A stretch of 64,000 nucleotides of DNA from Dissulfurirhabdus thermomarina (GTDB lineage: Bacteria > Desulfobacterota > Dissulfuribacteria > Dissulfuribacterales > Dissulfurirhabdaceae), in assembly GCF_012979235.1 (NCBI RefSeq), contig NZ_JAATWC010000002.1, positions 186,001-250,000 on the forward strand, in the 5' to 3' direction. The notes beneath the pieces were generated by a model. The model ran no database searches, was not told the origin of the DNA, and saw only the letters and a program-made list of their open reading frames with translations. Within the stretch, counting starts at the first letter, position 1; each line of letters begins with the position of its first letter. Made by a program: the position numbers and the translations under genes. Positions 1 through 64,000 of this stretch are shown here, piece by piece.

Positions 1-602
1 ATCACGTGCAGGATCGTGAGCTCGAGGCCCGGGATCCCGGCCAGCATGTGGGCCGCGTGGTCCACCACCTTGAGGCACGGCTCGCAGTTGTCCAGGGCGA
101 GCAGCACCCGGCGGGACCGGGCGGGGGTGTCCACCAGCCACAGGGGGAGGTCGTGGAGTTGCTGGACGAGGCCGTAGGTGACGCTCCCCATGACGTAGGA
201 GGCCACACGGCCCAGGGACCGCCGGCCCACCACCAGGGTGTCGTAGCGGCCCTTGCGGGCCTCGGCCAGGAGATCCGGGACCGTCCCGCGGCTCTTGGCG
301 ACGCGGCGGGCATGGATCCGGTCCGCCGGGATACCGCCTTTTTCGAGGACGCGGCGGGCGGTGTCGAGGATGTGGGTCGCCTGCCGTTCCTGGAGCGCCT
401 CGTATTCGCTGAGCTTGAGGAGCCGTTGCTTCTCCGCCGCCCCGCTCGCCGCCCCTTCGGCCAGGAAGGCCGGCAGGGGCGGGACGATGGTGATCACCGT
501 GACGTCCACGTCGGGGACGTCACGGTAGAGGTCCGCGGCGTAGGCCAGGGCCTTTCGGGCGTTGGACGAGTCGTCGGTGGCGACGAGGAGGTGTCGGTTC
601 AC
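1..602 (-). CDS. Universal stress protein (UspA family), C-terminus cut by window edge
   Basis: The reading frame starts at a GTG (600-602) preceded by AAGGAG and runs off the left edge. The N-terminus NRHLLVATDDSSNARKAL is typical of the Usp fold. The nucleotide-binding signature follows as TLVVGRRSLGR, then SYVMGSVT. After about 160 residues a second Usp-like segment begins (RRVLLALDNCEPCLKV), so this looks like a tandem two-domain Usp. Usp proteins bind ATP or other ligands and support stress survival; the ligand cannot be told here. Family assignment is firm, specific role unknown. Confidence 0.85.
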   Translation of the reverse strand, partial: MNRHLLVATDDSSNARKALAYAADLYRDVPDVDVTVITIVPPLPAFLAEGAASGAAEKQRLLKLSEYEALQERQATHILDTARRVLEKGGIPADRIHARRVAKSRGTVPDLLAEARKGRYDTLVVGRRSLGRVASYVMGSVTYGLVQQLHDLPLWLVDTPARSRRVLLALDNCEPCLKVVDHAAHMLAGIPGLELTILHV

Positions 603-712
603 GTCGGCTCCTTGGTGGTGGCCCTTGGAATTTCACCTCCGCCGGGCCTCACCTTGTTGGAAGGTAAAATGGATAGAGGGCCCGGTCAACAATACCGCCG
701 TCCCCATCAACC

Positions 713-2587
713 TCACGTGCCGTGGTGTTTCTTGAGGTGCACCCGGAGCGCCGTCATGGCCGCCGGCGTCATGCCCGGGATGCGGGAGGCGCGGCCGAGG
801 GTGTCCGGGCGCTGGGCGGAGAGCTTCTCCCGGAGCTCCTTGGAGAGCCCGGGGACGGCGTCGTAGTCGAGGCCGTCCGGGAGCCGGACGGCCTCCCATC
901 GCCGGAACTGCGCGACCTGGCGCCGCTGTCGCTCCACGTACCCCGCGTAACGGGTCTCGATCTCCACGTGGACGGCCACCTCCGGCGGGAGGGCCGCCAG
1001 GACGGGGAACCGCCGGGCGGCGGCCTCGAGGGGGATCTCGGGTCGGCGCAAGAGGTCCTCCAGGGAGGCGCCGCCGCGCAGGGGGCTCGACCCGAGACCG
1101 GCGAGCCACGCGTTGAGATCCGGGGTGGGCCGGATGCGCGTCCGGCGGATCTCCTCGAGGGCGCGGGCGATCCGGTCCCGCCTCTCCTCGAACCGCCGCC
1201 AGGCCGAGTCGGAGATCAGCCCCACCTCCCGGCCCCGGGGTGCCAGGCGGAGATCCGCGTTGTCCTCCCGGAGGAGGAGCCGGTACTCGGCCCGGCTGGT
1301 GAACATGCGGTAGGGCTCCCGGGTGCCCCGCGTGACGAGGTCGTCGATGAGGACCCCGATGTAGGCCTCGGAGCGGTCCAGGACCAGGGGCGGTTCCTCC
1401 CGGACCGCCCGGGCGGCGTTGATGCCCGCCACGAGGCCCTGGGCGGCGGCCTCCTCGTACCCGGAGGTGCCGTTGATCTGGCCCGCCAGGTAGAGCCCCC
1501 GCACGAGCCGGGTCTCCAGGGTGGGACGCAGCTGGACGGGGTCCACGTAGTCGTACTCGATGGCATAGCCGGGACGCAGGATGTGGGCCTCCTCCAGGCC
1601 CGGTATGGAGCGGACCAAGGCGAGCTGGGCCTCCAGGGGGAGGCTGGTGGAGATGCCGTTGGGGTAGACCTCCGCCGTGTCGAGCCCCTCCGGCTCGAGA
1701 AAGACCTGGTGGCGGTCACGGTCCGGGAACCGGGTGACCTTGTCCTCGATGGACGGGCAGTAGCGCGCGCCGACCCCCTGGATGACCCCGGCGTAGAGGG
1801 GGGAACGGTGGAGGTGCCGCCGGATGATTTCGTGGGTCTCCGGGGTGGTGTAGGTGATGTGGCAGGGGCGCTGGGGGAGGGGGAGTCCGGCGGTCTCCGC
1901 CGAGAAGGGTCTCGGGTCCGGGTCCGGCTCCTGGACCTCGAGCCGGGAGAAGTCGATGCTCTGGGCATGGAGGCGGGGCGGGGTCCCGGTCTTCATCCGG
2001 CCCATGCGCAGGCCGATCTCGGCCAGGGACTCCGGGAGGTGGTTGGACGGGGGCTCGCCGAGGCGCCCGGCCGGGAACCGCTCCAGGCCGACGTGGATGA
2101 GCCCGTGGAGGAAGGTCCCCGTGGTGACCACCACGGCTGCCCCGGGGATCTCCTGGCCCGTGGTGGTCTCGACGCCGGTCACGCGGCCGTCCTTCACCAG
2201 GAGGCGGCGGACCATGGCCTGGTGGATGTCGAGGCCGGGGGTCGCCTCGAGGACCCGCTTCATCCGGAGCCGGTAGAGCAGGCGGTCGGCCTGGGCCCGC
2301 GTGGCACGGACCGCCGGCCCCTTGGAGGTATTGAGCAGGCGGAACTGGATGGCGGTGGCGTCGATGTTGCGGGCCATCTCGCCGCCGAGGGCGTCGATCT
2401 CCCGGACGAGGTGCCCCTTGCCGAGGCCGCCCACGGCCGGGTTGCAGCTCATGGCCGCGATGCAGTCGAGGTTGATGGTGAGGAGGCAGGTGGCCGCCCC
2501 CAGGCGGGCGGCCGCCAGCGCGGCCTCGCAGCCGGCGTGGCCGGCGCCAATGACGATGACGTCGTAGGCCCTCGGAAAGAGCGACAT
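713..2587 (-). CDS. mnmG: tRNA uridine-5-carboxymethylaminomethyl(34) synthesis enzyme MnmG (GidA)
   Basis: This 624-residue protein has the expected family length. The FAD-binding GxGxxG lies at residues 14-19 ([10 protein letters not shown]), followed by the family segments [23 protein letters not shown] and MKTGTPPRL (first one quoted in part by position, roughly residues 46-68). The C-terminal region carries the GidA-associated helical segment ([10 protein letters not shown]). MnmG works with the GTPase MnmE to modify U34 of certain tRNAs in the cytoplasm. It is followed 24 bp downstream of mazG on the same strand, suggesting co-transcription. Start ATG is supported by the conserved N-terminal Rossmann motif. 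Confidence 0.97.
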
Positions 2588-2611
2588 GGAGCGGCAGGCC
2601 GTGCGCCGGTC

Positions 2612-3436
2612 TCAGGGCCGCGGCACGGGTTCCTCCTCCCTCCGCTTGACGTCGTTCCACGCGGCGTCCAGTTCCTCCGGCGTGCAGGCGGCCGGGTCCT
2701 TTCCCGCCGCCTCCAGGCACGCCTCCATCCGCTGGAACCTTTCCACGAAACGGTTCGTGGCCCCCTGGAGGGCCTCCTCCGGGTTGACCCCCAGGTGGCG
2801 GGCGAGGTTCGCCATGGAGAAGAGGAGATCCCCCAGCTCCGCCGCCACCCGGCCGGGGTCGCCGGTCCGCCGGGCGCCGGCGAGTTCCTCCGCCTCCTCG
2901 CGGACCTTGGGGAGCACGTCTTCGGCCCGGTCCCAGTCGAAGCCGATCCGCGAGGCGCGTTCTCCCACCCGGTAGGCTCGCTGGAGCGCCGGGAGCGCCC
3001 GGGGCAGGTTGCCGAGGGCGCTGTGACGGCGGCCCTTGGAACGGGCCTCCTCCGCCTTGATCTCGCGCCAGTTGGCCATGACGGTCTCGGTGTCCTCGGC
3101 CTCGACGTCACCGAAGATGTGCGGGTGACGCCGGATCATCTTGCGGCCGGAGGCCTCCAGGGCCTCGGCCAGGGTGAATCGGCCGGCCTCTTCGAACAGG
3201 TGGGCCAGGAAGAGGAGCATGAAGACCAGGTCCCCGATCTCCTCCCGGATCTCCTCCGGCCGGCCCTGGTCCAGGGCGTCCAGGAGCTCGTAGGCCTCCT
3301 CGAGGACGTATTTCCGGACCGAGGCGGGTGTCTGTTCCCGGTCCCAGGGGCAGCCGCCGGGGCCGCGCAGGCGGCGGATGATGGCGAGGAGGCGGTCCAT
3401 GGCCAGGGCGGCGGGGCTGCAGGGGGACGGGGGCAT
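2612..3436 (-). CDS. mazG: Nucleoside triphosphate pyrophosphohydrolase MazG
   Basis: This 274-residue protein has two MazG repeats. The first opens with the family block GGCPWDREQT and the acidic metal-binding helices EEAYELLDAL and EEIGDLVF. The second has REEAEELAGA and AELGDLLF. MazG hydrolyses NTPs to NMPs and pyrophosphate, cleaning nucleotide pools. The start at 3436 has GGAAAGGA about 8 nt upstream; an internal Met 12 codons later (before the conserved DRLLAIIRRLR) is an alternative. It lies directly upstream of mnmG. Confidence 0.95.
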   Translation of the reverse strand: MPPSPCSPAALAMDRLLAIIRRLRGPGGCPWDREQTPASVRKYVLEEAYELLDALDQGRPEEIREEIGDLVFMLLFLAHLFEEAGRFTLAEALEASGRKMIRRHPHIFGDVEAEDTETVMANWREIKAEEARSKGRRHSALGNLPRALPALQRAYRVGERASRIGFDWDRAEDVLPKVREEAEELAGARRTGDPGRVAAELGDLLFSMANLARHLGVNPEEALQGATNRFVERFQRMEACLEAAGKDPAACTPEELDAAWNDVKRREEEPVPRP

Positions 3437-3565
3437 GGCGGCGGTCCTTTCCAGGGGCTCGGCGGTGCCCGCTCCGGCGATGCATCCGCCGGCCGGGGCC
3501 GGGTGGAGGCATCATAATCGAGATGGGGCGGGGACAAAAGGCGTCCCGGGCGCCGGGTCTCCGCG

Positions 3566-3594
3566 TTGACAAGCCGGGGGGAGTTTTGTATCAG
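3566..3594 (+). promoter_or_regulatory. Sigma-70 type promoter of tRNA-Leu(CAA)
   Basis: TTGACA at 3566-3571 and TATCAG at 3589-3594 are separated by exactly 17 bp. The tRNA gene begins 8 bp after the -10 box, which fits a short 5' leader. Confidence 0.7.
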
Positions 3595-3602
3595 GGGCAC
3601 AC

Positions 3603-3689
3603 GCCGGAGTGGTGGAACTGGTAGACGCGCTGGACTCAAAATCCAGTGGGCCTCGGCCCGTGCGAGTTCGATTCTCGCCTCCGGCACCA
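3603..3689 (+). tRNA. tRNA-Leu (anticodon CAA)
   Basis: The acceptor arm GCCGGAG pairs with CTCCGGC, followed by an encoded ACCA end. The anticodon stem is CTGGA/TCCAG with loop CTCAAAA, giving anticodon CAA. A long variable arm typical of tRNA-Leu follows, and the T arm holds GTTCGATTC. Length is 87 nt including CCA. Confidence 0.97.
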
Positions 3690-3700
3690 CCGCATAACGA

Positions 3701-3736
3701 AGAGGGGCGGCCCGTCGGGCCGCCCCTCTTTTTTTC
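3701..3736 (+). terminator. Intrinsic terminator of tRNA-Leu(CAA)
   Basis: A perfect 13-bp GC-rich stem (3701-3713 with 3717-3729) has a 3-nt loop and is followed by a run of T. It lies 11 bp after the tRNA. It also sits just before the 3' end of the opposite-strand MerR gene. Confidence 0.92.
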
Positions 3737-3748
3737 GGGTTTCGGGCC

Positions 3749-4072
3749 TCAGGCCGGCGCGGCGGCCGGCGGCGTGGGGGCCGCCTCCGGTTTCGCGGCC
3801 GGGTGCAGGGACCTGCGGCCGCCGGGGGCGGGCTCGGCCATGAGGCGCTTGATCCTGGACAGGCTCATGCCGTCCTCGTGCAGCAGCCGGAGGACCATGG
3901 CGGCCCGGGCCAGCACGTGGGGCGTATAGCAGGCCCGGCCCCCCAGGCGGGCCGGCCGGATCAGGCCTTCCCGCTCGTAGAGGTCCAGGGCGGACGGCCG
4001 CAGGTTGAGCGCGCGGGCGGCCTGCTCCCGGTCATGGAAGGGGCCGTCTCCGCCGTGGATCTTCGACATCAT
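3749..4072 (-). CDS. Small MerR-type regulator with Ala/Pro tail
   Basis: This 107-residue protein carries one MerR-like winged helix: the recognition part (ARALNLRPSALDLYEREGLI) and the wing (GGRACYTPHVLARA), then the helix LLHEDGMSLSRIKRLMAE. It ends in a low-complexity Ala/Pro tail with no effector domain. The start at 4072 is supported by GGAGGA 7 nt upstream; two ATG codons are adjacent. It follows the membrane protein gene at 4099-4545 by 26 bp on the same strand, so the pair is probably one operon. Its target and signal are unknown. Confidence 0.8.
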   Translation of the reverse strand: MMSKIHGGDGPFHDREQAARALNLRPSALDLYEREGLIRPARLGGRACYTPHVLARAAMVLRLLHEDGMSLSRIKRLMAEPAPGGRRSLHPAAKPEAAPTPPAAAPA

Positions 4073-4098
4073 GGGCAGGTCCTCCGTGGGTGCCGTTC

Positions 4099-4545
4099 TC
4101 AGGCGAAGGGGTCGGCGGGCAGGAAGGAACGGTGCACGTCCGGGTCGTCGAGGCCGTGCTCCTCGGCCAGTCTCACGAGGGCCGGGAAGGAGAGCACCAC
4201 CGCCACGGCGGCGAAGGGACCGAGGAGGACCGCCGCCGCAAGACACCAGGCGGCGAGCAACCCGCCGGCCAGGCACCCGCCCCGATGCCGCCGGCAGAAG
4301 GCCGACGCCCGGTCGTACAGGTCGCGGATCGTCGGGGAGGCGGCCGCCGGGTCCGACCCGGCCGCGGTCTCCGCCGGCGTCGCCGGGGGGACCCGCCGGG
4401 CGCGGCCGGCCAGGACCACCAGGCCGATCACCACCGGGATCACGGCGAAGGGGCCGAGGAACAGGCAGATGCCGAGAAAGACCGGCCATCGCGGGTCGAT
4501 CCTTCTGGGGTCGGGGCCGGAGGCCGGGGCGAGGGTGAGGTTCAT
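4099..4545 (-). CDS. Two-helix membrane protein of unknown function
   Basis: This 148-residue protein has two clear hydrophobic segments, about residues 20-47 and 93-124. Between them lies a soluble stretch with a Cys/Arg/His-rich patch (AFCRRHRGGC). The C-terminus is acidic. I do not recognise the family. A sigma-70-type promoter lies about 45 bp upstream, and the downstream small MerR gene suggests that the pair is regulated together. Confidence 0.6.
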   Translation of the reverse strand: MNLTLAPASGPDPRRIDPRWPVFLGICLFLGPFAVIPVVIGLVVLAGRARRVPPATPAETAAGSDPAAASPTIRDLYDRASAFCRRHRGGCLAGGLLAAWCLAAAVLLGPFAAVAVVLSFPALVRLAEEHGLDDPDVHRSFLPADPFA

Positions 4546-4859
4546 GGGGTGCCTCCCGGGCTGTTGATCACGGAGTTCCTTTTAAAAAGATACTAAATCA
4601 TGAGCATCCTAAAGTCAACTAAAAAATAAATTATTTCAATAAGTTACCTTACAACTAGGGTTGGCAGAAAAACCGTGCTGAATGACTTTGAGCAAAATGG
4701 GCCTGCCGCATGAAAGGTGGATGCGAAGTAGACGGATCTGTATTTGCTGCAAGCGATGGAGCAGCATTTTTGGAAAAAATTTTTTCTGTCTACCGGGAAG
4801 GAGCGGGCTCCCGGCCTTTCGGGCCCTCCGTGGCGCCGGGGCCCCCGGCCTGGAGCGGG
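4546..4859. other. AT-rich intergenic stretch between two minus-strand operons
   Basis: Positions about 4575-4800 are strikingly AT-rich compared with the surrounding DNA. Apart from the promoter at 4590-4618 and the terminator just beyond its right end, no gene or RNA structure is visible. The open frames that cross it have no coding character. Confidence 0.5.
4590..4618 (-). promoter_or_regulatory. Sigma-70 type promoter for the membrane protein/MerR operon
   Basis: Read on the minus strand, TTGACT (4618-4613) and TAGTAT (4595-4590) are separated by 17 bp. It lies 45 bp upstream of the 4545 start in the AT-rich island. Confidence 0.6.
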
Positions 4860-4900
4860 AAAAGAGACCGGCCCGGCCTGCGCGGGGCGGGCCGGGCCGG
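4860..4900 (-). terminator. Probable intrinsic terminator of the Cys-rich MerR gene
   Basis: On the minus strand a 10-bp perfect stem (4891-4900 with 4868-4877) is followed by TCTCTTTTCC. It lies 30 bp after the stop codon of the gene ending at 4930. The U-tract is interrupted by C, so strength is uncertain. Confidence 0.55.
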
Positions 4901-4929
4901 GTGGGCGGCGTCGGGGGGAGGAGGGGCGG

Positions 4930-5433
4930 TCAGTTGGTCAGCACCTCGGAGGGGGCGCAACACTCGGCACTGGGCGCCTCTGCGGTCTCCTGACCAGGGC
5001 GGGCCTTGGTGCAATCGGGGTCGCCGGCGTCCTGGGCCTCGCGCATGGCCTTTATGTAGACCTCGCATTCCTGGCACTGCTTGAGTTCCCTGGCGCAGGC
5101 CGTACTGGCGCGTTCCCAGCAGGGGACCGTGCGGTCGATGTAGGCCGAACATTTGTCCCGCTTTTCCGGCGGACAGTTCTTGATCTCCCAGCAAGGGGTC
5201 AGCTCCAGGAGCTTCTTGATGCCGGGGATGCTGATCCCCTCGTCGTGGATGAGATGGCGGAGGCAGCGAAGCCACTCGATGTCGTTGTTCGAGAAGTATC
5301 GCTTCTTTCCCCGTCGTTCCGGCTTGATGAGCCCTTCGTGCTCGTAGATCCGGATGGTCCGGGGGTGGACCCCCAGCAACTTGGCCGCGACGCTGATGGG
5401 ATAGATGGCTTCATTGCTGTCGACCACGATCAT
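4930..5433 (-). CDS. MerR-family regulator with Cys-rich C-terminal domain
   Basis: This 167-residue protein has an N-terminal MerR/HspR-like winged helix (YPISVAAKLLGVHPRTIRIY, then EHEGLIKPERRGKKRYFS). The following region holds about eight Cys in a patterned array: PCWEIKNC, DKCSAY, VPCWE, ACAREL, CQECEVY. The paired Cys-Trp dipeptides suggest a metal- or cofactor-binding sensor domain; the ligand is unknown. The tail has two more Cys. It has its own strong promoter (5488-5515) and lies directly downstream of the multiheme cytochrome gene, so control of that gene is plausible but inferred. Confidence 0.82.
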   Translation of the reverse strand: MIVVDSNEAIYPISVAAKLLGVHPRTIRIYEHEGLIKPERRGKKRYFSNNDIEWLRCLRHLIHDEGISIPGIKKLLELTPCWEIKNCPPEKRDKCSAYIDRTVPCWERASTACARELKQCQECEVYIKAMREAQDAGDPDCTKARPGQETAEAPSAECCAPSEVLTN

Positions 5434-5487
5434 CCCTCCTTTACCTTCGGGGCCACAAATTTTAACCCCTATTCATTCCTAACCTAA

Positions 5488-5515
5488 ATAATAGCCAAAT
5501 TCTGATCATTGTCAA
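5488..5515 (-). promoter_or_regulatory. Sigma-70 type promoter for the Cys-rich MerR gene
   Basis: On the minus strand TTGACA (5515-5510) and TATTAT (5493-5488) are separated by 16 bp, 55 bp upstream of the start codon. This is the best consensus promoter in this part of the window. Confidence 0.7.
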
Positions 5516-5587
5516 GAAAAAGGTTATCTTTTTTTGGCAAGATTCTGGAAAAGACCTCCATGGCTCCTGCCGCGCGGCCGGCGTGCC

Positions 5588-7045
5588 TCATTCCGCCGGG
5601 CACTGGAGCTGCCGCAGGATGGGCGGGTTGGGTTCGTCTTCCGCCAGGATCACGTGGCAGGTCTGGCAGTCCATGGAGATGGTTTCGCCCGCGTCGGTGG
5701 CCAGGGTCTCGTTGTGGCACCGGAAACAGCCGGAATCGTCGCGGTGGCCGAGGAAGTTCTTGTAGGTGTTCCAGCCGATCCGCATCTCGGGAAAGACGTT
5801 CTCGGTGTAGGCATGCTGGACGCCGCGGATGGCCTGTTCGAGGAGCGGGGCGTTCCGTTCCACGAGGTCGGGGTAGTTGGCCTTGTACCAGGCGCGGAGC
5901 CGGGTGGCGATCTGGTTCTTGGCCTCCTCCGTGGAGGGGTAGTCGGCGGTGATCACCTTCAGGGCCTCCCGCTTGATGTAGGGAAGGGAGGCGGGGATCT
6001 CGCCGGTCACGAGCTTCTGGTCGAGGGCCTCGCCGGGCGGTAGGAACACGTGGGTCGGGCGATTGTGGCAATCGATGCAGTCCATGACCCGCTCGCCGCC
6101 CTCGCTGCTGGCGTTGGCCGTCTCCGGCGCGTCCGGGTCCCGGAAGACGATCTGTGTTCCGTCCGGCTTGGTCAGGCGGACCTCGTAGATGGCCTCGCGC
6201 TGGTAGTCGGCGTGGCGGTAGACGATCCGGTTCTCCGGGGCCACGTGCCAGTGGATCCCCTGGGCGCGCATTCCGCGGTAGCCGCCCGAGCCCACCTTGA
6301 GCAGGAGGACCGTCCGCACGTGGGTGTTGTGCTCGTCCTCGAGGAACTTGTCCTTGATGTAGAGGCGGTCGCCGTGGAAGAACTCGGGCCTGTGGCACTC
6401 CTCGCAGGTCTCGCGCGCCGGGCGGAGGCCGTGGACCGGGGTCTCGATGGGTCGGCTGTAGGTGTTGAAGGCCACGGCGAAGAGCTGCCGGACGCCCGAG
6501 AGCTTGGCCTTCACGAACCACTTGGCCCCCTCCCCGATGTGGCAGTCGACGCATTTCACCCGGGAGTGAGGGGAGTTCTGGTAGGCCGTGTACTCGGGGT
6601 TCATCACCGTGTGGCAGAACTGGCCGCAGAAGGCCACGGATTCGCTGTAGTGGTAGCCGCTGTAGGAGAGGAGGGTCACGATCAGGATGTTGAGGATGGT
6701 CAGGAAGACACTGAGGAAGATGATCTTCTGGACCTTGGTGAACTTCGTGGCGTCGGTGAACTGTTCCTTGAGGTACTCGTAGGTGAAGAGCCCCACCGCC
6801 TCGCGGCCCCTGAAGAAGAAGAGGCCGACGAAGACCATGACCAGGCCCGCGATGAAGAGCGGCCCCAGGATCAGGTAGATGACGAAGCCGAAGTAGGGGT
6901 TGGTGATGAAGCCCTGGATGTCGAGGATCACCGACACGAGGAGCACGGGGGCCACCACGGTGGTCACGATGGCCCCCACGAGCGAAAGGCGACTCTGGGC
7001 GATGCCGCTGGCGAAGGCCTTGACGATGTCCGTGAACTTGACCAA
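5588..7045 (-). CDS. NapC/NirT-family multiheme c-type cytochrome (ImcH-like)
   Basis: Six CXXCH haem motifs are visible: CGQFCH, CVDCH, CEECH, CIDCH, CFRCH and CQTCH. The first follows three membrane helices at about residues 22-41, 52-78 and 107-127. This layout matches inner-membrane quinol-oxidising NapC/NirT cytochromes and especially Geobacter ImcH, which passes electrons from the quinone pool to the periplasm. A TTG start (7045) preceded by GGGGAG gives 485 residues. The frame is open to an ATG at 7168, but those extra 41 residues are Arg/Pro/Gly-rich and look non-coding. The start is uncertain; the family is clear. Confidence 0.88.
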   Translation of the reverse strand: MVKFTDIVKAFASGIAQSRLSLVGAIVTTVVAPVLLVSVILDIQGFITNPYFGFVIYLILGPLFIAGLVMVFVGLFFFRGREAVGLFTYEYLKEQFTDATKFTKVQKIIFLSVFLTILNILIVTLLSYSGYHYSESVAFCGQFCHTVMNPEYTAYQNSPHSRVKCVDCHIGEGAKWFVKAKLSGVRQLFAVAFNTYSRPIETPVHGLRPARETCEECHRPEFFHGDRLYIKDKFLEDEHNTHVRTVLLLKVGSGGYRGMRAQGIHWHVAPENRIVYRHADYQREAIYEVRLTKPDGTQIVFRDPDAPETANASSEGGERVMDCIDCHNRPTHVFLPPGEALDQKLVTGEIPASLPYIKREALKVITADYPSTEEAKNQIATRLRAWYKANYPDLVERNAPLLEQAIRGVQHAYTENVFPEMRIGWNTYKNFLGHRDDSGCFRCHNETLATDAGETISMDCQTCHVILAEDEPNPPILRQLQCPAE

Positions 7046-7362
7046 GGCTTGGCTCCCCGGGCCCCGGCGGAAAACGCAACACCCGGGATTCCCGTTCCGC
7101 GGAAGGCGGTTCGTACCGCATTCCAGGCCTCCCGCTTTCTCCTTTTTTAACATCGGCCATGGGGGCATGCAACATAAAATTTAAAATTTTTTCAGATAGT
7201 TAAGTGACAACTAGAGGTATCCTGAAGATACGAAACGCATATGGCCGAAAAACGAATTTGATACCAAACTATTTTCGTGCAAATTTTAATTTCCATTTCG
7301 GGCCGGGCGGCCCCCCGGCCGGCGCCGGTGAACGGGGCGCGCCCGCCTGGTATAGTCCCGGT
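7046..7362. other. Divergent intergenic region, partly AT-rich
   Basis: This region separates the minus-strand cytochrome from plus-strand rlmE. Positions about 7160-7300 are AT-rich. On the minus strand TTGTCA and TTTTAA stand 17 bp apart near 7183-7213, a weak promoter candidate for the cytochrome. No RNA structure is recognised. Confidence 0.4.
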
Positions 7363-7983
7363 ATGCGCACCGTCCGCGACCACTATTTCCGGAAGGCGAA
7401 GGAGGAGGGCTACCCCGCCCGCTCCGTCTACAAGCTGAAGGAGATCCAGGCGAAGTTCCGCCTCCTCCGCCAGGGCGACGCCGTGGTGGACCTCGGGGCC
7501 TCGCCCGGTTCCTGGACCCGCTACTGTCTGGAGGTGGCGGGGCCCGGCGGCGCCGTGGTGGCCGTGGACCGCCACGAGCTCAAGCCCGGTGCCCGGGGGG
7601 CGGTGTTTCTCCAGGACGACGTCTTCCAACTCGACCCCGGGCGCCTCCTCGCCGTCCGCCCCCGCTATGACGTGGTGCTCAGCGACATGGCCCCGAAGAC
7701 CACCGGCCGCCGGGACGTCGATCACTACCGGTCGGTGGCCCTGGCGGACCGGGCCCTGGAGATCGCCAGGGCGGTGCTTCGTCCGGGCGGCCGCTTCTGC
7801 GCCAAGGTCTTCCAGGGGGAAGACCTCGAGGACTTCCGCCGCCGGTGCCAGGTCGATTTCCGCACCGTGCGGCTCTTCAAGCCGAGAAGTTCCCGCCCGG
7901 AGAGCGTGGAGGTCTTCATCGTCGGGCTGGACTTCCGGCCGTCCGCCGGCGCGGGGATTGCCAGCGGCCCCGGGGCTGGCTAG
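7363..7983 (+). CDS. rlmE: 23S rRNA 2'-O-ribose methyltransferase RlmE (FtsJ)
   Basis: This 206-residue protein has the compact RlmE/FtsJ length. It shows the SAM motif DLGASPGSW and the catalytic tetrad can be placed at K24, D108 (SDMAP), K148 (FCAKVFQG) and E183. The family methylates U2552 in the A loop of 23S rRNA at a late step of large-subunit assembly. The ATG at 7363 begins exactly at the conserved N-terminus (RDHYFRKAKEEGYPARS). The frame is open further upstream but without family similarity. Confidence 0.93.
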   Translation: MRTVRDHYFRKAKEEGYPARSVYKLKEIQAKFRLLRQGDAVVDLGASPGSWTRYCLEVAGPGGAVVAVDRHELKPGARGAVFLQDDVFQLDPGRLLAVRPRYDVVLSDMAPKTTGRRDVDHYRSVALADRALEIARAVLRPGGRFCAKVFQGEDLEDFRRRCQVDFRTVRLFKPRSSRPESVEVFIVGLDFRPSAGAGIASGPGAG

Positions 7984-8076
7984 TCTGGAACCAGGTGTCC
8001 CGCCCGAGGCGCCACGCCGATCCGGAGGCGCCCGGGAGCCACGACGAACTCCAATCCACCGGAAGGAGGCTGGCGC

Positions 8077-8421
8077 ATGAGCACGGACAAGCCCCTGGAG
8101 AAGATGACCGTCAAGGAACTCCGCGAGGTCGCCAAGGAGATCGAGGGCCTCACCGGCGTCCACGGGATGAAGAAGGACGAGCTGCTCGCGGCCATCCGCA
8201 CGGCCAAGGGCCTCGAGGCACCCGCCCCCAAGGCCAAGGCGGCGGCCCGGAAGAAGGCGCCGAAGGTCCAGCTCACCAAGAAGGAGATCCAGGAGAAGAT
8301 CCACCGGCTCCGGGAGCAGGCCGCGGCGGCCCTGGATGCCAAGGACCGGCGCCTCTACGAGATCTTTCGCCGCCGTGCCTCCAGGCTCAAGAAGATGACC
8401 CGCCGCATCAAGAAGGGCTGA
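8077..8421 (+). CDS. Small Rho N-terminal (SAP-like) domain protein
   Basis: This 114-residue basic protein opens with the Rho-N/SAP-type helix pair LEKMTVKELREVAKEIEG and MKKDELLAAIRTA. A Lys/Ala-rich linker and a second basic helical region with many Lys and Arg follow. The domain binds nucleic acid in Rho and ribosome-associated proteins. AAGGAGG stands upstream of the ATG. It is followed at once by purC. A role in RNA binding is inferred; no specific function is known to me. Confidence 0.75.
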   Translation: MSTDKPLEKMTVKELREVAKEIEGLTGVHGMKKDELLAAIRTAKGLEAPAPKAKAAARKKAPKVQLTKKEIQEKIHRLREQAAAALDAKDRRLYEIFRRRASRLKKMTRRIKKG

Positions 8422-8426
8422 CCCGG

Positions 8427-9320
8427 ATGGAGGCCCCCGCCGTCTTCGAAACCCGTTTCCCGGGGCTTCGCCTCGCGCACCGCGGCAAGGTCCGGGACGT
8501 CTACGCCGTGGGAGACGACCACCTCCTCGTGGTCGCCACCGACCGCCTCTCCGCCTTCGACGTGGTGCTGCCGACCCCCATCCCCGGCAAGGGCCGCATC
8601 CTCACCCGGATGTCCCTCTTCTGGTTCGACCGCCTGGGGCACGTGGTTCCCAACCACCTCGTGACCGCCGACGCGGCCCGCTACCCGGCGGAGTGCGCCC
8701 CCTACCGGGCGGCTCTCGACGGCCGGAGCATGCTGGTCCGGCGGGCGCGGTCCCTCCCTGTGGAATGCATCGTCCGGGGGTATCTTGCCGGTTCCGGCTG
8801 GAAGGACTACCAGCGGGATGGCCGGGTCTGCGGCATCCCGCTGCCGGCGGGGCTCCGGGAATCGGACCGCCTGCCCGAGCCCGTCTTCACCCCCTCGACC
8901 AAGGCGGCGGTGGGTGAACACGACGAGAACGTGAGCTTCGACCAGGCCGCCCGGGCCATCGGGCGGGAGCTGGCCGAGCGGGTCCGGGATCTCAGCCTGG
9001 CCCTCTACCGCGAGGCCGCGGCCCATGCCCTCCAGCGCGGGATCATCATCGCCGACACCAAGTTCGAGTTCGGCCTGGCCGGGGACGAGCTCCTCCTCAT
9101 CGACGAGGTCCTCACCCCCGACTCCTCCCGCTTCTGGCCCGCGGACGGCTACCGGCCCGGCGGCCCGCAGCCGAGCTTCGACAAGCAGTTCGTCCGGGAC
9201 TACCTCCTCTCCCTCGACTGGGACAAGCGGGCGCCGGGGCCCGAGCTGCCCCCCGAGATCGTCGACAAGACCCGGGCCCGCTACGAGGAGGCTCTCCGGC
9301 GCCTCACCGCGCCCGCCTGA
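8427..9320 (+). CDS. purC: SAICAR synthetase PurC
   Basis: This 297-residue enzyme is of the longer bacterial/yeast-like type. Family blocks include HRGKVRDVY, VVATDRLSAFD, ECIVRGYLAGSGWKDYQ and KFEFGL. It ligates aspartate to CAIR in step 8 of purine biosynthesis. The ATG lies 6 bp after the stop of the Rho-N gene, so the two are probably co-transcribed. No other purine gene is in the window. Confidence 0.96.
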   Translation: MEAPAVFETRFPGLRLAHRGKVRDVYAVGDDHLLVVATDRLSAFDVVLPTPIPGKGRILTRMSLFWFDRLGHVVPNHLVTADAARYPAECAPYRAALDGRSMLVRRARSLPVECIVRGYLAGSGWKDYQRDGRVCGIPLPAGLRESDRLPEPVFTPSTKAAVGEHDENVSFDQAARAIGRELAERVRDLSLALYREAAAHALQRGIIIADTKFEFGLAGDELLLIDEVLTPDSSRFWPADGYRPGGPQPSFDKQFVRDYLLSLDWDKRAPGPELPPEIVDKTRARYEEALRRLTAPA

Positions 9321-9343
9321 GGCGGCAGGCCGGAAGGGGCCCG

Positions 9344-10021
9344 ATGAGACCTTTTCGCGGCCATTCGAGGATCCGCGGCGGCGGTCTTTATGGCTGCCTC
9401 GCGGCCCTGGCCCTGGCCGCCGCCTTCCTCTGCGGCGCGGGGTGCGGCCCGGAGGCGCCGGCGGGCCAAGAGTGTCGGGTCACCTGGGTCTACGACGGGG
9501 ATACCATCCGCCTCCGCACCGGCGAACACGTTCGCTACATCGGGATCGACGCGCCGGAGGTCGCCCACGACGACCGCCCCGGGGATCCCCTCGGAACCGA
9601 GGCCGCCCGGCGGAACCGAGAACTCGTGGCCGGAAAGACCGTCCGCCTCGAGTGGGACCGCGAGCGGCACGATGTCCACGGCCGGCTCCTGGCCTACGTG
9701 TGGCTCCCGGACGGGCGGATGGTGGAGGAGATCCTGGTGGAAGAGGGCCTGGCCCGGGCCTGCGCCGTTCCGCCCAACACGGCCCACTTCGACGAGATCG
9801 TGGCCGCCCAGCGGCGGGCCATGGCCGCGCGGCGGGGGCTCTGGGCCCTGCCGCCGCCCGTGCCCGAGCGCTTCTACATCGGCAACCGGCGCTCCCTGCG
9901 GTTTCACCGGCCGGATTGCCGTTACGGCCGCCGGACCCGCCGGGAGAACCGGGTCCGATTCGAGAGCCGGGAGGAGGCCCTCCGGCAGGGCTACTGCCCG
10001 TGTCGCCGGTGCCGGCCCTGA
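9344..10021 (+). CDS. Secreted thermonuclease (SNase) with C-terminal Cys-rich domain
   Basis: This 225-residue protein has a hydrophobic export signal (residues 15-33) ending GAGC, a weak lipobox with Cys34. The staphylococcal nuclease fold follows: VYDGDTIRL, VRYIGIDAPE (R64 and E72) and HGRLLAYVW (R114), matching the catalytic Arg-Glu-Arg set. The C-terminal 45 residues hold RPDC and CPCRRC, resembling the Ada-type zinc motif that binds DNA phosphates. It is likely exported or lipid-anchored and degrades nucleic acid outside the cytoplasm; lipidation is uncertain. Confidence 0.85.
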   Translation: MRPFRGHSRIRGGGLYGCLAALALAAAFLCGAGCGPEAPAGQECRVTWVYDGDTIRLRTGEHVRYIGIDAPEVAHDDRPGDPLGTEAARRNRELVAGKTVRLEWDRERHDVHGRLLAYVWLPDGRMVEEILVEEGLARACAVPPNTAHFDEIVAAQRRAMAARRGLWALPPPVPERFYIGNRRSLRFHRPDCRYGRRTRRENRVRFESREEALRQGYCPCRRCRP

Positions 10022-10048
10022 AGGATGGCGCCGCCATTTCCTCGAGAG

Positions 10049-10067
10049 GACTTTTTGCGAGGCCGTC
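10049..10067 (+). repeat. Solo end of the dispersed intergenic repeat family
   Basis: GACTTTTTGCGAGGCCGTC matches the right-hand ends of the three larger repeat copies in this window. Only the 19-bp end is recognisable. It sits between the nuclease and deacetylase genes. Confidence 0.5.
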
Positions 10068-10122
10068 CCGGGGAAAGCGGCACGGCCGGATCGCCCGGGC
10101 CCGCGGAATGGAGGAGGAGACC

Positions 10123-11193
10123 ATGACGACGCCGATCCCTGCCGGCCAGACCCGCCGGACCGCCCTGGTCCGGGACGAGCGCTTCCTGGGGCATGACCCC
10201 GGCCCCGGGCACCCCGAGTCCCCGGACCGGCTCCGGGTCATCTACCGGGCCCTCGACGAGGCGCCGCCGGCCGGGGAGTGCTTCGTCCTGCCCCCCAGGG
10301 AGGCCTCCCCGGACCAGCTCGCCTGGAACCATTCACCGGAATACGTGGAGCGCATCGCCCGCGCGGCCGCCGCCGGACTTCCCCGGAGTCTCGATCCCGA
10401 CACCGTGGTGGGGCCCGGCTCGTGGGAGGCGGCCGTCCTCGCCGTGGGCGGTGTCTTCGCGGCCGTGGACGCCTTGGTGGAAGGACGCGCCGACACCGCC
10501 TTCGCCCTGGTGCGGCCCCCGGGCCACCATGCCGAGGCGGGGCACGCCATGGGCTTCTGCCTCTTCAACAACGTGGCGCTGGGGGCCCGCTACGCCCGGA
10601 AGGTCCACGGCATCGACCGGGTGCTCGTGGCGGACTGGGACCTCCACCACGGAAACGGCACCCAGCACAGCTTCTACGAGGACCCGAGCGTCCTCTACTT
10701 CTCCACCCACCAGTTTCCGTACTACCCGGGCAGCGGCCGGGTGGAAGAGGCGGGGCATGGGGAGGGGGAGGGGTTCACGGTGAACGTGCCGCTGCCCCCG
10801 GGGGTGGGAGACGCCGGCTACGCGGCGGTCTTCGACCGGGTCCTGGCTCCCGCGGCCGACCGCTTCCGGCCGGGCCTCGTCTTGGTCTCCGCCGGGTTCG
10901 ATCCCTTCATCCGGGACCCCCTCGGCGGGATGCGGGTCACCGCCCGGGGATTCGGCGCGCTCGCGGCCCGGGTCCTCACCCTGGCCGGGCGGCATTGCGG
11001 CGGCCGGGTCCTCTTCTGCCTCGAGGGCGGCTACGACCCGGCGGGGCTGCGCGACGGCGTCCGGGCGGTGCTGGCGGCCTGCGCCGAGGGCCCGGGGGCG
11101 GACCCCGGGCCGGCCCCGGACCCCGGGCCCGAGGTGGCGCGGGTGATCGACCGGGTCATCGAGGTCCACCGGGGTTTCCAGCTCCTCGGCTGA
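10123..11193 (+). CDS. Histone deacetylase-family zinc amidohydrolase
   Basis: This 356-residue protein has all class II HDAC/acetoin-utilisation landmarks: RPPGHHAE (H135, H136), DWDLHHGNGT (zinc ligands D173 and H175), SAGFD (D260) and EGGYD (Y304). The family removes acetyl groups from proteins, polyamines or small amides. The ATG at 10123 has GGAGGAG 5 nt upstream; an in-frame ATG 15 bp earlier is less well placed. Its last 38 bp overlap tail-to-tail with the kinase gene on the other strand. The natural substrate is unknown. Confidence 0.93.
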   Translation: MTTPIPAGQTRRTALVRDERFLGHDPGPGHPESPDRLRVIYRALDEAPPAGECFVLPPREASPDQLAWNHSPEYVERIARAAAAGLPRSLDPDTVVGPGSWEAAVLAVGGVFAAVDALVEGRADTAFALVRPPGHHAEAGHAMGFCLFNNVALGARYARKVHGIDRVLVADWDLHHGNGTQHSFYEDPSVLYFSTHQFPYYPGSGRVEEAGHGEGEGFTVNVPLPPGVGDAGYAAVFDRVLAPAADRFRPGLVLVSAGFDPFIRDPLGGMRVTARGFGALAARVLTLAGRHCGGRVLFCLEGGYDPAGLRDGVRAVLAACAEGPGADPGPAPDPGPEVARVIDRVIEVHRGFQLLG

Positions 11194-12757
11194 GGGCGGT
11201 GCCCGCAAGGTACCTGTCGAGCAAGGCCTCCGGCGCCGCCGTGGTCTCCACCACCACGAGTTCGCCCGGCGGGATGTCCTCCGGCGGCTCGAAGACCGCC
11301 CGCTGGCGGAGGTAGATCTCCCAGCGGCCGTCGGAGACCGAGGGACCGGCGGCCCGGTCTTCCAGGCGGCGGCGGATCTCCGGCTCGGGGCACGTGCAGA
11401 GCACGAAGCGGGTTCGCGCCCCGGCGGCCTCGGCGACCTTCCGGAGACGTGCCCGTTCCCGGCGGGAACGGTAGGTGGCGTCGAGGATCACCGATTCCCC
11501 CGCCGCCAGGTGGCGCCCGGCCCGGCGGATTAGGCCGCTGTAGGTCCGGCGCGTGTGGGCCTCGTCGTAGATGCCCTGGCCGAAGGGTTCCCACTCCCGC
11601 GACTCCGGCGCAAGGCCGGCCATCTCCTTGCGGACGCGGTCGGAGTTGTAGAGGGGGAGACCGGTCTTTTCCGCCCAGGCCGCGGCCAGGGTGGACTTCC
11701 CGGTGCCCGAGAGCCCGAAGAAGACGTAGAGGGTGGGCGCGGCCCCGCCGCCGGCGTAGCGGTGGGCGAGCCGGAGGTAGCGGCGCGCCTCGCGGCGGGC
11801 CGCCTCCCGGTCGTCCGGGGCGATGCCCGGGGCGGCCTGGGTGAAGCAGCCGATCTTGCACCGGACGAAGGCCCGGTAGCACTTGTAGAAGTCCATCACC
11901 GCCGCGAGCTCCTCGTCGGGGAGGCGGCGTGCCATGGCGTCGGTGAAGTCCCGGGAGAGGTCCGCGAGGCCGTGGTAGTCGAGGTCCATGGCCAGGAAGG
12001 CCACGTCGGAGGCCACGTCACCGCACCGGAAACGCTCGTTGAACTCGATGCAGTCGAAGATGTAGACCTCGTCGCCCTCGGGGTCGAAGCAGATGTTGGC
12101 GGAGTAGAGGTCCCCGTGGCCTTCCCGGATGCGGCCCTTCCGCTCCCGCTCCGCGAAGAGGCCCGCGTTCCGGTCCAGGAAGGACCGGGCGTAGCCCCGG
12201 ATCTCTTCGAAGGCCGCCGGGTCGAGGAGGTCTCCCACGAAGGGCGCCGCCTGCTCGAAGTTCTCCTCGGTGTTGAAGCGCACCGTGTCGAGGCCGCCGT
12301 GGCGGAGGACATCGGGCCCCGAGGCGGCCTCCCGGTAGAAGGGGACGAGCCGCCGGACGATCCGCTCCATCTCGTCCGGGCCGAGCCGTTCCTCCCCGAT
12401 GAGCCGCTGCATCATGCCGGCCTCCGGCAGCCGCCGCATGGCCACGGCCCATTCCACGACACGCCCCGGGCCGTCCAGGGCATAGGTGCCGTCGGTCTCG
12501 GTGATGGGGACCACTCCCAGGTAGATATCGGGGCACAGGCGGCGGTTGAGGCGGACCTCCTCCCGGCAGAAGTGGGCCCGCCGGTCGAGGGTGGTGAAGT
12601 CGAGAAAGCCGAAGTCCACGGGCTTCTTGACCTTGTAGACGGTCTCACCGGCCAGGAAGACCCAGGATATGTGGGTCTGGACCAGCCGGACCGTCTCCGG
12701 CGGCTCCGGGTAGGTCCGGGGCGCAAGCAGGGTATCCATCCAGGGTGGGGTCGACAT
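11156..12757 (-). CDS. Two-domain kinase: aminoglycoside-phosphotransferase-like plus P-loop kinase
   Basis: This 533-residue protein has an N-terminal APH-like domain with EGHGDLYSANICFD and IFDCIEFNERFR in the catalytic and metal-binding loops. The C-terminal P-loop domain has FFGLSGTGKST at about residues 340-350 and a later Arg-rich lid (YRSRRERARLR). This pairing is a known conserved architecture of unknown substrate; annotation as antibiotic resistance would be unsafe. The 3' end overlaps the deacetylase gene by 38 bp. Confidence 0.85.
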   Translation of the reverse strand: MSTPPWMDTLLAPRTYPEPPETVRLVQTHISWVFLAGETVYKVKKPVDFGFLDFTTLDRRAHFCREEVRLNRRLCPDIYLGVVPITETDGTYALDGPGRVVEWAVAMRRLPEAGMMQRLIGEERLGPDEMERIVRRLVPFYREAASGPDVLRHGGLDTVRFNTEENFEQAAPFVGDLLDPAAFEEIRGYARSFLDRNAGLFAERERKGRIREGHGDLYSANICFDPEGDEVYIFDCIEFNERFRCGDVASDVAFLAMDLDYHGLADLSRDFTDAMARRLPDEELAAVMDFYKCYRAFVRCKIGCFTQAAPGIAPDDREAARREARRYLRLAHRYAGGGAAPTLYVFFGLSGTGKSTLAAAWAEKTGLPLYNSDRVRKEMAGLAPESREWEPFGQGIYDEAHTRRTYSGLIRRAGRHLAAGESVILDATYRSRRERARLRKVAEAAGARTRFVLCTCPEPEIRRRLEDRAAGPSVSDGRWEIYLRQRAVFEPPEDIPPGELVVVETTAAPEALLDRYLAGTALSRGAGNPGGPR

Positions 12758-12856
12758 GGAGACCTCCGTCGGGTCCGGCCGGGGGAGGGGAGGGGGGCGG
12801 CGCCTGCCGGTGCCCTTGCGAACCCCGGGGGACGTGTTTATTTTGCGCCTATCTTA

Positions 12857-12988
12857 GATGGCCTCGCCAAAATGCGCCAACTGCTGCGGTGCCGTGGAGG
12901 CTTTCGTCATTGCGGCGGATCTCTAAAGTCCGCCTCGTTCCTCGCGTGGTGTTGGTCATCCACCCGGAGGGCTTTTGGCGAGGCCGTC
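12857..12988 (-). repeat. Dispersed intergenic repeat, copy A
   Basis: The element is bounded by inverted ends GATGGCCTCGCCAAAA (12857-12872) and TTTTGGCGAGGCCGTC (12973-12988), with one mismatch. Its minus strand aligns with copies B and C: a shared CGCGAGGAACGAGGCG block, then a hairpin (12929-12934 with 12914-12919), then an 'AATGACGA' block and the 19-bp end. It lies in the 307-bp gap upstream of the 13065 gene; the rest of that gap shows nothing recognisable. Confidence 0.75.
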
Positions 12989-13064
12989 ATCTTAAAAGGG
13001 TTCCGGGATCCTTGTCGAGCTTCCGGCGGCCCGACCGCCCGGGCGGCCCTTGCAGGAGGTAGCA

Positions 13065-13646
13065 ATGGGGGAGATCCGCAGTTCCCTGGAGATCGCCATG
13101 GAGAAGGCGGAACGGCTCGGGCGGGCCAGCAAGGAGGAGGTCACCGCCGCCAAGTGGCGGGAGGCCGGCCGCAAGGCCGCCGCCGACTTCCTCTTCAAGC
13201 CCGACGTCGACCTCAAGGGGGCCGTGTCCGGTTTCGACCGGGAGGCCCTCCCGAAGGTCCTGGAAGGCGTCCAGGATGTCCTCCTCCGCAACGTGAACCT
13301 CCCCCGCAACCCCGATGCCTGGCCCACCATCCGAAGGGCCCTGGCCGGGCTCGTGGAGCTCAAGGGGAGCCCCGCGGCCCAGGTGGTGGCCCAGGTGGAG
13401 CAGCTCCTCAAGGCCTACGAGCAGACCCTCGATCAGTACCGGCGCCAGATGCGCTCGCAGCTCGAGGGCCGGCTCGGGAGCGTCCGCCAGGCGGTGGCGC
13501 AGCAGTACGGCGCCGCCGCGGCCGCCAACGTGGACGTGGAGGCCCTTCCGGAGTTCCAGCAGGAGTGGTCCCGGATCTCCGGGGAGATCGCCGCCCAGTT
13601 CGAGGCGCAGCTGGCCCCCCTCAAGCATTACCTCTCCCAGCTCTGA
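13065..13646 (+). CDS. Conserved helical protein of unknown function, upstream of larB
   Basis: This 193-residue protein is predicted to be almost entirely helical and is rich in Gln, Ala and charged residues. Its opening (MGEIRSSLEIAMEKAERLG) resembles small conserved Desulfobacterota proteins that begin M-E-I-R-S-A-L-E-I-A-M-E; I cannot confirm the family name. GGAGG stands 7 nt before the ATG at 13065. No signal peptide, membrane segment or catalytic motif is visible. It lies 37 bp upstream of larB, and the two genes together are bracketed by repeat copies A and B. Confidence 0.75.
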   Translation: MGEIRSSLEIAMEKAERLGRASKEEVTAAKWREAGRKAAADFLFKPDVDLKGAVSGFDREALPKVLEGVQDVLLRNVNLPRNPDAWPTIRRALAGLVELKGSPAAQVVAQVEQLLKAYEQTLDQYRRQMRSQLEGRLGSVRQAVAQQYGAAAAANVDVEALPEFQQEWSRISGEIAAQFEAQLAPLKHYLSQL

Positions 13647-13683
13647 TCCCGGCCGGGAGGAGGGCGTTCCGCCCGGCCCGCCC

Positions 13684-14460
13684 ATGCTCGAAGATCGACT
13701 GCGACAACTCCTGACCGCCGTCGCGCACGGGGAGATCTCCCCGGACGGGGCGGTGGAACGCCTCAAGACCCTGCCCTTCGAGGAGATCGACGGCGCCTGC
13801 CTGGACCATCACCGGGGGCTCCGGAAGGGTTTCCCAGAGGTGGTCTACGGCCCGGGGAAGACCCCCCGGCAGGTCGCCGAGATCATGCGCCGGCTCCGGG
13901 AGCGCGGCGGGCCGGTCCTGGTGACGCGGGTCCATGCGGAGCAGGCCGAATCCGTGCAACGCCTGCTGCCGGAGGCCGCTTACCACCCCGTGGCCCGGGC
14001 CCTCACCCTGCCGGCGGAGCGGGACGAGGCCGGCGAGAGGGCGCCCGGCCCCGCCATCCGGGTGGTCACCGCCGGAACGGCCGACATCCCCGTGGCCGAG
14101 GAGGCCTGTCTCACCCTGGAACTCATGGGGCGGCCCCACGAGCGGGTCTACGACGTGGGGGCGGCGGGGCTCCACCGCGTGCTGCACCATCTCCCCTCCT
14201 TGCGGGAGGCCCCCGTGGTGGTGGCCGTGGCGGGAATGGACGGGGTGCTGCCGGGGGTGCTTGCCGGGCTCCTGGCGCGTCCCGTCGTCGGCGTGCCCAC
14301 CAGCACGGGCTACGGCACCGGGCAGGGGGGGGTGGCCGCCCTCCTCACCATGCTCAACTCCTGCGCCCCGGGTCTCGCCGTGGTGAACATCGACAACGGG
14401 TTCGGCGCCGCCGTGCTCGCGGGCATGATCGCCTCGGTCGGGTCCCCGGCCCCGCCTTGA
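13684..14460 (+). CDS. larB: Nickel-pincer cofactor synthase LarB
   Basis: This 258-residue protein has a PurE-like C-terminal fold. Motifs include GFPEVVYGPGKT, the TAGTADIPVAEEA block, VAGMDGVLPGVLAGL, PTSTGYGTGQGGVAAL and VNIDNGFGAAVLA. LarB carboxylates and hydrolyses nicotinic acid adenine dinucleotide in the first step toward the nickel-pincer nucleotide of lactate racemase-type enzymes. LarE lies 2.3 kb downstream on the same strand; LarC and LarA are not in the window. Confidence 0.95.
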   Translation: MLEDRLRQLLTAVAHGEISPDGAVERLKTLPFEEIDGACLDHHRGLRKGFPEVVYGPGKTPRQVAEIMRRLRERGGPVLVTRVHAEQAESVQRLLPEAAYHPVARALTLPAERDEAGERAPGPAIRVVTAGTADIPVAEEACLTLELMGRPHERVYDVGAAGLHRVLHHLPSLREAPVVVAVAGMDGVLPGVLAGLLARPVVGVPTSTGYGTGQGGVAALLTMLNSCAPGLAVVNIDNGFGAAVLAGMIASVGSPAPP

Positions 14461-14482
14461 AATGGACGGACCTCTGTCCTAA

Positions 14483-14677
14483 GATGGCTCTGCCCTGATG
14501 GCGCCGCAGCGGGCGCCGACCGGGGCGTATCGGAGTTTGGCGGTCTCGCAAAGAGGCCCCTGGATGGCCGGGCAGCACGGCGCGAGGATGTCGACAGACG
14601 CGGCGTGCTTGGACACGCCGCGGTGACGGGGGCATCCGAAGCAACGCAGCGGTCGTCGGCCTTGTGGCGACGCCGCC
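14483..14677 (+). repeat. Dispersed intergenic repeat, copy B
   Basis: The conserved part spans about 14580-14677: CGCGAGGA, an 8-bp hairpin stem (14600-14607 with 14614-14621), GGTGACGGGGGCATCC, GAAGCAACGCAGC and a 19-bp right end (GCCTTGTGGCGACGCCGCC). The left boundary, GATGGC at 14483, is tentative because the left half is not similar to the other copies. It fills much of the 400-bp gap between larB and the CBS gene; 14678-14860 shows no further feature. Confidence 0.65.
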
Positions 14678-14860
14678 TTGTTCGTCCCGGGTGGCGTCCG
14701 CAGGGGATGCGCCGGCTGCGAGACGCCCGTCGTCACGACGTACCCGAAGTTCCTCCGGCGGCCGCGCCGTGCACCGGCGGTCTGCGGCGTGCCGGCTTGT
14801 CTTGGATGCGTTCACGGGCCCGTCTGCCGGAAGGTCGTCGGGCCCGGGGAGGGGAGGTCG

Positions 14861-15463
14861 GTGAAGGTCAAGAACTGGATGGTCCGGGAGGTGATCACCA
14901 TCGGCCCCGGCGCCACGGTGCGCGAGGCGGTGGATCTCATGCACCGCCATTCCATTCGGCACCTTCCGGTGGTGGACGGGGCCGAGCTGCTGGGGCTCGT
15001 CACCGAGAGCAACCTGCGTCCCTATCTCTTCGCGGCGGGGCGCAAGGAGCCCAGGGTCTCCGAGGTCATGATCATGAACCCCATCACGGTGGATCCCAAC
15101 GCCAGCGTGGATTCGGCGGCCCGGCTCATCCACCAGTACAAGATCGGGGGGCTTCCCGTTCTCGAAAAGCGCCGCTTGGTGGGGATCCTGACCATCACCG
15201 ACATCCTGGCGGCCTTCATCGAGCTCTTCGGCATCCTCCAGGAGAGTTCCCGGGTCGACCTCGTGCTCGCAGACCGGGAGGGGGCCCTGGACGAGGCATT
15301 GAAGATCATCCGGGAGGCCGGGGGGCGGGTCATCAGCATCGGCATGGAGGTCCAGTCGAGCCGACGGAAGGTTCACTACATCCGGGTGGAGAAGACGGAC
15401 CTCGCCCCCATCGTGGAACAGCTCGAATCGCACGGGCACAGGGTGGTTTCGGTGCTGGATTGA
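14861..15463 (+). CDS. CBS-pair plus ACT-like domain protein (AcuB-like)
   Basis: The GTG start at 14861 follows GGGGAGG and gives 200 residues. Two CBS motifs occupy about residues 1-125: VKNWMVREVITIGPGATVRE with IRHLPVVD, then VSEVMIMNPITVDPNASVDS with IGGLPVLE. The last 70 residues form an ACT-like ligand domain. CBS pairs bind adenine nucleotides or SAM and ACT domains bind small ligands, so a sensor or regulator is likely. It precedes the DUF39 homocysteine-biosynthesis gene by about 100 bp, where some family members carry a fused CBS pair. Confidence 0.85.
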   Translation: MKVKNWMVREVITIGPGATVREAVDLMHRHSIRHLPVVDGAELLGLVTESNLRPYLFAAGRKEPRVSEVMIMNPITVDPNASVDSAARLIHQYKIGGLPVLEKRRLVGILTITDILAAFIELFGILQESSRVDLVLADREGALDEALKIIREAGGRVISIGMEVQSSRRKVHYIRVEKTDLAPIVEQLESHGHRVVSVLD

Positions 15464-15569
15464 AGATCACTTCCGAGGAAATGGAAGCGACGGGGCCGCC
15501 GCGGGACGCGGATCTCGTTGCGATGCCGCGGCCGCCGGCGGGCCGGCCGGAGGGGGCCGGGATACGGAC

Positions 15570-16748
15570 ATGACCACCGCCCACCAGGTCAACAAGACCT
15601 ACCAGGAGATCAACGAGAAGATCCGCGCCGGCCAGGCGGTGGTGGTCACCGCCGACGAGATGGTGGACATCGTCCGGAAGAAGGGCGAGGTCAAGGCCGC
15701 CCGGGAGGTGGACGTGGTCACCACCGGGACCTTCTCGCCCATGTGCTCCTCCGGGGCCTTCATCAACTTCGGCCACAGCGTGCCCGGCATCAAGGCCAGC
15801 CAGGTCTGGCTGAACGGGGTTCCGGCCTACGCCGGGCTGGCCGCGGTGGACATCTACATCGGGGCCACGGAGCCCCGATCGGACGACCCGCTCAACAAGG
15901 TCTACCCCGGGGAGTTCCTCTACGGGGGCGGCCACGTCATCCAGGACTTGGTGGCGGGGCGGCCGGTGCAGCTCACGGCCGTGGCCTACGGGACCCATTG
16001 TTATCCCAACAAGGGCATCGACAAGAAGGTGACCCTGGCGGACCTTCCCTTCGCCCAGTTGTGCAACCCGAGGAACGCCTACCAGAACTACAACTGCGCG
16101 GTCAACGTGACGGGCCGGACCATCTACACCTACATGGGCATGCTCCGGCCCCGCCTCGGCAACGCCAACTACTGTACGTCGGGCCAGCTCAGCCCCCTCT
16201 TCAACGATCCCTACTACCAGACCATCGGCATCGGGACCCGGATCTTCCTCGGCGGGGGCACGGGGTACGTGGTCTGCGCCGGCACCCAGCACCGGCCGGA
16301 CGTCCCGCGCACGGAACGGGGGGTCCCCACCCGGCCTGCGGGCACCCTCATGGTGGCCGGGGACCTCAAACAGATGCACCCGAGGTGGCTCGTGGGGGTG
16401 AGCATCCTGGGCTACGGGTGCTCCCTCGCGGTGGGGCTCGGGGTCCCCATCCCGGTCTTGAACGAGGAGATCGCCTTTCGGACCGGCGTCTCCGACGAGG
16501 AAATCGTGACCCAGGTGGTGGACTACGGCCACGACTATCCCAATGGAAAGGGGCGGAGCCTCGGGGAGGTCACCTACGCGCAGCTCCGCTCCGGCACCAT
16601 CGACGTGGGAGGGGTCACGGTGCCCACGGCCCCGCTCTCGAGCCTCGTTCGGGCCCGGGAGATCGCCGACATCCTGAAGCGCTGGATCGCCGCCGGCCGG
16701 TTCACCCTGACCGAGCCCGCCGAGACGCTGCCCTCCGTGACACCTTGA
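15570..16748 (+). CDS. DUF39/HcyBio family protein, aspartate-semialdehyde sulfurtransferase-like
   Basis: This 392-residue protein belongs to the COG1900/DUF39 family studied in methanogens and sulfate reducers, which makes homocysteine from aspartate semialdehyde and a sulfide donor. The conserved Cys segments are GTFSPMCSSGAF (C59) and YGTHCYPNKG (C144). Glycine-rich blocks GTRIFLGGGTGYV and GVSILGYGCSLAVG follow. Unlike the longer family form it has no C-terminal CBS pair; a separate CBS gene lies just upstream. Its stop overlaps the proposed larE start. The ferredoxin-like partner protein is not nearby. Confidence 0.88.
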   Translation: MTTAHQVNKTYQEINEKIRAGQAVVVTADEMVDIVRKKGEVKAAREVDVVTTGTFSPMCSSGAFINFGHSVPGIKASQVWLNGVPAYAGLAAVDIYIGATEPRSDDPLNKVYPGEFLYGGGHVIQDLVAGRPVQLTAVAYGTHCYPNKGIDKKVTLADLPFAQLCNPRNAYQNYNCAVNVTGRTIYTYMGMLRPRLGNANYCTSGQLSPLFNDPYYQTIGIGTRIFLGGGTGYVVCAGTQHRPDVPRTERGVPTRPAGTLMVAGDLKQMHPRWLVGVSILGYGCSLAVGLGVPIPVLNEEIAFRTGVSDEEIVTQVVDYGHDYPNGKGRSLGEVTYAQLRSGTIDVGGVTVPTAPLSSLVRAREIADILKRWIAAGRFTLTEPAETLPSVTP

Positions 16749-17533
16749 CGGCGGCGGGACGAGGGCAGGGGGTGGAGGCGGCCCTCCGCCGGCTCGAGGG
16801 CGGGGCGGCCGTGGCCCTTTCCGGGGGCGTCGACAGCACCCTTCTCCTCCACCTGGCCCGGCGCCACGTGCCGGGGCGGGTGGCGGCCTTCCACCTGGTG
16901 ACCTCCCTCCAGCCCGCCACCGAGCGGCGGTGGGCCGCCGTGGTGGCCCAACGCCTGGGGGCCGAACTCCACTTCCTGCATCTCGATCCCCTCTCCGTGG
17001 CGGACGTGCGGGCCAACGGCCCCCGGCGTTGCTATCACTGCAAGCGCCTCCTCTACGGGGCCGTCCGGGAGCAGGCCGCCGCCGCCGGCCTGGCCCACGT
17101 CCTGGACGGCTCCAACGCCGACGACCTCGACGACGACCGGCCGGGGCTGGCGGCCCTGGCGGAGCTCGGGGTCCTGCACCCGCTGGCGGAGGCCGGCATG
17201 GGGAAGGGGGAGATCCGCCGACTGGCCCGAGAGGCGGGCCTTCCCGGGTGGAACCGGCCGGCCCAATCCTGCCTGGCCACCCGCATCCAGGTGGGCCAGC
17301 CCCTGGCGCCGGAGCGGATGACCCTGGTGGAGCGGGGGGAGGGCGTGCTCCGCCGCTTCGGGGTGGCGCCGGTCCGGCTCCGCTGGGGACCGGCGGGTTT
17401 CACCCTGCAGGTCCCGCCGGACTATCACCCGAGGCTCCGGGATCCCGCCCTTTGGGGTCTGCTCCGCCGCGCGTTGGAGGCGGCCGGTGTAGCGCCCGTG
17501 GACCTCGACCCCCGTCCCCGTCCCTCCCCGTGA
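16745..17533 (+). CDS. larE: ATP-dependent sacrificial sulfur transferase LarE
   Basis: The PP-loop SGGVDST near the N-terminus marks the adenylating fold. The family blocks CYHCKRLLYG and AQSCLATRI follow. With a TTG start at 16745 the Cys in SCLATR is residue 176, the position of the sacrificed Cys in Lactiplantibacillus LarE. The TTG overlaps the stop of the upstream gene; a GTG at 16772 is an alternative start. LarE gives its Cys sulfur to the cofactor precursor made by LarB. 262 residues. Confidence 0.93.
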   Translation: MTAAGRGQGVEAALRRLEGGAAVALSGGVDSTLLLHLARRHVPGRVAAFHLVTSLQPATERRWAAVVAQRLGAELHFLHLDPLSVADVRANGPRRCYHCKRLLYGAVREQAAAAGLAHVLDGSNADDLDDDRPGLAALAELGVLHPLAEAGMGKGEIRRLAREAGLPGWNRPAQSCLATRIQVGQPLAPERMTLVERGEGVLRRFGVAPVRLRWGPAGFTLQVPPDYHPRLRDPALWGLLRRALEAAGVAPVDLDPRPRPSP

Positions 17534-17560
17534 AGGATGGAAGACCCGGGCGTCCCGTAT

Positions 17561-17588
17561 TCAAGTTTTCCCGCCCGCGTGCCGATGA
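17561..17588 (+). promoter_or_regulatory. Sigma-28 (FliA) promoter for the FlgM operon
   Basis: TCAAGTTT at 17561-17568, a 12-bp spacer and GCCGATGA at 17581-17588 match the flagellar class-III consensus. The same architecture occurs upstream of fliC at 34749-34776. It lies 27 bp upstream of the 17616 start. Confidence 0.75.
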
Positions 17589-17615
17589 CGACAACAAAAG
17601 ACGGGAAATGACCAG

Positions 17616-17819
17616 ATGAACGTCGGGCTTTACAGCATCCAAAACGTGCTCGAAGCCTATGGACAAAGGGTCGGCCGCTCCAACCGCCGGCTGCTGGAGC
17701 CCCTCATCCAGGAGAAACCCGTCCTGGGCACCCGGGACAAGGTCACCATCTCCGAGGAGGCGCGGCAGCGGCTGGCCGCCGGAGGCGGCGGGCCGAGAAA
17801 GGCGGCGGGGCGCACTTGA
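17616..17819 (+). CDS. Small FlgM-associated protein (DVU0524-type)
   Basis: This 67-residue protein shows VGLYSIQNVLEAYGQRVGR and DKVTISEEARQRLA. It resembles the short proteins found next to flgM in Desulfovibrio and relatives. The DKVxISEEA segment resembles the linker in anti-sigma-28 and export-substrate proteins. It lies 76 bp upstream of flgM behind a sigma-28 promoter. Function is unknown; a role in flagellar late-gene control is inferred from location. Confidence 0.7.
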   Translation: MNVGLYSIQNVLEAYGQRVGRSNRRLLEPLIQEKPVLGTRDKVTISEEARQRLAAGGGGPRKAAGRT

Positions 17820-17895
17820 CAATCCGGGCCCCGGCCACCAACGTGAGGGATGATCACCCGGCGGCTGTGCAGGCCGCCCACGACGGGAGACGGAC

Positions 17896-18198
17896 ATGAA
17901 GATCGAGGATCTCACCCAGCGACTCCAGATCGATGCCTACGTGAACAACGTCGAGGGGCCGCAGCAGAACCGGCAGCAGGACGTCCAGCAGCGCCAGGAC
18001 GCCGCTCCCGACCGCGTGGAGTTCTCCACCGGGTCCCGGCTCATGCAGCGCGTGGCCGATGTCATGAAGGTCGAGGAGCCCGGCCGCGCCGAGATGGTCG
18101 AGGCGCTCAAGCAGCAGGTCCAGCAGGGCACCTACGCGGCGGAGCCCGGCGGGGTGGCCGACGCCATGATGCGGGACCTGCTCAAGGAACTCGGCTGA
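17896..18198 (+). CDS. flgM: Anti-sigma-28 factor FlgM
   Basis: This 100-residue protein has the FlgM layout: a Gln-rich disordered N-terminal half with DRVEFSTGSRLMQRV, and a helical C-terminal half (RAEMVEALKQQVQQGTY ending MMRDLLKELG) that binds FliA. It holds sigma-28 inactive until the hook is complete and FlgM is exported. The upstream sigma-28 promoter would give the usual negative feedback. A strong terminator follows. Confidence 0.9.
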   Translation: MKIEDLTQRLQIDAYVNNVEGPQQNRQQDVQQRQDAAPDRVEFSTGSRLMQRVADVMKVEEPGRAEMVEALKQQVQQGTYAAEPGGVADAMMRDLLKELG

Positions 18199-18229
18199 CT
18201 CCCCACCCAGTCCAGTCATGCAAGCCCGG

Positions 18230-18262
18230 GAAGGCCGGCGGCATCCGCCGGCCTTCTCTTTT
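18230..18262 (+). terminator. Intrinsic terminator of the flgM operon
   Basis: A 12-bp perfect stem (18230-18241 with 18245-18256) has a 3-nt loop and is followed by TCTTTT. It stands 31 bp after the flgM stop. Confidence 0.88.
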
Positions 18263-18341
18263 GTCCCATCCAAAAAGTCCCATAAGATATATTATGTAAA
18301 GTTAAGGATGGAAAAAAGAGCGCGTCGCCGGCCGGGTGTCG

Positions 18342-19004
18342 TCACGGGGCCGCCTCGGCCAGGACGGCCAGGAAGCAGCACCCCGCCACCACCCCTTCCA
18401 GGGGGGCGCCGGCCCCGCCCGCCTCCTCTCCCGGGAGGGCCGAGACCCACCTGAGGGGGCGGAACCCGTGCCGTGCGAGGAGGCGATCGATCTCGCCGGG
18501 GTCCAGGGGGCGGGCGAACCGGTAGAGCGGATGGCCGGCCGTCCCTTTTTCCGCGACCCGGGCGCCCAGGGGGGAGTCCCTTCGGATGATCCCCAAAACC
18601 AGGCGCCCTCCGGGTGACAAGACCCGCCGCGCCTCCCCGAGGGCCCGGCCGGGATCGTCCATGAAACAGAGGCTGAAGAGGAAGCAGGCCGTCCGGAAGG
18701 TCCCGTCCCGAAACGGCAGCCGCTCCGCCAGGGCCTGCACCGCGGCGACCCCCCTCTCCCGGGCCAGCCGGAGCATCCCGCCGGCCGCGTCCACCACCAC
18801 CGGGATGCCCAGCGCCGCCGCAAAGCGCCCCGTCCCGCCGCCGATCTCCACGGCCGGGGGCCGGAGCTCGCCGAGCTCCCGAACGGCCGCCAGCTCCGCG
18901 GCGAAGAGCGGGTTCCCGTCGTACCAGCGGTCGTATTCGCCGGCCGCCGCATCGAAGGCGCGGGCCGCCCCGCCCTCGGATCGGCCTGGTGGATGCGGTT
19001 TCAT
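18342..19004 (-). CDS. Class I SAM-dependent methyltransferase (UbiE-like)
   Basis: About 220 residues with SAM motif VEIGGGTGRFAAAL, post-I acidic-type region PVVVDAAGGML, and RRVLSPGGRLVLGII in motif III. Substrate unknown. The ATG at 19004 has GAGGAG about 11 nt upstream; a GTG at 19025 is an alternative. The gene is isolated, between a terminator on one side and the convergent-facing Mrp gene end on the other. A solo repeat end (19032-19050) lies in its upstream region. Confidence 0.85.
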   Translation of the reverse strand: MKPHPPGRSEGGAARAFDAAAGEYDRWYDGNPLFAAELAAVRELGELRPPAVEIGGGTGRFAAALGIPVVVDAAGGMLRLARERGVAAVQALAERLPFRDGTFRTACFLFSLCFMDDPGRALGEARRVLSPGGRLVLGIIRRDSPLGARVAEKGTAGHPLYRFARPLDPGEIDRLLARHGFRPLRWVSALPGEEAGGAGAPLEGVVAGCCFLAVLAEAAP

Positions 19005-19031
19005 GGCCGGCTTACTCCTCGCCACGCGGAA

Positions 19032-19050
19032 GACTTTTTACGAGACCATC
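19032..19050 (+). repeat. Solo end of the dispersed intergenic repeat family
   Basis: GACTTTTTACGAGACCATC differs by three bases from the solo end at 10049-10067 and aligns with the right ends of copies A to C. No core is attached; the neighbouring bases belong to the methyltransferase 5' region. Confidence 0.5.
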
Positions 19051-19092
19051 ATGATATGGTTTAGTATTGAGACATAACTAAGCCAAAAAATG

Positions 19093-20160
19093 TTATTGTT
19101 CTTTTTCGCCGACGGCCGGGAGGACCGACAGGAGCCGTTCGGCGACCTCGTCGAAGGCCCGGGCGGCCTCGCTTCCCTCGTCGAGCACCGCCGGGCGGCC
19201 GGCATCCCCGGCCTCGCGGATCGCCGGGTCGAGGGGGATTTTGCCCAGCAGCGGCACCTTGAAGGCCTTGGCCAACTTCTCTCCGCCGCCGCTGCCGAAG
19301 ACCTCCATGACCTGGTCGGAACCGGGCACGCGGAGGAAGGACATGTTTTCCACCACGCCCAGGACCGGCACCTCCTTGGCGCGGAAGAGCCCGAAGGCCC
19401 TCCGGACGTCCGAGAGCGCCACCTTCTGCGGGGTGGTGACCATGACCACCCCCGCCATGGGAATGGACTGGACCAGGGTGAGCGGGGCGTCCCCCGTCCC
19501 CGGCGGAAGATCCACCACGAGGAAGTCCAGCTCCCCCCAGCGCACCCGCCCGAAGAACTCCTTGACGGCCTTGTTGACCAGGGCCCCGCGCCAGATGATG
19601 GGGACCCCCTCGCCGGCCAGCATCCCCGTGGACATGACCTTGAGGCCGTGGCGTTCCACCGGGAGCAGCATGCCCCCGCTCCCCAGCGGCCGTTCCGTGA
19701 TGCCCAGCATGAGCGGAATGTCCGGGCCGTGGAGGTCCGCGTCGAGGATGCCCACCCGGTGGCCCTTGCGGGCGAGCGCCAGGGAGAGATTCACGGTGAC
19801 GGTGGTCTTGCCGACACCCCCCTTCCCGCTGGCCACCGCCAGGACACGGCGGACCGCCTTCATCCCTTCCATCTCCGAGGGTTCCCGGCCGAAGAGCCGG
19901 GCGCGTTCCTCGGAGGTCATGGCGGTGAGCACCACCTCCACGTGTTCCACGCCCTCCAGGCCCCGGACGGCCCGCTCCACGTCGTCCCGGATGGTGGTCT
20001 TCATGGGGCAGGCGGCCATGGTGAGGGCCACGGTGACCCGGACCGCCGGCCCGGCCACCTCCACGTCGCGAATCATGCCGAGTTCCACGAGCCCCTTGCC
20101 GAGCTCGGGATCCTTGACGTCCTTCAGGCGGTCGAGGACCGCTTCCTTGGTGAGGGTCAT
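19093..20160 (-). CDS. Mrp/NBP35-type Fe-S carrier ATPase with MIP18 domain
   Basis: This 355-residue protein has an N-terminal MIP18/DUF59 domain (VKDPELGKGLVELGMI; AACPMK) and the deviant Walker A SGKGGVGKTT at residues 111-120. DADLHGPDIPLMLG and DLPPGTGD follow. The CxxC pair that usually follows ENMS in Mrp proteins is replaced by FLRVPGSDQ. The family loads Fe-S clusters onto target proteins. The ATG at 20160 has GGGGAG 8 nt upstream; the frame is open further but without similarity. A second paralogue lies at 52555-53445. Confidence 0.92.
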   Translation of the reverse strand: MTLTKEAVLDRLKDVKDPELGKGLVELGMIRDVEVAGPAVRVTVALTMAACPMKTTIRDDVERAVRGLEGVEHVEVVLTAMTSEERARLFGREPSEMEGMKAVRRVLAVASGKGGVGKTTVTVNLSLALARKGHRVGILDADLHGPDIPLMLGITERPLGSGGMLLPVERHGLKVMSTGMLAGEGVPIIWRGALVNKAVKEFFGRVRWGELDFLVVDLPPGTGDAPLTLVQSIPMAGVVMVTTPQKVALSDVRRAFGLFRAKEVPVLGVVENMSFLRVPGSDQVMEVFGSGGGEKLAKAFKVPLLGKIPLDPAIREAGDAGRPAVLDEGSEAARAFDEVAERLLSVLPAVGEKEQ

Positions 20161-20393
20161 GACGGGAACTCCCCGGGCGGTGTCAACGGAAACCGCCCTT
20201 TTCTTCATCTGCCGCGGTTGTGGGGCCGGTGCCCCCCGACCCCATGCGTTTGTGACGTCATCTTGGTAAAATAGGCGTGCTCCGGCAGGCTGCTTGAAAG
20301 CGCCCCGGTGCCGATGCCGGACCTGTGAGCGTTCAGACTTTACCCCGTCTCGGTGGTCCTGCAAGCGCCGGGTGCGAATCGCTTCTACGGTCC

Positions 20394-21209
20394 ATGACAT
20401 CGCCTTCCACGAAACCGCACAGGGTCCGGCTCGACGCCCGGCTCGTCTCTCTGGGGCTGGCCCCCTCCCGCCAGCGGGCCCAGGCCCTCATCGGGGCCGG
20501 GAAGGTCCGAGTGGACGGCCGGCCCGTGGACAAGGCCGGGCGCCTCGTCCCCCTGGCGGCCCGGGTGGAGGTGGCGGGCCCGGACCATCCCTTCGTCAGC
20601 CGAGGGGGGCTCAAGCTCGCCCATGCCCTGGATACCTTCGGGATCGAGGTCCGCGGGCTTTCCTGCCTCGACGTCGGTGCCTCCACGGGGGGGTTCACCG
20701 ATTGCCTCCTCCAGAGGGGGGCCCGGCACGTCATCGCCGTGGACGTGGGCTACGGCCAGCTTGCCTGGCGCCTTCGGCAGTCGCCCCGGGTGACGGTGCT
20801 CGAACGGACCAACATCCGGCACCTCGCGCCCGGCGCCCTCGGGCAGCCCGTGGATCTCGCCGTGGTGGACACGTCCTTCATCTCGCTGCGGTTGGTGATT
20901 CCGGCCGTGCTGCCCCACCTCGGCCCCGGCGGGCGGATCGTCGCCCTGGTGAAGCCCCAGTTCGAGGTGGGGCGGGCGCACGTGGGCAAGGGGGGCGTCG
21001 TCCGGGACGAGGCCGCCCTGGCGGCCACCCTGGAGGACCTGGTCCGGTTCTTCAACCGGTCCCTCTCCCTCTCCGTCCGGGGGCCCGTCCCCTCCCCCAT
21101 CCGGGGTGCCAAGGGCAACCGGGAGTTCCTGGTGGCGCTGGCGCCCCCGGAGGCGACCGCCGGGGCCGCCCTTGAGGGCGGCGGCGAGGAGACTTATCGT
21201 TCCTCGTGA
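20394..21209 (+). CDS. tlyA: TlyA-family rRNA 2'-O-methyltransferase
   Basis: This 271-residue protein has an N-terminal S4 RNA-binding domain (RLDARLVSLGLAPSRQRAQA, GKVRVDGRPV) and the FtsJ-like Rossmann domain with SRGGLKL, LDVGASTGGFTDCLL and VKPQFE. TlyA methylates cytidine 2'-OH groups in 16S and 23S rRNA in some bacteria; some homologues are called hemolysin A by history. The start is set by the S4 domain and a 233-bp gap to the divergent mrp. Confidence 0.92.
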   Translation: MTSPSTKPHRVRLDARLVSLGLAPSRQRAQALIGAGKVRVDGRPVDKAGRLVPLAARVEVAGPDHPFVSRGGLKLAHALDTFGIEVRGLSCLDVGASTGGFTDCLLQRGARHVIAVDVGYGQLAWRLRQSPRVTVLERTNIRHLAPGALGQPVDLAVVDTSFISLRLVIPAVLPHLGPGGRIVALVKPQFEVGRAHVGKGGVVRDEAALAATLEDLVRFFNRSLSLSVRGPVPSPIRGAKGNREFLVALAPPEATAGAALEGGGEETYRSS

Positions 21210-21351
21210 ATACGGCAAAGGCCGGATGGCAACCGGACGGCCGCCGGAGTTTCCGGGCCTTCTATCCGGGCGGGCGTCCGAGGGCGCTCTGGCCCGGCGG
21301 CGTGCCGTGCCCGGTGCCATCCCATCCAGATTCGACAGGTGAGGATCCGCC

Positions 21352-21666
21352 ATGAGTTGGAAGGCGCCGGACGGCGACACGGAACTGCTCTCCCGGGAAC
21401 GGGAGCAAGTGGAGGAGCCTCCCGAATACAAGGTTTTGCTCCATAATGACGATTATACGACCATGGACTTCGTGGTGGAGATCCTCAGGGACGTCTTCCA
21501 CAAGTCCACCGAGGAGGCGACCCGCATCATGCTGAACGTCCACCACCAGGGCGTCGGGGTCTGCGGGATCTACACCGCCGAGATCGCGGAAACCAAGGTG
21601 GCCACGGTCCACGACCGGGCCAGGAAAGCGGGCTTCCCCCTCATGGCCAGCATGGAGCAGGTCTGA
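21352..21666 (+). CDS. clpS: ATP-dependent Clp protease adaptor ClpS
   Basis: This 104-residue protein carries the N-degron binding core: KVLLHNDDYTTMDFVVEIL and the C-terminal VCGIYTAEIAETKV. ClpS delivers proteins with bulky hydrophobic N-terminal residues to ClpAP. It lies 28 bp upstream of clpA, with aat next, forming a complete N-degron cluster. GTGAGGA precedes the ATG. Confidence 0.97.
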   Translation: MSWKAPDGDTELLSREREQVEEPPEYKVLLHNDDYTTMDFVVEILRDVFHKSTEEATRIMLNVHHQGVGVCGIYTAEIAETKVATVHDRARKAGFPLMASMEQV

Positions 21667-21694
21667 GACGCCGGGAGACCCGCGGGGGTCGATC

Positions 21695-23968
<2,274 letters not shown>

Positions 23969-24039
23969 TGCGGGCGCCGCGGGAATGCGCCGCGCCCGGC
24001 CGCCCTCCGTGGGGGCCTTAGCGCGCGGCTCCGGAACCG

Positions 24040-24792
24040 ATGACGGTCTACCTCCTGGACGAACTCAACGTCTTTCCCTCCCCGGACTGGGCCCGGGACG
24101 ACGGGCTCCTCGCCGTCGGGGGTGACCTCAGCCTTCCCCGCCTGGTCGCGGCCTACCGCCAAGGGATCTTCCCTTGGTACAACCCCGGCGAACCCATCCT
24201 CTGGTGGTCGCCGGATCCACGCCTGGTCCTCTTCCCGGGGAAGCTCCACGTCTCCCGCCGGCTCAAGCGCATCCTCCGCCGGCGGGAGTTCGATGTGACC
24301 TTCGACCACACCTTCGGTCAGGTCATCGGGATGTGCGCCGAGGTCCGCCGGTCCAGGGGCGAGGGGACCTGGCTCACCGAGGAGATGATCTCGGCCTACA
24401 CCGCCCTGCACCGGCGGGGTATCGCTCACTCCGTGGAGGTCTGGCGCGAGGGACGGCTGGCGGGCGGGCTCTACGGGGTGGCCCTGGGCCGGATCTTCTT
24501 CGGCGAATCCATGTTTTCCCTGGTCTCCAACGCCTCGAAGGTGGCCTTCACCGCCCTGGCCCGGCAGCTCGAGCAGTGGCGCTTCTTCCTCCTCGACTGC
24601 CAGGTCGCCACCCCGCACCTCCGGCAGTTCGGCACGGAGGAGATCCCCAGGGCCCTCTTCTGCGCCTACCTCCGGGAGGGCGTGGACGCCGCCAGCCTCG
24701 CCCCGGCGGGCGGGTGGCATCGCGTGAAGGTGGAAACGGATCGGCTGGTGAAGGCGGGCGGGCGGCCCGATCCCGGCCGCTGCGCGGCCTGA
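24040..24792 (+). CDS. aat: Leucyl/phenylalanyl-tRNA-protein transferase Aat
   Basis: This 250-residue enzyme has the family blocks GIFPWYNPGEPILWWSPDPR, GEGTWLTEEMISAY, ALGRIFFGESMFS and LLDCQVATPHL. It adds Leu or Phe to the N-terminus of proteins that begin with Lys or Arg, creating ClpS substrates. The order clpS-clpA-aat on one strand puts the writer, reader and unfoldase together. C-terminal Cys-Ala-Ala tail has no known meaning. Confidence 0.97.
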   Translation: MTVYLLDELNVFPSPDWARDDGLLAVGGDLSLPRLVAAYRQGIFPWYNPGEPILWWSPDPRLVLFPGKLHVSRRLKRILRRREFDVTFDHTFGQVIGMCAEVRRSRGEGTWLTEEMISAYTALHRRGIAHSVEVWREGRLAGGLYGVALGRIFFGESMFSLVSNASKVAFTALARQLEQWRFFLLDCQVATPHLRQFGTEEIPRALFCAYLREGVDAASLAPAGGWHRVKVETDRLVKAGGRPDPGRCAA

Positions 24793-24820
24793 ACCGGCCT
24801 CCGGGGACGGCTCGGCAGCC

Positions 24821-25243
24821 TCAGGCCGTCTCGCCGGCCTCGGGTGCGGCCCCCAGGCAGAGGTCGTGGACGGTCCGGAACGATCGGCCTGCCAGGGAAA
24901 ACAAGGCCTCGATGCCGCTTCTCCCGCCGGGGGGCTCCCCGGCCCCGGCGCCCTCCTCTCCCGCCGCCAGGCGGCACAGGTCGCGCGCCAGCGCCGTCGC
25001 CTCCTCCCGCGTCGAGGTCACCCGGGCGCAGACCCGGGCCAGCACCCCGGGGTCGGCCAGGCCGTCCGGGGCCGGAAGCTCGGCGTCCGTGGCGGCGGCC
25101 ACGGCCTTGGCCAAGGAATGGGCCAGGTCGCGGAGGCGCCGGCAGGCGAGGCCGGGATCGTCGTCCTGGATGGCCGCCTCGGCCTCCTGGAGCTGGAGGC
25201 GGGCGTACTTGAGGAAGGTGCGGCCGCGGATCAGGGAAGTCAT
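24821..25243 (-). CDS. Helical protein of unknown function (HEPN-like pattern)
   Basis: This 140-residue protein is predicted all-helical. The stretch FLKYARLQLQEAEAAI followed by CRRLRDLAHSLAKAV has the look of HEPN-type proteins, but no convincing R-x4-6-H catalytic motif can be confirmed. The ATG at 25243 begins at MTSLIRGRTFLKYA; no good ribosome site is visible and upstream residues look non-coding. It is the last gene of a three-gene minus-strand group with the FtsB-like gene. Confidence 0.6.
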   Translation of the reverse strand: MTSLIRGRTFLKYARLQLQEAEAAIQDDDPGLACRRLRDLAHSLAKAVAAATDAELPAPDGLADPGVLARVCARVTSTREEATALARDLCRLAAGEEGAGAGEPPGGRSGIEALFSLAGRSFRTVHDLCLGAAPEAGETA

Positions 25244-25313
25244 CGGGCTGGCGAGGCGCGGTGTCTCACGCGCCCTTCTCTCTCGATGGCGGGGGCAAAG
25301 GGGACCACGGGGA

Positions 25314-25556
25314 TCAGGGATCCGTCGCCTTCTTCTCGACCGACACGGCCGCCCCGGCCGCCTCAACGGCGCCGCCCATCTGCTTGTAGAGGCGCCGGGT
25401 CAGCACCTCGTCGGCCACCTCGCAGAGTTCGAAAAGCGTCTCCACCAGGTCGAGCATCTCGGCCTGCCCGTCCGGGGTCCGGAAGCCGAAATCCTCCTCC
25501 CAGCGGCCGTCGGCGAGGTAGTCCTTGAATTCCAGGAGATCGCGGTGACGCAGCAT
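25314..25556 (-). CDS. Small acidic protein of unknown function
   Basis: This 80-residue protein is acidic and helical (EMLDLVETLFELCEVADEVL), with an N-terminal MLRHRDLLEFKDYLADGRWE. No family is recognised. It starts 15 bp after the stop of the FtsB-like gene and precedes the 140-residue gene, so it is probably part of the same transcript. Confidence 0.6.
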   Translation of the reverse strand: MLRHRDLLEFKDYLADGRWEEDFGFRTPDGQAEMLDLVETLFELCEVADEVLTRRLYKQMGGAVEAAGAAVSVEKKATDP

Positions 25557-25571
25557 GGCGGCGGGAAGCGA

Positions 25572-25904
25572 CTAGCGGCCTTCGGGAAACCGGAAGAGGA
25601 TCTCCCCGTCCTTCACCCAGCCGAGGATCCGCCGCACGGCCCGCTCCTGGTAGCCGGCATCCCCTTCCAGGCGGGAGATCTCGCCGCGAAGCGAATCCCG
25701 TTCCTGCCGGAGGGCGGCCACCCGGGCCTGGAGCCAGTGGCGGCTGTGCGCGAGGTGGCGCAGCTTCCAGAGCCCGAAGGGCCCTGCGACGTCCCAGGCG
25801 GCCACGAGGAGCAGCAGCCCGCCGAGCAGCCACAAGGAGGGGCGTCGATCTTTCGATGGATGCGGATACCGCCTGGCTGTCGAAGAAGGTCCCTTGATCG
25901 TCAC
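25572..25904 (-). CDS. FtsB/DivIC-like septum initiator protein
   Basis: About 110 residues: a short basic N-terminus, one membrane helix (LWLLGGLLLLVAAWDVAG), then a coiled coil (ARVAALRQERDSLRGEISRLE) and a C-terminal ERAVRRILGWVKDGEILFRFP, the FtsB-type ending. FtsB-like proteins join FtsL and FtsQ at the division site. The GTG at 25904 has GGGAGAGGA upstream; a TTG at 25940 would add 12 residues. No other division gene is near. Confidence 0.75.
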   Translation of the reverse strand: MTIKGPSSTARRYPHPSKDRRPSLWLLGGLLLLVAAWDVAGPFGLWKLRHLAHSRHWLQARVAALRQERDSLRGEISRLEGDAGYQERAVRRILGWVKDGEILFRFPEGR

Positions 25905-26136
25905 CGCGTCCTCTCCCGTCTTTCCCGCCTGGTTTCTCAACCGATCTTAATGGGATGTCTCACCTGAAGTCAAGCCGAAGTCTCAAGGAGACTGAATCCG
26001 TGGCGGCTGGCCACGTCCAGTCGACCAGATGGCGGCCCGATCGGAGAAAACGCCCACCGTGCCGGCATCCTGCCTTACCGGAACGGTCTCGGCGCGCCTT
26101 TGCGCCCGGCCGGGGAGGCCGTTAAGGTGAACGGCC

Positions 26137-27213
26137 ATGAGATCCTCCCGGCCCCCTTCCACCGAGCCCTACCGCCGCCTCGCGGCGGCGGCCGTCGCGG
26201 TCGCGGCCGTCGCCGGCGCCGCCTGGCTGCTGGTGCGCGCCCCCGGCGTGGATGCGGAGATGCTGCTCCGCCGCGTGGCTTGGCCCCTCGCCCGCTTGAC
26301 GGGGATCATGGCCCTGACCCTGGCGGCCAGCGCCGTTCTCGAGGGGTACGGCTGGTCCGCCGCGGTGGCGAGGTTCACGGCCCCCCTCATGCGGCTCGGC
26401 AACCTCGGCCACGCCGCCGGCGAGGCCTACACCGCGGCCTTCCTCTCGGGGGTGGCGGGGAGCACCCTCCTCCAGAACGCCTATGAAGAAGGGCGTATCG
26501 GACGGCGCGAGCTGATCCTGGCGGTCCTGATGAACCACGGGCTCCCTTCCTACGTGTTGCATCTCCCCCCTACCCTGGCCGTCATCCTGCCGCTGGCGGG
26601 ATCGGCCGGGCTGGTATACGTGGGGCTCACCTTCGCCGCGGCCCTGATCCGGACCTTCGGCGTGCTCCTGGCCGGCCGCCTCCTGCTGCCGCGGCCGGCG
26701 GCCGGCGGGGCGGCGCCGGCACCCGGGCAGGGGCCGGGCCACGGCCGGGGGGATCACCGCCGCGTCCGGCGTCTGCTTCACCGCTACCTCCTCCACCGGC
26801 TCCGCCGCATCACCCTCTACACGGTGCCCATCTACATGCTGGTGGTGGCGGCGCAGCAGTGGGGGGTCTTCCGGTGGCTGCAGGCGGCGGCGGCCCGGCA
26901 CTTCACCGCCGGCCTCATCCCCGTGGAGGGGGTGTCCGTGGTGGTCTTCTCCGTGGTGGCGGAGTTCGCCGCCGGGGCCGCGGCCGCCGGGGCCATGCTC
27001 CGCGAGGGGATCCTCACCCGCCCGGAGACCGTCCTTGCCCTGCTGCTCGGCAACGTCATCGCCACGCCGCTTCGTGCCCTGCGTCACCAGCTGGCCCACT
27101 ACCTCGGGGTCTTCAGGCCCGGCCGCGGCATCTTCCTCCTGGCCCTGGGCCAGGCCATCCGGGTGGCCAGCGTCCTCGCCGTGGGGCTGGCCTATTACCT
27201 TGCGACTCGATAA
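26137..27213 (+). CDS. Nucleoside-recognition (Gate) domain membrane protein
   Basis: This 358-residue polytopic protein has two related halves, each with a Gate-type helix set (WPLARLTGIMALTLAASAVLE and YTVPIYMLVVAAQQWGVF). A conserved loop EAYTAAFLSGVAGSTLLQNAY follows in the first half. A basic cytoplasmic linker lies at about residues 190-220. Relatives are annotated as nucleoside recognition or spore maturation-like proteins; the transported molecule is unknown. The large fusion protein gene follows 44 bp downstream. Confidence 0.75.
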   Translation: MRSSRPPSTEPYRRLAAAAVAVAAVAGAAWLLVRAPGVDAEMLLRRVAWPLARLTGIMALTLAASAVLEGYGWSAAVARFTAPLMRLGNLGHAAGEAYTAAFLSGVAGSTLLQNAYEEGRIGRRELILAVLMNHGLPSYVLHLPPTLAVILPLAGSAGLVYVGLTFAAALIRTFGVLLAGRLLLPRPAAGGAAPAPGQGPGHGRGDHRRVRRLLHRYLLHRLRRITLYTVPIYMLVVAAQQWGVFRWLQAAAARHFTAGLIPVEGVSVVVFSVVAEFAAGAAAAGAMLREGILTRPETVLALLLGNVIATPLRALRHQLAHYLGVFRPGRGIFLLALGQAIRVASVLAVGLAYYLATR

Positions 27214-27257
27214 GCTGGCACAAGGTGTTTTCTCCGGCTGCCCGAAAGGAAAACGGC

Positions 27258-30200
27258 ATGCGCACCTCCCGACCGAATCCCTCCTGGACCTTCCTCTTGC
27301 TCTTGCTGGCCATGCCCTGGGGAGGACCGTCCGCCCGTGCCGCCGAGCTCCCCCACGTGAGCCTGGAGGTACGGCTCCATCCCGGGGAGGCGCCCCCCGT
27401 CTCCGGGCGCGTCGATATCCGGATCCCCCCGGGCCGCCAGGTTCGGGTGGACACCGCCGGGCTTCGCCTCGGCCGCGTCCTCCTGGACGGCCGCCCCGTC
27501 CGGCCGCGGCTGGACGGCGGGGTCTTCCGGGTGCGGGCCGGCCGGGAGGACGGCCGGCTTCTCGTGACCTTCGAGGTCCCCGCGGCGGCGCTGGCGGATC
27601 CCGGCGGCCGGGACGGCATGGTCCTCCTCGGGGGCTGGTTCCCCCGCCTCCTCGACCGGGCGTGCTACCGCCTGTCCGTGGAGGTGCCGCCGGGGTTCGC
27701 GGCGGTCTCCGAGGCGGACGAGGTGGCGGAGCTGGAGGCCGACGGGCGGCGCCTGTTCCGTTTCGCCTTCCCCCACCCGCGCCGGGACGTCTCCCTGGTG
27801 GCCGGGCCCTACGTGGTGTCCAGGGACAAGGAGGGAGCGGTGGACGTGGCCTGCTATTTCTTCCCGGAAGACCGGGACCTGGCCCCCCGCTACCTGGCCA
27901 AGGCCCGCGAGGCCATCCGTTCCTATGTGGAACGCTTCGGCCCCTACCCGTACGGCCGCTTCGCCGTGGTGGAGAACCGGCGCCCGACCGGCTACGGTCT
28001 CCCCTCCTACACCTTGCTCGGCCAGGCGGTGGTCCGCCTTCCCTTCATCCCGGACACCTCCCTCCGGCACGAGATCGTCCACCAGTGGTTCGGCAACGGG
28101 GTCGGCGTCCGGGACGGCGGCGGCAACTGGTGCGAAGGGCTGGCCACCTACCTGGCCGATCACCAGGCGGCGGCGGAGAAGGGTGAAGGGGCCGCGTACC
28201 GGCACCGGCTGCTCATCGACTACGAAAGTTACGTGCACCCGCCCGCCCTTTCCCTCGCGGACTTTCGGGAGGGAAAGGATCGTGCCGCCCGGGCCGTGGG
28301 CTACGGCAAGGGCGCCATGGTGTTCCACATGCTCCGGCGTCTCGTCGGCGACGAGGCCTTCAACCGGGGGCTCCGCCGGCTGGCGGAAAAGTACCGTTTC
28401 CGGGAGGCGGGATGGGAAGACCTGGAGGCCGTCTTCGAGGAGGCGGCCGGCCGCGACCTGGGTCCCTTCTGGCGCCGGTGGATCCGGGGTCATGACCTGC
28501 CGCGCCTGGTCCTCTCCCCCCCGGAGGTCCGAAAGACCGAGGGAGGCCGCTACCGGGTGACCGCCCGTCTTCGCCAAGAGACCGGGAGGGAGCCTCCCTA
28601 CGAGATCTCCGTCCCGGTCCGGCTCGAGACCGGGGACGGGGTGATCGAGCGTACCGTTCGGTTGGCCGGGGACGAAGCCGACATCGACCTGACGGCCGAA
28701 TCGCCGCCTACCGCCCTGGTGGTGGATCCCGAGTGCGACGTCGCCCGGCACCTGTCACCCGCCGAGATCCCGCCGGTGCTTTCCCGCCTCTTCGGGGCAC
28801 GACGGCGGATGGTCGTCTCCGACGACCCCGCCCTCGGCGCCGAGCTGGCGGCCTTCCTCGGCGGGATCGTCCCGGGCCCGGTGGCTGTGAAGGCGCCGGG
28901 GGACGTGGATCCAGGGGCCCTCCCGGGACGTTCCCTCCTGGTGACAGGCATCCCCCGGGGGGCCCTGGCGCACCGCATCCCCCTCGCCCCGGCCGGTCCA
29001 GGAGAGGTGCGGGTCACGGCCTACGCCAACCCCTCCGACGGCGCCGAGGTCCTGGTGCACCTGGCCGTCGGCGAAGGTGCCCGCCTCGACGCCCTGCTGC
29101 CGCGGCTCTCCCACTACGGCCGCTACAGCACCCTGCGGTTCCGGGACGGGCGGGTCCAGGAGAAGGAGACCCTCCCCTCGGATCGGGGGCTCCGCGCCGG
29201 CTTCGCGCCCCCGGTGACCGCCGTTCCGTCCGCCGCCATGGCGTCGCTGGACGAGATCATCGATGCCGTCTCCACCCGGCGGGTGATCTTCGTGGGGGAA
29301 CGGCACGACCGGTTCGAGGATCACCTCGCCCAGGCGGCCGTGATCGAGGGCCTGGCCCGGCGGGGGCGCCCCCTGGCGGTGGGCATGGAGATGTTCCAGC
29401 AGCCCTTCCAGGCGGCCCTCGACGCCTACGTCCGCGGCGACATCGACGAACGGACCCTCCTGGAGCGAACGGAATGGTTCCGGCGGTGGGGGTTCGACTG
29501 GGTCCTCTACCGGCCCATCGTCACCTTGTGCCGCCGGATGGGCATCCCCCTGGTGGCGCTCAACGTGCCGCTGGAACTCACCAAGAAGGTCTCCAAGGGC
29601 GGCTTGGCCTCGCTGTCCGAGGCGGATCGGGCCGAGCTCCCCGAGATGGACCTCGACAACGCCGCCTACCGGCAACGCCTGCGGGAGGTCTACCGCCAGC
29701 ACCCGGAATCCTTTCACCGGCCTTTCCAGAACTTCTACGAGGCCCAGGTTCTCTGGGACGAGGGCATGGCCGAGGCCATCCACCGGTACCTGTCGGGCCA
29801 TCCCGGGGTCCAGATGGTGGTGATCGCGGGCGGCGGCCACGTGGCCTACGGCGACGGGATCCCCGCACGCGTTCGACGGCGGGGCGGCTACGAGACCGCG
29901 ACCCTCCTGGACCCCGGCGGAGAGACGCCGAGACCCGGGATGGCGGACTTCTTCCTCTTCCCCCCGGAGGTGCCGGCGCCGTTCACGGCCAAGCTCGGTG
30001 TCATCGTGGAACGGGAACGGGGAGGAATCCGTATTCGGGAAGTGGCGCCCGGCAGCCCGGCGGCCCGGGCGGGGCTCAGGCCCGGCGACCGGATCCTGGC
30101 CCTCGACGGATATGCCGTGGCGGATCTCTCCGCCCTCAAGCTGGCCCTGGCCTTCAAGCAGGAGGGAGAGTCGGCGGTGGTTCGGGTGCGGCGGGCCCTT

Positions 30201-30266
30201 CGTTTCCGGCCGGACCGGGAGGAAGAGGTCACGGTGGGCCCCTTCCGCCCCGTCTCCTACCACTGA
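27258..30266 (+). CDS. Exported fusion: M1-like peptidase, ChaN-like domain and PDZ domain
   Basis: This 1002-residue protein has a Sec signal (LLLLLAMPWG, cleavage after ARA). Residues about 150-460 form a gluzincin peptidase with HEIVH (H271, E272, H275) and a third ligand in WCEGLATY (E293); the spacing is one residue shorter than classical M1. From residue 661 a ChaN/DUF399 haem-binding domain begins (VIFVGERHDRFEDH, VGMEMFQQPFQAALDAY). The last 100 residues are a PDZ domain (APGSPAARAGLRPGDRILAL). An envelope role in peptide or haem handling is inferred. The ATG at 27258 gives the signal peptide at once. Confidence 0.88.
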   Translation: MRTSRPNPSWTFLLLLLAMPWGGPSARAAELPHVSLEVRLHPGEAPPVSGRVDIRIPPGRQVRVDTAGLRLGRVLLDGRPVRPRLDGGVFRVRAGREDGRLLVTFEVPAAALADPGGRDGMVLLGGWFPRLLDRACYRLSVEVPPGFAAVSEADEVAELEADGRRLFRFAFPHPRRDVSLVAGPYVVSRDKEGAVDVACYFFPEDRDLAPRYLAKAREAIRSYVERFGPYPYGRFAVVENRRPTGYGLPSYTLLGQAVVRLPFIPDTSLRHEIVHQWFGNGVGVRDGGGNWCEGLATYLADHQAAAEKGEGAAYRHRLLIDYESYVHPPALSLADFREGKDRAARAVGYGKGAMVFHMLRRLVGDEAFNRGLRRLAEKYRFREAGWEDLEAVFEEAAGRDLGPFWRRWIRGHDLPRLVLSPPEVRKTEGGRYRVTARLRQETGREPPYEISVPVRLETGDGVIERTVRLAGDEADIDLTAESPPTALVVDPECDVARHLSPAEIPPVLSRLFGARRRMVVSDDPALGAELAAFLGGIVPGPVAVKAPGDVDPGALPGRSLLVTGIPRGALAHRIPLAPAGPGEVRVTAYANPSDGAEVLVHLAVGEGARLDALLPRLSHYGRYSTLRFRDGRVQEKETLPSDRGLRAGFAPPVTAVPSAAMASLDEIIDAVSTRRVIFVGERHDRFEDHLAQAAVIEGLARRGRPLAVGMEMFQQPFQAALDAYVRGDIDERTLLERTEWFRRWGFDWVLYRPIVTLCRRMGIPLVALNVPLELTKKVSKGGLASLSEADRAELPEMDLDNAAYRQRLREVYRQHPESFHRPFQNFYEAQVLWDEGMAEAIHRYLSGHPGVQMVVIAGGGHVAYGDGIPARVRRRGGYETATLLDPGGETPRPGMADFFLFPPEVPAPFTAKLGVIVERERGGIRIREVAPGSPAARAGLRPGDRILALDGYAVADLSALKLALAFKQEGESAVVRVRRALRFRPDREEEVTVGPFRPVSYH

Positions 30267-30275
30267 AGGGGCGGA

Positions 30276-30313
30276 TCCCGGCCCGCCGCCGGTACGGGTT
30301 TGCCGGGCCGGGA
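30276..30313. terminator. Stem-loop between convergent genes
   Basis: A 10-bp perfect inverted repeat (30276-30285 with 30304-30313) lies exactly between the convergent ends of the fusion gene and flaG. There is no T run on either side, so it may end transcription weakly or not at all. Confidence 0.35.
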
Positions 30314-30319
30314 GCGGGA

Positions 30320-30688
30320 TCAGGCGTGCCGGTCCAGCAGGAGCCCCTTGACGATCTCCTCGAAGGTGGTCCGGAGCTTCAGGAGCTCTTCCGGCGGGAT
30401 CTGGCGGAGGACCTCGTTGGTTTCGCGGTCGAGCACGCGGACCACCGGTTCTCCCGAGGCCTCGTCGATGTCGAAGGCGATCCGGGTATCCAAGACCCGG
30501 AGGTCCTGCCGGATCTGGTCCACCACCTGCCGCACCTCGTCCCCCCGCGGGGGCGCGGCGGCCCCCGTCTCTTCGGGCGCCGGGGCCACCTGCCGTGCAG
30601 GCGGTCGCTGGATTTCCCCCCCGGCCGGGTCCGGCCGTGGCAGGTTCAAGACCTGGCTCGTCGTGACGGCGTTCATGAAGACTTCCAT
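30320..30688 (-). CDS. flaG: Flagellar protein FlaG
   Basis: This 122-residue protein has the FlaG C-terminal core: TRIAFDIDEASGEPVVRVLD, then VLRQIPPEELLKLR. The N-terminal half is Pro/Ala-rich and disordered. FlaG-type proteins affect filament length in several bacteria. It is the last gene of the fliC-fliD-fliS-fliT-like-flaG group. Confidence 0.9.
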   Translation of the reverse strand: MEVFMNAVTTSQVLNLPRPDPAGGEIQRPPARQVAPAPEETGAAAPPRGDEVRQVVDQIRQDLRVLDTRIAFDIDEASGEPVVRVLDRETNEVLRQIPPEELLKLRTTFEEIVKGLLLDRHA

Positions 30689-30712
30689 GGTATCCTCGCT
30701 TTCGGCCCTGCC

Positions 30713-31153
30713 CTAGACCGCGTCCTCGAAGAACCGGGCCGCAGGCGACGGGGCCCGCCGGTACCCGTTCAGGCCGCGGCGTCCGCGGCGAAGCCGTCCC
30801 ATCTCCGACCGGAGGGCCTCGCCCATCTCACGCATCCTGGACCGGAGCACCGCCTCGGCGTCCAGGACCTCCCTGAGGGCCGCCATCTCGGCGGAGAGCA
30901 CGGGGGCGAGGCACCCGTCCGGGATGTCCCCCAGGCCGCCGATGACCTCGGCCTGCCGATCGAGAAGGTCCCGGAGCCGGAGGAAGAGCCGGCGGCGGAA
31001 CTCTCGGAACGACGCCAGCGCCGCGTCCTCGGGCAGGCGATCCCCGGGGAAGGACGCCGACAGGTCCCGGAGCCGCCGGCAGGCGCCCCGGATCTCCTCG
31101 GCCAGTGCGTGAAGGGCCTTCATGTCCGTAGTCTCGTGCATCGTCGGTCTCAT
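30713..31153 (-). CDS. FliT-like helical protein downstream of fliS
   Basis: This 146-residue protein is predicted helical, with LRDLLDRQAEVIGGLG and EMAALREVLDAEAVLRSRM. The start codon overlaps the fliS stop as ATGA, so translation is probably coupled. FliT is the FliD chaperone and commonly follows fliS. Sequence alone is too divergent for certainty, so location carries most of the argument. A basic tail (GRLRRGRRGLNGYRR) is unusual. Confidence 0.65.
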   Translation of the reverse strand: MRPTMHETTDMKALHALAEEIRGACRRLRDLSASFPGDRLPEDAALASFREFRRRLFLRLRDLLDRQAEVIGGLGDIPDGCLAPVLSAEMAALREVLDAEAVLRSRMREMGEALRSEMGRLRRGRRGLNGYRRAPSPAARFFEDAV

Positions 31154-31653
31154 CCAAGCCCCAGGACGGCCCGGCGGAGATCGGCCCCGATGCCGGGTTC
31201 GCCGGGCCCGTAGCCTTCCCGCGGCGCCGGGCGCCGGGAGGGCTCCGGCCGGGCCGCTCCCGCGGCCTTGGCCTCGGCCTCCGGCATCACCGTCCGTTTC
31301 CAGGCGTCCCGAAGCTGTTCCACCCACCGGAAGACGTGGGCCACCCGCTCGGCGTCCGAATGGAGGTTCGCCTCGCTGAGCTGGGTGAGGAGATGGGCGT
31401 AGAGCCTGTCCAGGAAGACCACCATCTCGTCGTCGCGGTTGCGGTCCAGGGAGACGCTCAGCTCGGTGATGATGTCCACGGCCTTGCAGAGCCCCTCTCC
31501 CTTCGCCGCCACGTCGCCGTCGCGGATGGCGGCCTCGGCCTTTCGAAGCGCCCGGAGGCAGGCCTCGTAGAGCATGAGCACCAGCTTCTTCGGATCGCTC
31601 GTGGAGATGGCCTGGACCTTCCGGTAGGCGCTGTAGGGATTTGCGGGTGTCAT
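31150..31653 (-). CDS. fliS: Flagellin export chaperone FliS
   Basis: This 167-residue protein opens with NPYSAYRKVQAISTSDPKKL and LVLMLYEACLRALRKAEAAI, the classic FliS start. The four-helix core ends by about residue 125, and a Pro/Arg/Gly-rich 40-residue tail is extra compared with the usual 130-residue family. FliS binds the flagellin C-terminus to keep it unfolded before export. Confidence 0.95.
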   Translation of the reverse strand: MTPANPYSAYRKVQAISTSDPKKLVLMLYEACLRALRKAEAAIRDGDVAAKGEGLCKAVDIITELSVSLDRNRDDEMVVFLDRLYAHLLTQLSEANLHSDAERVAHVFRWVEQLRDAWKRTVMPEAEAKAAGAARPEPSRRPAPREGYGPGEPGIGADLRRAVLGLG

Positions 31654-31695
31654 CTTCGCTCCTGCACGTTCCTTATGTTATGCCCGGCCCGGATC

Positions 31696-33063
31696 TCACT
31701 TTCCGGACCAGAGGCTGTTCAGGCTCTCGAACTGCGTTGCAAGGTACGTCCCCTGGCTTTGAAGCTCCGCCATAATCTCGTCCATCTGGGCGAACTGGCG
31801 GGCCAGGGTCTCGTAACGGCGGTCCAGGCGCTCCGTGGCCTGGGCGATGTCTTCTTCCAGCCGGTCGACGGCCGACTGGACCCGGTCGATCTCGCTGGCG
31901 ATGAGCCCCCCGGAGGGCTTCGTGATGTCGCGGAGGCGGTCGTTCAAGGCGACCGCCAGGCCGTCCACGTCCCCCTCGCCCACGAAGAGCTTCTTCACGT
32001 CGTCGAGGTTCGAGGCGAGGGCCGCGTCCAGGGTGGCTTCATCCACGGTCACGGTCCCGTTCCGGTTGAAGGTGAGACCGATCGCGCCGAAGCTGTCGTA
32101 GGCGCCGCCGAGGCCCTCGATGGGGGAGACCAGGGTCTGGTTGATGTCGCTCACCACGTCCCGGAAGACGCCGACGCCGTTCAAGGAGCCCCCGATCCCG
32201 GTGTCGAAGTCGTAGCCGGAATTGGCGGAGATCTCCTGCACCACGTCGTTGTAGGCGTCGACCAGGCCCATGATCTTGGACTTGACCGTATCGGTGTCCG
32301 CCGTCACGCGCACGGTGCTCGTCCCCTCTCCCTGGAGGGTGAGGGTCACGCCGGCGATGACGTCGGAGATCGTGTTGGTCCCCCGCTGGTAGGTGATCCC
32401 GTCGATGGTGACCAGGGCGTCCAGCGTACCCGCGGCCTGGACCTCGCTCAAGGTCAAGGTCGAACCGTTGGTGTCGATGGTGATGGCATTGTCCTCGCCG
32501 GTTTCGTCCGAGGTGAGGACCAGATGATAGGCCGTTCCGGACCCGGTGCCGTCGTCCATGACCGTGGCGGTGACACCGGGGTTGTCTTCGTCGTCGTTGA
32601 TGGCGTCGGCCAGCTGCTGGAGCGTCATCCCCGGCGTGAGGGTGAGGGTGGTCTGCGTGCCGTCCACGGTGTAGGTGAAACTGCCCGAGGCGGTGACCAC
32701 GCTGGTGGTGGCCGAGGCCACCCCCGACGACTGCCAGGAATTCCGCTTGGCGAGTCGCGAGACCGTCACGGTATGGGACCCGGCGCTCGCCGTCTCGTCG
32801 GCCGAGGCCCCGAGGACCTCCGCCTGGCTGGATGTGACGGACTTGGCGCCGAAGGTGCCCTCCAGGGTGAGCTCCAGCGCCAGGTTCTTCACCGTGAGCA
32901 ACTGGCTGTTCACCTTGCGGAACTCGACGAGCTGGTCCTCGTACTGGAGCTTGCGGGTCCGCATCCCCGTGATGGGGACCTGGTCCGCGGCCTTCAGCTT
33001 GTCGAGCACGCCCTGGAGGTCGATCCCGGAACCGATGCCGAGGGAGGTGATGGTGCCGGCCAT
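31696..33063 (-). CDS. fliD: Flagellar filament cap protein FliD
   Basis: This 455-residue protein has the FliD N-domain (LGIGSGIDLQGVLDKL, with ITGMRTRKLQYEDQL) and C-domain (GLTFNRNGTVTVDEATLDAA, then RYETLARQFAQMDEIMAELQ). It caps the filament tip and catalyses flagellin insertion. It lies 74 bp after fliC, with a hairpin in the gap that may lower its expression relative to flagellin. Confidence 0.96.
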   Translation of the reverse strand: MAGTITSLGIGSGIDLQGVLDKLKAADQVPITGMRTRKLQYEDQLVEFRKVNSQLLTVKNLALELTLEGTFGAKSVTSSQAEVLGASADETASAGSHTVTVSRLAKRNSWQSSGVASATTSVVTASGSFTYTVDGTQTTLTLTPGMTLQQLADAINDDEDNPGVTATVMDDGTGSGTAYHLVLTSDETGEDNAITIDTNGSTLTLSEVQAAGTLDALVTIDGITYQRGTNTISDVIAGVTLTLQGEGTSTVRVTADTDTVKSKIMGLVDAYNDVVQEISANSGYDFDTGIGGSLNGVGVFRDVVSDINQTLVSPIEGLGGAYDSFGAIGLTFNRNGTVTVDEATLDAALASNLDDVKKLFVGEGDVDGLAVALNDRLRDITKPSGGLIASEIDRVQSAVDRLEEDIAQATERLDRRYETLARQFAQMDEIMAELQSQGTYLATQFESLNSLWSGK

Positions 33064-33082
33064 GCCGAACCTCGCTCAAGAA

Positions 33083-33117
33083 GGACGGGGCGGCGGCGCT
33101 TGACCGCCGCCCCGTCC
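33083..33117 (-). terminator. Hairpin between fliC and fliD, possible attenuator
   Basis: A perfect 14-bp GC-rich stem (33104-33117 with 33083-33096) has a 7-nt loop and is followed on the minus strand by TTCTT. It lies 20 bp before the fliD start. It would fit partial termination and stabilisation of the abundant fliC message. Confidence 0.6.
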
Positions 33118-33137
33118 GCCGTTTGCGGCCGATGGCC

Positions 33138-34610
33138 TTACTGCAGCAGCTGCAGCACCGTCTGGGCCGTCACGTTGGCCTGGGCCAGCGCGAAGGTGCC
33201 GGACTGCGCCAGGATCTGGAACTTGGCGAAGGTGCTGCTCTCCTCCGCGAAGTCCACGTCCCGGATCTGCGACTCGGCCGCCTGGACGTTCACGCGGGTG
33301 ACGCCCAGGTTCCGGACGGTGGCCTCGAGCTGGTTCTGCACGGAACCGATGTCGCCCCGGATGGCATCGAGCTGCTTGAGGGCGGCGTCGGCGATCTTGA
33401 TGGCCCACTCCGCGGCGTCACGCTCCGAGGCATGGTAGAAGTTGCCGTTGGCGTCCCGGAGCGTGTTGGTCACGTCGATGGCGCTGAGGCTGGTCTTGTC
33501 GAAGTCCAGGGTGACCTGGGCGTCGGCGAAGCCGTAGCTCGACGCGCTGCCGAGGGTGAAGTTCTGGTCGCCGGACAGGGTGATCTTTCCGCCCGTGGTC
33601 CCGTTGGAGAGGCCGCTGGCGGTGATGTTGCCGCCCGTGTCGGTGCCGATCACGATGTCGCTCCCGTCGAGGGAGACGAGGCGCAGCTTGCCCGGGTTGT
33701 CGTCGTCGAACTCCGCGATGACGTTGGTCTTGTCGGAGAGGGCGTTGATGGCGTTCCGCAGGGCGCTGTCCGCATCGCCCGCCTGGGTCTGGACCGTGGC
33801 CACGGTCCAGCCGTTGATCTGGAGGCCGCTCACGGTGCCGGCGCTCACACTGATGTTGTCGAGCTCGGTGAAGGCGGTGGCCTCGACCCCGGTCTTGGCG
33901 GACAAGGAGTTGATGGCCTGGGCGATGGCCCACGCGGACCCCGCGCTGTGGGCGGTGGTGTTGACGCCGGGGGTGGAGTCCTCGGCGCTGGCGCCCACGG
34001 TGTAGGTCACGTCCTGGTTGCCTTCCTTCACCGTGATGGTGAGGCCGCTCACCGAGGTGGAGCCGCCGGTCACGGCGCTGCCCTGGGTGGTGGCGAAGAG
34101 GCCGATGTTGTCCACGGTGGCGCTCTGGATGGAGAAGCTCGTGATCTCGTAGGCGTAGGCGCCGATGTGGAGGGCCTTTCCGGCGAAGCTGCCGTCCAGG
34201 AGCTTCCGGCCGTTGAAGGCCGTGGTCTTGGCGATGGCGTCGGCCTCCTGGAGCAGGCGCGAGATGTCGTTCTGGATGGCCTGGCGCGAGTCGCTGCTCT
34301 GGAGGTCGCTGGCCGCCTGGATGGCCTTGGTCCGGATGGTGTTGACGATGTTGATGTACTCTTCCAGGGCGCCGTCCGCGGTCTGGACCACGGCGATGCC
34401 GTCGTTGGCGTTCCGGATGGCCTGGGCGATGCCGAGGGCCTGGGACTTCAGGGAGTCGGCGATGGCCATGCCGGAGGCGTCGTCCGCGGCGCCGTTGATC
34501 CGGAGCCCGGAAGAGAGCCGGCGCAGGGACTTGTTCAGGGAGTTGTTGGTGTTGACCAGCTGCCGGTGGGCATCGATGGCCGAGATGTTGGTGTTGATGC
34601 GAAGACTCAT
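33138..34610 (-). CDS. fliC: Flagellin
   Basis: This 490-residue flagellin has conserved D0/D1 ends: SLRINTNISAIDAHRQL with LRRLSSGLRINGAADDASG, and at the C-terminus RDVDFAEESSTFAKFQIL ending TAQTVLQLLQ. The central 250 residues are Ser/Thr/Asn-rich and variable, offering glycosylation sites. AAGGAGG stands 8 nt before the ATG. A sigma-28 promoter lies 140 bp upstream. Upstream on the same strand lie two large glycosyltransferase genes. Confidence 0.97.
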   Translation of the reverse strand: MSLRINTNISAIDAHRQLVNTNNSLNKSLRRLSSGLRINGAADDASGMAIADSLKSQALGIAQAIRNANDGIAVVQTADGALEEYINIVNTIRTKAIQAASDLQSSDSRQAIQNDISRLLQEADAIAKTTAFNGRKLLDGSFAGKALHIGAYAYEITSFSIQSATVDNIGLFATTQGSAVTGGSTSVSGLTITVKEGNQDVTYTVGASAEDSTPGVNTTAHSAGSAWAIAQAINSLSAKTGVEATAFTELDNISVSAGTVSGLQINGWTVATVQTQAGDADSALRNAINALSDKTNVIAEFDDDNPGKLRLVSLDGSDIVIGTDTGGNITASGLSNGTTGGKITLSGDQNFTLGSASSYGFADAQVTLDFDKTSLSAIDVTNTLRDANGNFYHASERDAAEWAIKIADAALKQLDAIRGDIGSVQNQLEATVRNLGVTRVNVQAAESQIRDVDFAEESSTFAKFQILAQSGTFALAQANVTAQTVLQLLQ

Positions 34611-34748
34611 GCGAGAAACCTCCTTGTTCTCTTGTTTTTCGTCGGGGCCGGGCATCCGTGCCCGTCCGACACGCGGATATGGTGTCGACCTGCCCTACAT
34701 GCGTCTTCCCTCCTTTCCGGGCGGAATCGGCGGCACTCGTCGTTTGCT

Positions 34749-34776
34749 TTATCGGCGCCGCCTCCCCCGGACTTGA
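34749..34776 (-). promoter_or_regulatory. Sigma-28 (FliA) promoter of fliC
   Basis: On the minus strand TCAAGTCC (34776-34769), a 12-bp spacer and GCCGATAA (34756-34749) match the flagellar class-III consensus; the -10 box is perfect. It lies between the glycosyltransferase stop at 34787 and the fliC start, leaving a leader of about 130 nt with a small hairpin near 34659-34675. Confidence 0.85.
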
Positions 34777-34786
34777 AAACGGCCCC

Positions 34787-36097
34787 CTACCCCCCGCCCG
34801 CCCCGGCCTTGATCGCCTGGAGCGATGCCTCCAGGGCGCGGAGATCCGCCTGGATCCGCTCGTGGAACTCCGGGGCCGCGTCGGCCACCTCCTGGAAGAG
34901 GAGGAGCCCCTCCCGCAGCCGCCCCAGGGCGATGTGGGCCTTGGCCATCCGGTAGCGGGCCTCGTGGTGGGCCGGCGAGACATCGAGGACCTTGCGGTAC
35001 CATCCCGCCGCCGCCTCGAAGTCCTGGCGGGCCTCCATGAGGCGGCCGAGGTTCATCATGGCGATGGCGAGGTCGGGCCGGCGTTCCAGGGCCCGCAGGT
35101 AGGCCCGCTCCCCCTCGTCGAAGCGCCCGAGGGAGACGTGGCAGACCCCCAGGAGGTTCAGGAAGTGCGGGTCGGCCGCCACCTCTTCCGGAGCGCCTTC
35201 GGCCACCTCCAGGGCTTCGGCGAAGGCCCGGCGCTTGAGGAGGCAGGAACACAGCGTCCGCCTGGCCTCCGGGTAGGCGGGGTCCAGCCGGAGGCATTCC
35301 CGCAGGAGCCGCTCCGCCTCCCCGTAGCGTTCCAGCCGGAAGGCCTGGGAGCCCAGCTCGAAGTGCGCCTTGGGATCATCCGGCCGCTCCGCCAGCTTTT
35401 CCATGCCGAGTTCCAAGTAGTGCTCTTCCTTCTCGCGCAGCACCTTCCCGGCCAGGGGACCGAAGTGGTGGACCGGCACGTCCAGCACCGGGTAGGCGGC
35501 CCCCATGCGGTCCAGGGCGGGTTCCACCAGCTCGTGGACCCGCCCCTCGAACCGGATCTCCGGGAGGTTCCGGAAGAGCCGGACCTTGATCGAGGGCCAG
35601 TATCCGAACCGGTCCGGGTTGAGGTCCGGGTAGCGGCCGTCGTCGGCCGTCCAGCCCACGATGCCGACCTCCCGGGTGTAGTTCCGGGTGAGCAGGCTGT
35701 AGGCCCGTTCCGGGGCCGCGGGAAGGAAGCGGCGCAGCCGCGCCCCGTCCCGGGGGTGGATCACCTCGTCGGCATCCACCACCAGGATCCAGCGCCCGGA
35801 CGCCGCCGCGAGGGAGGCGTTCCGCGCCTGGCTGAAATCCCCGGCCCAAGGGACCTCCAGGACCTTCCGGGCCAGCCGCCGGGCGATATCCGGGGTCCGG
35901 TCGGTGGAACCGGTATCGGCCACCACGATCTCGTCCACGAAGGCGGCGAGGGCCTCGAGGCAGGCCGGGAGGTAGGCCTCTTCGTCCTTCGCGATGAGGC
36001 AGGCGGAGAGCAGGGGCGCGCCTCCTGCCGGGGCCGGCGTGCCGGACCGGCCGCGGCGCCGGGCCTTCCCGGTCTTTTTCGTGCGTCGCTTCGCCAT
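34787..36097 (-). CDS. GT2 glycosyltransferase with C-terminal TPR repeats
   Basis: This 436-residue protein has a family 2 glycosyltransferase domain: SACLIAKDEEAYLPACLEAL, VVADTGSTDRT and the DxD motif VVDADEV (residues 108-110). From about residue 240 it has TPR repeats (DPKAHFELGSQAFRLERYGE and following). This is the SunS/O-GlcNAc-type layout in which TPRs recruit protein substrates. Location directly before fliC suggests a role in flagellin glycosylation, by inference. It begins 6 bp after the stop of the giant gene. Confidence 0.88.
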   Translation of the reverse strand: MAKRRTKKTGKARRRGRSGTPAPAGGAPLLSACLIAKDEEAYLPACLEALAAFVDEIVVADTGSTDRTPDIARRLARKVLEVPWAGDFSQARNASLAAASGRWILVVDADEVIHPRDGARLRRFLPAAPERAYSLLTRNYTREVGIVGWTADDGRYPDLNPDRFGYWPSIKVRLFRNLPEIRFEGRVHELVEPALDRMGAAYPVLDVPVHHFGPLAGKVLREKEEHYLELGMEKLAERPDDPKAHFELGSQAFRLERYGEAERLLRECLRLDPAYPEARRTLCSCLLKRRAFAEALEVAEGAPEEVAADPHFLNLLGVCHVSLGRFDEGERAYLRALERRPDLAIAMMNLGRLMEARQDFEAAAGWYRKVLDVSPAHHEARYRMAKAHIALGRLREGLLLFQEVADAAPEFHERIQADLRALEASLQAIKAGAGGG

Positions 36098-36103
36098 CTC
36101 CCC

Positions 36104-39100
36104 CTAGGCCTCCCGCGCGCTCCGGCCGCCCATCTCCCCGTAGTGATGGATCACCGCCTGGAGGGTCGCGGTGGGGATGCCGCGGTCCCGGAGGGCCTCG
36201 TCGATGTGCTCGGGGCCGCCGGGGAGGCCCTCCAGGAGGGTCCGGGGCACCAAGCGGGCGGCCTCGTCGGGCCGCCACCCGGAGCCGGCCTCCTCCAGGG
36301 GATAACGGCCGTCCCCCGGCTGGAAATCCGGCCGGCCGTCCGGGCGGTCGAGGTACCTCCGGACCGGGAGCACGTAGGCGGCCCCCGGTTTCCCCGTGCC
36401 GTTCCGGCAGGCCTTTCGAACGGCCGGGTGGTCCTGGGGAGAGAGCACCTCGTCCCCGCGGAGGAGGAGGAGCCACCGGCCCCGGGCGGCCCTGGCCGCC
36501 GCCGCGAGGGGTCCCTCCCCCTCCCCCGGCCGCACCACCCGTGCGCCCAGGGCCTCGGCGATCTCGAGGCATCGCCCCGAGGCCCCGGCGTCCACCACCA
36601 GGGTCTCGTCCGCGAGCCCCTTGCCGCTCATCAGGGACGGCCCGAGGGTGGCCTCGTGGCCGCCGGCGAAGACCGCCAGGGTGAGGCCCACCGGCCCGCC
36701 CTCCCCGGTCTCGGCCTCCCGGGCCGCCTGCTGGAGCCCGCGGGCCACGGCCAGGGCCTCGTCGTCCATCCCGAAGAGGAGGAGGCCCTCGGCGGCGGCC
36801 TCCGCCGCCTCCCGGGCGCGGCCCGCCTCCGCCAGGGCCCGTACCAGGAGGTAACGAAGGGCCTTGTGGTGGGGATGGAGGGCCACCGCCTCGGACACGG
36901 TCCCGGCGGCCGAGGCCAGGTCCCCGGTGGCGTCCATGAGATCCTGGAAGTTGGCGAGGATGTCCGGGTGGGTCGGATCGAGCATGAAGGCCCGTTCGAT
37001 GAGGGCCCGGCCCTCGTCGCGCCGGTCCGAGGACCAGAGCAGGGTCCCCAGGTTGGAATGGGCGAGCCCGAAGCCCGGGTCTGCGGCGATGGCCCGGCGG
37101 AAGCAGTCCTCCGCCTCCGCCGCGTCGCCGGAGCGGTAGGCCGCCAGCCCCTTGATGTTCCAGGCCGGGGCGTTGTCCGGGTCTTCCGAGAGGACCCGGT
37201 CGGCGATCTCGCCGGCCTCCTCCGGGCGCTCGAGCCCTTCGAGCGCGGCGGCCCGGTGCAGGAGGAAGTCCGGCCGCGCGGCCACGGCCGCCGGCAGGGC
37301 GTCCAGGATCTCCAGGGCCTGGCGGTGAAGGCCGCCCTGCACGAGGAGGCCGCAGAGGCGGTCGTAGAGGATCGGGTCGTCCGGGACCCGGTCCACCGCT
37401 TCCTGGAGCCGTTCCAGGGCCGCCTTGAGGTCGCCCCTGGCGGCCAGGAACTCGGCCCTTTCCACGGCCGCGTTACAGTAGGCGGCCCGGCCCTGGGGTT
37501 CGGCGAGGTTCACCCGCTCCCACTTCTCCCGGAAGCGGTCCCGGTTCCCCGCCATGGACGAGGCGTAGTCGACGCGGTTGCCGGCGAAGGAACGGCTGCC
37601 GTAATGGTGGATGAAGACGTCACCGGCGATGAGGTTCCGGTATCCGGCCACGGCCGCCCGGAGGCAGAAATCGTCGTCCTCGAAGTTGCCCGTGCCGAAC
37701 CGCTCGTCCAGGGGCCCGATCCGCTCCACCAGCTCCCGGCGGAAGAGCATGCAGAAGCCCACGATCCGGCGGCAGGGGATCCGCCGGTGCCGGTGGGCCT
37801 CCCGGAAGGCCGCGGCATAGGCCGGCAGCTCCTCCAGGGTACGGTACCCCGGCTCCGGCACCCGCTGGGGGCCGCTGATCTCGTTGGTCATGGGTCCCAC
37901 GATGCCCACGTCGGGCGCGGATTCGAGGCACTCGAGGAGCCCCGAGAGCCACCCCTCGGTGACCACCACGTCGTTGTTGAGGAGCAGGATGGTGCGTCCC
38001 CTCGCGGCCTGGATCCCCTGGTTGCATCCCTTGGAGAAGCCGAGGTTCTTCTCGTTGGCCACGAGGCGCCAGCGGGGGTGCCGCTTGACGCGCCGGGCGA
38101 GCCACTTCCGGGTCCCGTCGGTGGAGCCGTTGTCCACGAAGATGACCTCGTGGGGCTCCGGTGTGTGGGCCTCGAGGCTCTCCACGCACCGCTTGGTGTA
38201 CCTGAGCTGGTTATAGGTGAGGATGACGATGGAGACCAGGTCCTCCGGCACCGGGCCGCCCTCCCCGGCGGGCTCCGCCGGGGCGGGCTTCCCATCCGGC
38301 GGGCGGTAGTCGGCGGCGGCCCCCGGGGCGGCCGGCCGGAGGGTCCCGTCCCCTGATACCACGAGGTCCGGTTCCACCCGGCCGAGCCACTTCTCGTGGA
38401 GGCGGGCGATGTTCTCGGCGGCCCGGGAGAAACGCTCCGGCCCGCTTTGCGACTCGTGGTGGACCACCACGCTCTCGGGCTGGTAGACCAGGCGGCGTCC
38501 GGTTTGCCGGAGCTTGAAGCAGAGGTCCACGTCCTCGTAGCCGTTCCAGTATCCCTCGTCGAAGCCGCCCACCTCCTCGAAGGCCGAGCGCCGGACCAGG
38601 AGACAGGCCGCGGTGAGGGCCTGGCAGGTCCGGGGTCGGTTCGCCTCGGGGAAGTCGGCCGGCAGCCCGCGGAAGACGTGTTGCGGCAGCAGCGGATCCC
38701 CCGCGCGTTCGTCCCGGGTGACCGCCACGCCGGCGTGCTGGAGTGTCCCGTTCGGGTAGAGGAGCTTGGCTCCCACCGCCGCCACGCCGGGGTCCCGGTC
38801 GAGGACGCGCATCAGGGGTTCGAGCCACCCCGCCTGGACCTCTGTGTCGTTGTTCAGGAAGAGGATCCGGTCGGCCGAGGCGGCCGCGGCCCCCTGGTTG
38901 CACGCCCGGGCGAAGCCGAGGTTCTCCGCGTTTCTGAGGATGACGAGCCCTTCCTGCTCGCCGGGCGAGAGGACGTCCGTCACCGGCGGATCGGACCCGT
39001 TGTCCACCACCACCACCTCGCATCGCCCCATGTCCGTGTGGCGCCGGAGCGCGGCGAGGCACCGGCCGAGGTCCTCGTGGCGGTTGAAGGTGGGGATGAC

Positions 39101-42100
39101 GATGGCGACCCCGGCCGTCCCCTGGTCCTCGCCCAGGGCCTCCCGGATCACGCGGACGATCTGCCCGGAATGGGTCGAGACGAGGTGGGCGGCAAGGACG
39201 TCGCGCCGGGCCGCGGCGCCCATGCGGCGGCGGAGTTCGGCATCGGCGACGAGTCGTTCCAGGGCCGAGACCCAGGCCCCGGTCTCGTTGGGGACGAGGC
39301 AGCCGTTTTCGCCGTCCCGGACGTAGGGACGGTAGGGCGGGAGGTCGGAATAGACGCCGGGGATGGCGCAGGCCGAGTACTCGAGCCATTTGATCGGACT
39401 CTTGGCCCGGTTGAAGGGGTTGTCCGCCAGGGGCACCAGGGCCACGTCCACGCCCAGCGACTGGAACTTCTCGGCGTAGCGGAGGTAGCCCGCCTCGAAG
39501 TCCACGTATTCCGCGCCGGCGATCCCGAGGAGATTCGGGGTCACGCACCCCATGAAGACGAAGGTCACCTCGCCCTCGTGCCGGCCGGCGACCTCGAGGA
39601 TGGCCCGCTCCACGATCTCGAGATCCGCCCGGTGCGTGGGCGTCCCCGCATATCCGACGCGGACCGGTCCTTCCCGGCGGGCGGGCCGGGGCCGCCAGGC
39701 CTTCCCGTCCACCCGGTTCGGCACCACGCGGACGTTCGCGTTGAAACGGGCGAGGCGCTCGCCCAGGAGGGGAGTCGAGACGGTGACCACCCGGGCCCGG
39801 CGAAGGACGTCCTCCACGTAGGGGAGGTGGGCCTGGACCTCGCGGTGGTGGGGGTTCGACTCGGGGAGGTCGAAGAAGAGGTCGTCGATGTCGTAGATGA
39901 CGGGCTTTCCGGAGGCGAAGACCCAGTCGAGGACGGGTTTCGACCCCTCGGAGGGAAAGAGCCGCTGGACGATCACCGCGTCCGCCGCCTCGAGGATGTC
40001 CCTGGATATGCGGACCTCGTTTCCCTGCCGGAGCATCGCCCAGCCGGCCTCGACCTGCCACGCGTGCGCCTGGAACGGAGAGACGATCCGGATGTGGCTG
40101 CAGGCCTCCTCGCGCCCGCAGTTCGAGAGCACGGCCACGCGCGGCCGCTCCGGGCGCGCCGCCCTGGGGGGGCGGCGGCCGCCGGCCGCCGCCGTGGTGC
40201 GCGTCTCCGCCATCCCGTACTGGGGCACGTAGCCGAGGGAGGCCCCGCCCGGCGCCTCCCGGTCCGCGGACGCCTCCCCGCTTTCGTCCGGGATCCGGTA
40301 GGGCGCCACGCGCCCGGCGTCGGTGGGGACGAAGCGCCCGTCCCGGAGGATCACGGCGTCGTAGCAGGCCTTGTCCCGCCAGCGCTCCACCAGCCGCTTG
40401 AGATTCTGGCCCTCCTTCGCGAAGCGTTCGGCCCCGCTCTGGGATTCCTTGTGGACCACCACGCTCCGAGGCTCGTAGACCAGCCGGTGCCCCGCCTCCC
40501 CCAACCGGAGGCAGAGGTCCACGTCCTCGAACCCGTTCCAGTACCCCTCGTCGAACCCGCCCGCCGCCTCGAAGGCCTCCCGGCGGATCGCCAGGCAGGC
40601 CGCCGTGAGCACCTGGTAGGTCCGGGCCACGTTGGCGTCCGGGAAATCCCCGGGCAGCCCGTAGTAGTTGTGGATGGGCGAGAGGCGGTGCTCCCGCTGG
40701 TGGTTGTCGACCACGAGGACCCCGGCGTGCTGGAGGGTCCCTTCGGGGAAGAGGAGCTTCGCCCCCACCGCCGCCACGGAGGGGTCGGCGTCGAGGACCT
40801 CCAGGAGCGGGGAGAGCCACCCGGGCCCCGGCTCCGTGTCGTTGTTCAGGAAGAGGACGTAGGGGGCGGAGGCCGCCTTCGCTCCCTGGTTGCACGCCCG
40901 GGCGAAACCGAGGTTCCGCTCGTTCCGGATCACCTTGAAAAGCGGCTCGCCGCTCAGGGTTGCCAGGTAGTCCGGGGTGGGATCCGTGGAGGCGTTGTCC
41001 ACCACGATGACCTCGGCGCGCACCTCCCGGCTGTGGCGCCGGAGGTGGTCCAGGCATTGGATGGTGAGCTCCAGCCGGTTGAAGACCGGGATGACGATGG
41101 AGACCTCGGGCCGATCGTCGTGGTGGCACAGCCCCGGGTCGATGACCTCCCGGGCGGCCTCGACGAGGTCGCCGGAGACCTCGAGAAACGCTCCGAGCCG
41201 CCGGAGGACCCCTTCCCGCCCGGGCCCGAGGAGCGCTTCGTAGTGGAGGTCGAAGGCGGGATAGCCCTCCCGGTGCCGGTCGGCCCGGGTGTCGTACACC
41301 TCCACAAGATCCAGCCCCTTTCCCACGGGCAGTCGGTGGGTCCGCTTGAGGGACCGGGCCACGGAGAGGGGGTCGCGCCGGATCCGGACCACCCGGAGCC
41401 GGTCCCGGCCGAGGACCGCTTCGAAGGCCGGCTTCCAGGCCGGCAGCGTGAGGCAGAACCGGGGATCCTTCAGGAAGAACCGCCGTCCGCCGAAGCGGCG
41501 CAGGATCGCCCCCTGGCGCTCCCGCACCGTTTCTCCCGCCGCGGCCACGGCGGCCTCTTCCGGCGGCTGGTGCCAACTGCCCCCGGCACGCCGCAGGATC
41601 TCGTCGTTGAGTTCCACCACGGCCCGCCACTCGAAGTAGCCCTTGGCGTTGAACTCGTCGGCCGCGAGCAGCTCGTCGGGCGGCCCGGGGTCGAAGCCCG
41701 CCCGAGCGAGGAGGTTCCCCACCATCGAGGTACCGGACCGGTGCATGCCGAGGACGAGAACGGCGACGGGGCCCTCCCCCGCCGCCGGGTCCGCGTCTTC
41801 TCCCGGCCGGTCCCCGTCTCCGGCCAGCACCCAGGGCGAGCCCTCGAGGTCCGAGACCTCGTCCGCGACCCGGGCCGTCACGGTGTCGCCCGGGACGGGC
41901 CGCGTCCCCTCGGGGAATGTGAACCGGAACCCGACGTTGCGGCGCTCCAGGCCGGGGACCCCGGCGAGGTCCTCCCTGTCGATGTCCGCCCGGACCGTCC
42001 CGGCCGGGCGGCCGTTGACCCGGATCTCCACCTCCACCACGCGGTCGTGATGGACACCCGCCGCCCAGCCGATGACGTGGTCCGCCGTGACCGCCTCCAC

Positions 42101-42754
42101 CCGGCCCCGGGCCTTGGTGATGCGGGTGAGATCCAGGTACTGGGGCCGGTCGGGCGAGACGAAGTCCAGGACCTTTCGGACGGCGTCGGGGGTGGGCGCC
42201 AGGCCGCAGAACCCGGCGAGTGCCTCGACCAGCTCTTCCTTGAACCGGAGGGCCTTTTCGTACGAGACCAGCAGAGCGGGCGGCCGGAACCGCTCCAAGA
42301 AATCGAGGACCTGGCCGTACTCTCGGTGATTCCGGCGCATGTTGGCCAGGATGTCGGACTTCATGGAGATCCGGTTCCGGTTCGAGATGGAGAAGATATC
42401 CTTGAACGTAATGATGTAATGCGGACGGCGGAGGATGCCGTGGGTCCGTTCCAGGTAGCCCACTGCGGAGGGCCGCTTCCATCCCCAGGCCTCGTGCTCC
42501 CGGTCGTAGGCGGCGACGATGCGGCGGGCGGCGGCTCCACCGTCGGCATTCCAGCCATCCATGGCCCGGCTGAGGTCCTGGTCCTCGAAGACCGGGTCGA
42601 CGGCCGAGGTCCCCATGAAGAGCCCGAGGTGATGGAGGGCTCCCGCCACCATGGACGTTCCGCTCCGGGCCGGCCCCACCACCACGATGGTCCTCGGCTG
42701 TGCGGCCTCGGGCTCGCCCATGACGAAGAGCCCCTTGTTCACCAGTTGTTCCAT
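36104..42754 (-). CDS. Giant sulfotransferase/multi-glycosyltransferase/TPR protein
   Basis: About 2216 residues from an ATG at 42754 with a strong GGGGGAGGA site 9 nt upstream; the frame is open to 43105. Domains in order: sulfotransferase-like P-loop (GPARSGTS, residues 27-34), beta-sandwich, second sulfotransferase-like P-loop (GMHRSGTS, about 335), GT2 (551-771), GT4-like (870-1206), GT2 (1214-1433), GT2 (1505-1731), TPR repeats (1755-1988), and a degenerate GT2-like end. Two GT2 units share LGFARACNQGA and FLNNDTE, so they arose by duplication. Its place before fliC suggests assembly of a flagellin glycan; donor sugars are unknown. Confidence 0.85.
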   Translation of the reverse strand: MEQLVNKGLFVMGEPEAAQPRTIVVVGPARSGTSMVAGALHHLGLFMGTSAVDPVFEDQDLSRAMDGWNADGGAAARRIVAAYDREHEAWGWKRPSAVGYLERTHGILRRPHYIITFKDIFSISNRNRISMKSDILANMRRNHREYGQVLDFLERFRPPALLVSYEKALRFKEELVEALAGFCGLAPTPDAVRKVLDFVSPDRPQYLDLTRITKARGRVEAVTADHVIGWAAGVHHDRVVEVEIRVNGRPAGTVRADIDREDLAGVPGLERRNVGFRFTFPEGTRPVPGDTVTARVADEVSDLEGSPWVLAGDGDRPGEDADPAAGEGPVAVLVLGMHRSGTSMVGNLLARAGFDPGPPDELLAADEFNAKGYFEWRAVVELNDEILRRAGGSWHQPPEEAAVAAAGETVRERQGAILRRFGGRRFFLKDPRFCLTLPAWKPAFEAVLGRDRLRVVRIRRDPLSVARSLKRTHRLPVGKGLDLVEVYDTRADRHREGYPAFDLHYEALLGPGREGVLRRLGAFLEVSGDLVEAAREVIDPGLCHHDDRPEVSIVIPVFNRLELTIQCLDHLRRHSREVRAEVIVVDNASTDPTPDYLATLSGEPLFKVIRNERNLGFARACNQGAKAASAPYVLFLNNDTEPGPGWLSPLLEVLDADPSVAAVGAKLLFPEGTLQHAGVLVVDNHQREHRLSPIHNYYGLPGDFPDANVARTYQVLTAACLAIRREAFEAAGGFDEGYWNGFEDVDLCLRLGEAGHRLVYEPRSVVVHKESQSGAERFAKEGQNLKRLVERWRDKACYDAVILRDGRFVPTDAGRVAPYRIPDESGEASADREAPGGASLGYVPQYGMAETRTTAAAGGRRPPRAARPERPRVAVLSNCGREEACSHIRIVSPFQAHAWQVEAGWAMLRQGNEVRISRDILEAADAVIVQRLFPSEGSKPVLDWVFASGKPVIYDIDDLFFDLPESNPHHREVQAHLPYVEDVLRRARVVTVSTPLLGERLARFNANVRVVPNRVDGKAWRPRPARREGPVRVGYAGTPTHRADLEIVERAILEVAGRHEGEVTFVFMGCVTPNLLGIAGAEYVDFEAGYLRYAEKFQSLGVDVALVPLADNPFNRAKSPIKWLEYSACAIPGVYSDLPPYRPYVRDGENGCLVPNETGAWVSALERLVADAELRRRMGAAARRDVLAAHLVSTHSGQIVRVIREALGEDQGTAGVAIVIPTFNRHEDLGRCLAALRRHTDMGRCEVVVVDNGSDPPVTDVLSPGEQEGLVILRNAENLGFARACNQGAAAASADRILFLNNDTEVQAGWLEPLMRVLDRDPGVAAVGAKLLYPNGTLQHAGVAVTRDERAGDPLLPQHVFRGLPADFPEANRPRTCQALTAACLLVRRSAFEEVGGFDEGYWNGYEDVDLCFKLRQTGRRLVYQPESVVVHHESQSGPERFSRAAENIARLHEKWLGRVEPDLVVSGDGTLRPAAPGAAADYRPPDGKPAPAEPAGEGGPVPEDLVSIVILTYNQLRYTKRCVESLEAHTPEPHEVIFVDNGSTDGTRKWLARRVKRHPRWRLVANEKNLGFSKGCNQGIQAARGRTILLLNNDVVVTEGWLSGLLECLESAPDVGIVGPMTNEISGPQRVPEPGYRTLEELPAYAAAFREAHRHRRIPCRRIVGFCMLFRRELVERIGPLDERFGTGNFEDDDFCLRAAVAGYRNLIAGDVFIHHYGSRSFAGNRVDYASSMAGNRDRFREKWERVNLAEPQGRAAYCNAAVERAEFLAARGDLKAALERLQEAVDRVPDDPILYDRLCGLLVQGGLHRQALEILDALPAAVAARPDFLLHRAAALEGLERPEEAGEIADRVLSEDPDNAPAWNIKGLAAYRSGDAAEAEDCFRRAIAADPGFGLAHSNLGTLLWSSDRRDEGRALIERAFMLDPTHPDILANFQDLMDATGDLASAAGTVSEAVALHPHHKALRYLLVRALAEAGRAREAAEAAAEGLLLFGMDDEALAVARGLQQAAREAETGEGGPVGLTLAVFAGGHEATLGPSLMSGKGLADETLVVDAGASGRCLEIAEALGARVVRPGEGEGPLAAAARAARGRWLLLLRGDEVLSPQDHPAVRKACRNGTGKPGAAYVLPVRRYLDRPDGRPDFQPGDGRYPLEEAGSGWRPDEAARLVPRTLLEGLPGGPEHIDEALRDRGIPTATLQAVIHHYGEMGGRSAREA

Positions 42755-42794
42755 GGCATCCGATCCTCCCCCGCCGTCCCCCGCTGGGATCTCC

Positions 42795-43655
42795 CTATCG
42801 TTCCCTTCCTTCCGGTAGACGAGGACGTCCTGGAAGAAGAGCCCCGGGCGTTCCTTCCAGTTGCCGGGATAGTGGGCCAGGCGCCGGAGCGGGGTCTTCG
42901 CCTCCAGCATCCCGAGGCCTTCCGGCGTGAGCCCGACGGCCTCCTCCGGGACCCGGGCCCACCCGGGGCAGAGCCATTGGCCGGAGGGCGAGCAGGGCCG
43001 GTCGAAGATCCAGTGCGCCTGGGAGGTATTGTGGTACCGGCCCTTGGCCGCCCGCCGCCGGGCGAGCGAGGCCTCGTAGTCCGCGTCGAGCAGGAAGGCG
43101 GTCACGATGAAGATCCCTCCCTCCCTCCGCCAGCACCCGGGCCGCCTCTCGGAAGTAGAAGACGGCGTCCGCCTCGTTCATGTGGGTCCAGACGGAAAGG
43201 GCCGTCACCAGGTCCTGGGAGCCGTCCGGGATGTCCCAGGGCGTCCGTTCCCGTATCTCTTCCGGCGTGTAAGCCGGGTTTCGGGCCTCGAGGTGGACGA
43301 AGCGGAAGTGGGGCTCCCGGTAGTGGCCCTTGCAGAACTCGACGTCCCGCCGGCTGACGTCCATCCCCACGTAGAGGCCACCCTCCTGGACGTAGGGCTC
43401 GCAGGCGATGGCCAGGAGCCCGGTCCCGCAGCCCACGTCCAGGACCTTCAGCCCCGGCCGGCACGCCGTGAAGTGGGCCACGAGGGCCTGGAAGAGCCCG
43501 ATGACGTGGGCCCACTCGGCGTAGGCCACCTTCCCGCCCCGGCGGTCGTCGAAGTCGGGGACGAGGCGCAGGTTCGCGGTCCGCAGTACCCGCGCCTTGT
43601 CCATGGGGCCGAATCGGGCGTCCAGTTCCCGGTAGGCCTGGTCGTCGCTGGTCAT
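42795..43655 (-). pseudogene. SAM methyltransferase disrupted by a +4 frameshift in a GGGA repeat
   Basis: From ATG 43655 the frame encodes a class I methyltransferase: GLKVLDVGCGTGLLAIACE, GMDVSRRDVEFCKGHY and LVTALSVWTHMNEADAV. After RVLAEGG the frame turns into Arg/Pro-rich nonsense and stops at 42795. The true continuation (IFIVTAFLLDADYEASLARR to GLFFQDVLVYRK) is in the frame open at 42755-43105, the frame of the giant gene. The break lies at three tandem GGGA units near 43116-43128; two units would restore the frame and fuse it to the giant protein. A real mutation, phase switch or sequencing error are all possible. Confidence 0.75.
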
Positions 43656-44144
43656 GGCCCGCTTTTTCCTCCCCGTCCGGCCCCGGCGACGGCGGCATGC
43701 CCGCCGGGCCCCGTCCCGAATTTCAGCCACCTCGTCCCTGGTCCGATAGAAGGCATGTGGGGGTCGTCGACATGCTCTTGGAACCTGTAAGAACTGCAAA
43801 TTCCATGCTAGGAAACGGACAGGCGGACCGGGAGGCCAAGGAACTTCCCACCCTCCGGCGGCACGGCGTCCTCATGGGGCCGAATCGGGCGTCCAGTTCC
43901 CGGTAGGCCTGGTCGTCGCTGGTCATGGCCCGCTTTTTCCTCCCCGTCCGGCCCCGGCGACGGCGGCATGCCCGCCGGGCCCCGTCCCGAATTTCAGCCA
44001 CCTCGTCCCTGGTCCGATAGAAGGCATGTGGGGGTCGTCGACATGCTCTTGGAACCTGTAAGAACCGCAAATTCCATGCTAGGAAACGGACAGGCGGACC
44101 GGGAGGCCAAGGAACTTCCCACCCTCCGGCGGCACGGCGTCCTC
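43602..44144. repeat. Recent 271-bp tandem duplication
   Basis: Bases 43602-43873 recur at 43873-44144 with a 271-bp period and only one difference (T at 43795, C at 44066). The unit holds the first codons of the methyltransferase, the divergent intergenic region, and the first codons of the HD-GYP gene. As a result a second methyltransferase start (43926) and a truncated second HD-GYP N-terminus (ending 43906) exist. Confidence 0.95.
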
Positions 44145-45665
44145 GTGGTGGAGGACGACGACCTCCAGCGGGAGGTCTTGGTCACCTGCCTCCGGCAGTG
44201 GGGGCTCACCGTCCGCGAGGCGGCGGACGGCCGCCGGGCGCTCGCCGTCCTCCGGGAGGACGATGCCATCCGCCTCATGATCACGGATCTCCGCATGCCC
44301 GGCATGGACGGATTCGACCTCCTGCGCGAGGTCACCGGCCGGTGGCGGGGCCGGATCTACACCATCGTCCTGAGCGGCGTCCGCGACCGGGCCAACCTGG
44401 TCCGCGCCCTGGACCTCGGCGCCCGGGACTTCTGGGTGAAACCCTGCCACCCAGAGAAGATGTTCGCCCGCCTGGCCGTCCTCGACCAGGTCATGTCCTA
44501 CGAGAACCAGTACCAGCGCCTGGTCCGGGACCTCTTCGAACTCATGGGCGAGATGCTGGGCTTCCGGGACAATTACACGGAAGAACATTCCCTCCGGGTG
44601 GCAGGCCTTGCCTGCCGGACGGCGGAGCGGCTCGGGTTCTCGCGCGAGGAGCTGGAGGTGCTCGAGATCGGGTGCCTGGTCCACGACATCGGAAAGATCG
44701 TCATCCCCGACGACGTGCTCCTCAAGCCGGGCCGCTTCGATTCCCAGGACTGGGCCCTCATGAAGATGCACCCGACGGTGGGCGCCAAATTCCTGGCGCA
44801 CCGCTATCCCGACGACCGGGTGACCGAGATCGTGCTCCAGCACCACGAGCGCCTGGACGGGTCGGGGTATCCCCTTGGGCTCGGCGGGAACGAGATCGGC
44901 CCCATGGTGCGGATCGTGGCGGCCTCCGACGTCTACGAGGCCCTGGTGGCTCGGCGGCCCTACAAGTCACCCATGCCCCGGGAGAAGGCCCTCTCCATCC
45001 TCCGGGAGGAGGTGGAGCAGGGGCGCCTCGACGGGGAGGCGGTGGAGACCCTGGCCTCGGTGGTGGCCGAATGGGACCCCTTGGCCATCACCCGGCCCAC
45101 GTTCTCGGGCGACCACGAGCAGCTGGAGGCCTTCCGGCGGATGACCTACTTCCGGGAGCCCTTGACCGGGCTCCACAACTACCGCTACCTCCTCGCCCTG
45201 GACCGGGACCCCGGGTTCCGCTCCGGGCTGGAGGAATACCACCTGCTCCTCCTGGACTTCCGGGATCTCCGGATCTTCAACCAGCGCTGGGGCTACCTCA
45301 AGGCGGACAGCCACCTGGACGAGCTGGGCATGGCCATGCAGGAGATCGTCAACCGGTTCGACCGGCGGGGAGTCAGCGGCCGGGGGCCCACGGCCATGCT
45401 CTTCCGGAAGGGCGCCGACTACCTCATCTACACCACGTGCCCGCGGGAGGAACTCCGCTCCATGGCGAAGAGCCTCCGGAACCACGTGGCCGGCGTGGAG
45501 CAGAAGATCGGGCTCAAGGCCCGGCTCCTGATCCGGAGCCACCCCGCCACCTGCCCGCTGGAGGAGGCGGTGGACCTCCTCGTGGCCGACGAGGAGGAAT
45601 CCGACGCCGAGGAGGCGCTTCGGGACCATTCCCGTCCCGCCGCCGAGGGGCGGCTGCTCATGTAG
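44043..45665 (+). CDS. Response regulator with HD-GYP and degenerate GGDEF domains
   Basis: This 540-residue protein has a receiver domain (VLVVEDDDLQREVL, phospho-acceptor D82 in ITDLRMPG), then an HD-GYP phosphodiesterase (HDIGK at 214-218; HHERLDGSGYP at 267-277). The last 170 residues resemble GGDEF (REPLTGLHNYRYLLAL) but the active loop reads RKGADYL, so cyclase activity is unlikely. HD-GYP proteins hydrolyse cyclic di-GMP, a motility switch, which fits the flagellar neighbourhood. The ATG at 44043 is chosen; an ATG at 44076 is possible. It ends 8 bp inside the Lon-like gene on the other strand. Confidence 0.9.
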   Translation: MLLEPVRTANSMLGNGQADREAKELPTLRRHGVLVVEDDDLQREVLVTCLRQWGLTVREAADGRRALAVLREDDAIRLMITDLRMPGMDGFDLLREVTGRWRGRIYTIVLSGVRDRANLVRALDLGARDFWVKPCHPEKMFARLAVLDQVMSYENQYQRLVRDLFELMGEMLGFRDNYTEEHSLRVAGLACRTAERLGFSREELEVLEIGCLVHDIGKIVIPDDVLLKPGRFDSQDWALMKMHPTVGAKFLAHRYPDDRVTEIVLQHHERLDGSGYPLGLGGNEIGPMVRIVAASDVYEALVARRPYKSPMPREKALSILREEVEQGRLDGEAVETLASVVAEWDPLAITRPTFSGDHEQLEAFRRMTYFREPLTGLHNYRYLLALDRDPGFRSGLEEYHLLLLDFRDLRIFNQRWGYLKADSHLDELGMAMQEIVNRFDRRGVSGRGPTAMLFRKGADYLIYTTCPREELRSMAKSLRNHVAGVEQKIGLKARLLIRSHPATCPLEEAVDLLVADEEESDAEEALRDHSRPAAEGRLLM

Positions 45666-48096
45666 AGCCGGCCCCCTCGGGCCGCCCTTCCCCTCCGCCC
45701 TCTTCCCTCGCGAAACGGCGTGCCTCTTCCGCCAGGGCACGCAGCCGGGCGTCCACCATGGCGAAGAGGCTGCCGTCCGGGTAGCGGCCGTCCGGCCCGG
45801 GCGTCCCGGCGGGCCGGCCCGTCAGGAGTTCGATCCCCTCCTCCACCGTGTGGATGGCCCACACGTGGAACCGCCCGGCGGCCACGGCCTCCACCACCGC
45901 CGGCTTCAGCATGAGGTCCCGGACGTTGGCCTCGGGGATGAGGACCCCCTGGCTCCCGGTGAGACCCCGCTCGGCGCAGAGATCGAAGAACCCCTCGATC
46001 TTCTTGCTCACCCCGCCGATGGGGAGGATCTGCCCCGTCTGGCTCACCGCGCCGGTGACGGCCCGCCCCTGGTCGATGGGCACCCCGGAGAGGGCCGACA
46101 AGAGGGCGAAGAGCTCCGCCGCCGAGGCCGAATCCCCGTCCACCATGCCGTAACTTTGCTCGAAGCACAGGGTGGCGGTGAGGGTGAGGGGCTTGTCCGC
46201 CGCGAATCGCGAGCGCAGGTACCCGGACAGGATGACCACGCCCTTGGTGTGGATCCGGCCGCTGAGCTCCGCCTCCCGCTCCACGTTCACCACGCCCTCC
46301 TTGCCCAGGGAGACCGCCGCGGTGATCCGGGCGGGCTTTCCGAAGAGGGTGTCGCCGAGGTCGTGGATGGCCAGCCCGTTGACCTGCCCGACGGCAGCGC
46401 CGTCGGTGGCCACCTTGAGGACGTCCTTGCGGAGGAGTTCCTGGATGCGGTCCGCGTAGAGCCCGGCGCGGCGCTCCTTGGCGTCCACGGCCCGCTGGAC
46501 GTGGGCGGCGGAGATGACGCCGCTGCCGTCCGCCGAGGCCCAGTAGTCGGCCTCCCGGAGGATGTCGGCCACCTCCTCGCGCCGGAGCGTGAGCTTGTCC
46601 TGGGAGCCGGCCAGCTCCGCGCTGTACTCCAGGATCCGGGCCACCCCGCCCTTGTCCAGGTCGCGGATGGCGCCCCGCTCCACGAGGGACCGGAGGAAGC
46701 CGAGGTATTCGGCCAGGTGCGCCTCGTCCCGGTCCACCAGGGTGTCCATGTGGGCCTTCACCTTGAAGAGATCCCGGAAGTCCTCGTCCAGGTTGTAGAG
46801 GAGGTGGTACATCTCCGGGGCGCCGAGCAGGATCACCTTGACGTCGAGGGGGACGGGCTTGGGCTTCAGGGTCTTGGTGGAGAAGACGCCGAGCTGCTCG
46901 CCGAGGTCTTCCACCTCGAGGCGGCGGTGGCGGAGGCAGCGCTTGAGGGCCTCGTAGCTGAAGGGCCACTTGAGGAGGTCCAGGGCCTTTACCACGAGGT
47001 AGCCGCCGTTGGCCCGGTGGAGGGCTCCGGCCCGGATCATGGTGAAGTCCGTGAAGAGGGCCCCGAACTGGGCCTTGCGTTCCACCGTCCCGAAGAGGTT
47101 GGCGTAGGTGGGGTTCGCCTCGAAGACCACAGGGGCCCCCTCGGTGGTCCCGTGGTCCACCAGGACGTTGACCTCGTACTGGGTGAAGCTCGGCCCCCCC
47201 ATGCCTGGGAAGGGAAAGGGGGGCATCCCCTCCGGGGCCTTCTGGCGGAAGGCGTCCATGTTGCGGACCACGTCCTCCCGGACGTCGGAGAGGTAGCCGG
47301 AGAGCACGGGGTGCTCCCCGTAGGCCGCCCGGAGTTCCTCCATGAGCGAATCGGCGGTCTGCCCCACGAGTTCCCGGTCGAGGTCCTTGAGCCGCCGGCG
47401 CACATCGTGCTCCATCTCGTGGATCCGGCGCATGGCAGCCCCCATCTCCCGGTGGAGGTCCTCGCTCTTGGCGCGAAGGGCCTTCTGCTCCTCCTCCGAG
47501 AGGGCGGCGATGTCCTCCGGGGTCATGGGGGTGTCGCCCTCCTTGGCGGGCATGACCATCATGCCCGACTGGTCGGCCTGGAGGAGGAAGCCCTGGGCCC
47601 GGACCTTGGCGTCCAGCTCCTCGAAGACCCCGGCACGGGCCTTGTTGAAGCCTCGGATCACCTCTTCCTTCCGGGCCAGGTAGGTCTCGCTCTCGAAGAT
47701 CTTGGGGACGTGGAGGCGGAGGTTGTCCACGAGCTCCGCCATGGCCGCCTGGAACCGGCGTCCCTCCCCCCTGGGAAGTTCCACGGCCAGGGGGGCGTCC
47801 GGGTCCCGGAAGTTGTGGACGTAGCACCAGTCGGAGGGCGCGGCGTCGGCGGCCCGGGCGGTCTCTTCCACGAAGGCGCGGGCCAGATCGGCCAGCCCCG
47901 TCTCCTGGTCGCCGGCCACGAAGACGTTGAAGTCCGGGTGGCGGATGCGGAGACCGAAGTTCAGGGCCTCCACGGCCCGTTCCTGGGCCACGATGTCCCG
48001 GCCGGCCGCCGGCGCCTGGCTCAGGCGCTCGAAGCCGAGGCTGTCGGGATCCACCGAGTAGCGGAGCGATTCCTTGGTCAGGGCGATGCCGGCCAT
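45658..48096 (-). CDS. Lon-like AAA+ protease (COG1067/LonB type)
   Basis: This 812-residue protein has the COG1067 layout with a C-terminal Lon protease domain. The catalytic Ser lies in DGDSASAAE (about residue 654) and the Lys in IGGVSKKIEG (about 697). The first P-loop position reads AGDQETGLADL (62-71), lacking the Lys and Thr of a Walker A motif. The AAA core keeps ANGGYLVVKALDLL. These proteins degrade damaged proteins in the cytoplasm; ATP use here is uncertain. It follows ruvB by 73 bp. Confidence 0.9.
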   Translation of the reverse strand: MAGIALTKESLRYSVDPDSLGFERLSQAPAAGRDIVAQERAVEALNFGLRIRHPDFNVFVAGDQETGLADLARAFVEETARAADAAPSDWCYVHNFRDPDAPLAVELPRGEGRRFQAAMAELVDNLRLHVPKIFESETYLARKEEVIRGFNKARAGVFEELDAKVRAQGFLLQADQSGMMVMPAKEGDTPMTPEDIAALSEEEQKALRAKSEDLHREMGAAMRRIHEMEHDVRRRLKDLDRELVGQTADSLMEELRAAYGEHPVLSGYLSDVREDVVRNMDAFRQKAPEGMPPFPFPGMGGPSFTQYEVNVLVDHGTTEGAPVVFEANPTYANLFGTVERKAQFGALFTDFTMIRAGALHRANGGYLVVKALDLLKWPFSYEALKRCLRHRRLEVEDLGEQLGVFSTKTLKPKPVPLDVKVILLGAPEMYHLLYNLDEDFRDLFKVKAHMDTLVDRDEAHLAEYLGFLRSLVERGAIRDLDKGGVARILEYSAELAGSQDKLTLRREEVADILREADYWASADGSGVISAAHVQRAVDAKERRAGLYADRIQELLRKDVLKVATDGAAVGQVNGLAIHDLGDTLFGKPARITAAVSLGKEGVVNVEREAELSGRIHTKGVVILSGYLRSRFAADKPLTLTATLCFEQSYGMVDGDSASAAELFALLSALSGVPIDQGRAVTGAVSQTGQILPIGGVSKKIEGFFDLCAERGLTGSQGVLIPEANVRDLMLKPAVVEAVAAGRFHVWAIHTVEEGIELLTGRPAGTPGPDGRYPDGSLFAMVDARLRALAEEARRFAREEGGGEGRPEGAGST

Positions 48097-48169
48097 GGAA
48101 GGTATCCCCTCGTCTTGCTGTCGTTGTACGGGTTCATCCGGGCCGGGGCGGCGGCCGGCGGCGGGGCCG

Positions 48170-49165
48170 TCACGGCTCCCGGCGCCGGTTCAGGTGGGCG
48201 TAGGCGAGATCCGTGGCCACGCGCCCCCGCGGGGTCCGGTGCAGGTATCCCTGCTGTATGAGGTATGGCTCGTAAACATCCTCTATGGTGTTTTTTTCTT
48301 CACCAACAGCAGTGGCGATGGTCTCCAGCCCCACGGGGCCGCCGCCGAACTTGTCCATGATGGTGGCCAGGATCGTCCGGTCCATCCGGTCGAGGCCCCG
48401 TTCGTCCACCTCCAGCATGGTCAGGGCCGCGTCGGCGACCTCCCGGGTGATGGCCCCCTCGGCTCGGACCTGGGCATAGTCGCGGACGCGGCGGAGGAGC
48501 CGGTTGGCGACGCGGGGGGTCCCACGGGATCGGCGCGCGATCTCCATGGCGCCCGCCCGGTCGATCTCGATGCCCAAGAGCCGGGCAGAGCGCAGGACGA
48601 TCTCGGTGAGATCCGTCGGCTGGTAGAAGTCCACCCGGAAGACCACCCCGAAACGGTCCCGGAGCGGCGGGGTGAGCAGCCCGGCCCGGGTGGTGGCCCC
48701 CACCAGGGTGAACCGCGGCAGATCGATCTTGATGGTGCGGGCGCCGGGCCCCTGCCCGATGACGAGGTCCAGCTGGAAGTCCTCCATGGCCGGGTAGAGG
48801 ATCTCCTCCACCACGGGGCTGAGGCGATGGATCTCGTCGATGAAGAGGACGTCGCCGGGCTGGAGGTTGGTGAGGACCGCGGCGAGGTCCCCGGGCCGCT
48901 CGATGACCGGCCCGGAGGTGGCCCGGAGGCTCACCCCCAGCTCCCCGGCGATGATGTGGGCGAGGGTGGTCTTGCCGAGGCCGGGGTGGCCGTGAAGGAG
49001 GACGTGGTCCAGGGCCTCGCGGCGTTCCCGGGCCGCGCGGATGAAGAGCTCGAGGCCCCGCTTCACGTCCTCCTGGCCCACGTACTCGCGGAGGGTCCGC
49101 GGGCGGAGCCCGGGATCCACCGCGGCATCGTCCTGGACGGCCTCTGGGAAGAGATCTTCGATCAT
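48170..49165 (-). CDS. ruvB: Holliday junction branch migration helicase RuvB
   Basis: This 331-residue AAA+ motor has Walker [10 protein letters not shown] (residues 59-67), LFIDEIHRL (Walker B), and the arginine finger region [18 protein letters not shown]. The C-terminal winged helix has the block [16 protein letters not shown] and [12 protein letters not shown]. It drives branch migration with RuvA. Order ruvC-ruvA-ruvB on one strand. Confidence 0.98.
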
Positions 49166-49207
49166 GGGCGCGGTCTGCGGCCGGCGAGGGCCGCCGCGGG
49201 TCTTACC

Positions 49208-49831
49208 TTACCGTGTCCCGGCCAAAAGGCGAAGGGCGCGGCGCACGAGTTCCTCCACCGTGGGTTCGCCCTCGATCTCCTCCCGGGCCCGGGCGAGGAT
49301 GCGCTCGGCCTCCGCCGGCCGGTAGCCGAGGTTCTCGAGGGCGGAGAGGGCGTCGGCCAGGACCGGCCCGGCGGCGGCGCCACCCGGAGCCGCCGTCGGC
49401 GGCGGGGCCTTGCCGTAGGCCGCCTCCAGGAAGTCCCGGGCCCGTTCCCGGAGATCCACGCAGAGGCGGGCCGCGGTCTTCTTGCCCACGCCGTGGATGG
49501 CCTGGAGCCGGTGGGCCTCGCCGGCGGCCAGGGCGTAGAGCAGGTCCTCCACGGTCATGGCGGAAAGCACCGACAAGGCCAGCCTGGGCCCCACCCCGGA
49601 GACCTCGAGGAGGATCCGGAACATCTCCTTCTCCTCCGGCCGGGGGAACCCGTAGAGGGCGATGCTGTCCTCCCGCCAGACCACGTGGGTGTAGAGCACG
49701 ACCTCTCCCTCCCGGGGGAGCTCTGCCAGCCCCCGGGCCGGCATGCGGACCTCGTACCCCACGCCGCCGGTATCCACCAGGACGCCGTCGGCGAAGACGG
49801 CGTGGACCCGCCCCCGGACCAGGCCGATCAC
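49208..49831 (-). CDS. ruvA: Holliday junction branch migration protein RuvA
   Basis: GTG start at 49831 overlaps the ruvC stop as GTGA, so translation is coupled. The 207-residue protein begins IGLVRGRV and has the two helix-hairpin-helix motifs (LEVSGVGPRLALSVLS, IHGVGKKTAARLCVDL) and the C-terminal RuvB-binding domain (ALENLGYRPAEAERIL). RuvA tetramers hold the four-way junction. Found only by allowing a GTG start. Confidence 0.97.
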   Translation of the reverse strand: MIGLVRGRVHAVFADGVLVDTGGVGYEVRMPARGLAELPREGEVVLYTHVVWREDSIALYGFPRPEEKEMFRILLEVSGVGPRLALSVLSAMTVEDLLYALAAGEAHRLQAIHGVGKKTAARLCVDLRERARDFLEAAYGKAPPPTAAPGGAAAGPVLADALSALENLGYRPAEAERILARAREEIEGEPTVEELVRRALRLLAGTR

Positions 49832-50340
49832 GGCGCCCTCCCGGCCTGCTGTGCGGCCCGGGCGAGGGGACCCGCGGCGAAATTCGCATGGCAGACGGCC
49901 ACCCCGAGGGCGTCGGCGGCGTCCTGGGGCGGCCGGCGTTCCAGGTTCAGCAAGAGCCGCACCATGTGCTGGACCTGGCCCTTCTCCGCCCGCCCGTACC
50001 CCACCACCGCCTGCTTGACCTGGGTGGGCGTGTACTCGAAGACGGGGATCCCTTCCCGGACGGCGGCCAGGATGGCCACGCCCCGCACGTGGCCCAGCAG
50101 CAACGCAGAGCGGGGATTGCGGGCCTGGAAGACGTTCTCCACGGCGGCGGCGGTGGGCCGATGGCGCCGGATCACCTCCACCAGCCCTTCGTGGATCCGG
50201 TGAAGGCGCTCTGCGAGGTCCCACCCGGCGCGGGTCCGCAAGACCCCCGCCCCCAGGCACCGGAAGCGGGTCCCATCCACGGCCACGAGGCCGAAACCGG
50301 TGGCCCGGGAACCGGGATCGATGCCGAGGATGAGGTCCAA
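49828..50340 (-). CDS. ruvC: Crossover junction endodeoxyribonuclease RuvC
   Basis: This 170-residue RNase H-fold resolvase opens LILGIDPGSRATGFG (D8) and keeps VENVFQARNP (acidic second position) and the C-terminal DAADALGVAVCH. It cuts Holliday junctions held by RuvAB. yebC stands 9 bp upstream, the usual arrangement. Confidence 0.97.
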   Translation of the reverse strand: MDLILGIDPGSRATGFGLVAVDGTRFRCLGAGVLRTRAGWDLAERLHRIHEGLVEVIRRHRPTAAAVENVFQARNPRSALLLGHVRGVAILAAVREGIPVFEYTPTQVKQAVVGYGRAEKGQVQHMVRLLLNLERRPPQDAADALGVAVCHANFAAGPLARAAQQAGRAP

Positions 50341-50349
50341 CCGCGGGCC

Positions 50350-51099
50350 CTACTGCGCCTTCTCCAGGATCTCTTCCGGGATGTCGAAGTTGGCGTAGAC
50401 GTGCTGGACGTCGTCGTGGTCCTCCAGGGCCTCCATGAGCTGGAGGACCTGGAGCGCCTTCTTCTCCTCGGCGACTTCCACCGTGGTCTTTGGGACCATG
50501 GAGATCTCGGCGGACAGACACGGAATGCCCGCCCGGTCCAGGGCCTCCTTGACCTCGCCGAAGGTCTCCGGCGTGGTGTGGATCTCCCATTCCCCGCCCT
50601 GGTCCTGGATGTCCTCGGCGCCGGCCTCGATGGCCGCCTCCATGAGGGCGTCCTCGTCCACCGCGTCCTTCGAGACCACGATGAGGCCCTTCTTTTCGAA
50701 CATCCAGGCCACGCTGCCGGGTTCGCCGAGGTTGCCGCCCCGCTTCCCGAAGAGGTAGCGGAGGTCGGCCACGGTCCGCTGGCGGTTGTCCGTCATGGCC
50801 TCCACCAGGACGGCCACGCCCCCGGGGCCGTAGCCCTCGTAGGTGACCTCCTCGTAGGCGGTGCCCTCGAGCTCCCCCGTCCCCTTCTTGATGGCCCGCT
50901 CGATGTTGTCCTTCGGCATGTTCTGGGCCTTGGCGGCGGCGATGGCCGCCCGCAGCCGGGGGTTGGCCTCCGGGTCGCCGCCGCCGAGGCGGGCGGCCAC
51001 CATGATCTCGCGGATGAGCTTCGTGAAGATCCGCCCGCGCCGGGCGTCCTGGGCGCCCTTCTTGTGCTTGATGGTGCTCCACTTGGAATGGCCTGACAT
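50350..51099 (-). CDS. yebC: YebC/PmpR-family regulator or translation factor
   Basis: This 249-residue protein begins [20 protein letters not shown] and has [19 protein letters not shown] and [14 protein letters not shown], all family hallmarks. Members act as DNA-binding regulators or help ribosomes at proline stretches; which applies here cannot be told. The YebC-RuvC pairing is widely conserved. Confidence 0.97.
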
Positions 51100-51150
51100 A
51101 GAGAAACGTCCTCCAGGTCGTTCGGATGATGTGTGTTCGGGGCGGCCGGC

Positions 51151-52518
51151 CTACCGGGCCTGTATGCGCTCGTAGAAGGCCTTCAGGTCGTCCGCCAGGA
51201 AACGCTCGATGCGGGAGAGGTTCCGTGCATGGGCCACCAGGACCTGGCGGGGGGCCTGTTCCGCGACGAGGCGGCGCACCCGGCCCGAGACCTTCTTCCA
51301 GAGATCCTGCCGGTAGGCGGTGTCCAGGGGGACGAGGCCGTCCAGGTCTTCCAGGGTGCGGCGGACGAACCGGGGGAACATGAACCGCTGGATGTAGAGG
51401 GCGCCGCCGGAGATGACGCCGAGGACCCCGATGATGGGCCAGAGGAACTGTTCCGGCGTGAGGGTGCCGCCCACCAGGCCCACCAGGAAGGGCACCTCCG
51501 GGGACCCCAACAGGAGCCGAACCAGGACGTCGGTGAAGAGGAAGGCGCCCACCGCTCCCACCCCGATGCCGCGGCAGGTGCACGCGAATCGGCGGCCGAA
51601 GCGCTGGCGGAAGTTCCGAAGGGCCTCCACCTCCATGGCGAGTTCCCGGATCTCCCGCTCCACCCGGTGGAGGATGTGGCTGAGGCGCAGCCGGGGGGCG
51701 TTTCCCACCTCCCGCTTGAGTTCGTCGCGCTCGGAGGCCCAGACCTCGAACCCCGGGCGGACCGGGCCGGTGCCGGGGGCGAAGGTGAGGTAGATGCGCG
51801 GCATGTCCTTGCGCCCCGTCATCTGGGAGAGGTTCCAGCACAGGGTCCCGTAGGCCCGGACGAGGTCGGCCATGTTCTCGCACTCGTCGATGCGGTTGAG
51901 GACGTAGAGGACCCGGTCCTCCCCGGTGGCCTCCGGGAGCGTGCTCCGGATGGCCTCGTAGGTCTCCTTGATGGTGCCCGCCTTGTGGGGGTCGAACATC
52001 AGGATGATGAGATCGGCCAGGTGGGCCAGCTCCCCGACCACGCCCAGGTAGTGGTAGCCCCGGTCCTTCTCGGTGACCGAATCCAGCATGCCCGGGGTGT
52101 CGATGACGGCCACCTCCCGGAGCAGCGGCGCCGCGACCCGCTTGAGGCGGAAGTGGGTGAGGAGCCCCTCGCCGAACCGGCGGAGGGAGGCGAAGGGCAA
52201 ACGTTCGTCGTTCACCAGCGTCGGCCCGGGGACCTCCCCTTCCGGCTCTTCGCCCTCCGGCGCGGTGAGCACGGTGAAGCTGTCGTCGGTGGGCGCCTGT
52301 CCCGTCCGCTGCACGTCCACGCCGAGCAACTCGTTGATGAAGGTGGACTTTCCGGAGGAGTAGTTGCCGATGACCAGCACCACGGGGCGCCAGCGCAGCG
52401 GTGTCACGAGGGCCTCGAGGTCGTAGCCGTAGCGGGCCAGCAACGGGCCCATCCGGGCCCGGAGCCGGTCCTCGATCTCCTTCGCCAGGTCCTGCGCCGC
52501 CTTGACTGGTTCGGTCAT
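51151..52518 (-). CDS. Dynamin-like membrane GTPase
   Basis: This 455-residue protein has the GTPase motifs GNYSSGKST (residues 51-59), a Thr-containing switch, DTPGML and NRID in place of the usual NKxD or TKxD. The GTPase core is followed by helices and two membrane segments, about residues 320-350 and 365-390. It resembles bacterial dynamin/EHD-type proteins that remodel membranes. It sits 37 bp after the Mrp gene and upstream of yebC-ruvCAB; no functional link is known. Confidence 0.88.
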   Translation of the reverse strand: MTEPVKAAQDLAKEIEDRLRARMGPLLARYGYDLEALVTPLRWRPVVLVIGNYSSGKSTFINELLGVDVQRTGQAPTDDSFTVLTAPEGEEPEGEVPGPTLVNDERLPFASLRRFGEGLLTHFRLKRVAAPLLREVAVIDTPGMLDSVTEKDRGYHYLGVVGELAHLADLIILMFDPHKAGTIKETYEAIRSTLPEATGEDRVLYVLNRIDECENMADLVRAYGTLCWNLSQMTGRKDMPRIYLTFAPGTGPVRPGFEVWASERDELKREVGNAPRLRLSHILHRVEREIRELAMEVEALRNFRQRFGRRFACTCRGIGVGAVGAFLFTDVLVRLLLGSPEVPFLVGLVGGTLTPEQFLWPIIGVLGVISGGALYIQRFMFPRFVRRTLEDLDGLVPLDTAYRQDLWKKVSGRVRRLVAEQAPRQVLVAHARNLSRIERFLADDLKAFYERIQAR

Positions 52519-52554
52519 CTCGTCCCCCCTCTTCGACGGGCCGTACCCGCCGGT

Positions 52555-53445
52555 TCAGGATGTGGTGGCCTCCTCTTCGGCCTTTTGCTCCCGCTGCTGC
52601 AGGGCCATCATCTGGGTGGCGTTGATCACCCGCTGGACCACCTTGCCCATGGCCTCGGCGGTGTGGCTGTTGGGATAGGCGGCCATCATGGGTTTGCCGG
52701 CGTCCCCGGTGGTGACGATCCGGGGATCCACCGGGACGCGGCCGAGGAAGGGCACGCCGAGTTCCTCGGCCAGGCGTTCGCCACCGCCGCGCTTGAAGAC
52801 GTCGATGGCCTTTCCGCAATGGGGGCAGATCATCCCGCTCATGTTCTCGACGATGCCGAGGACGGGCATGTTGACATGCCGGCAGAAGCTGATGGATTTG
52901 CGGACGTCCAGGATGGAGACCTCCTGGGGGGTGGTCACCACCACGGCGTAGGCGTCGGGGATGATCTGGGCCACGGTCATGGGCTCGTCGCCGGTGCCCG
53001 GGGGGGCGTCGATGACGAGGTAGTCGAGCTTGCCCCACTCGATGTCGTAGATGAACTGCCGGATGGCGGACATCTTCATGGGGCCGCGCCACATGACCGC
53101 GGAATCCTTGTCGGGAAGGAGCGGCTCCACGGACATGAACTTGAGGTTCGGCGAATAGTAGACCGGTCCGACGGTGCCGTCGGGCCGCCGCTGGAGCTCG
53201 CCGCGCTCGACGCCCAGCATCTTCGGCACGTTGGGGCCGTGGAGGTCCACGTCCAGGAGCCCGACGTAGAAGTTCTCGAGGGAGAGCCCCACGGCGAGGT
53301 TGATGGAGACGGTGCTCTTTCCCACGCCGCCCTTTCCACTCATCACCATGATCTTGTGCTCGATCTGGCCGAGCTTGTCGCGAATGGCCTCGTCCTGCTG
53401 GGACAGCACGGGGTTGGCCGCCACGTTTTCCTTGCCCTTGCTCAC
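52555..53445 (-). CDS. Mrp/NBP35-type Fe-S carrier ATPase with CPHC motif
   Basis: The GTG at 53445 follows AAGGAGG and gives 296 residues. The deviant Walker A is SGKGGVGKST (36-45), followed by DVDLHGPNVPKMLG and DAPPGTGD. The CPHC pair that binds an Fe-S cluster at the dimer interface is present at about residue 207. There is no N-terminal MIP18 domain, the reverse of the paralogue at 19093-20160. Confidence 0.95.
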   Translation of the reverse strand: MSKGKENVAANPVLSQQDEAIRDKLGQIEHKIMVMSGKGGVGKSTVSINLAVGLSLENFYVGLLDVDLHGPNVPKMLGVERGELQRRPDGTVGPVYYSPNLKFMSVEPLLPDKDSAVMWRGPMKMSAIRQFIYDIEWGKLDYLVIDAPPGTGDEPMTVAQIIPDAYAVVVTTPQEVSILDVRKSISFCRHVNMPVLGIVENMSGMICPHCGKAIDVFKRGGGERLAEELGVPFLGRVPVDPRIVTTGDAGKPMMAAYPNSHTAEAMGKVVQRVINATQMMALQQREQKAEEEATTS

Positions 53446-53552
53446 GGGTCTGCCTCCTTAGGGGGTACGTTTTCCAGGTCGCCCGGCCCGCAGGACCGGG
53501 CGGAACATGGAAAATACCCCCCTTTCCTCGGCCCGCCAAGCACCCTCGTTCG

Positions 53553-53581
53553 TTGACGGCCCCGCGGTCATCCAGTATAGA
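53553..53581 (+). promoter_or_regulatory. Sigma-70 type promoter of tRNA-Leu(UAA)
   Basis: TTGACG (53553-53558) and TATAGA (53576-53581) are separated by 17 bp, 29 bp before the tRNA. Confidence 0.7.
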
Positions 53582-53610
53582 TGGCCGCACGAACGAGACC
53601 CGGCCCGGGC

Positions 53611-53698
53611 GCCCGGGTGGTGGAACTGGTAGACACAAGGGACTTAAAATCCCTCGAAGCGCCGCTTCGTGCGGGTTCGACTCCCGCCCCGGGCACCA
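53611..53698 (+). tRNA. tRNA-Leu (anticodon UAA)
   Basis: Acceptor arm GCCCGGG pairs with CCCGGGC and is followed by ACCA. The anticodon stem is AGGGA/TCCCT with loop CTTAAAA, giving anticodon UAA. A long variable arm is present. No terminator is visible before the transporter gene 62 bp downstream, so the two may share a transcript. Confidence 0.97.
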
Positions 53699-53760
53699 AA
53701 AGCGGCCCCGGTGCCGCCCCGCGCGATCACGGAGCCAAGGAGACGGATCACCGCTGCGCC

Positions 53761-54957
53761 ATGCCACGCCCGCCGCTGCCAGCCCGACCCGGCCGATCCG
53801 TCCTGGAAAGGCTCCGGGGCCCAGCCCTCTTCGTCGCCTTCCTGTGCCTGCTCTACGCCTTCTTTCTCAGTATCGGCGGAATGCAGGCCGCCTTCAAGGG
53901 CATGGGGGCGGGATTCTCCAGGAGCCTCTTCACCCTGACCCACAACCCCGTTGTGGGGCTCTTCGTGGGCATCCTCTCCACCAGCCTCATCCAGAGCTCA
54001 TCCACCACCACCTCGCTCGTGGTGGCGCTCGTGGCCTCCGGGGCCCTGGACGTCACCCACGCCATCCCCATCGTCATGGGGGCCAACATCGGGACCTCCG
54101 TCACCAACACCCTGGTCTCCCTGGGCCACATCACCCGGTCGAGCGAGTTCCGGCGCGCCTTCGCCGCGGCCACCGTGCACGACTTCTTCAACCTCCTCAC
54201 CGTGACCGTCCTGCTTCCCGTGGAGATGGCCACGGGCTACCTGGCCCGCACCTCCACGCTGCTTGCCGAGGCCTTCAGCCGGGCCGGCGGCCTCACCTTC
54301 ACGAGCCCGGTGAAGGCGGTGACGAAGCCCGTGATCCACGCCGTGCACGGGGCCTTCGAGGCCGGCCTGGGGGAGCCCCTGGCCGGGATCTGCCTCCTGG
54401 CGGCGGGGTTCGTGGTGCTCTTCGCGGCGCTGGCCGGGATCGTCAAGGTGATGCGGCTGCTCCTCATGGGACGACTCGAAGTGGCCTTCAACCGGTTCGT
54501 CGGCGGCAGCGCCCTGGGCGGCATGGGGATCGGCCTGGTCTGCACCGCCCTGGTCCAGAGCAGCTCCGTCACCACCTCGCTCCTCGTCCCCCTGGCCGGG
54601 GCCGGCATTCTGGGCATCCGCCAGGTCTTCCCCGTGACCCTCGGCGCCAACGTGGGGACCACCGTCACCGCCCTCCTGGCGGCCATGGCGGTGGAGACGC
54701 AGGGAGGCGGACCCTCCGGGGGCCTCGTGGTGGCCCTCTCGCACCTGCTCTTCAACCTCACGGGGATCGCCCTCATCTATCCCGTGGAACGGATCCGCCG
54801 CATCCCCATCAACCTGGCGCGGCGGCTGGCCCTTGCGGCCACCCGAAAGAAGCGGGTCGCCTTCTATTACGTCCTCGGGGTCTTTTTCCTGGCGCCCCTG
54901 CTGCTCATCGGCATCACCGATTTCCAGGGACTCGTCCGCCTCTTCGGCGGTGCCTGA
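53761..54957 (+). CDS. Na+/phosphate cotransporter-family membrane protein
   Basis: This 398-residue protein has the two inverted Na_Pi repeats: LSTSLIQSSSTTTSLVVALV and CTALVQSSSVTTSLLVPLAG, each followed by GANIGTSVTN- or GANVGTTVTA-type segments. About nine membrane helices are expected. The PhoU-like gene follows 21 bp later, the standard pairing for this transporter type. The ATG at 53761 lacks a close ribosome site; the frame is open upstream through the tRNA but that part is not coding. Confidence 0.93.
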   Translation: MPRPPLPARPGRSVLERLRGPALFVAFLCLLYAFFLSIGGMQAAFKGMGAGFSRSLFTLTHNPVVGLFVGILSTSLIQSSSTTTSLVVALVASGALDVTHAIPIVMGANIGTSVTNTLVSLGHITRSSEFRRAFAAATVHDFFNLLTVTVLLPVEMATGYLARTSTLLAEAFSRAGGLTFTSPVKAVTKPVIHAVHGAFEAGLGEPLAGICLLAAGFVVLFAALAGIVKVMRLLLMGRLEVAFNRFVGGSALGGMGIGLVCTALVQSSSVTTSLLVPLAGAGILGIRQVFPVTLGANVGTTVTALLAAMAVETQGGGPSGGLVVALSHLLFNLTGIALIYPVERIRRIPINLARRLALAATRKKRVAFYYVLGVFFLAPLLLIGITDFQGLVRLFGGA

Positions 54958-54978
54958 GACGGGTCGGAAGGAGGAGGC

Positions 54979-55662
54979 ATGCTCTACCAGCTCTTCAAGC
55001 TCTTCACCAAGAAGGAATCCCTCGTCACCGAGGCCCGGGCGGAGGCCCTCCGGATGATGGACCAGGCCCGGCACATGTTCGAGACGGTGATGACGGCCAT
55101 GCTCGCCACCGCCGACGACGCCATCCTCTCCCGGGTCAAGGACCTCGACAAGGAGATCAACGAGGTCCAGCGCGACGTCCGGAAGAAGGTCCTGGAGCAC
55201 CTCGTCTTCTGCCGGGGAGAAGACCTGGTGGAGGCCATCATCCTCCTCACCGTGGTGGTGGACCTCGAGCGGATCGGGGACTACACCAAGAACCTCGGGG
55301 AACTCGTGGTGATGCTTCCGGAGAGGTGCTGCTGGGGGAAGAAGGCCGACGTGGTCAAAGAGCTCCAGGCCCGCACCGTGGCACTCTTCGATAAGGTGCG
55401 CGGCGCCTTCGAAGGAAACGACGAGAAGGCCGCCCGGGAGGCCCTCGTCCACTACCGGGAGATCGCCGACGCCTGCGAGCAGCATCTCCGGGAGGTCTTC
55501 GAGGCGGCCTCCGGCGAGGAGTTCGTTCCCCGGGAGTTTCTCCACCTCGTCCTGATCTTCCGGTACCTCAAGCGGGTCTCGGCTCACCTGAAGAACGTGG
55601 CCACCACGGTGATCAACCCCGTGGACCAGATCGGCTTCGTGAAGGCCGCCGAGGCGGACTGA
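54979..55662 (+). CDS. PhoU-domain protein
   Basis: This 227-residue protein is helical with repeated PhoU motifs (DKEINEVQRDVRKKVLEHL, VDLERIGDYTKNLGELVV). The acidic E/D-xx-x-D patches bind metal in PhoU proteins. It probably restrains the adjacent phosphate transporter. GGAGG stands 4-8 nt before the ATG. Confidence 0.92.
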   Translation: MLYQLFKLFTKKESLVTEARAEALRMMDQARHMFETVMTAMLATADDAILSRVKDLDKEINEVQRDVRKKVLEHLVFCRGEDLVEAIILLTVVVDLERIGDYTKNLGELVVMLPERCCWGKKADVVKELQARTVALFDKVRGAFEGNDEKAAREALVHYREIADACEQHLREVFEAASGEEFVPREFLHLVLIFRYLKRVSAHLKNVATTVINPVDQIGFVKAAEAD

Positions 55663-55680
55663 TCTGCGGCCCCGCCCTCC

Positions 55681-56301
55681 TCACCCCTCGGCGCCCTCCC
55701 GGAGAAAGGCCTCGAGCCGTGGCTTGAGCGTTGCGAGTGCCGCGGCCCTGTGGCTGATGCGGTTCTTGACCTCCGGGGGCACCTCGGCCATGGTGGCCCC
55801 CAGCTCCGGCACGTAGAAGACCGGGTCGTATCCGAACCCCCCGCTCCCGGCGGGTGCCGGGGCGATGCGCCCCTCGCAGGTCCCCTCGGCGCTGGTCCAG
55901 GCGCCGGAGGGATCGGCCACCGCCACCACGCAGACGAACCGGGCGGTGCGCGCCGCCTCGGGCACCCCGGCGAGCTCGGCGAGGAGTTTCCGGTTGTTGG
56001 CGTCGTCGTCGGCGTCTTCCCCGGCGTACCGGGCGGAGTGGACCCCCGGCGCCCCGCCGAGGGCGTCCACCACGAGGCCGGAGTCGTCGGCGAGGGCGAG
56101 GCACCCCGTGGCAGAGGCCACGGTCCGGGCCTTCTTGAGGGCGTTTTCCAGGAAGGTGGCGCCGTCCTCCACCACCTCCGGGACTTCCGGGTGCCCGGCG
56201 AGGGATTCCACCCGGAGCCCGAGATCCCCCAGGATCGCCGCCAGTTCCCGGACCTTGCCGGGGTTGTGCGTGGCGAGGACGATGCGCCTTTCGAGGCTCA
56301 C
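55681..56301 (-). CDS. rdgB: XTP/dITP diphosphatase RdgB (HAM1)
   Basis: The GTG at 56301 overlaps the rph stop as GTGA. The 206-residue protein has IVLATHNPGKVREL, ALADDSGLVVDALGG, GVHSARYAG and GFGYDPVFYVPE, with the C-terminal KNRISHRAAAL. It removes deaminated purine nucleotides. Overlap with rph is a common bacterial arrangement. Confidence 0.97.
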   Translation of the reverse strand: MSLERRIVLATHNPGKVRELAAILGDLGLRVESLAGHPEVPEVVEDGATFLENALKKARTVASATGCLALADDSGLVVDALGGAPGVHSARYAGEDADDDANNRKLLAELAGVPEAARTARFVCVVAVADPSGAWTSAEGTCEGRIAPAPAGSGGFGYDPVFYVPELGATMAEVPPEVKNRISHRAAALATLKPRLEAFLREGAEG

Positions 56302-57005
56302 GACGCGACCCTTGCGAGGATGACCTCCACCCCGAAACGGGCCAGCGCCGCCAGGGATTCGAACTCGGCCCACTCGAAGGGGGCGGCCTCGGCCGTGGCC
56401 TGGACTTCCACCAGGCGGCCGGAGCCGGTGAGCACGAAGTTGGCATCCACCTCCGCGGCGGCGTCCTCGGCGTAGTCCAGGTCGAGGAGGGCCGTCCCGT
56501 CCACGATCCCGGCGCTCACCGCGGCGAGGGTGTCCCGGACGGGATCCTCGTCGATCCGCCCTTGTTCCAGGAGGGTGGCCACCGCGTCCCGCAGGGCCAG
56601 GAAGGCGCCGGTCACGGAGGCGGTCCGGGTGCCGCCGTCCGCCTGGAGGACGTCGCAGTCCACGCGGAGGGTGAGCGGCCCGAGGGCCTCGAGGTCCACC
56701 ACGGCCCGCAGGGACCGCCCGATGAGCCGCTGGATCTCGTGGGTGCGGCCCCGGACGGCGCCGGCCCGCCCCTCCCGCGGCACACGAACCGCCGTGGACC
56801 TCGGCAGCATGGCATACTCCGCGGTGATCCAGCCCGACCCCGAATCGCGGAGAAAGGGTGGAACCTCCGCCTCCGCGGTCACGGCGCAGAGCACCCAGGT
56901 CTGCCCCTGGCGGTAGAGGACCGATCCCTCGGCGTGGGCGAGGTAGCCGTGCTGCACCGTGATGGGCCGGACCTCGTCGTGGGCGCGTCCGTCAGGCCTT
57001 CGCAT
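56298..57005 (-). CDS. rph: Ribonuclease PH
   Basis: This 235-residue phosphorolytic exonuclease has HAEGSVLYRQGQT, GWITAEYAMLPRST, IQRLIGRSLRAVVD and VDCDVLQADGGTRTASVTGA. It trims tRNA 3' ends. Its start overlaps the upstream polyferredoxin gene by 14 bp. Confidence 0.97.
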   Translation of the reverse strand: MRRPDGRAHDEVRPITVQHGYLAHAEGSVLYRQGQTWVLCAVTAEAEVPPFLRDSGSGWITAEYAMLPRSTAVRVPREGRAGAVRGRTHEIQRLIGRSLRAVVDLEALGPLTLRVDCDVLQADGGTRTASVTGAFLALRDAVATLLEQGRIDEDPVRDTLAAVSAGIVDGTALLDLDYAEDAAAEVDANFVLTGSGRLVEVQATAEAAPFEWAEFESLAALARFGVEVILARVAS

Positions 57006-57891
57006 GGTCTTTCTCCGGGGCGGTCTCTTCGGCCGCCCGGACGGGGCCGAACTCCAGGGTCACGGCCCGGGTGGGACAGGTCGCCTGGCACCGGAGGCAG
57101 CGGATGCAGGCCGGGGTGTTGGGCCCGTCCACCCCGTCGAAGAAGGAAACGCCGGTGGGGCAGACCGTCCGGCAGGCCCCGCAGGCGACGCAACGGTCCG
57201 GGTGGAATCGAAGGCGCAGGAAGCTCACCCGGTTGAAGAGGCCGTAGATGGCCCCCAGGGGGCAGATCGTCCGGCAGAAGGCCCGGAGGGTCATGGTGCA
57301 CCAGGCGAGCAGGGCGACGAGGACCGCCAGCTTGTGGACGAAGAGCCACCCGGCCACCGCCCGAAGTTCCGGGTGGAGGGCAAGGAGCGGCAACCCCGCC
57401 TCGAGGGTCCCCGCCGGGCAGACGAGCTTGCAGAAGTACGGGGCGCCGTAGCCCAGGCGGTCCACGGCGAGCAGCGGCAGCGCCACCACGAAGACCAGGA
57501 GAAAACCGTAGGGCATCCAGCGGAGGGGGCGCCAGAGCCCCAACTTGGGGACCGGCAGCCGGTAGAGTCCTTCCTGGAGGAAGCCGAAGGGGCAGATCCA
57601 GCCGCAGACGAAGCGCCCGCCGAGGGACCCCACCACGCCCAGGAACCCGGCCACGTATCCCCCGAGCTGGAGTTGTCCCGCCCGCAGCGTGGGCCGGAGG
57701 GCGGCCAGGGCGTTCTGAAGGCCGCCCAGCGGGCAGGCCCCCACCGCCGCCGGGCAGGAATAGCAGTTGAGCCCGGGGAAGCAGGCCTTCTTGAGCGGTC
57801 CCTGGTAGAGGGGCGCCCTCCAGGGAAAGAGCCAGTAGGCGTTCCCGGCCAGTGCGAAGAGGACCTGGCACCACCTGCGGAGCCGTTCCAC
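56992..57891 (-). CDS. NapH/YccM-type membrane polyferredoxin
   Basis: GTG start at 57891; 299 residues. Several membrane helices surround Cys motifs CGWICPFGFLQ and CRTICPLGA, typical of NapH-like proteins. Two 4Fe-4S motifs end the protein: CVACGACRTVCP and CIRCLRCQATCP. An extra Cys cluster near the N-terminus reads GLNCYSCPAAVGACPLG. It probably moves electrons across or along the inner membrane. The CXXC miniprotein gene lies 4 bp upstream. Confidence 0.92.
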   Translation of the reverse strand: MERLRRWCQVLFALAGNAYWLFPWRAPLYQGPLKKACFPGLNCYSCPAAVGACPLGGLQNALAALRPTLRAGQLQLGGYVAGFLGVVGSLGGRFVCGWICPFGFLQEGLYRLPVPKLGLWRPLRWMPYGFLLVFVVALPLLAVDRLGYGAPYFCKLVCPAGTLEAGLPLLALHPELRAVAGWLFVHKLAVLVALLAWCTMTLRAFCRTICPLGAIYGLFNRVSFLRLRFHPDRCVACGACRTVCPTGVSFFDGVDGPNTPACIRCLRCQATCPTRAVTLEFGPVRAAEETAPEKDHAKA

Positions 57892-57895
57892 GGGT

Positions 57896-58039
57896 CTACC
57901 CGATCCCGATACAGCTCAGGCACACGGTGATCGCCTTTCGCCACAGCACTTCGGCCTCCCCGGCCAAGAGCCCCTGGACCAGGGCCGCCAGGGACAGGCC
58001 GAGCACCACCCAGGACCCGATTCGGTGACGGCGGCTCAC
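57896..58039 (-). CDS. CD1871A-type CXXC miniprotein (47 residues)
   Basis: The GTG at 58039 overlaps the upstream stop as GTGA. One membrane helix (SWVVLGLSLAALVQGLLAG) is followed by EVLWRKAITVCLSCIGIG, ending two residues after the CIGIG motif. The pattern VLxKAxxxCLxCIGIG is that of the CD1871A family. The CXXC pair close to the membrane, next to a polyferredoxin, suggests a redox or metal role. Standard gene finders may miss it. Confidence 0.85.
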   Translation of the reverse strand: MSRRHRIGSWVVLGLSLAALVQGLLAGEAEVLWRKAITVCLSCIGIG

Positions 58040-58335
58040 CGCAGCCGTTCCTCCACGGAGCGGACCTTGTCGCCGAGGTGGACCTCCCGGTCCCGCCGGT
58101 CATCCACCTTCACCACGGTGGTGACGCGCCGGGCCCCGGCGGCGAAGGGGGCCTCGTGGAGCCGGGCCGCGAGCCGGAAGAGCTCCTCCGCCGGGCCCTC
58201 CACGTGGGTGCCCATGTCGGTGAGCCGGAAGGGGACGCCCTCCCGGCGGAGCAGTGCCGCCAGTTCGGCCACGTAGGTCCCCACGCTGGTGGAGCCGGTG
58301 CCGATGGGGACCACGGTGATGTCCATGAGTGCCAT
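58036..58335 (-). CDS. MTH1187-family (thiamine-binding type) protein
   Basis: This 99-residue ferredoxin-fold protein has DITVVPIGTGSTSVGTYVAE and LTDMGTHVEGP, family signatures. Some members bind thiamine. GGAGG stands before the ATG at 58335. It is the third gene of the trkA-trkH-led operon, and its last 4 bp overlap the miniprotein start. Confidence 0.9.
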   Translation of the reverse strand: MALMDITVVPIGTGSTSVGTYVAELAALLRREGVPFRLTDMGTHVEGPAEELFRLAARLHEAPFAAGARRVTTVVKVDDRRDREVHLGDKVRSVEERLR

Positions 58336-58385
58336 CGAAAGGACCTCCTGTGTCTCCTGTGCCTCGTGCCGGACCGGGGTGCCCT

Positions 58386-59903
58386 TCAGGGGGCCGCCGC
58401 CCGCCGGCCGCCCTCGGCCGGGCCCGGCGGACGCCGCCACCGGAACCTGGGGGCCCGCAGTCCCTTCCAGTAACCCGGCACCAGGAGGACCGCAAGGGTG
58501 TAGAGTTCCAGCCGGCCGCCCACCATGCAGATCACCAGGACGAACTTGGCGAGCGCCGGAAGGTCGGCGAAATTGGCCAGGGGCCCCACCCCGGCGAGCC
58601 CCGGCCCGATGTTGTTCAGGGTGGCCACCACCGCCGTGGTCCCGGTCACGAGGTCCACCCCCGTCCAGGTCACCACCAGGCTGGCCGCCACGAAGACGGC
58701 GAAGTAGAGGGCGAGGAACCCGAGGACCCCCTTCATGACGTCGTCCGGGACGGGCCGGCCGTCGAGCTTGATGACCTCCACGGACCTCGGGTGGATGAGG
58801 CGGCGGACCTGGACACGGGTGAACTTCCAGAAGAGGAGCACCCGGACGTGCTTGATCCCGCCGCCGGTACTGCCCGCCATGCCGCCGAGGAACATGAGGG
58901 TGACGAGCAGCAGGCGGCACACCGGGGCCCACCGGTCGAAGTCGGCGGTACCGAAGCCGGTGGTGGTGAGGATGGACCAGGATTGGAAGGCGCCATAGCG
59001 AAAGCTGGCGCCCCAGTCGGCATAGGTGCCGGAACCCACGTTGACCAGGGTGCAGATGGCCGTGGCCGCCAGGCCCACGCCGAGGTAGAACCGCAGCTCC
59101 TCGTTCCGCCAGACGGGGCGGAGGTGGCCGGTGAGCCACCGGTGGTGGAGGGTGAAGTTGATCCCGGCCAGCACCATGAAGACCGTGACGACGCCGTCCA
59201 CCCAGGCGCTGTGAAAGGCCGCCACGCTGGCGGTCCGGGTGGAGAAGCCGCCGGTGGCCATGGTGGCGAAGGAGTGGCAGACGGCGTCGAAGAGCCCCAT
59301 CCCGCCCAGGCGGAGCAGGACCGTCTCCGCGAGGGTGAGCAGGACGTAGACGCCCCAGAGGATGCGGGCGGTGTCCTGGATCCGGGGCGAGAGCCGGTCC
59401 TTCGTGGGCCCCGGCATCTCGGCCTGGAAGAGCTGCATGCCGCCGATGCCGAGGACGGGGAGGATGGCCAGGGAGAGGACGATGATCCCCATGCCCCCCA
59501 GCCACTGGGTCAGGGCCCGCCAGAAGAGGAGGCTCGGCCCCAGGGGTTCCACCTCCCGGAGGATCGTGGACCCCGTGGTGGTGAAGCCCGACATGGCCTC
59601 GAAGTAGGCGTCGAGGTACGAGGGGACGGCCCCCGAGAGGTAGAAGGGCAATGCGCCCAACCCCGCGGCCGCGATCCAGCCGAGGGCCACCACGGCGAAC
59701 CCCTCCCGGTTGCCGATCTCCCGGTCGGCCCTGAAGAGGCCGGCCAGGGCAACCCCCAAAAGGATAGTTATCAAAGAGGACAAAATAAAAAATGGATAAG
59801 ATCCATCTTTAAAGTATATGCTCACCGCTACGGGAACCAAGAGGGCCGCCCCCAGGAAGACGAGCAGCCACCCCAGGAGCACGGCGACGGTTCCGGATCT
59901 CAT
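58386..59903 (-). CDS. trkH: Potassium uptake channel subunit TrkH
   Basis: This 505-residue protein has the four-fold selectivity-filter repeats: GFTTTGSTI, TMATGGFSTR, TTTGFGTADF and NNIGPGLAGVG. About ten membrane helices. The start overlaps the trkA stop as ATGA, so the two are translationally coupled. Confidence 0.96.
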   Translation of the reverse strand: MRSGTVAVLLGWLLVFLGAALLVPVAVSIYFKDGSYPFFILSSLITILLGVALAGLFRADREIGNREGFAVVALGWIAAAGLGALPFYLSGAVPSYLDAYFEAMSGFTTTGSTILREVEPLGPSLLFWRALTQWLGGMGIIVLSLAILPVLGIGGMQLFQAEMPGPTKDRLSPRIQDTARILWGVYVLLTLAETVLLRLGGMGLFDAVCHSFATMATGGFSTRTASVAAFHSAWVDGVVTVFMVLAGINFTLHHRWLTGHLRPVWRNEELRFYLGVGLAATAICTLVNVGSGTYADWGASFRYGAFQSWSILTTTGFGTADFDRWAPVCRLLLVTLMFLGGMAGSTGGGIKHVRVLLFWKFTRVQVRRLIHPRSVEVIKLDGRPVPDDVMKGVLGFLALYFAVFVAASLVVTWTGVDLVTGTTAVVATLNNIGPGLAGVGPLANFADLPALAKFVLVICMVGGRLELYTLAVLLVPGYWKGLRAPRFRWRRPPGPAEGGRRAAAP

Positions 59904-61246
59904 GACGAGAGGAAGGCCTCCACCTCCGGGACCGCCTTCTTCAGGGTGAAGACGATGAGGCGGTCCAGGGGCTGAAAGACGGTCTCGCCGGAAGGGATGA
60001 TCACCTCGCCGTTTCGCACCACGGCGCCGATGTTGGCACCGCGGGGGAAGGAGATCTCCCGGAGCGGCCGCCCGAGGTGCGACCAGCGCTCGGTCAGGAC
60101 CAGCTCCACCACCTCGGCCTCGCTCCCGACCAGGGAGGCCACGGAGAGGATGGCGCCCCGCCGGACGAAACGCAGGATCATGTCCGCGGCCACCAGCCGG
60201 GCGGAGAGGGCCACGTCGATCCCGAGCTTGCCGAGGAGCGGGATGAAGTCGGGGCGGGTGATCCGCGTGATGCACTTCTTCGCCCCGTGGTGCTTGGCGA
60301 GGAGGCTCGCCAGGATATTGGTGGTGTCCCCGTGGGTCACGGTGACCACGAGGTCGGCCTGGTCGATCCCCTCCGCGATGAGCTCGTGGGCCTCGAGCCC
60401 GTCGAAGTTGAGGACGATGGTATCCTTGAGTTTTTCCGCCAGGAGCTCGCACCGTGCCGGGTCCTTCTCCACCAGCCGAACGTCGATCTTCTGGCGTTCC
60501 AGGGCCCGTGCCACCCGGTAGCCGACCCGCCCGCCGCCGATGATGAAGACCTTTCGGACGGCGCGGCGGCGGACGTTGAGGAGTTCCTCCAAGGCCGGGA
60601 GGTCCCGCCGCTTGATGACCAGGTAGATCCGGTCGCCGGGCTGGATGACGTCGTCGCCCCTGGGGATCAGGGTGACCCCCTCCCGCACCATGGCCACCAC
60701 CAGGAAGTCGTAGAGCCCCACGAGGCCCTTGAGGTCGGCAAGCGACATCCCGGCCACCGGGCTCTCCTCCCGGACCGCGTACCCGAGCAGCACCACCTCT
60801 CCGTGGGCGAAGTCGACGGCCTCGAAGGCCTCCGAGACCGAGCTCATGCGCACGATCTCGTCCGCCATGGCCTGGTCCGGGTTGATGAGGAGGTCGATGC
60901 CGAGGCTGTGCTCGTTGAGCGGGGAATCGCCGGAGAGGTATTCCTCGTTCCGGACCCGGGCCACGCGCCGGCGGACGCCCAGGGCCCCCGCCATGATGCA
61001 GGCGACGAGGTTGACCTCGTCGATGTCGGTGACCGCGATGAAGAGGTCCGCCTTGTGGACCTCCGCCTCCTGGAGGCAGGCGGCGGAGGCGCCGTTGCCC
61101 TCCACGGTGAGGATGTTGAGATCGGTTCCGAGCCGGCGGAGGCGGTCCGGCCGGCGGTCCACGAGCACCACCTCGTGGTCCTCCAGGGAGAGCTGTTCGC
61201 AGAGGTGGCGGCCCACCGCCCCCGCGCCGATGACCACGATCCTCAT
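59900..61246 (-). CDS. trkA: Trk potassium uptake regulatory subunit TrkA
   Basis: This 448-residue protein has two RCK units: VIGAGAVGRHLCEQLS with a TrkA-C domain, then FIIGGGRVGYRVARALE with a second TrkA-C. It binds NAD(H) and nucleotides and gates TrkH. Repeat copy C lies just upstream of its start. Confidence 0.97.
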   Translation of the reverse strand: MRIVVIGAGAVGRHLCEQLSLEDHEVVLVDRRPDRLRRLGTDLNILTVEGNGASAACLQEAEVHKADLFIAVTDIDEVNLVACIMAGALGVRRRVARVRNEEYLSGDSPLNEHSLGIDLLINPDQAMADEIVRMSSVSEAFEAVDFAHGEVVLLGYAVREESPVAGMSLADLKGLVGLYDFLVVAMVREGVTLIPRGDDVIQPGDRIYLVIKRRDLPALEELLNVRRRAVRKVFIIGGGRVGYRVARALERQKIDVRLVEKDPARCELLAEKLKDTIVLNFDGLEAHELIAEGIDQADLVVTVTHGDTTNILASLLAKHHGAKKCITRITRPDFIPLLGKLGIDVALSARLVAADMILRFVRRGAILSVASLVGSEAEVVELVLTERWSHLGRPLREISFPRGANIGAVVRNGEVIIPSGETVFQPLDRLIVFTLKKAVPEVEAFLSS

Positions 61247-61303
61247 GCCACGATCCTCATGCCGATGCCCCCGGGTGGCGGCCCGCCGGCGGCAGCCACG
61301 AAA

Positions 61304-61447
61304 GATGGCCTCGTAAGTGGATGGCTACTCGGGAATCGCCAAGGACACGGCACGACCCTCGCGAGGAACGAGGCGTACTTGGAGTACGCCGCAGTGACGA
61401 GAACATCCAAAGCAACACGGCAATTGGTCGCTTTTTGCGACGTCATC
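61304..61447 (+). repeat. Dispersed intergenic repeat, copy C
   Basis: The best preserved copy: GATGGCCTCGTAAG at the left, GCGAGGAACGAG, a perfect 8-bp hairpin (61372-61379 with 61383-61390, loop TGG), GCAGTGACGAGAACATCC, AAAGCAACACGG and the 19-bp right end ending CGACGTCATC. It sits between the trkA start and the tRNA-Cys terminator. Confidence 0.8.
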
Positions 61448-61449
61448 AT

Positions 61450-61484
61450 AAAAAACGGATTGCCGGCCGGGGGCCCGCAATCCG
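61450..61484 (-). terminator. Intrinsic terminator of tRNA-Cys
   Basis: On the minus strand an 8-bp stem (61477-61484 with 61456-61463), with extra GC pairing inside, is followed by TTTTTT (61455-61450). It starts 9 bp after the tRNA end. Confidence 0.88.
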
Positions 61485-61493
61485 TGGAAGATC

Positions 61494-61569
61494 TGGAGGC
61501 GGCGCCCGGATTTGAACCGGGGAATAACGGTTTTGCAGACCGTCGCCTTAGCCTCTTGGCTACGCCGCC
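61494..61569 (-). tRNA. tRNA-Cys (anticodon GCA)
   Basis: Minus strand: acceptor GGCGGCG pairs with CGCCGCC, then T and encoded CCA. The anticodon stem ACGGT/ACCGT holds loop CTGCAAA, anticodon GCA. T arm contains GGTTCAAATCC. 76 nt. Confidence 0.96.
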
Positions 61570-61583
61570 GTGAAATCCGCTGT

Positions 61584-61612
61584 TCATTACCATAGGACCC
61601 GTGATCTTACAA
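61584..61612 (-). promoter_or_regulatory. Candidate promoter of tRNA-Cys
   Basis: On the minus strand TTGTAA (61612-61607) and TAATGA (61589-61584) lie 17 bp apart, 14 bp before the tRNA. The -35 overlaps the cobC stop. Confidence 0.45.
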
Positions 61613-62266
61613 GGGTTCCCGGGCGCCTGCGTCCCAAGGCACCCGGCCGTTCAGGAGCCGGACCACGGCGTTGCCGTCCGGGAAGAGGTCCAGGCAGTTG
61701 AGGCAGGCGAGGTCTTGCCCGAGGCAGAAGACCCGGTCCAGGGGAAGCCCCAGGGCCCGGGCCAGCACCACCCGGTTGGTCCCCCCGTGCCCCACCAGGG
61801 CGAAGGTCCCGCCGGCGTCGCCCCGGACGATTCCCTCCACCACCCGCCAGGCCCGTGCCAGGAGGTCACCGAGGCTCTCCCCGCCGGGCGGCCGGAAGGC
61901 GGCCAGGTCCGCCATCCGCCGGGCCAGGAGGTGCGGGGCCCTTCGCTCGATGTCGTTCCAGTGCCATCCACTCCATTCGCCAAATTCTAGCTCCCGGAGG
62001 TCCGATGTCAAATGGAGCGGCACCCCCGGCCGGTCCTTGGCGAGGAGTTCCGCCAGGTACCGGCACCGGCCGAGGTCGCTGGAGAAGATGCCGTCCAGGG
62101 CCACGCCCCGGAGCCCCTCGGCGGCGGCCTCGCTCTGCCGGCGCCCGAGGTCCGAGAGGGGGACGTCCATCTGGCCGTAGTAGACCCCCTCGGGCGCCTC
62201 GACGGCGCCGTGGCGCAGGAGCCAGATCCGGGTGGCCCGTCCCTCCCCTCCGCCGGGCATCTTCAT
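61607..62266 (-). CDS. cobC: Histidine phosphatase, probable alpha-ribazole phosphatase CobC
   Basis: This 219-residue protein has the RHG motif (LLRHGAVEA), GQMDVPLSDLGRRQSEAA, SSDLGRC, FGEWSGWHW and the second His in LVGHGGTNR. Histidine phosphatases have many substrates; the direct 4-bp overlap with cobS supports alpha-ribazole phosphatase in cobalamin nucleotide-loop assembly. Confidence 0.88.
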   Translation of the reverse strand: MKMPGGGEGRATRIWLLRHGAVEAPEGVYYGQMDVPLSDLGRRQSEAAAEGLRGVALDGIFSSDLGRCRYLAELLAKDRPGVPLHLTSDLRELEFGEWSGWHWNDIERRAPHLLARRMADLAAFRPPGGESLGDLLARAWRVVEGIVRGDAGGTFALVGHGGTNRVVLARALGLPLDRVFCLGQDLACLNCLDLFPDGNAVVRLLNGRVPWDAGAREPL

Positions 62267-63009
62267 CCCCCCGAAAGCCGGCAGAAAAGCAGGACCAGGA
62301 CCACCTCCGTCACCTCCGCGTGGGCGCCGAGGACGTCCCCCGTCACCCCGCCGAGCCGGTGCCGGAACCAGGCCGCCGCCGCCGCGCTCAGGACCGTGAC
62401 CCCGGCGAAGGCCGCCAGGCCCGCCGCTCCCCCCAGGAGATAGGCCGCCCCGAGGGCCGTGAGCCCCGCCGCCGGCAGCGCCCGGGCCGCGCCGGCCCCG
62501 GTGAAGGCCCGTCCCAGCCCCTCCCCCGGGCGGGCGTAGGGGGAAAGCGCCCCGAGGACGTTGATGCCCCACCGCGCCAGGCAGGGCACCAGGCAGAAGA
62601 AGCCCGTGGCCGCTCCCCCGGCGGAGAGCGCGGCAAGCCCCGTGGCCTTGAGCAGCAGCACGAGGACCACGGCCAGGACGCCCAGGGCCCCGCTTCGGCT
62701 GTCCCGCATCACCTCGAGGGACCGGGCCGCGTCGAAGCCGGAGGCCAGGCCGTCGGCGGTGTCGGCCAACCCGTCCATGTGGAGGCCCCGGGTGAGAAGG
62801 GCCAGCCAGGCCGCCTCCATGGCCCCCACCACCGGGCTCGGCCACAGGCCCCTGGCCGCCCAGTCGAACCCGGCGAGCAACCCCCCGAGCAGGAGGCCCA
62901 CCGCCGGGAAGAAGGCCAGGGATCGCCGGAGATCGGCCGCCCCGGCCTCGAGCCGGGGGGCAATGGAGACAACGGTCAGGAACTGGAGTGCGAGCAGGGC
63001 CGCCTTGAT
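62263..63009 (-). CDS. cobS: Adenosylcobinamide-GDP ribazoletransferase CobS, non-canonical start
   Basis: The family core is clear: TRGLHMDGLADTADGLASG, MRDSRSGALG and KATGLAAL, with about six membrane helices. The first ATG/GTG/TTG in frame is at 62901, which would cut off the conserved N-terminus. The frame continues upstream as IKAALLALQFLTVVSIAPRL, a typical CobS start, to an ATC at 63009 placed 6 nt after GGAGG. I therefore place the start at 63009 (248 residues). It follows the biotin-carrier stop by 1 bp. Confidence 0.88.
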   Translation of the reverse strand: MKAALLALQFLTVVSIAPRLEAGAADLRRSLAFFPAVGLLLGGLLAGFDWAARGLWPSPVVGAMEAAWLALLTRGLHMDGLADTADGLASGFDAARSLEVMRDSRSGALGVLAVVLVLLLKATGLAALSAGGAATGFFCLVPCLARWGINVLGALSPYARPGEGLGRAFTGAGAARALPAAGLTALGAAYLLGGAAGLAAFAGVTVLSAAAAAWFRHRLGGVTGDVLGAHAEVTEVVLVLLFCRLSGG

Positions 63010-63010
63010 C

Positions 63011-63655
63011 TCATTCCTCCCACTCGGTCCGCACCCGCTGGATCACGCGCTGGACGTAGGGGAGTTTCTCCGGGGGGCAGATGCCGAGCAGCGGCGCCCC
63101 CTGCTCCACCAGCGCGCCGGACTGGAAGTAGACCTTGTAGATGACCCCGGCCAGCCCCTCGTAATGGATGAGGGTGTCGCGTTTCATGAGGGACATGATG
63201 ATGGCCTCGTCCCCGGGACGGACGCGGACGGACTCCCCCGGCGCCTTCTCGATCTTGGCCGCCAGCTCCGGCACCAGGAAGTAGCGGGCCCGCTGGGGCG
63301 CGGCAAAGATGTGGAGCACCCGGGTAAGGATCCGGTCGATGATCTCCTCCTTGCCGAGGCGGTGCCGGATGGACATGAGGAATTCGCCCGCCTCGACGAA
63401 GCGTCCATCGAGGTCCAGGGCGGCGTCGGCCACGATCCCGCTCCAGGGGGAATAGATCTTCTTCACGTTCCGCTCCCGCTCCAGGAGGTAGAGCAGGGAG
63501 CCGGGCCGGTGCATCCAGCGCCCGGACGGACCGTTCACCTCGTCCCCGTCCCGGACCCGGAAGGTGACCACCCCCGTGTGCACCGCCTCGACGCGGTAGT
63601 GTTCGTACGGGTCGGAACGGTACTGGCGCAAGAGGTCGTTGAGGTTGAGGTCCAT
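63011..63655 (-). CDS. Biotin/lipoyl-type carrier protein next to carboxyltransferase
   Basis: This 214-residue protein has two barrel-sandwich-like segments. The first (YSPWSGIVADAALDLDG) lacks the Lys motif. The second has PGDEAIIMSLMKRDTLIHYE, where MKR replaces the usual MKM and K158 is the expected biotin site. It then ends GALVEQGAPLLGI. Location 14 bp after the carboxyltransferase gene suggests it carries biotin for an acyl-CoA carboxylase. Biotinylation is inferred. Confidence 0.75.
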   Translation of the reverse strand: MDLNLNDLLRQYRSDPYEHYRVEAVHTGVVTFRVRDGDEVNGPSGRWMHRPGSLLYLLERERNVKKIYSPWSGIVADAALDLDGRFVEAGEFLMSIRHRLGKEEIIDRILTRVLHIFAAPQRARYFLVPELAAKIEKAPGESVRVRPGDEAIIMSLMKRDTLIHYEGLAGVIYKVYFQSGALVEQGAPLLGICPPEKLPYVQRVIQRVRTEWEE

Positions 63656-63669
63656 GGCCGCCTACTTGC

Positions 63670-64000
63670 CTACTTGTAGTACAGGTGGGGTCCGCCCATC
63701 CGCACGAGGGCGTTGAAGAGGTTCTTCCGGAACTCCTTCCGGTCCCAGATGCCCTGGATGTGGCCCCGGCGAAGCGCGTTCTTCGCGCTGTGGTAGTCGG
63801 GGGGCACGTCTTCCCCGGTGGTCTCGCGGATCACCCTCGGGCCGGCGAAGCCGATCCGGCTCGAGCGGATGGCGAACTGGTAGAGCGAGCAGCCCAGGAA
63901 GCTCGCCACCGGGCCCGCGTAGGAGTTGTTGTCGTAGACCACGATGTAGAGGCCGCCGCTTTCGATGTATTCCCGGACGGCCACGGTGCACTTGGGCATC
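63670..64000 (-). CDS. Acyl-CoA carboxylase carboxyltransferase, C-terminal part
   Basis: Only the last 110 residues are in the window. They read YIESGGLYIVVYDNNSYAG, SRIGFAGPRVIRETTGE and end FNALVRMGGPHLYYK, which matches the carboxyltransferase (AccD/crotonase-like) fold of acetyl-CoA carboxylase. The Met at 63999 is probably internal. The biotin-carrier gene follows directly. Confidence 0.75.
   Translation of the reverse strand, partial: MPKCTVAVREYIESGGLYIVVYDNNSYAGPVASFLGCSLYQFAIRSSRIGFAGPRVIRETTGEDVPPDYHSAKNALRRGHIQGIWDRKEFRKNLFNALVRMGGPHLYYK

Follow-up and report, generated by a model that had tools for sequence, protein, structure and literature searches.

Most of what is known about flagellin glycosylation comes from pathogens and from systems of separate enzymes, and motility-associated factors (Maf) are known flagellin glycosyltransferases. 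In the type B locus of Clostridioides difficile, GT2-family enzymes act in sequence and one of them carries a methyltransferase domain (PMC5207246). In Caulobacter crescentus, FlmG is a cytoplasmic flagellin O-glycosyltransferase whose TPR domain binds flagellin (PMC7591256). Our search of the open-access literature found no paper on giant TPR-glycosyltransferase enzymes for flagellin and no report of a sulfated flagellar glycan in bacteria; the sulfated case that it returned is archaeal. Here we analyze a 64,000-nucleotide stretch of DNA (the window) from Dissulfurirhabdus thermomarina SH388T, a thermophilic, sulfur-disproportionating vent bacterium of the Dissulfuribacterales (PMC7463578).

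Results

The cluster under study lies on the minus strand of the window, in the order methyltransferase, giant multi-domain gene, GT2-TPR gene (gene 2), fliC, fliD, fliS and flaG. The giant open reading frame (ORF; 36104..43105, GTG start) encodes 2333 amino acids. Pfam domain matches in this region were far above chance, and on the giant ORF they comprised three strong PF00535 stretches, PF13692/PF00534 (GT4), TPRs and PF13469 at residues 449–643 (E = 1.7e-8). From its N-terminal side, the protein contains a sulfotransferase-fold P-loop domain (ST1; 42071..42748; GPARSGTS at residue 144); a linker domain (41786..42070), which had no homologue among the relatives' loci collected; a sulfotransferase domain (ST2; 41111..41785; GMHRSGTS at 453, KDPR at 546 and RRDPLSVARS at 576); the GT-A glycosyltransferase GT2a (40358..41110; PF00535, NNDTE and FEDVD intact); a GT4-type (GT-B) glycosyltransferase domain (39131..40075; PF13692, PF00534, PF13524); GT2b (38381..39130; motifs intact); GT2c (37496..38272); TPR repeats (36776..37495; PF14559, PF07719 and others); and GT2d (36107..36748; residues 2120–2333). 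The GT-A motifs (NND and ED) are kept in GT2a, GT2b and GT2c and lost in GT2d, which in an alignment has DAGASG and RGDE where relatives show DTGSTD and DADE. Neither the giant protein nor the GT2-TPR protein has a clear transmembrane segment. A preliminary description, made from the letters of the window, had listed two P-loops, three GT2 units, a GT4-like unit, TPRs and a degenerate GT2 end; all of these modules were recovered in place on the minus strand. It had also spoken of two giant genes, but only the first of these is giant; the GT2-TPR gene encodes 436 amino acids.

The idea that near-identical GT2 modules arose by internal duplication held for GT2a and GT2b but not for the other two. 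GT2a and GT2b share 61.6% protein identity and 74% DNA identity and are sisters (support 0.956) in a phylogeny of some 110 homologues. Their duplication is nonetheless old, because the closest copies outside are 60–62% identical, almost matching the similarity of the pair. GT2c, by contrast, is only 32–35% identical to GT2a and GT2b and falls in a distinct clade, with 65–68% identity to its counterparts elsewhere, of which several, including deltaproteobacterial ones, are flagellin-linked. GT2d instead matches the GT2 domain of gene 2 (33% identity) and occupies the place of an intact copy in relatives. These identities and the tree rule out, for GT2c and GT2d, a recent duplication as the common origin of all GT2 modules. 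In one relative (L147), a single polypeptide with the order GT2c-TPR-degenerate GT2-TPR-intact GT2 resembles the giant and gene 2 fused.

Gene 2 (34787..36097) encodes a GT2 domain (PF00535, 3.6e-18; DTGSTD, DADE and HHFG intact) and TPRs, and the next gene is fliC (33138..34655, likely start at 34610; PF00669, 1.6e-43, and PF00700), in agreement with the preliminary description. The fliC product is the stronger of two Flagellin_N matches in a search of the entire genome. Every gene on the fliC side of the locus is flagellar: the filament cap gene fliD (31696..33063; PF07195), the flagellin chaperone gene fliS (31150..31653; PF02561) and flaG (30320..30688; PF03646). Glycosyltransferase genes thus adjoin fliC, as in a flagellin glycosylation island, and the arrangement is conserved in relatives. 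A sigma-28-like box (CAAG...GCCGATAA; 34749..34775, minus strand, two mismatches) lies upstream of fliC. Such boxes are frequent in the window (8 matches at ≤3 mismatches, with 6.2 expected), and it is mainly the position of this one that suggests that fliC has its own late promoter; co-transcription of the giant and fliC is therefore not certain. Sigma-54 boxes showed no clear excess over chance. Elsewhere in the window, away from the fliC cluster, there is a gene for the anti-sigma-28 factor FlgM (PF04316, 17896–18198), and a long plus-strand ORF at 26859–30266 carries peptidase M1, ChaN-like and PDZ domains.

Loci for surface polysaccharides often encode GT2, GT4 and sulfotransferase domains, and the operon might accordingly make a capsule, an O-antigen or an exopolysaccharide and adjoin fliC by chance. 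We examined this possibility in relatives from one scan of named genomes, which gave 79 loci selected by GT2 patterns and not phylogenetically independent. The search for flagellins used the FliC of the window plus added queries, to catch short flagellins beside FlaF/FlbT. Flagellin was present in 36 of these 79 loci and any queried flagellar gene in 44; where at least 5 kb was available on both flanks of the giant, the corresponding counts were 26/37 and 28/37. Flagellated genomes of a few Mb have roughly two flagellin-domain matches each, and we estimate that chance linkage would amount to a percent or two. The flagellin-linked relatives include Deltaproteobacteria, Geobacter relatives, Nitrospirae, Ignavibacteria, Bacteroidetes, Verrucomicrobia, Neomarinimicrobiota and Acidimicrobiia. 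Within the same phylum, a distant genome (L050) shares the order giant, GT2-TPR, fliC, flaG, fliD, fliS. Over about 710 amino acids, the GT2c-TPR-GT2 part is colinear at 43–45% with proteins that Syntrophus and Nitrospirae metagenome-assembled genomes (MAGs) encode next to FlaF/FlbT/flagellin.

We reject a chance neighborhood with capsule genes on these counts, and the flagellin-linked glycan assembly module is real, with the corrections to its first description given here. Some support for a polysaccharide product comes from isolated GT2a-type and ST-type giants found away from flagellin and from another D. thermomarina sulfotransferase in a polysaccharide locus beside an APS kinase, but the GT2c-TPR-GT2 part does not show the pattern, relatives far from flagella and tied to capsule genes, that the preliminary description would have required for its refutation. 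With linkage in many phyla, genes on the fliC side that are all flagellar and a Maf swap at the same slot, we regard a capsule, O-antigen or exopolysaccharide operon as very improbable. The swap is seen in genomes of the same order, where the slot beside fliC holds Maf in many and glycosyltransferase giants in others. In D. thermomarina itself, Maf was rejected as the flagellin enzyme: no Maf (PF20157) was found in the genome, and Pfam returned no Maf_flag10 or MptE-like domain in the window proteins. Other relatives (L117, L122, L130, L133, L136, L144, L148, L155) have GT2c-TPR-GT2 giants, the longest of about 4000 amino acids, beside FlaF, FlbT and short flagellins, and such giants look like a family of flagellin glycosyltransferases that is new to the literature searched.

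The preliminary description had wondered whether the two P-loop domains serve sulfate transfer or bind another donor, and had proposed structure prediction as a check. Searching the PDB with the sequence of the ST region returned nothing significant, so folds were compared instead, and both domains were predicted to adopt a sulfotransferase fold. ST2 exceeds the PF13469 (Sulfotransfer_3) cut-off (29.6 bits; cut-off 27), and its donor motifs, the 3'-phosphate motif included, are preserved in the alignment (P-loop, KDPR and RDP...S). Its AF2 model (pLDDT 89.4) had as its best two Foldseek matches human TPST2 with PAP (1.1e-4) and the Synechococcus olefin synthase sulfotransferase 4gox (3.1e-4); at a TM score of about 0.5, these support the fold class but not the substrate. 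For ST1 (residues 120–345), the model (pLDDT 74.7), whose alignment took in ST2-type sequences, gave top matches that were nearly all sulfotransferases, led by 4gox, TPST2 and TPST1. ST1 falls below the PF13469 cut-off, however (19.9 bits), and in the alignment its 3'-phosphate motif is altered (FKDIFSISNR): the usual Arg is replaced by Lys and the usual Ser is lost.

A donor would be at hand, since the gene content indicates that the genome can make PAPS. It encodes an APS kinase (7.6e-55), near polysaccharide genes and another sulfotransferase, and has four PF13469 matches over the cut-off, ST2 included; no PAPS reductase was found above the cut-off in the genome, and the D. thermomarina genome paper does not report assimilatory sulfate reduction as present (PMC7463578). 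Taken together, these points make sulfation the likely use of PAPS in this organism. At L079:9441-18067, this genome groups an APS kinase gene with genes for nucleotide-sugar enzymes and for a sulfotransferase, so D. thermomarina probably sulfates a surface polysaccharide as well.

Sulfotransferase domains also occur at other flagellar loci and beside chemotaxis genes. A Neomarinimicrobiota locus (L186) runs from FlgI to FliW and continues with ST2-GT2a-GT4-GT2c-TPR, GT2, TPR and flagellins; one in Verrucomicrobiales, Verrucomicrobiota (L131), has FliW, CsrA, an ST-TPR-methyltransferase protein and a giant; and in Chloroflexi (L166) a single protein with ST, three GT2, TPR and ST adjoins che (chemotaxis) genes. 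Two loci from the phylum of D. thermomarina, L203 and L204, the latter from the same order, have a sulfotransferase inside the fliC cluster. Sulfotransferases nevertheless appear to be rare at flagella, because 80 other flagellin neighborhoods sampled in the phylum included 14 with a glycosyltransferase, 14 with Maf and none with an ST domain, counts that are underestimates given simple searches of low sensitivity, single-query for ST. This rarity, together with the sub-threshold score and altered motif of ST1, fits an alternative in which FliC is glycosylated as proposed below but ST1 and ST2 are inactive, play a structural part or have a different donor or acceptor as ligand. Set against the retained motifs and Pfam score of ST2, the fold matches of both domains and the supply of PAPS, we consider this alternative possible, at somewhat longer odds than sulfation. 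Sulfate on the flagellar glycan is plausible from the fold and the donor supply, and we give a sulfated modification an even chance.

Directly upstream of the giant, an ORF that the preliminary description had not listed (42795..43655) encodes a class I SAM-dependent methyltransferase (PF13649, 4.6e-13; PF08241, 3.9e-12), with its core from 43655 to about 43125. GC3 periodicity switches frame near 43140–43200, and in three-frame translation the reading frame changes between this ORF and the giant ORF at a GGGA tandem repeat (43113..43127). By sequence character and frame, residues 1–107 of the giant (42785..43105) are the apparent C-terminal part of the methyltransferase. The two pieces had no significant homologue among the relatives' loci collected, so it is from sequence and frame only that the methyltransferase domain appears to continue into the giant ORF as a fusion. 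Methyltransferase domains lie within the same polypeptide in four relatives (L049, L074, L130 and L133). Because the domain seems to run into the N-terminus of the giant, with the frame switching at the repeat, the GTG at 43105 probably does not mark the genuine start. A base-calling error at the break is unlikely, given the 1384-fold mean coverage of the SH388T genome (PMC7463578). The GGGA repeat could be a slippage site, though it has three units only. A near-perfect tandem duplication (43602–44144; offset 271 bp, one mismatch), either real or an assembly artefact, spans the intergenic region that separates the methyltransferase gene from a gene for an HD-domain response regulator, along with the first methyltransferase codons.

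With its frame broken, the methyltransferase part may be inactive in SH388T, and one could read the frame change, the lost motifs of GT2d and the tandem duplication at the 5' end as signs of decay or lack of function in the giant gene. The frame is open over 7 kb with a strong overall GC3 bias, however, the motifs of GT2a, GT2b and GT2c are intact, and a degenerate tandem GT2 copy is also present in the relative L147; we therefore consider decay unlikely.

Discussion

Our results support a model in which the giant works with the GT2-TPR protein as a cytoplasmic, TPR-guided assembly line. Before its export, FliC would receive from this line an O-linked oligosaccharide decorated with methyl and probably sulfate groups, a reading to which we assign a probability of roughly 0.7. 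That the system modifies flagellin in some way is more secure, and we hold it to be very probable. Since relatives in many phyla lie beside flagellin, the most likely role of the giant is to make a flagellar sugar chain with decorations that possibly include sulfate. By analogy with FlmG, the TPR repeats would hold flagellin. The GT2 domain of gene 2 would add the first sugar to Ser/Thr of FliC. GT2a, GT4, GT2b and GT2c would then each add one sugar, a stepwise extension suggested by the domains, and the methyltransferase would methylate a sugar, by analogy with the methylation proposed in C. difficile type B. ST2, and perhaps ST1, may transfer sulfate from PAPS to the chain, as fold and donor supply would allow. 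GT2d would be a decayed duplicate of the GT2 domain of gene 2 and is probably not catalytic.

More tentatively, and at slightly less than even odds, we propose that this bacterial flagellar filament carries an oligosaccharide, both sulfated and methylated, that one giant TPR-guided protein makes, and that this protein is a member of a family of flagellin-linked glycosyltransferase arrays that crosses phyla and has captured sulfotransferase modules several times. If so, a one-protein assembly line, common to many phyla and exchanged with Maf at one slot, would offer a predictable handle on the flagellar glycans of environmental bacteria.

Several described systems share features with this model. 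The archaellins of Halobacterium salinarum make up a motility filament whose sulfated glycan is synthesized with sulfotransferases (PMC11980604, PMC6591318), but that system is archaeal and N-linked, on an unrelated filament. The flagellin glycosylation islands of Geobacillus and Enterobacteriaceae place variable glycosyltransferase and methyltransferase genes beside the flagellin gene, although neither paper mentions a sulfotransferase or TPR (PMC5109656, PMC4875605). Maf occupies the same slot beside fliC in genomes of the same order but belongs to a different family (PF20157/PF01973). The C. difficile type B locus (GT1, GT2, GT3; PMC5207246, PMC5207245) resembles that of D. thermomarina, by domain content, in having GT2-family enzymes and a methyltransferase beside fliC, and its finished glycan bears a sulfonic acid group. 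There, however, the sulfur comes in as taurine, within a peptidyl-amide cap. The enzymes are encoded by separate genes, we saw no fusion to TPR or ST described for them, and a sulfotransferase goes unmentioned in the structure paper. FlmG shares TPRs with both the giant and the gene 2 protein, and several relatives of the giant lie beside flaF/flbT; FlmG, however, attaches pseudaminic acid with a single GT-B catalytic domain, whereas D. thermomarina has several GT-A (GT2) domains and one GT4.
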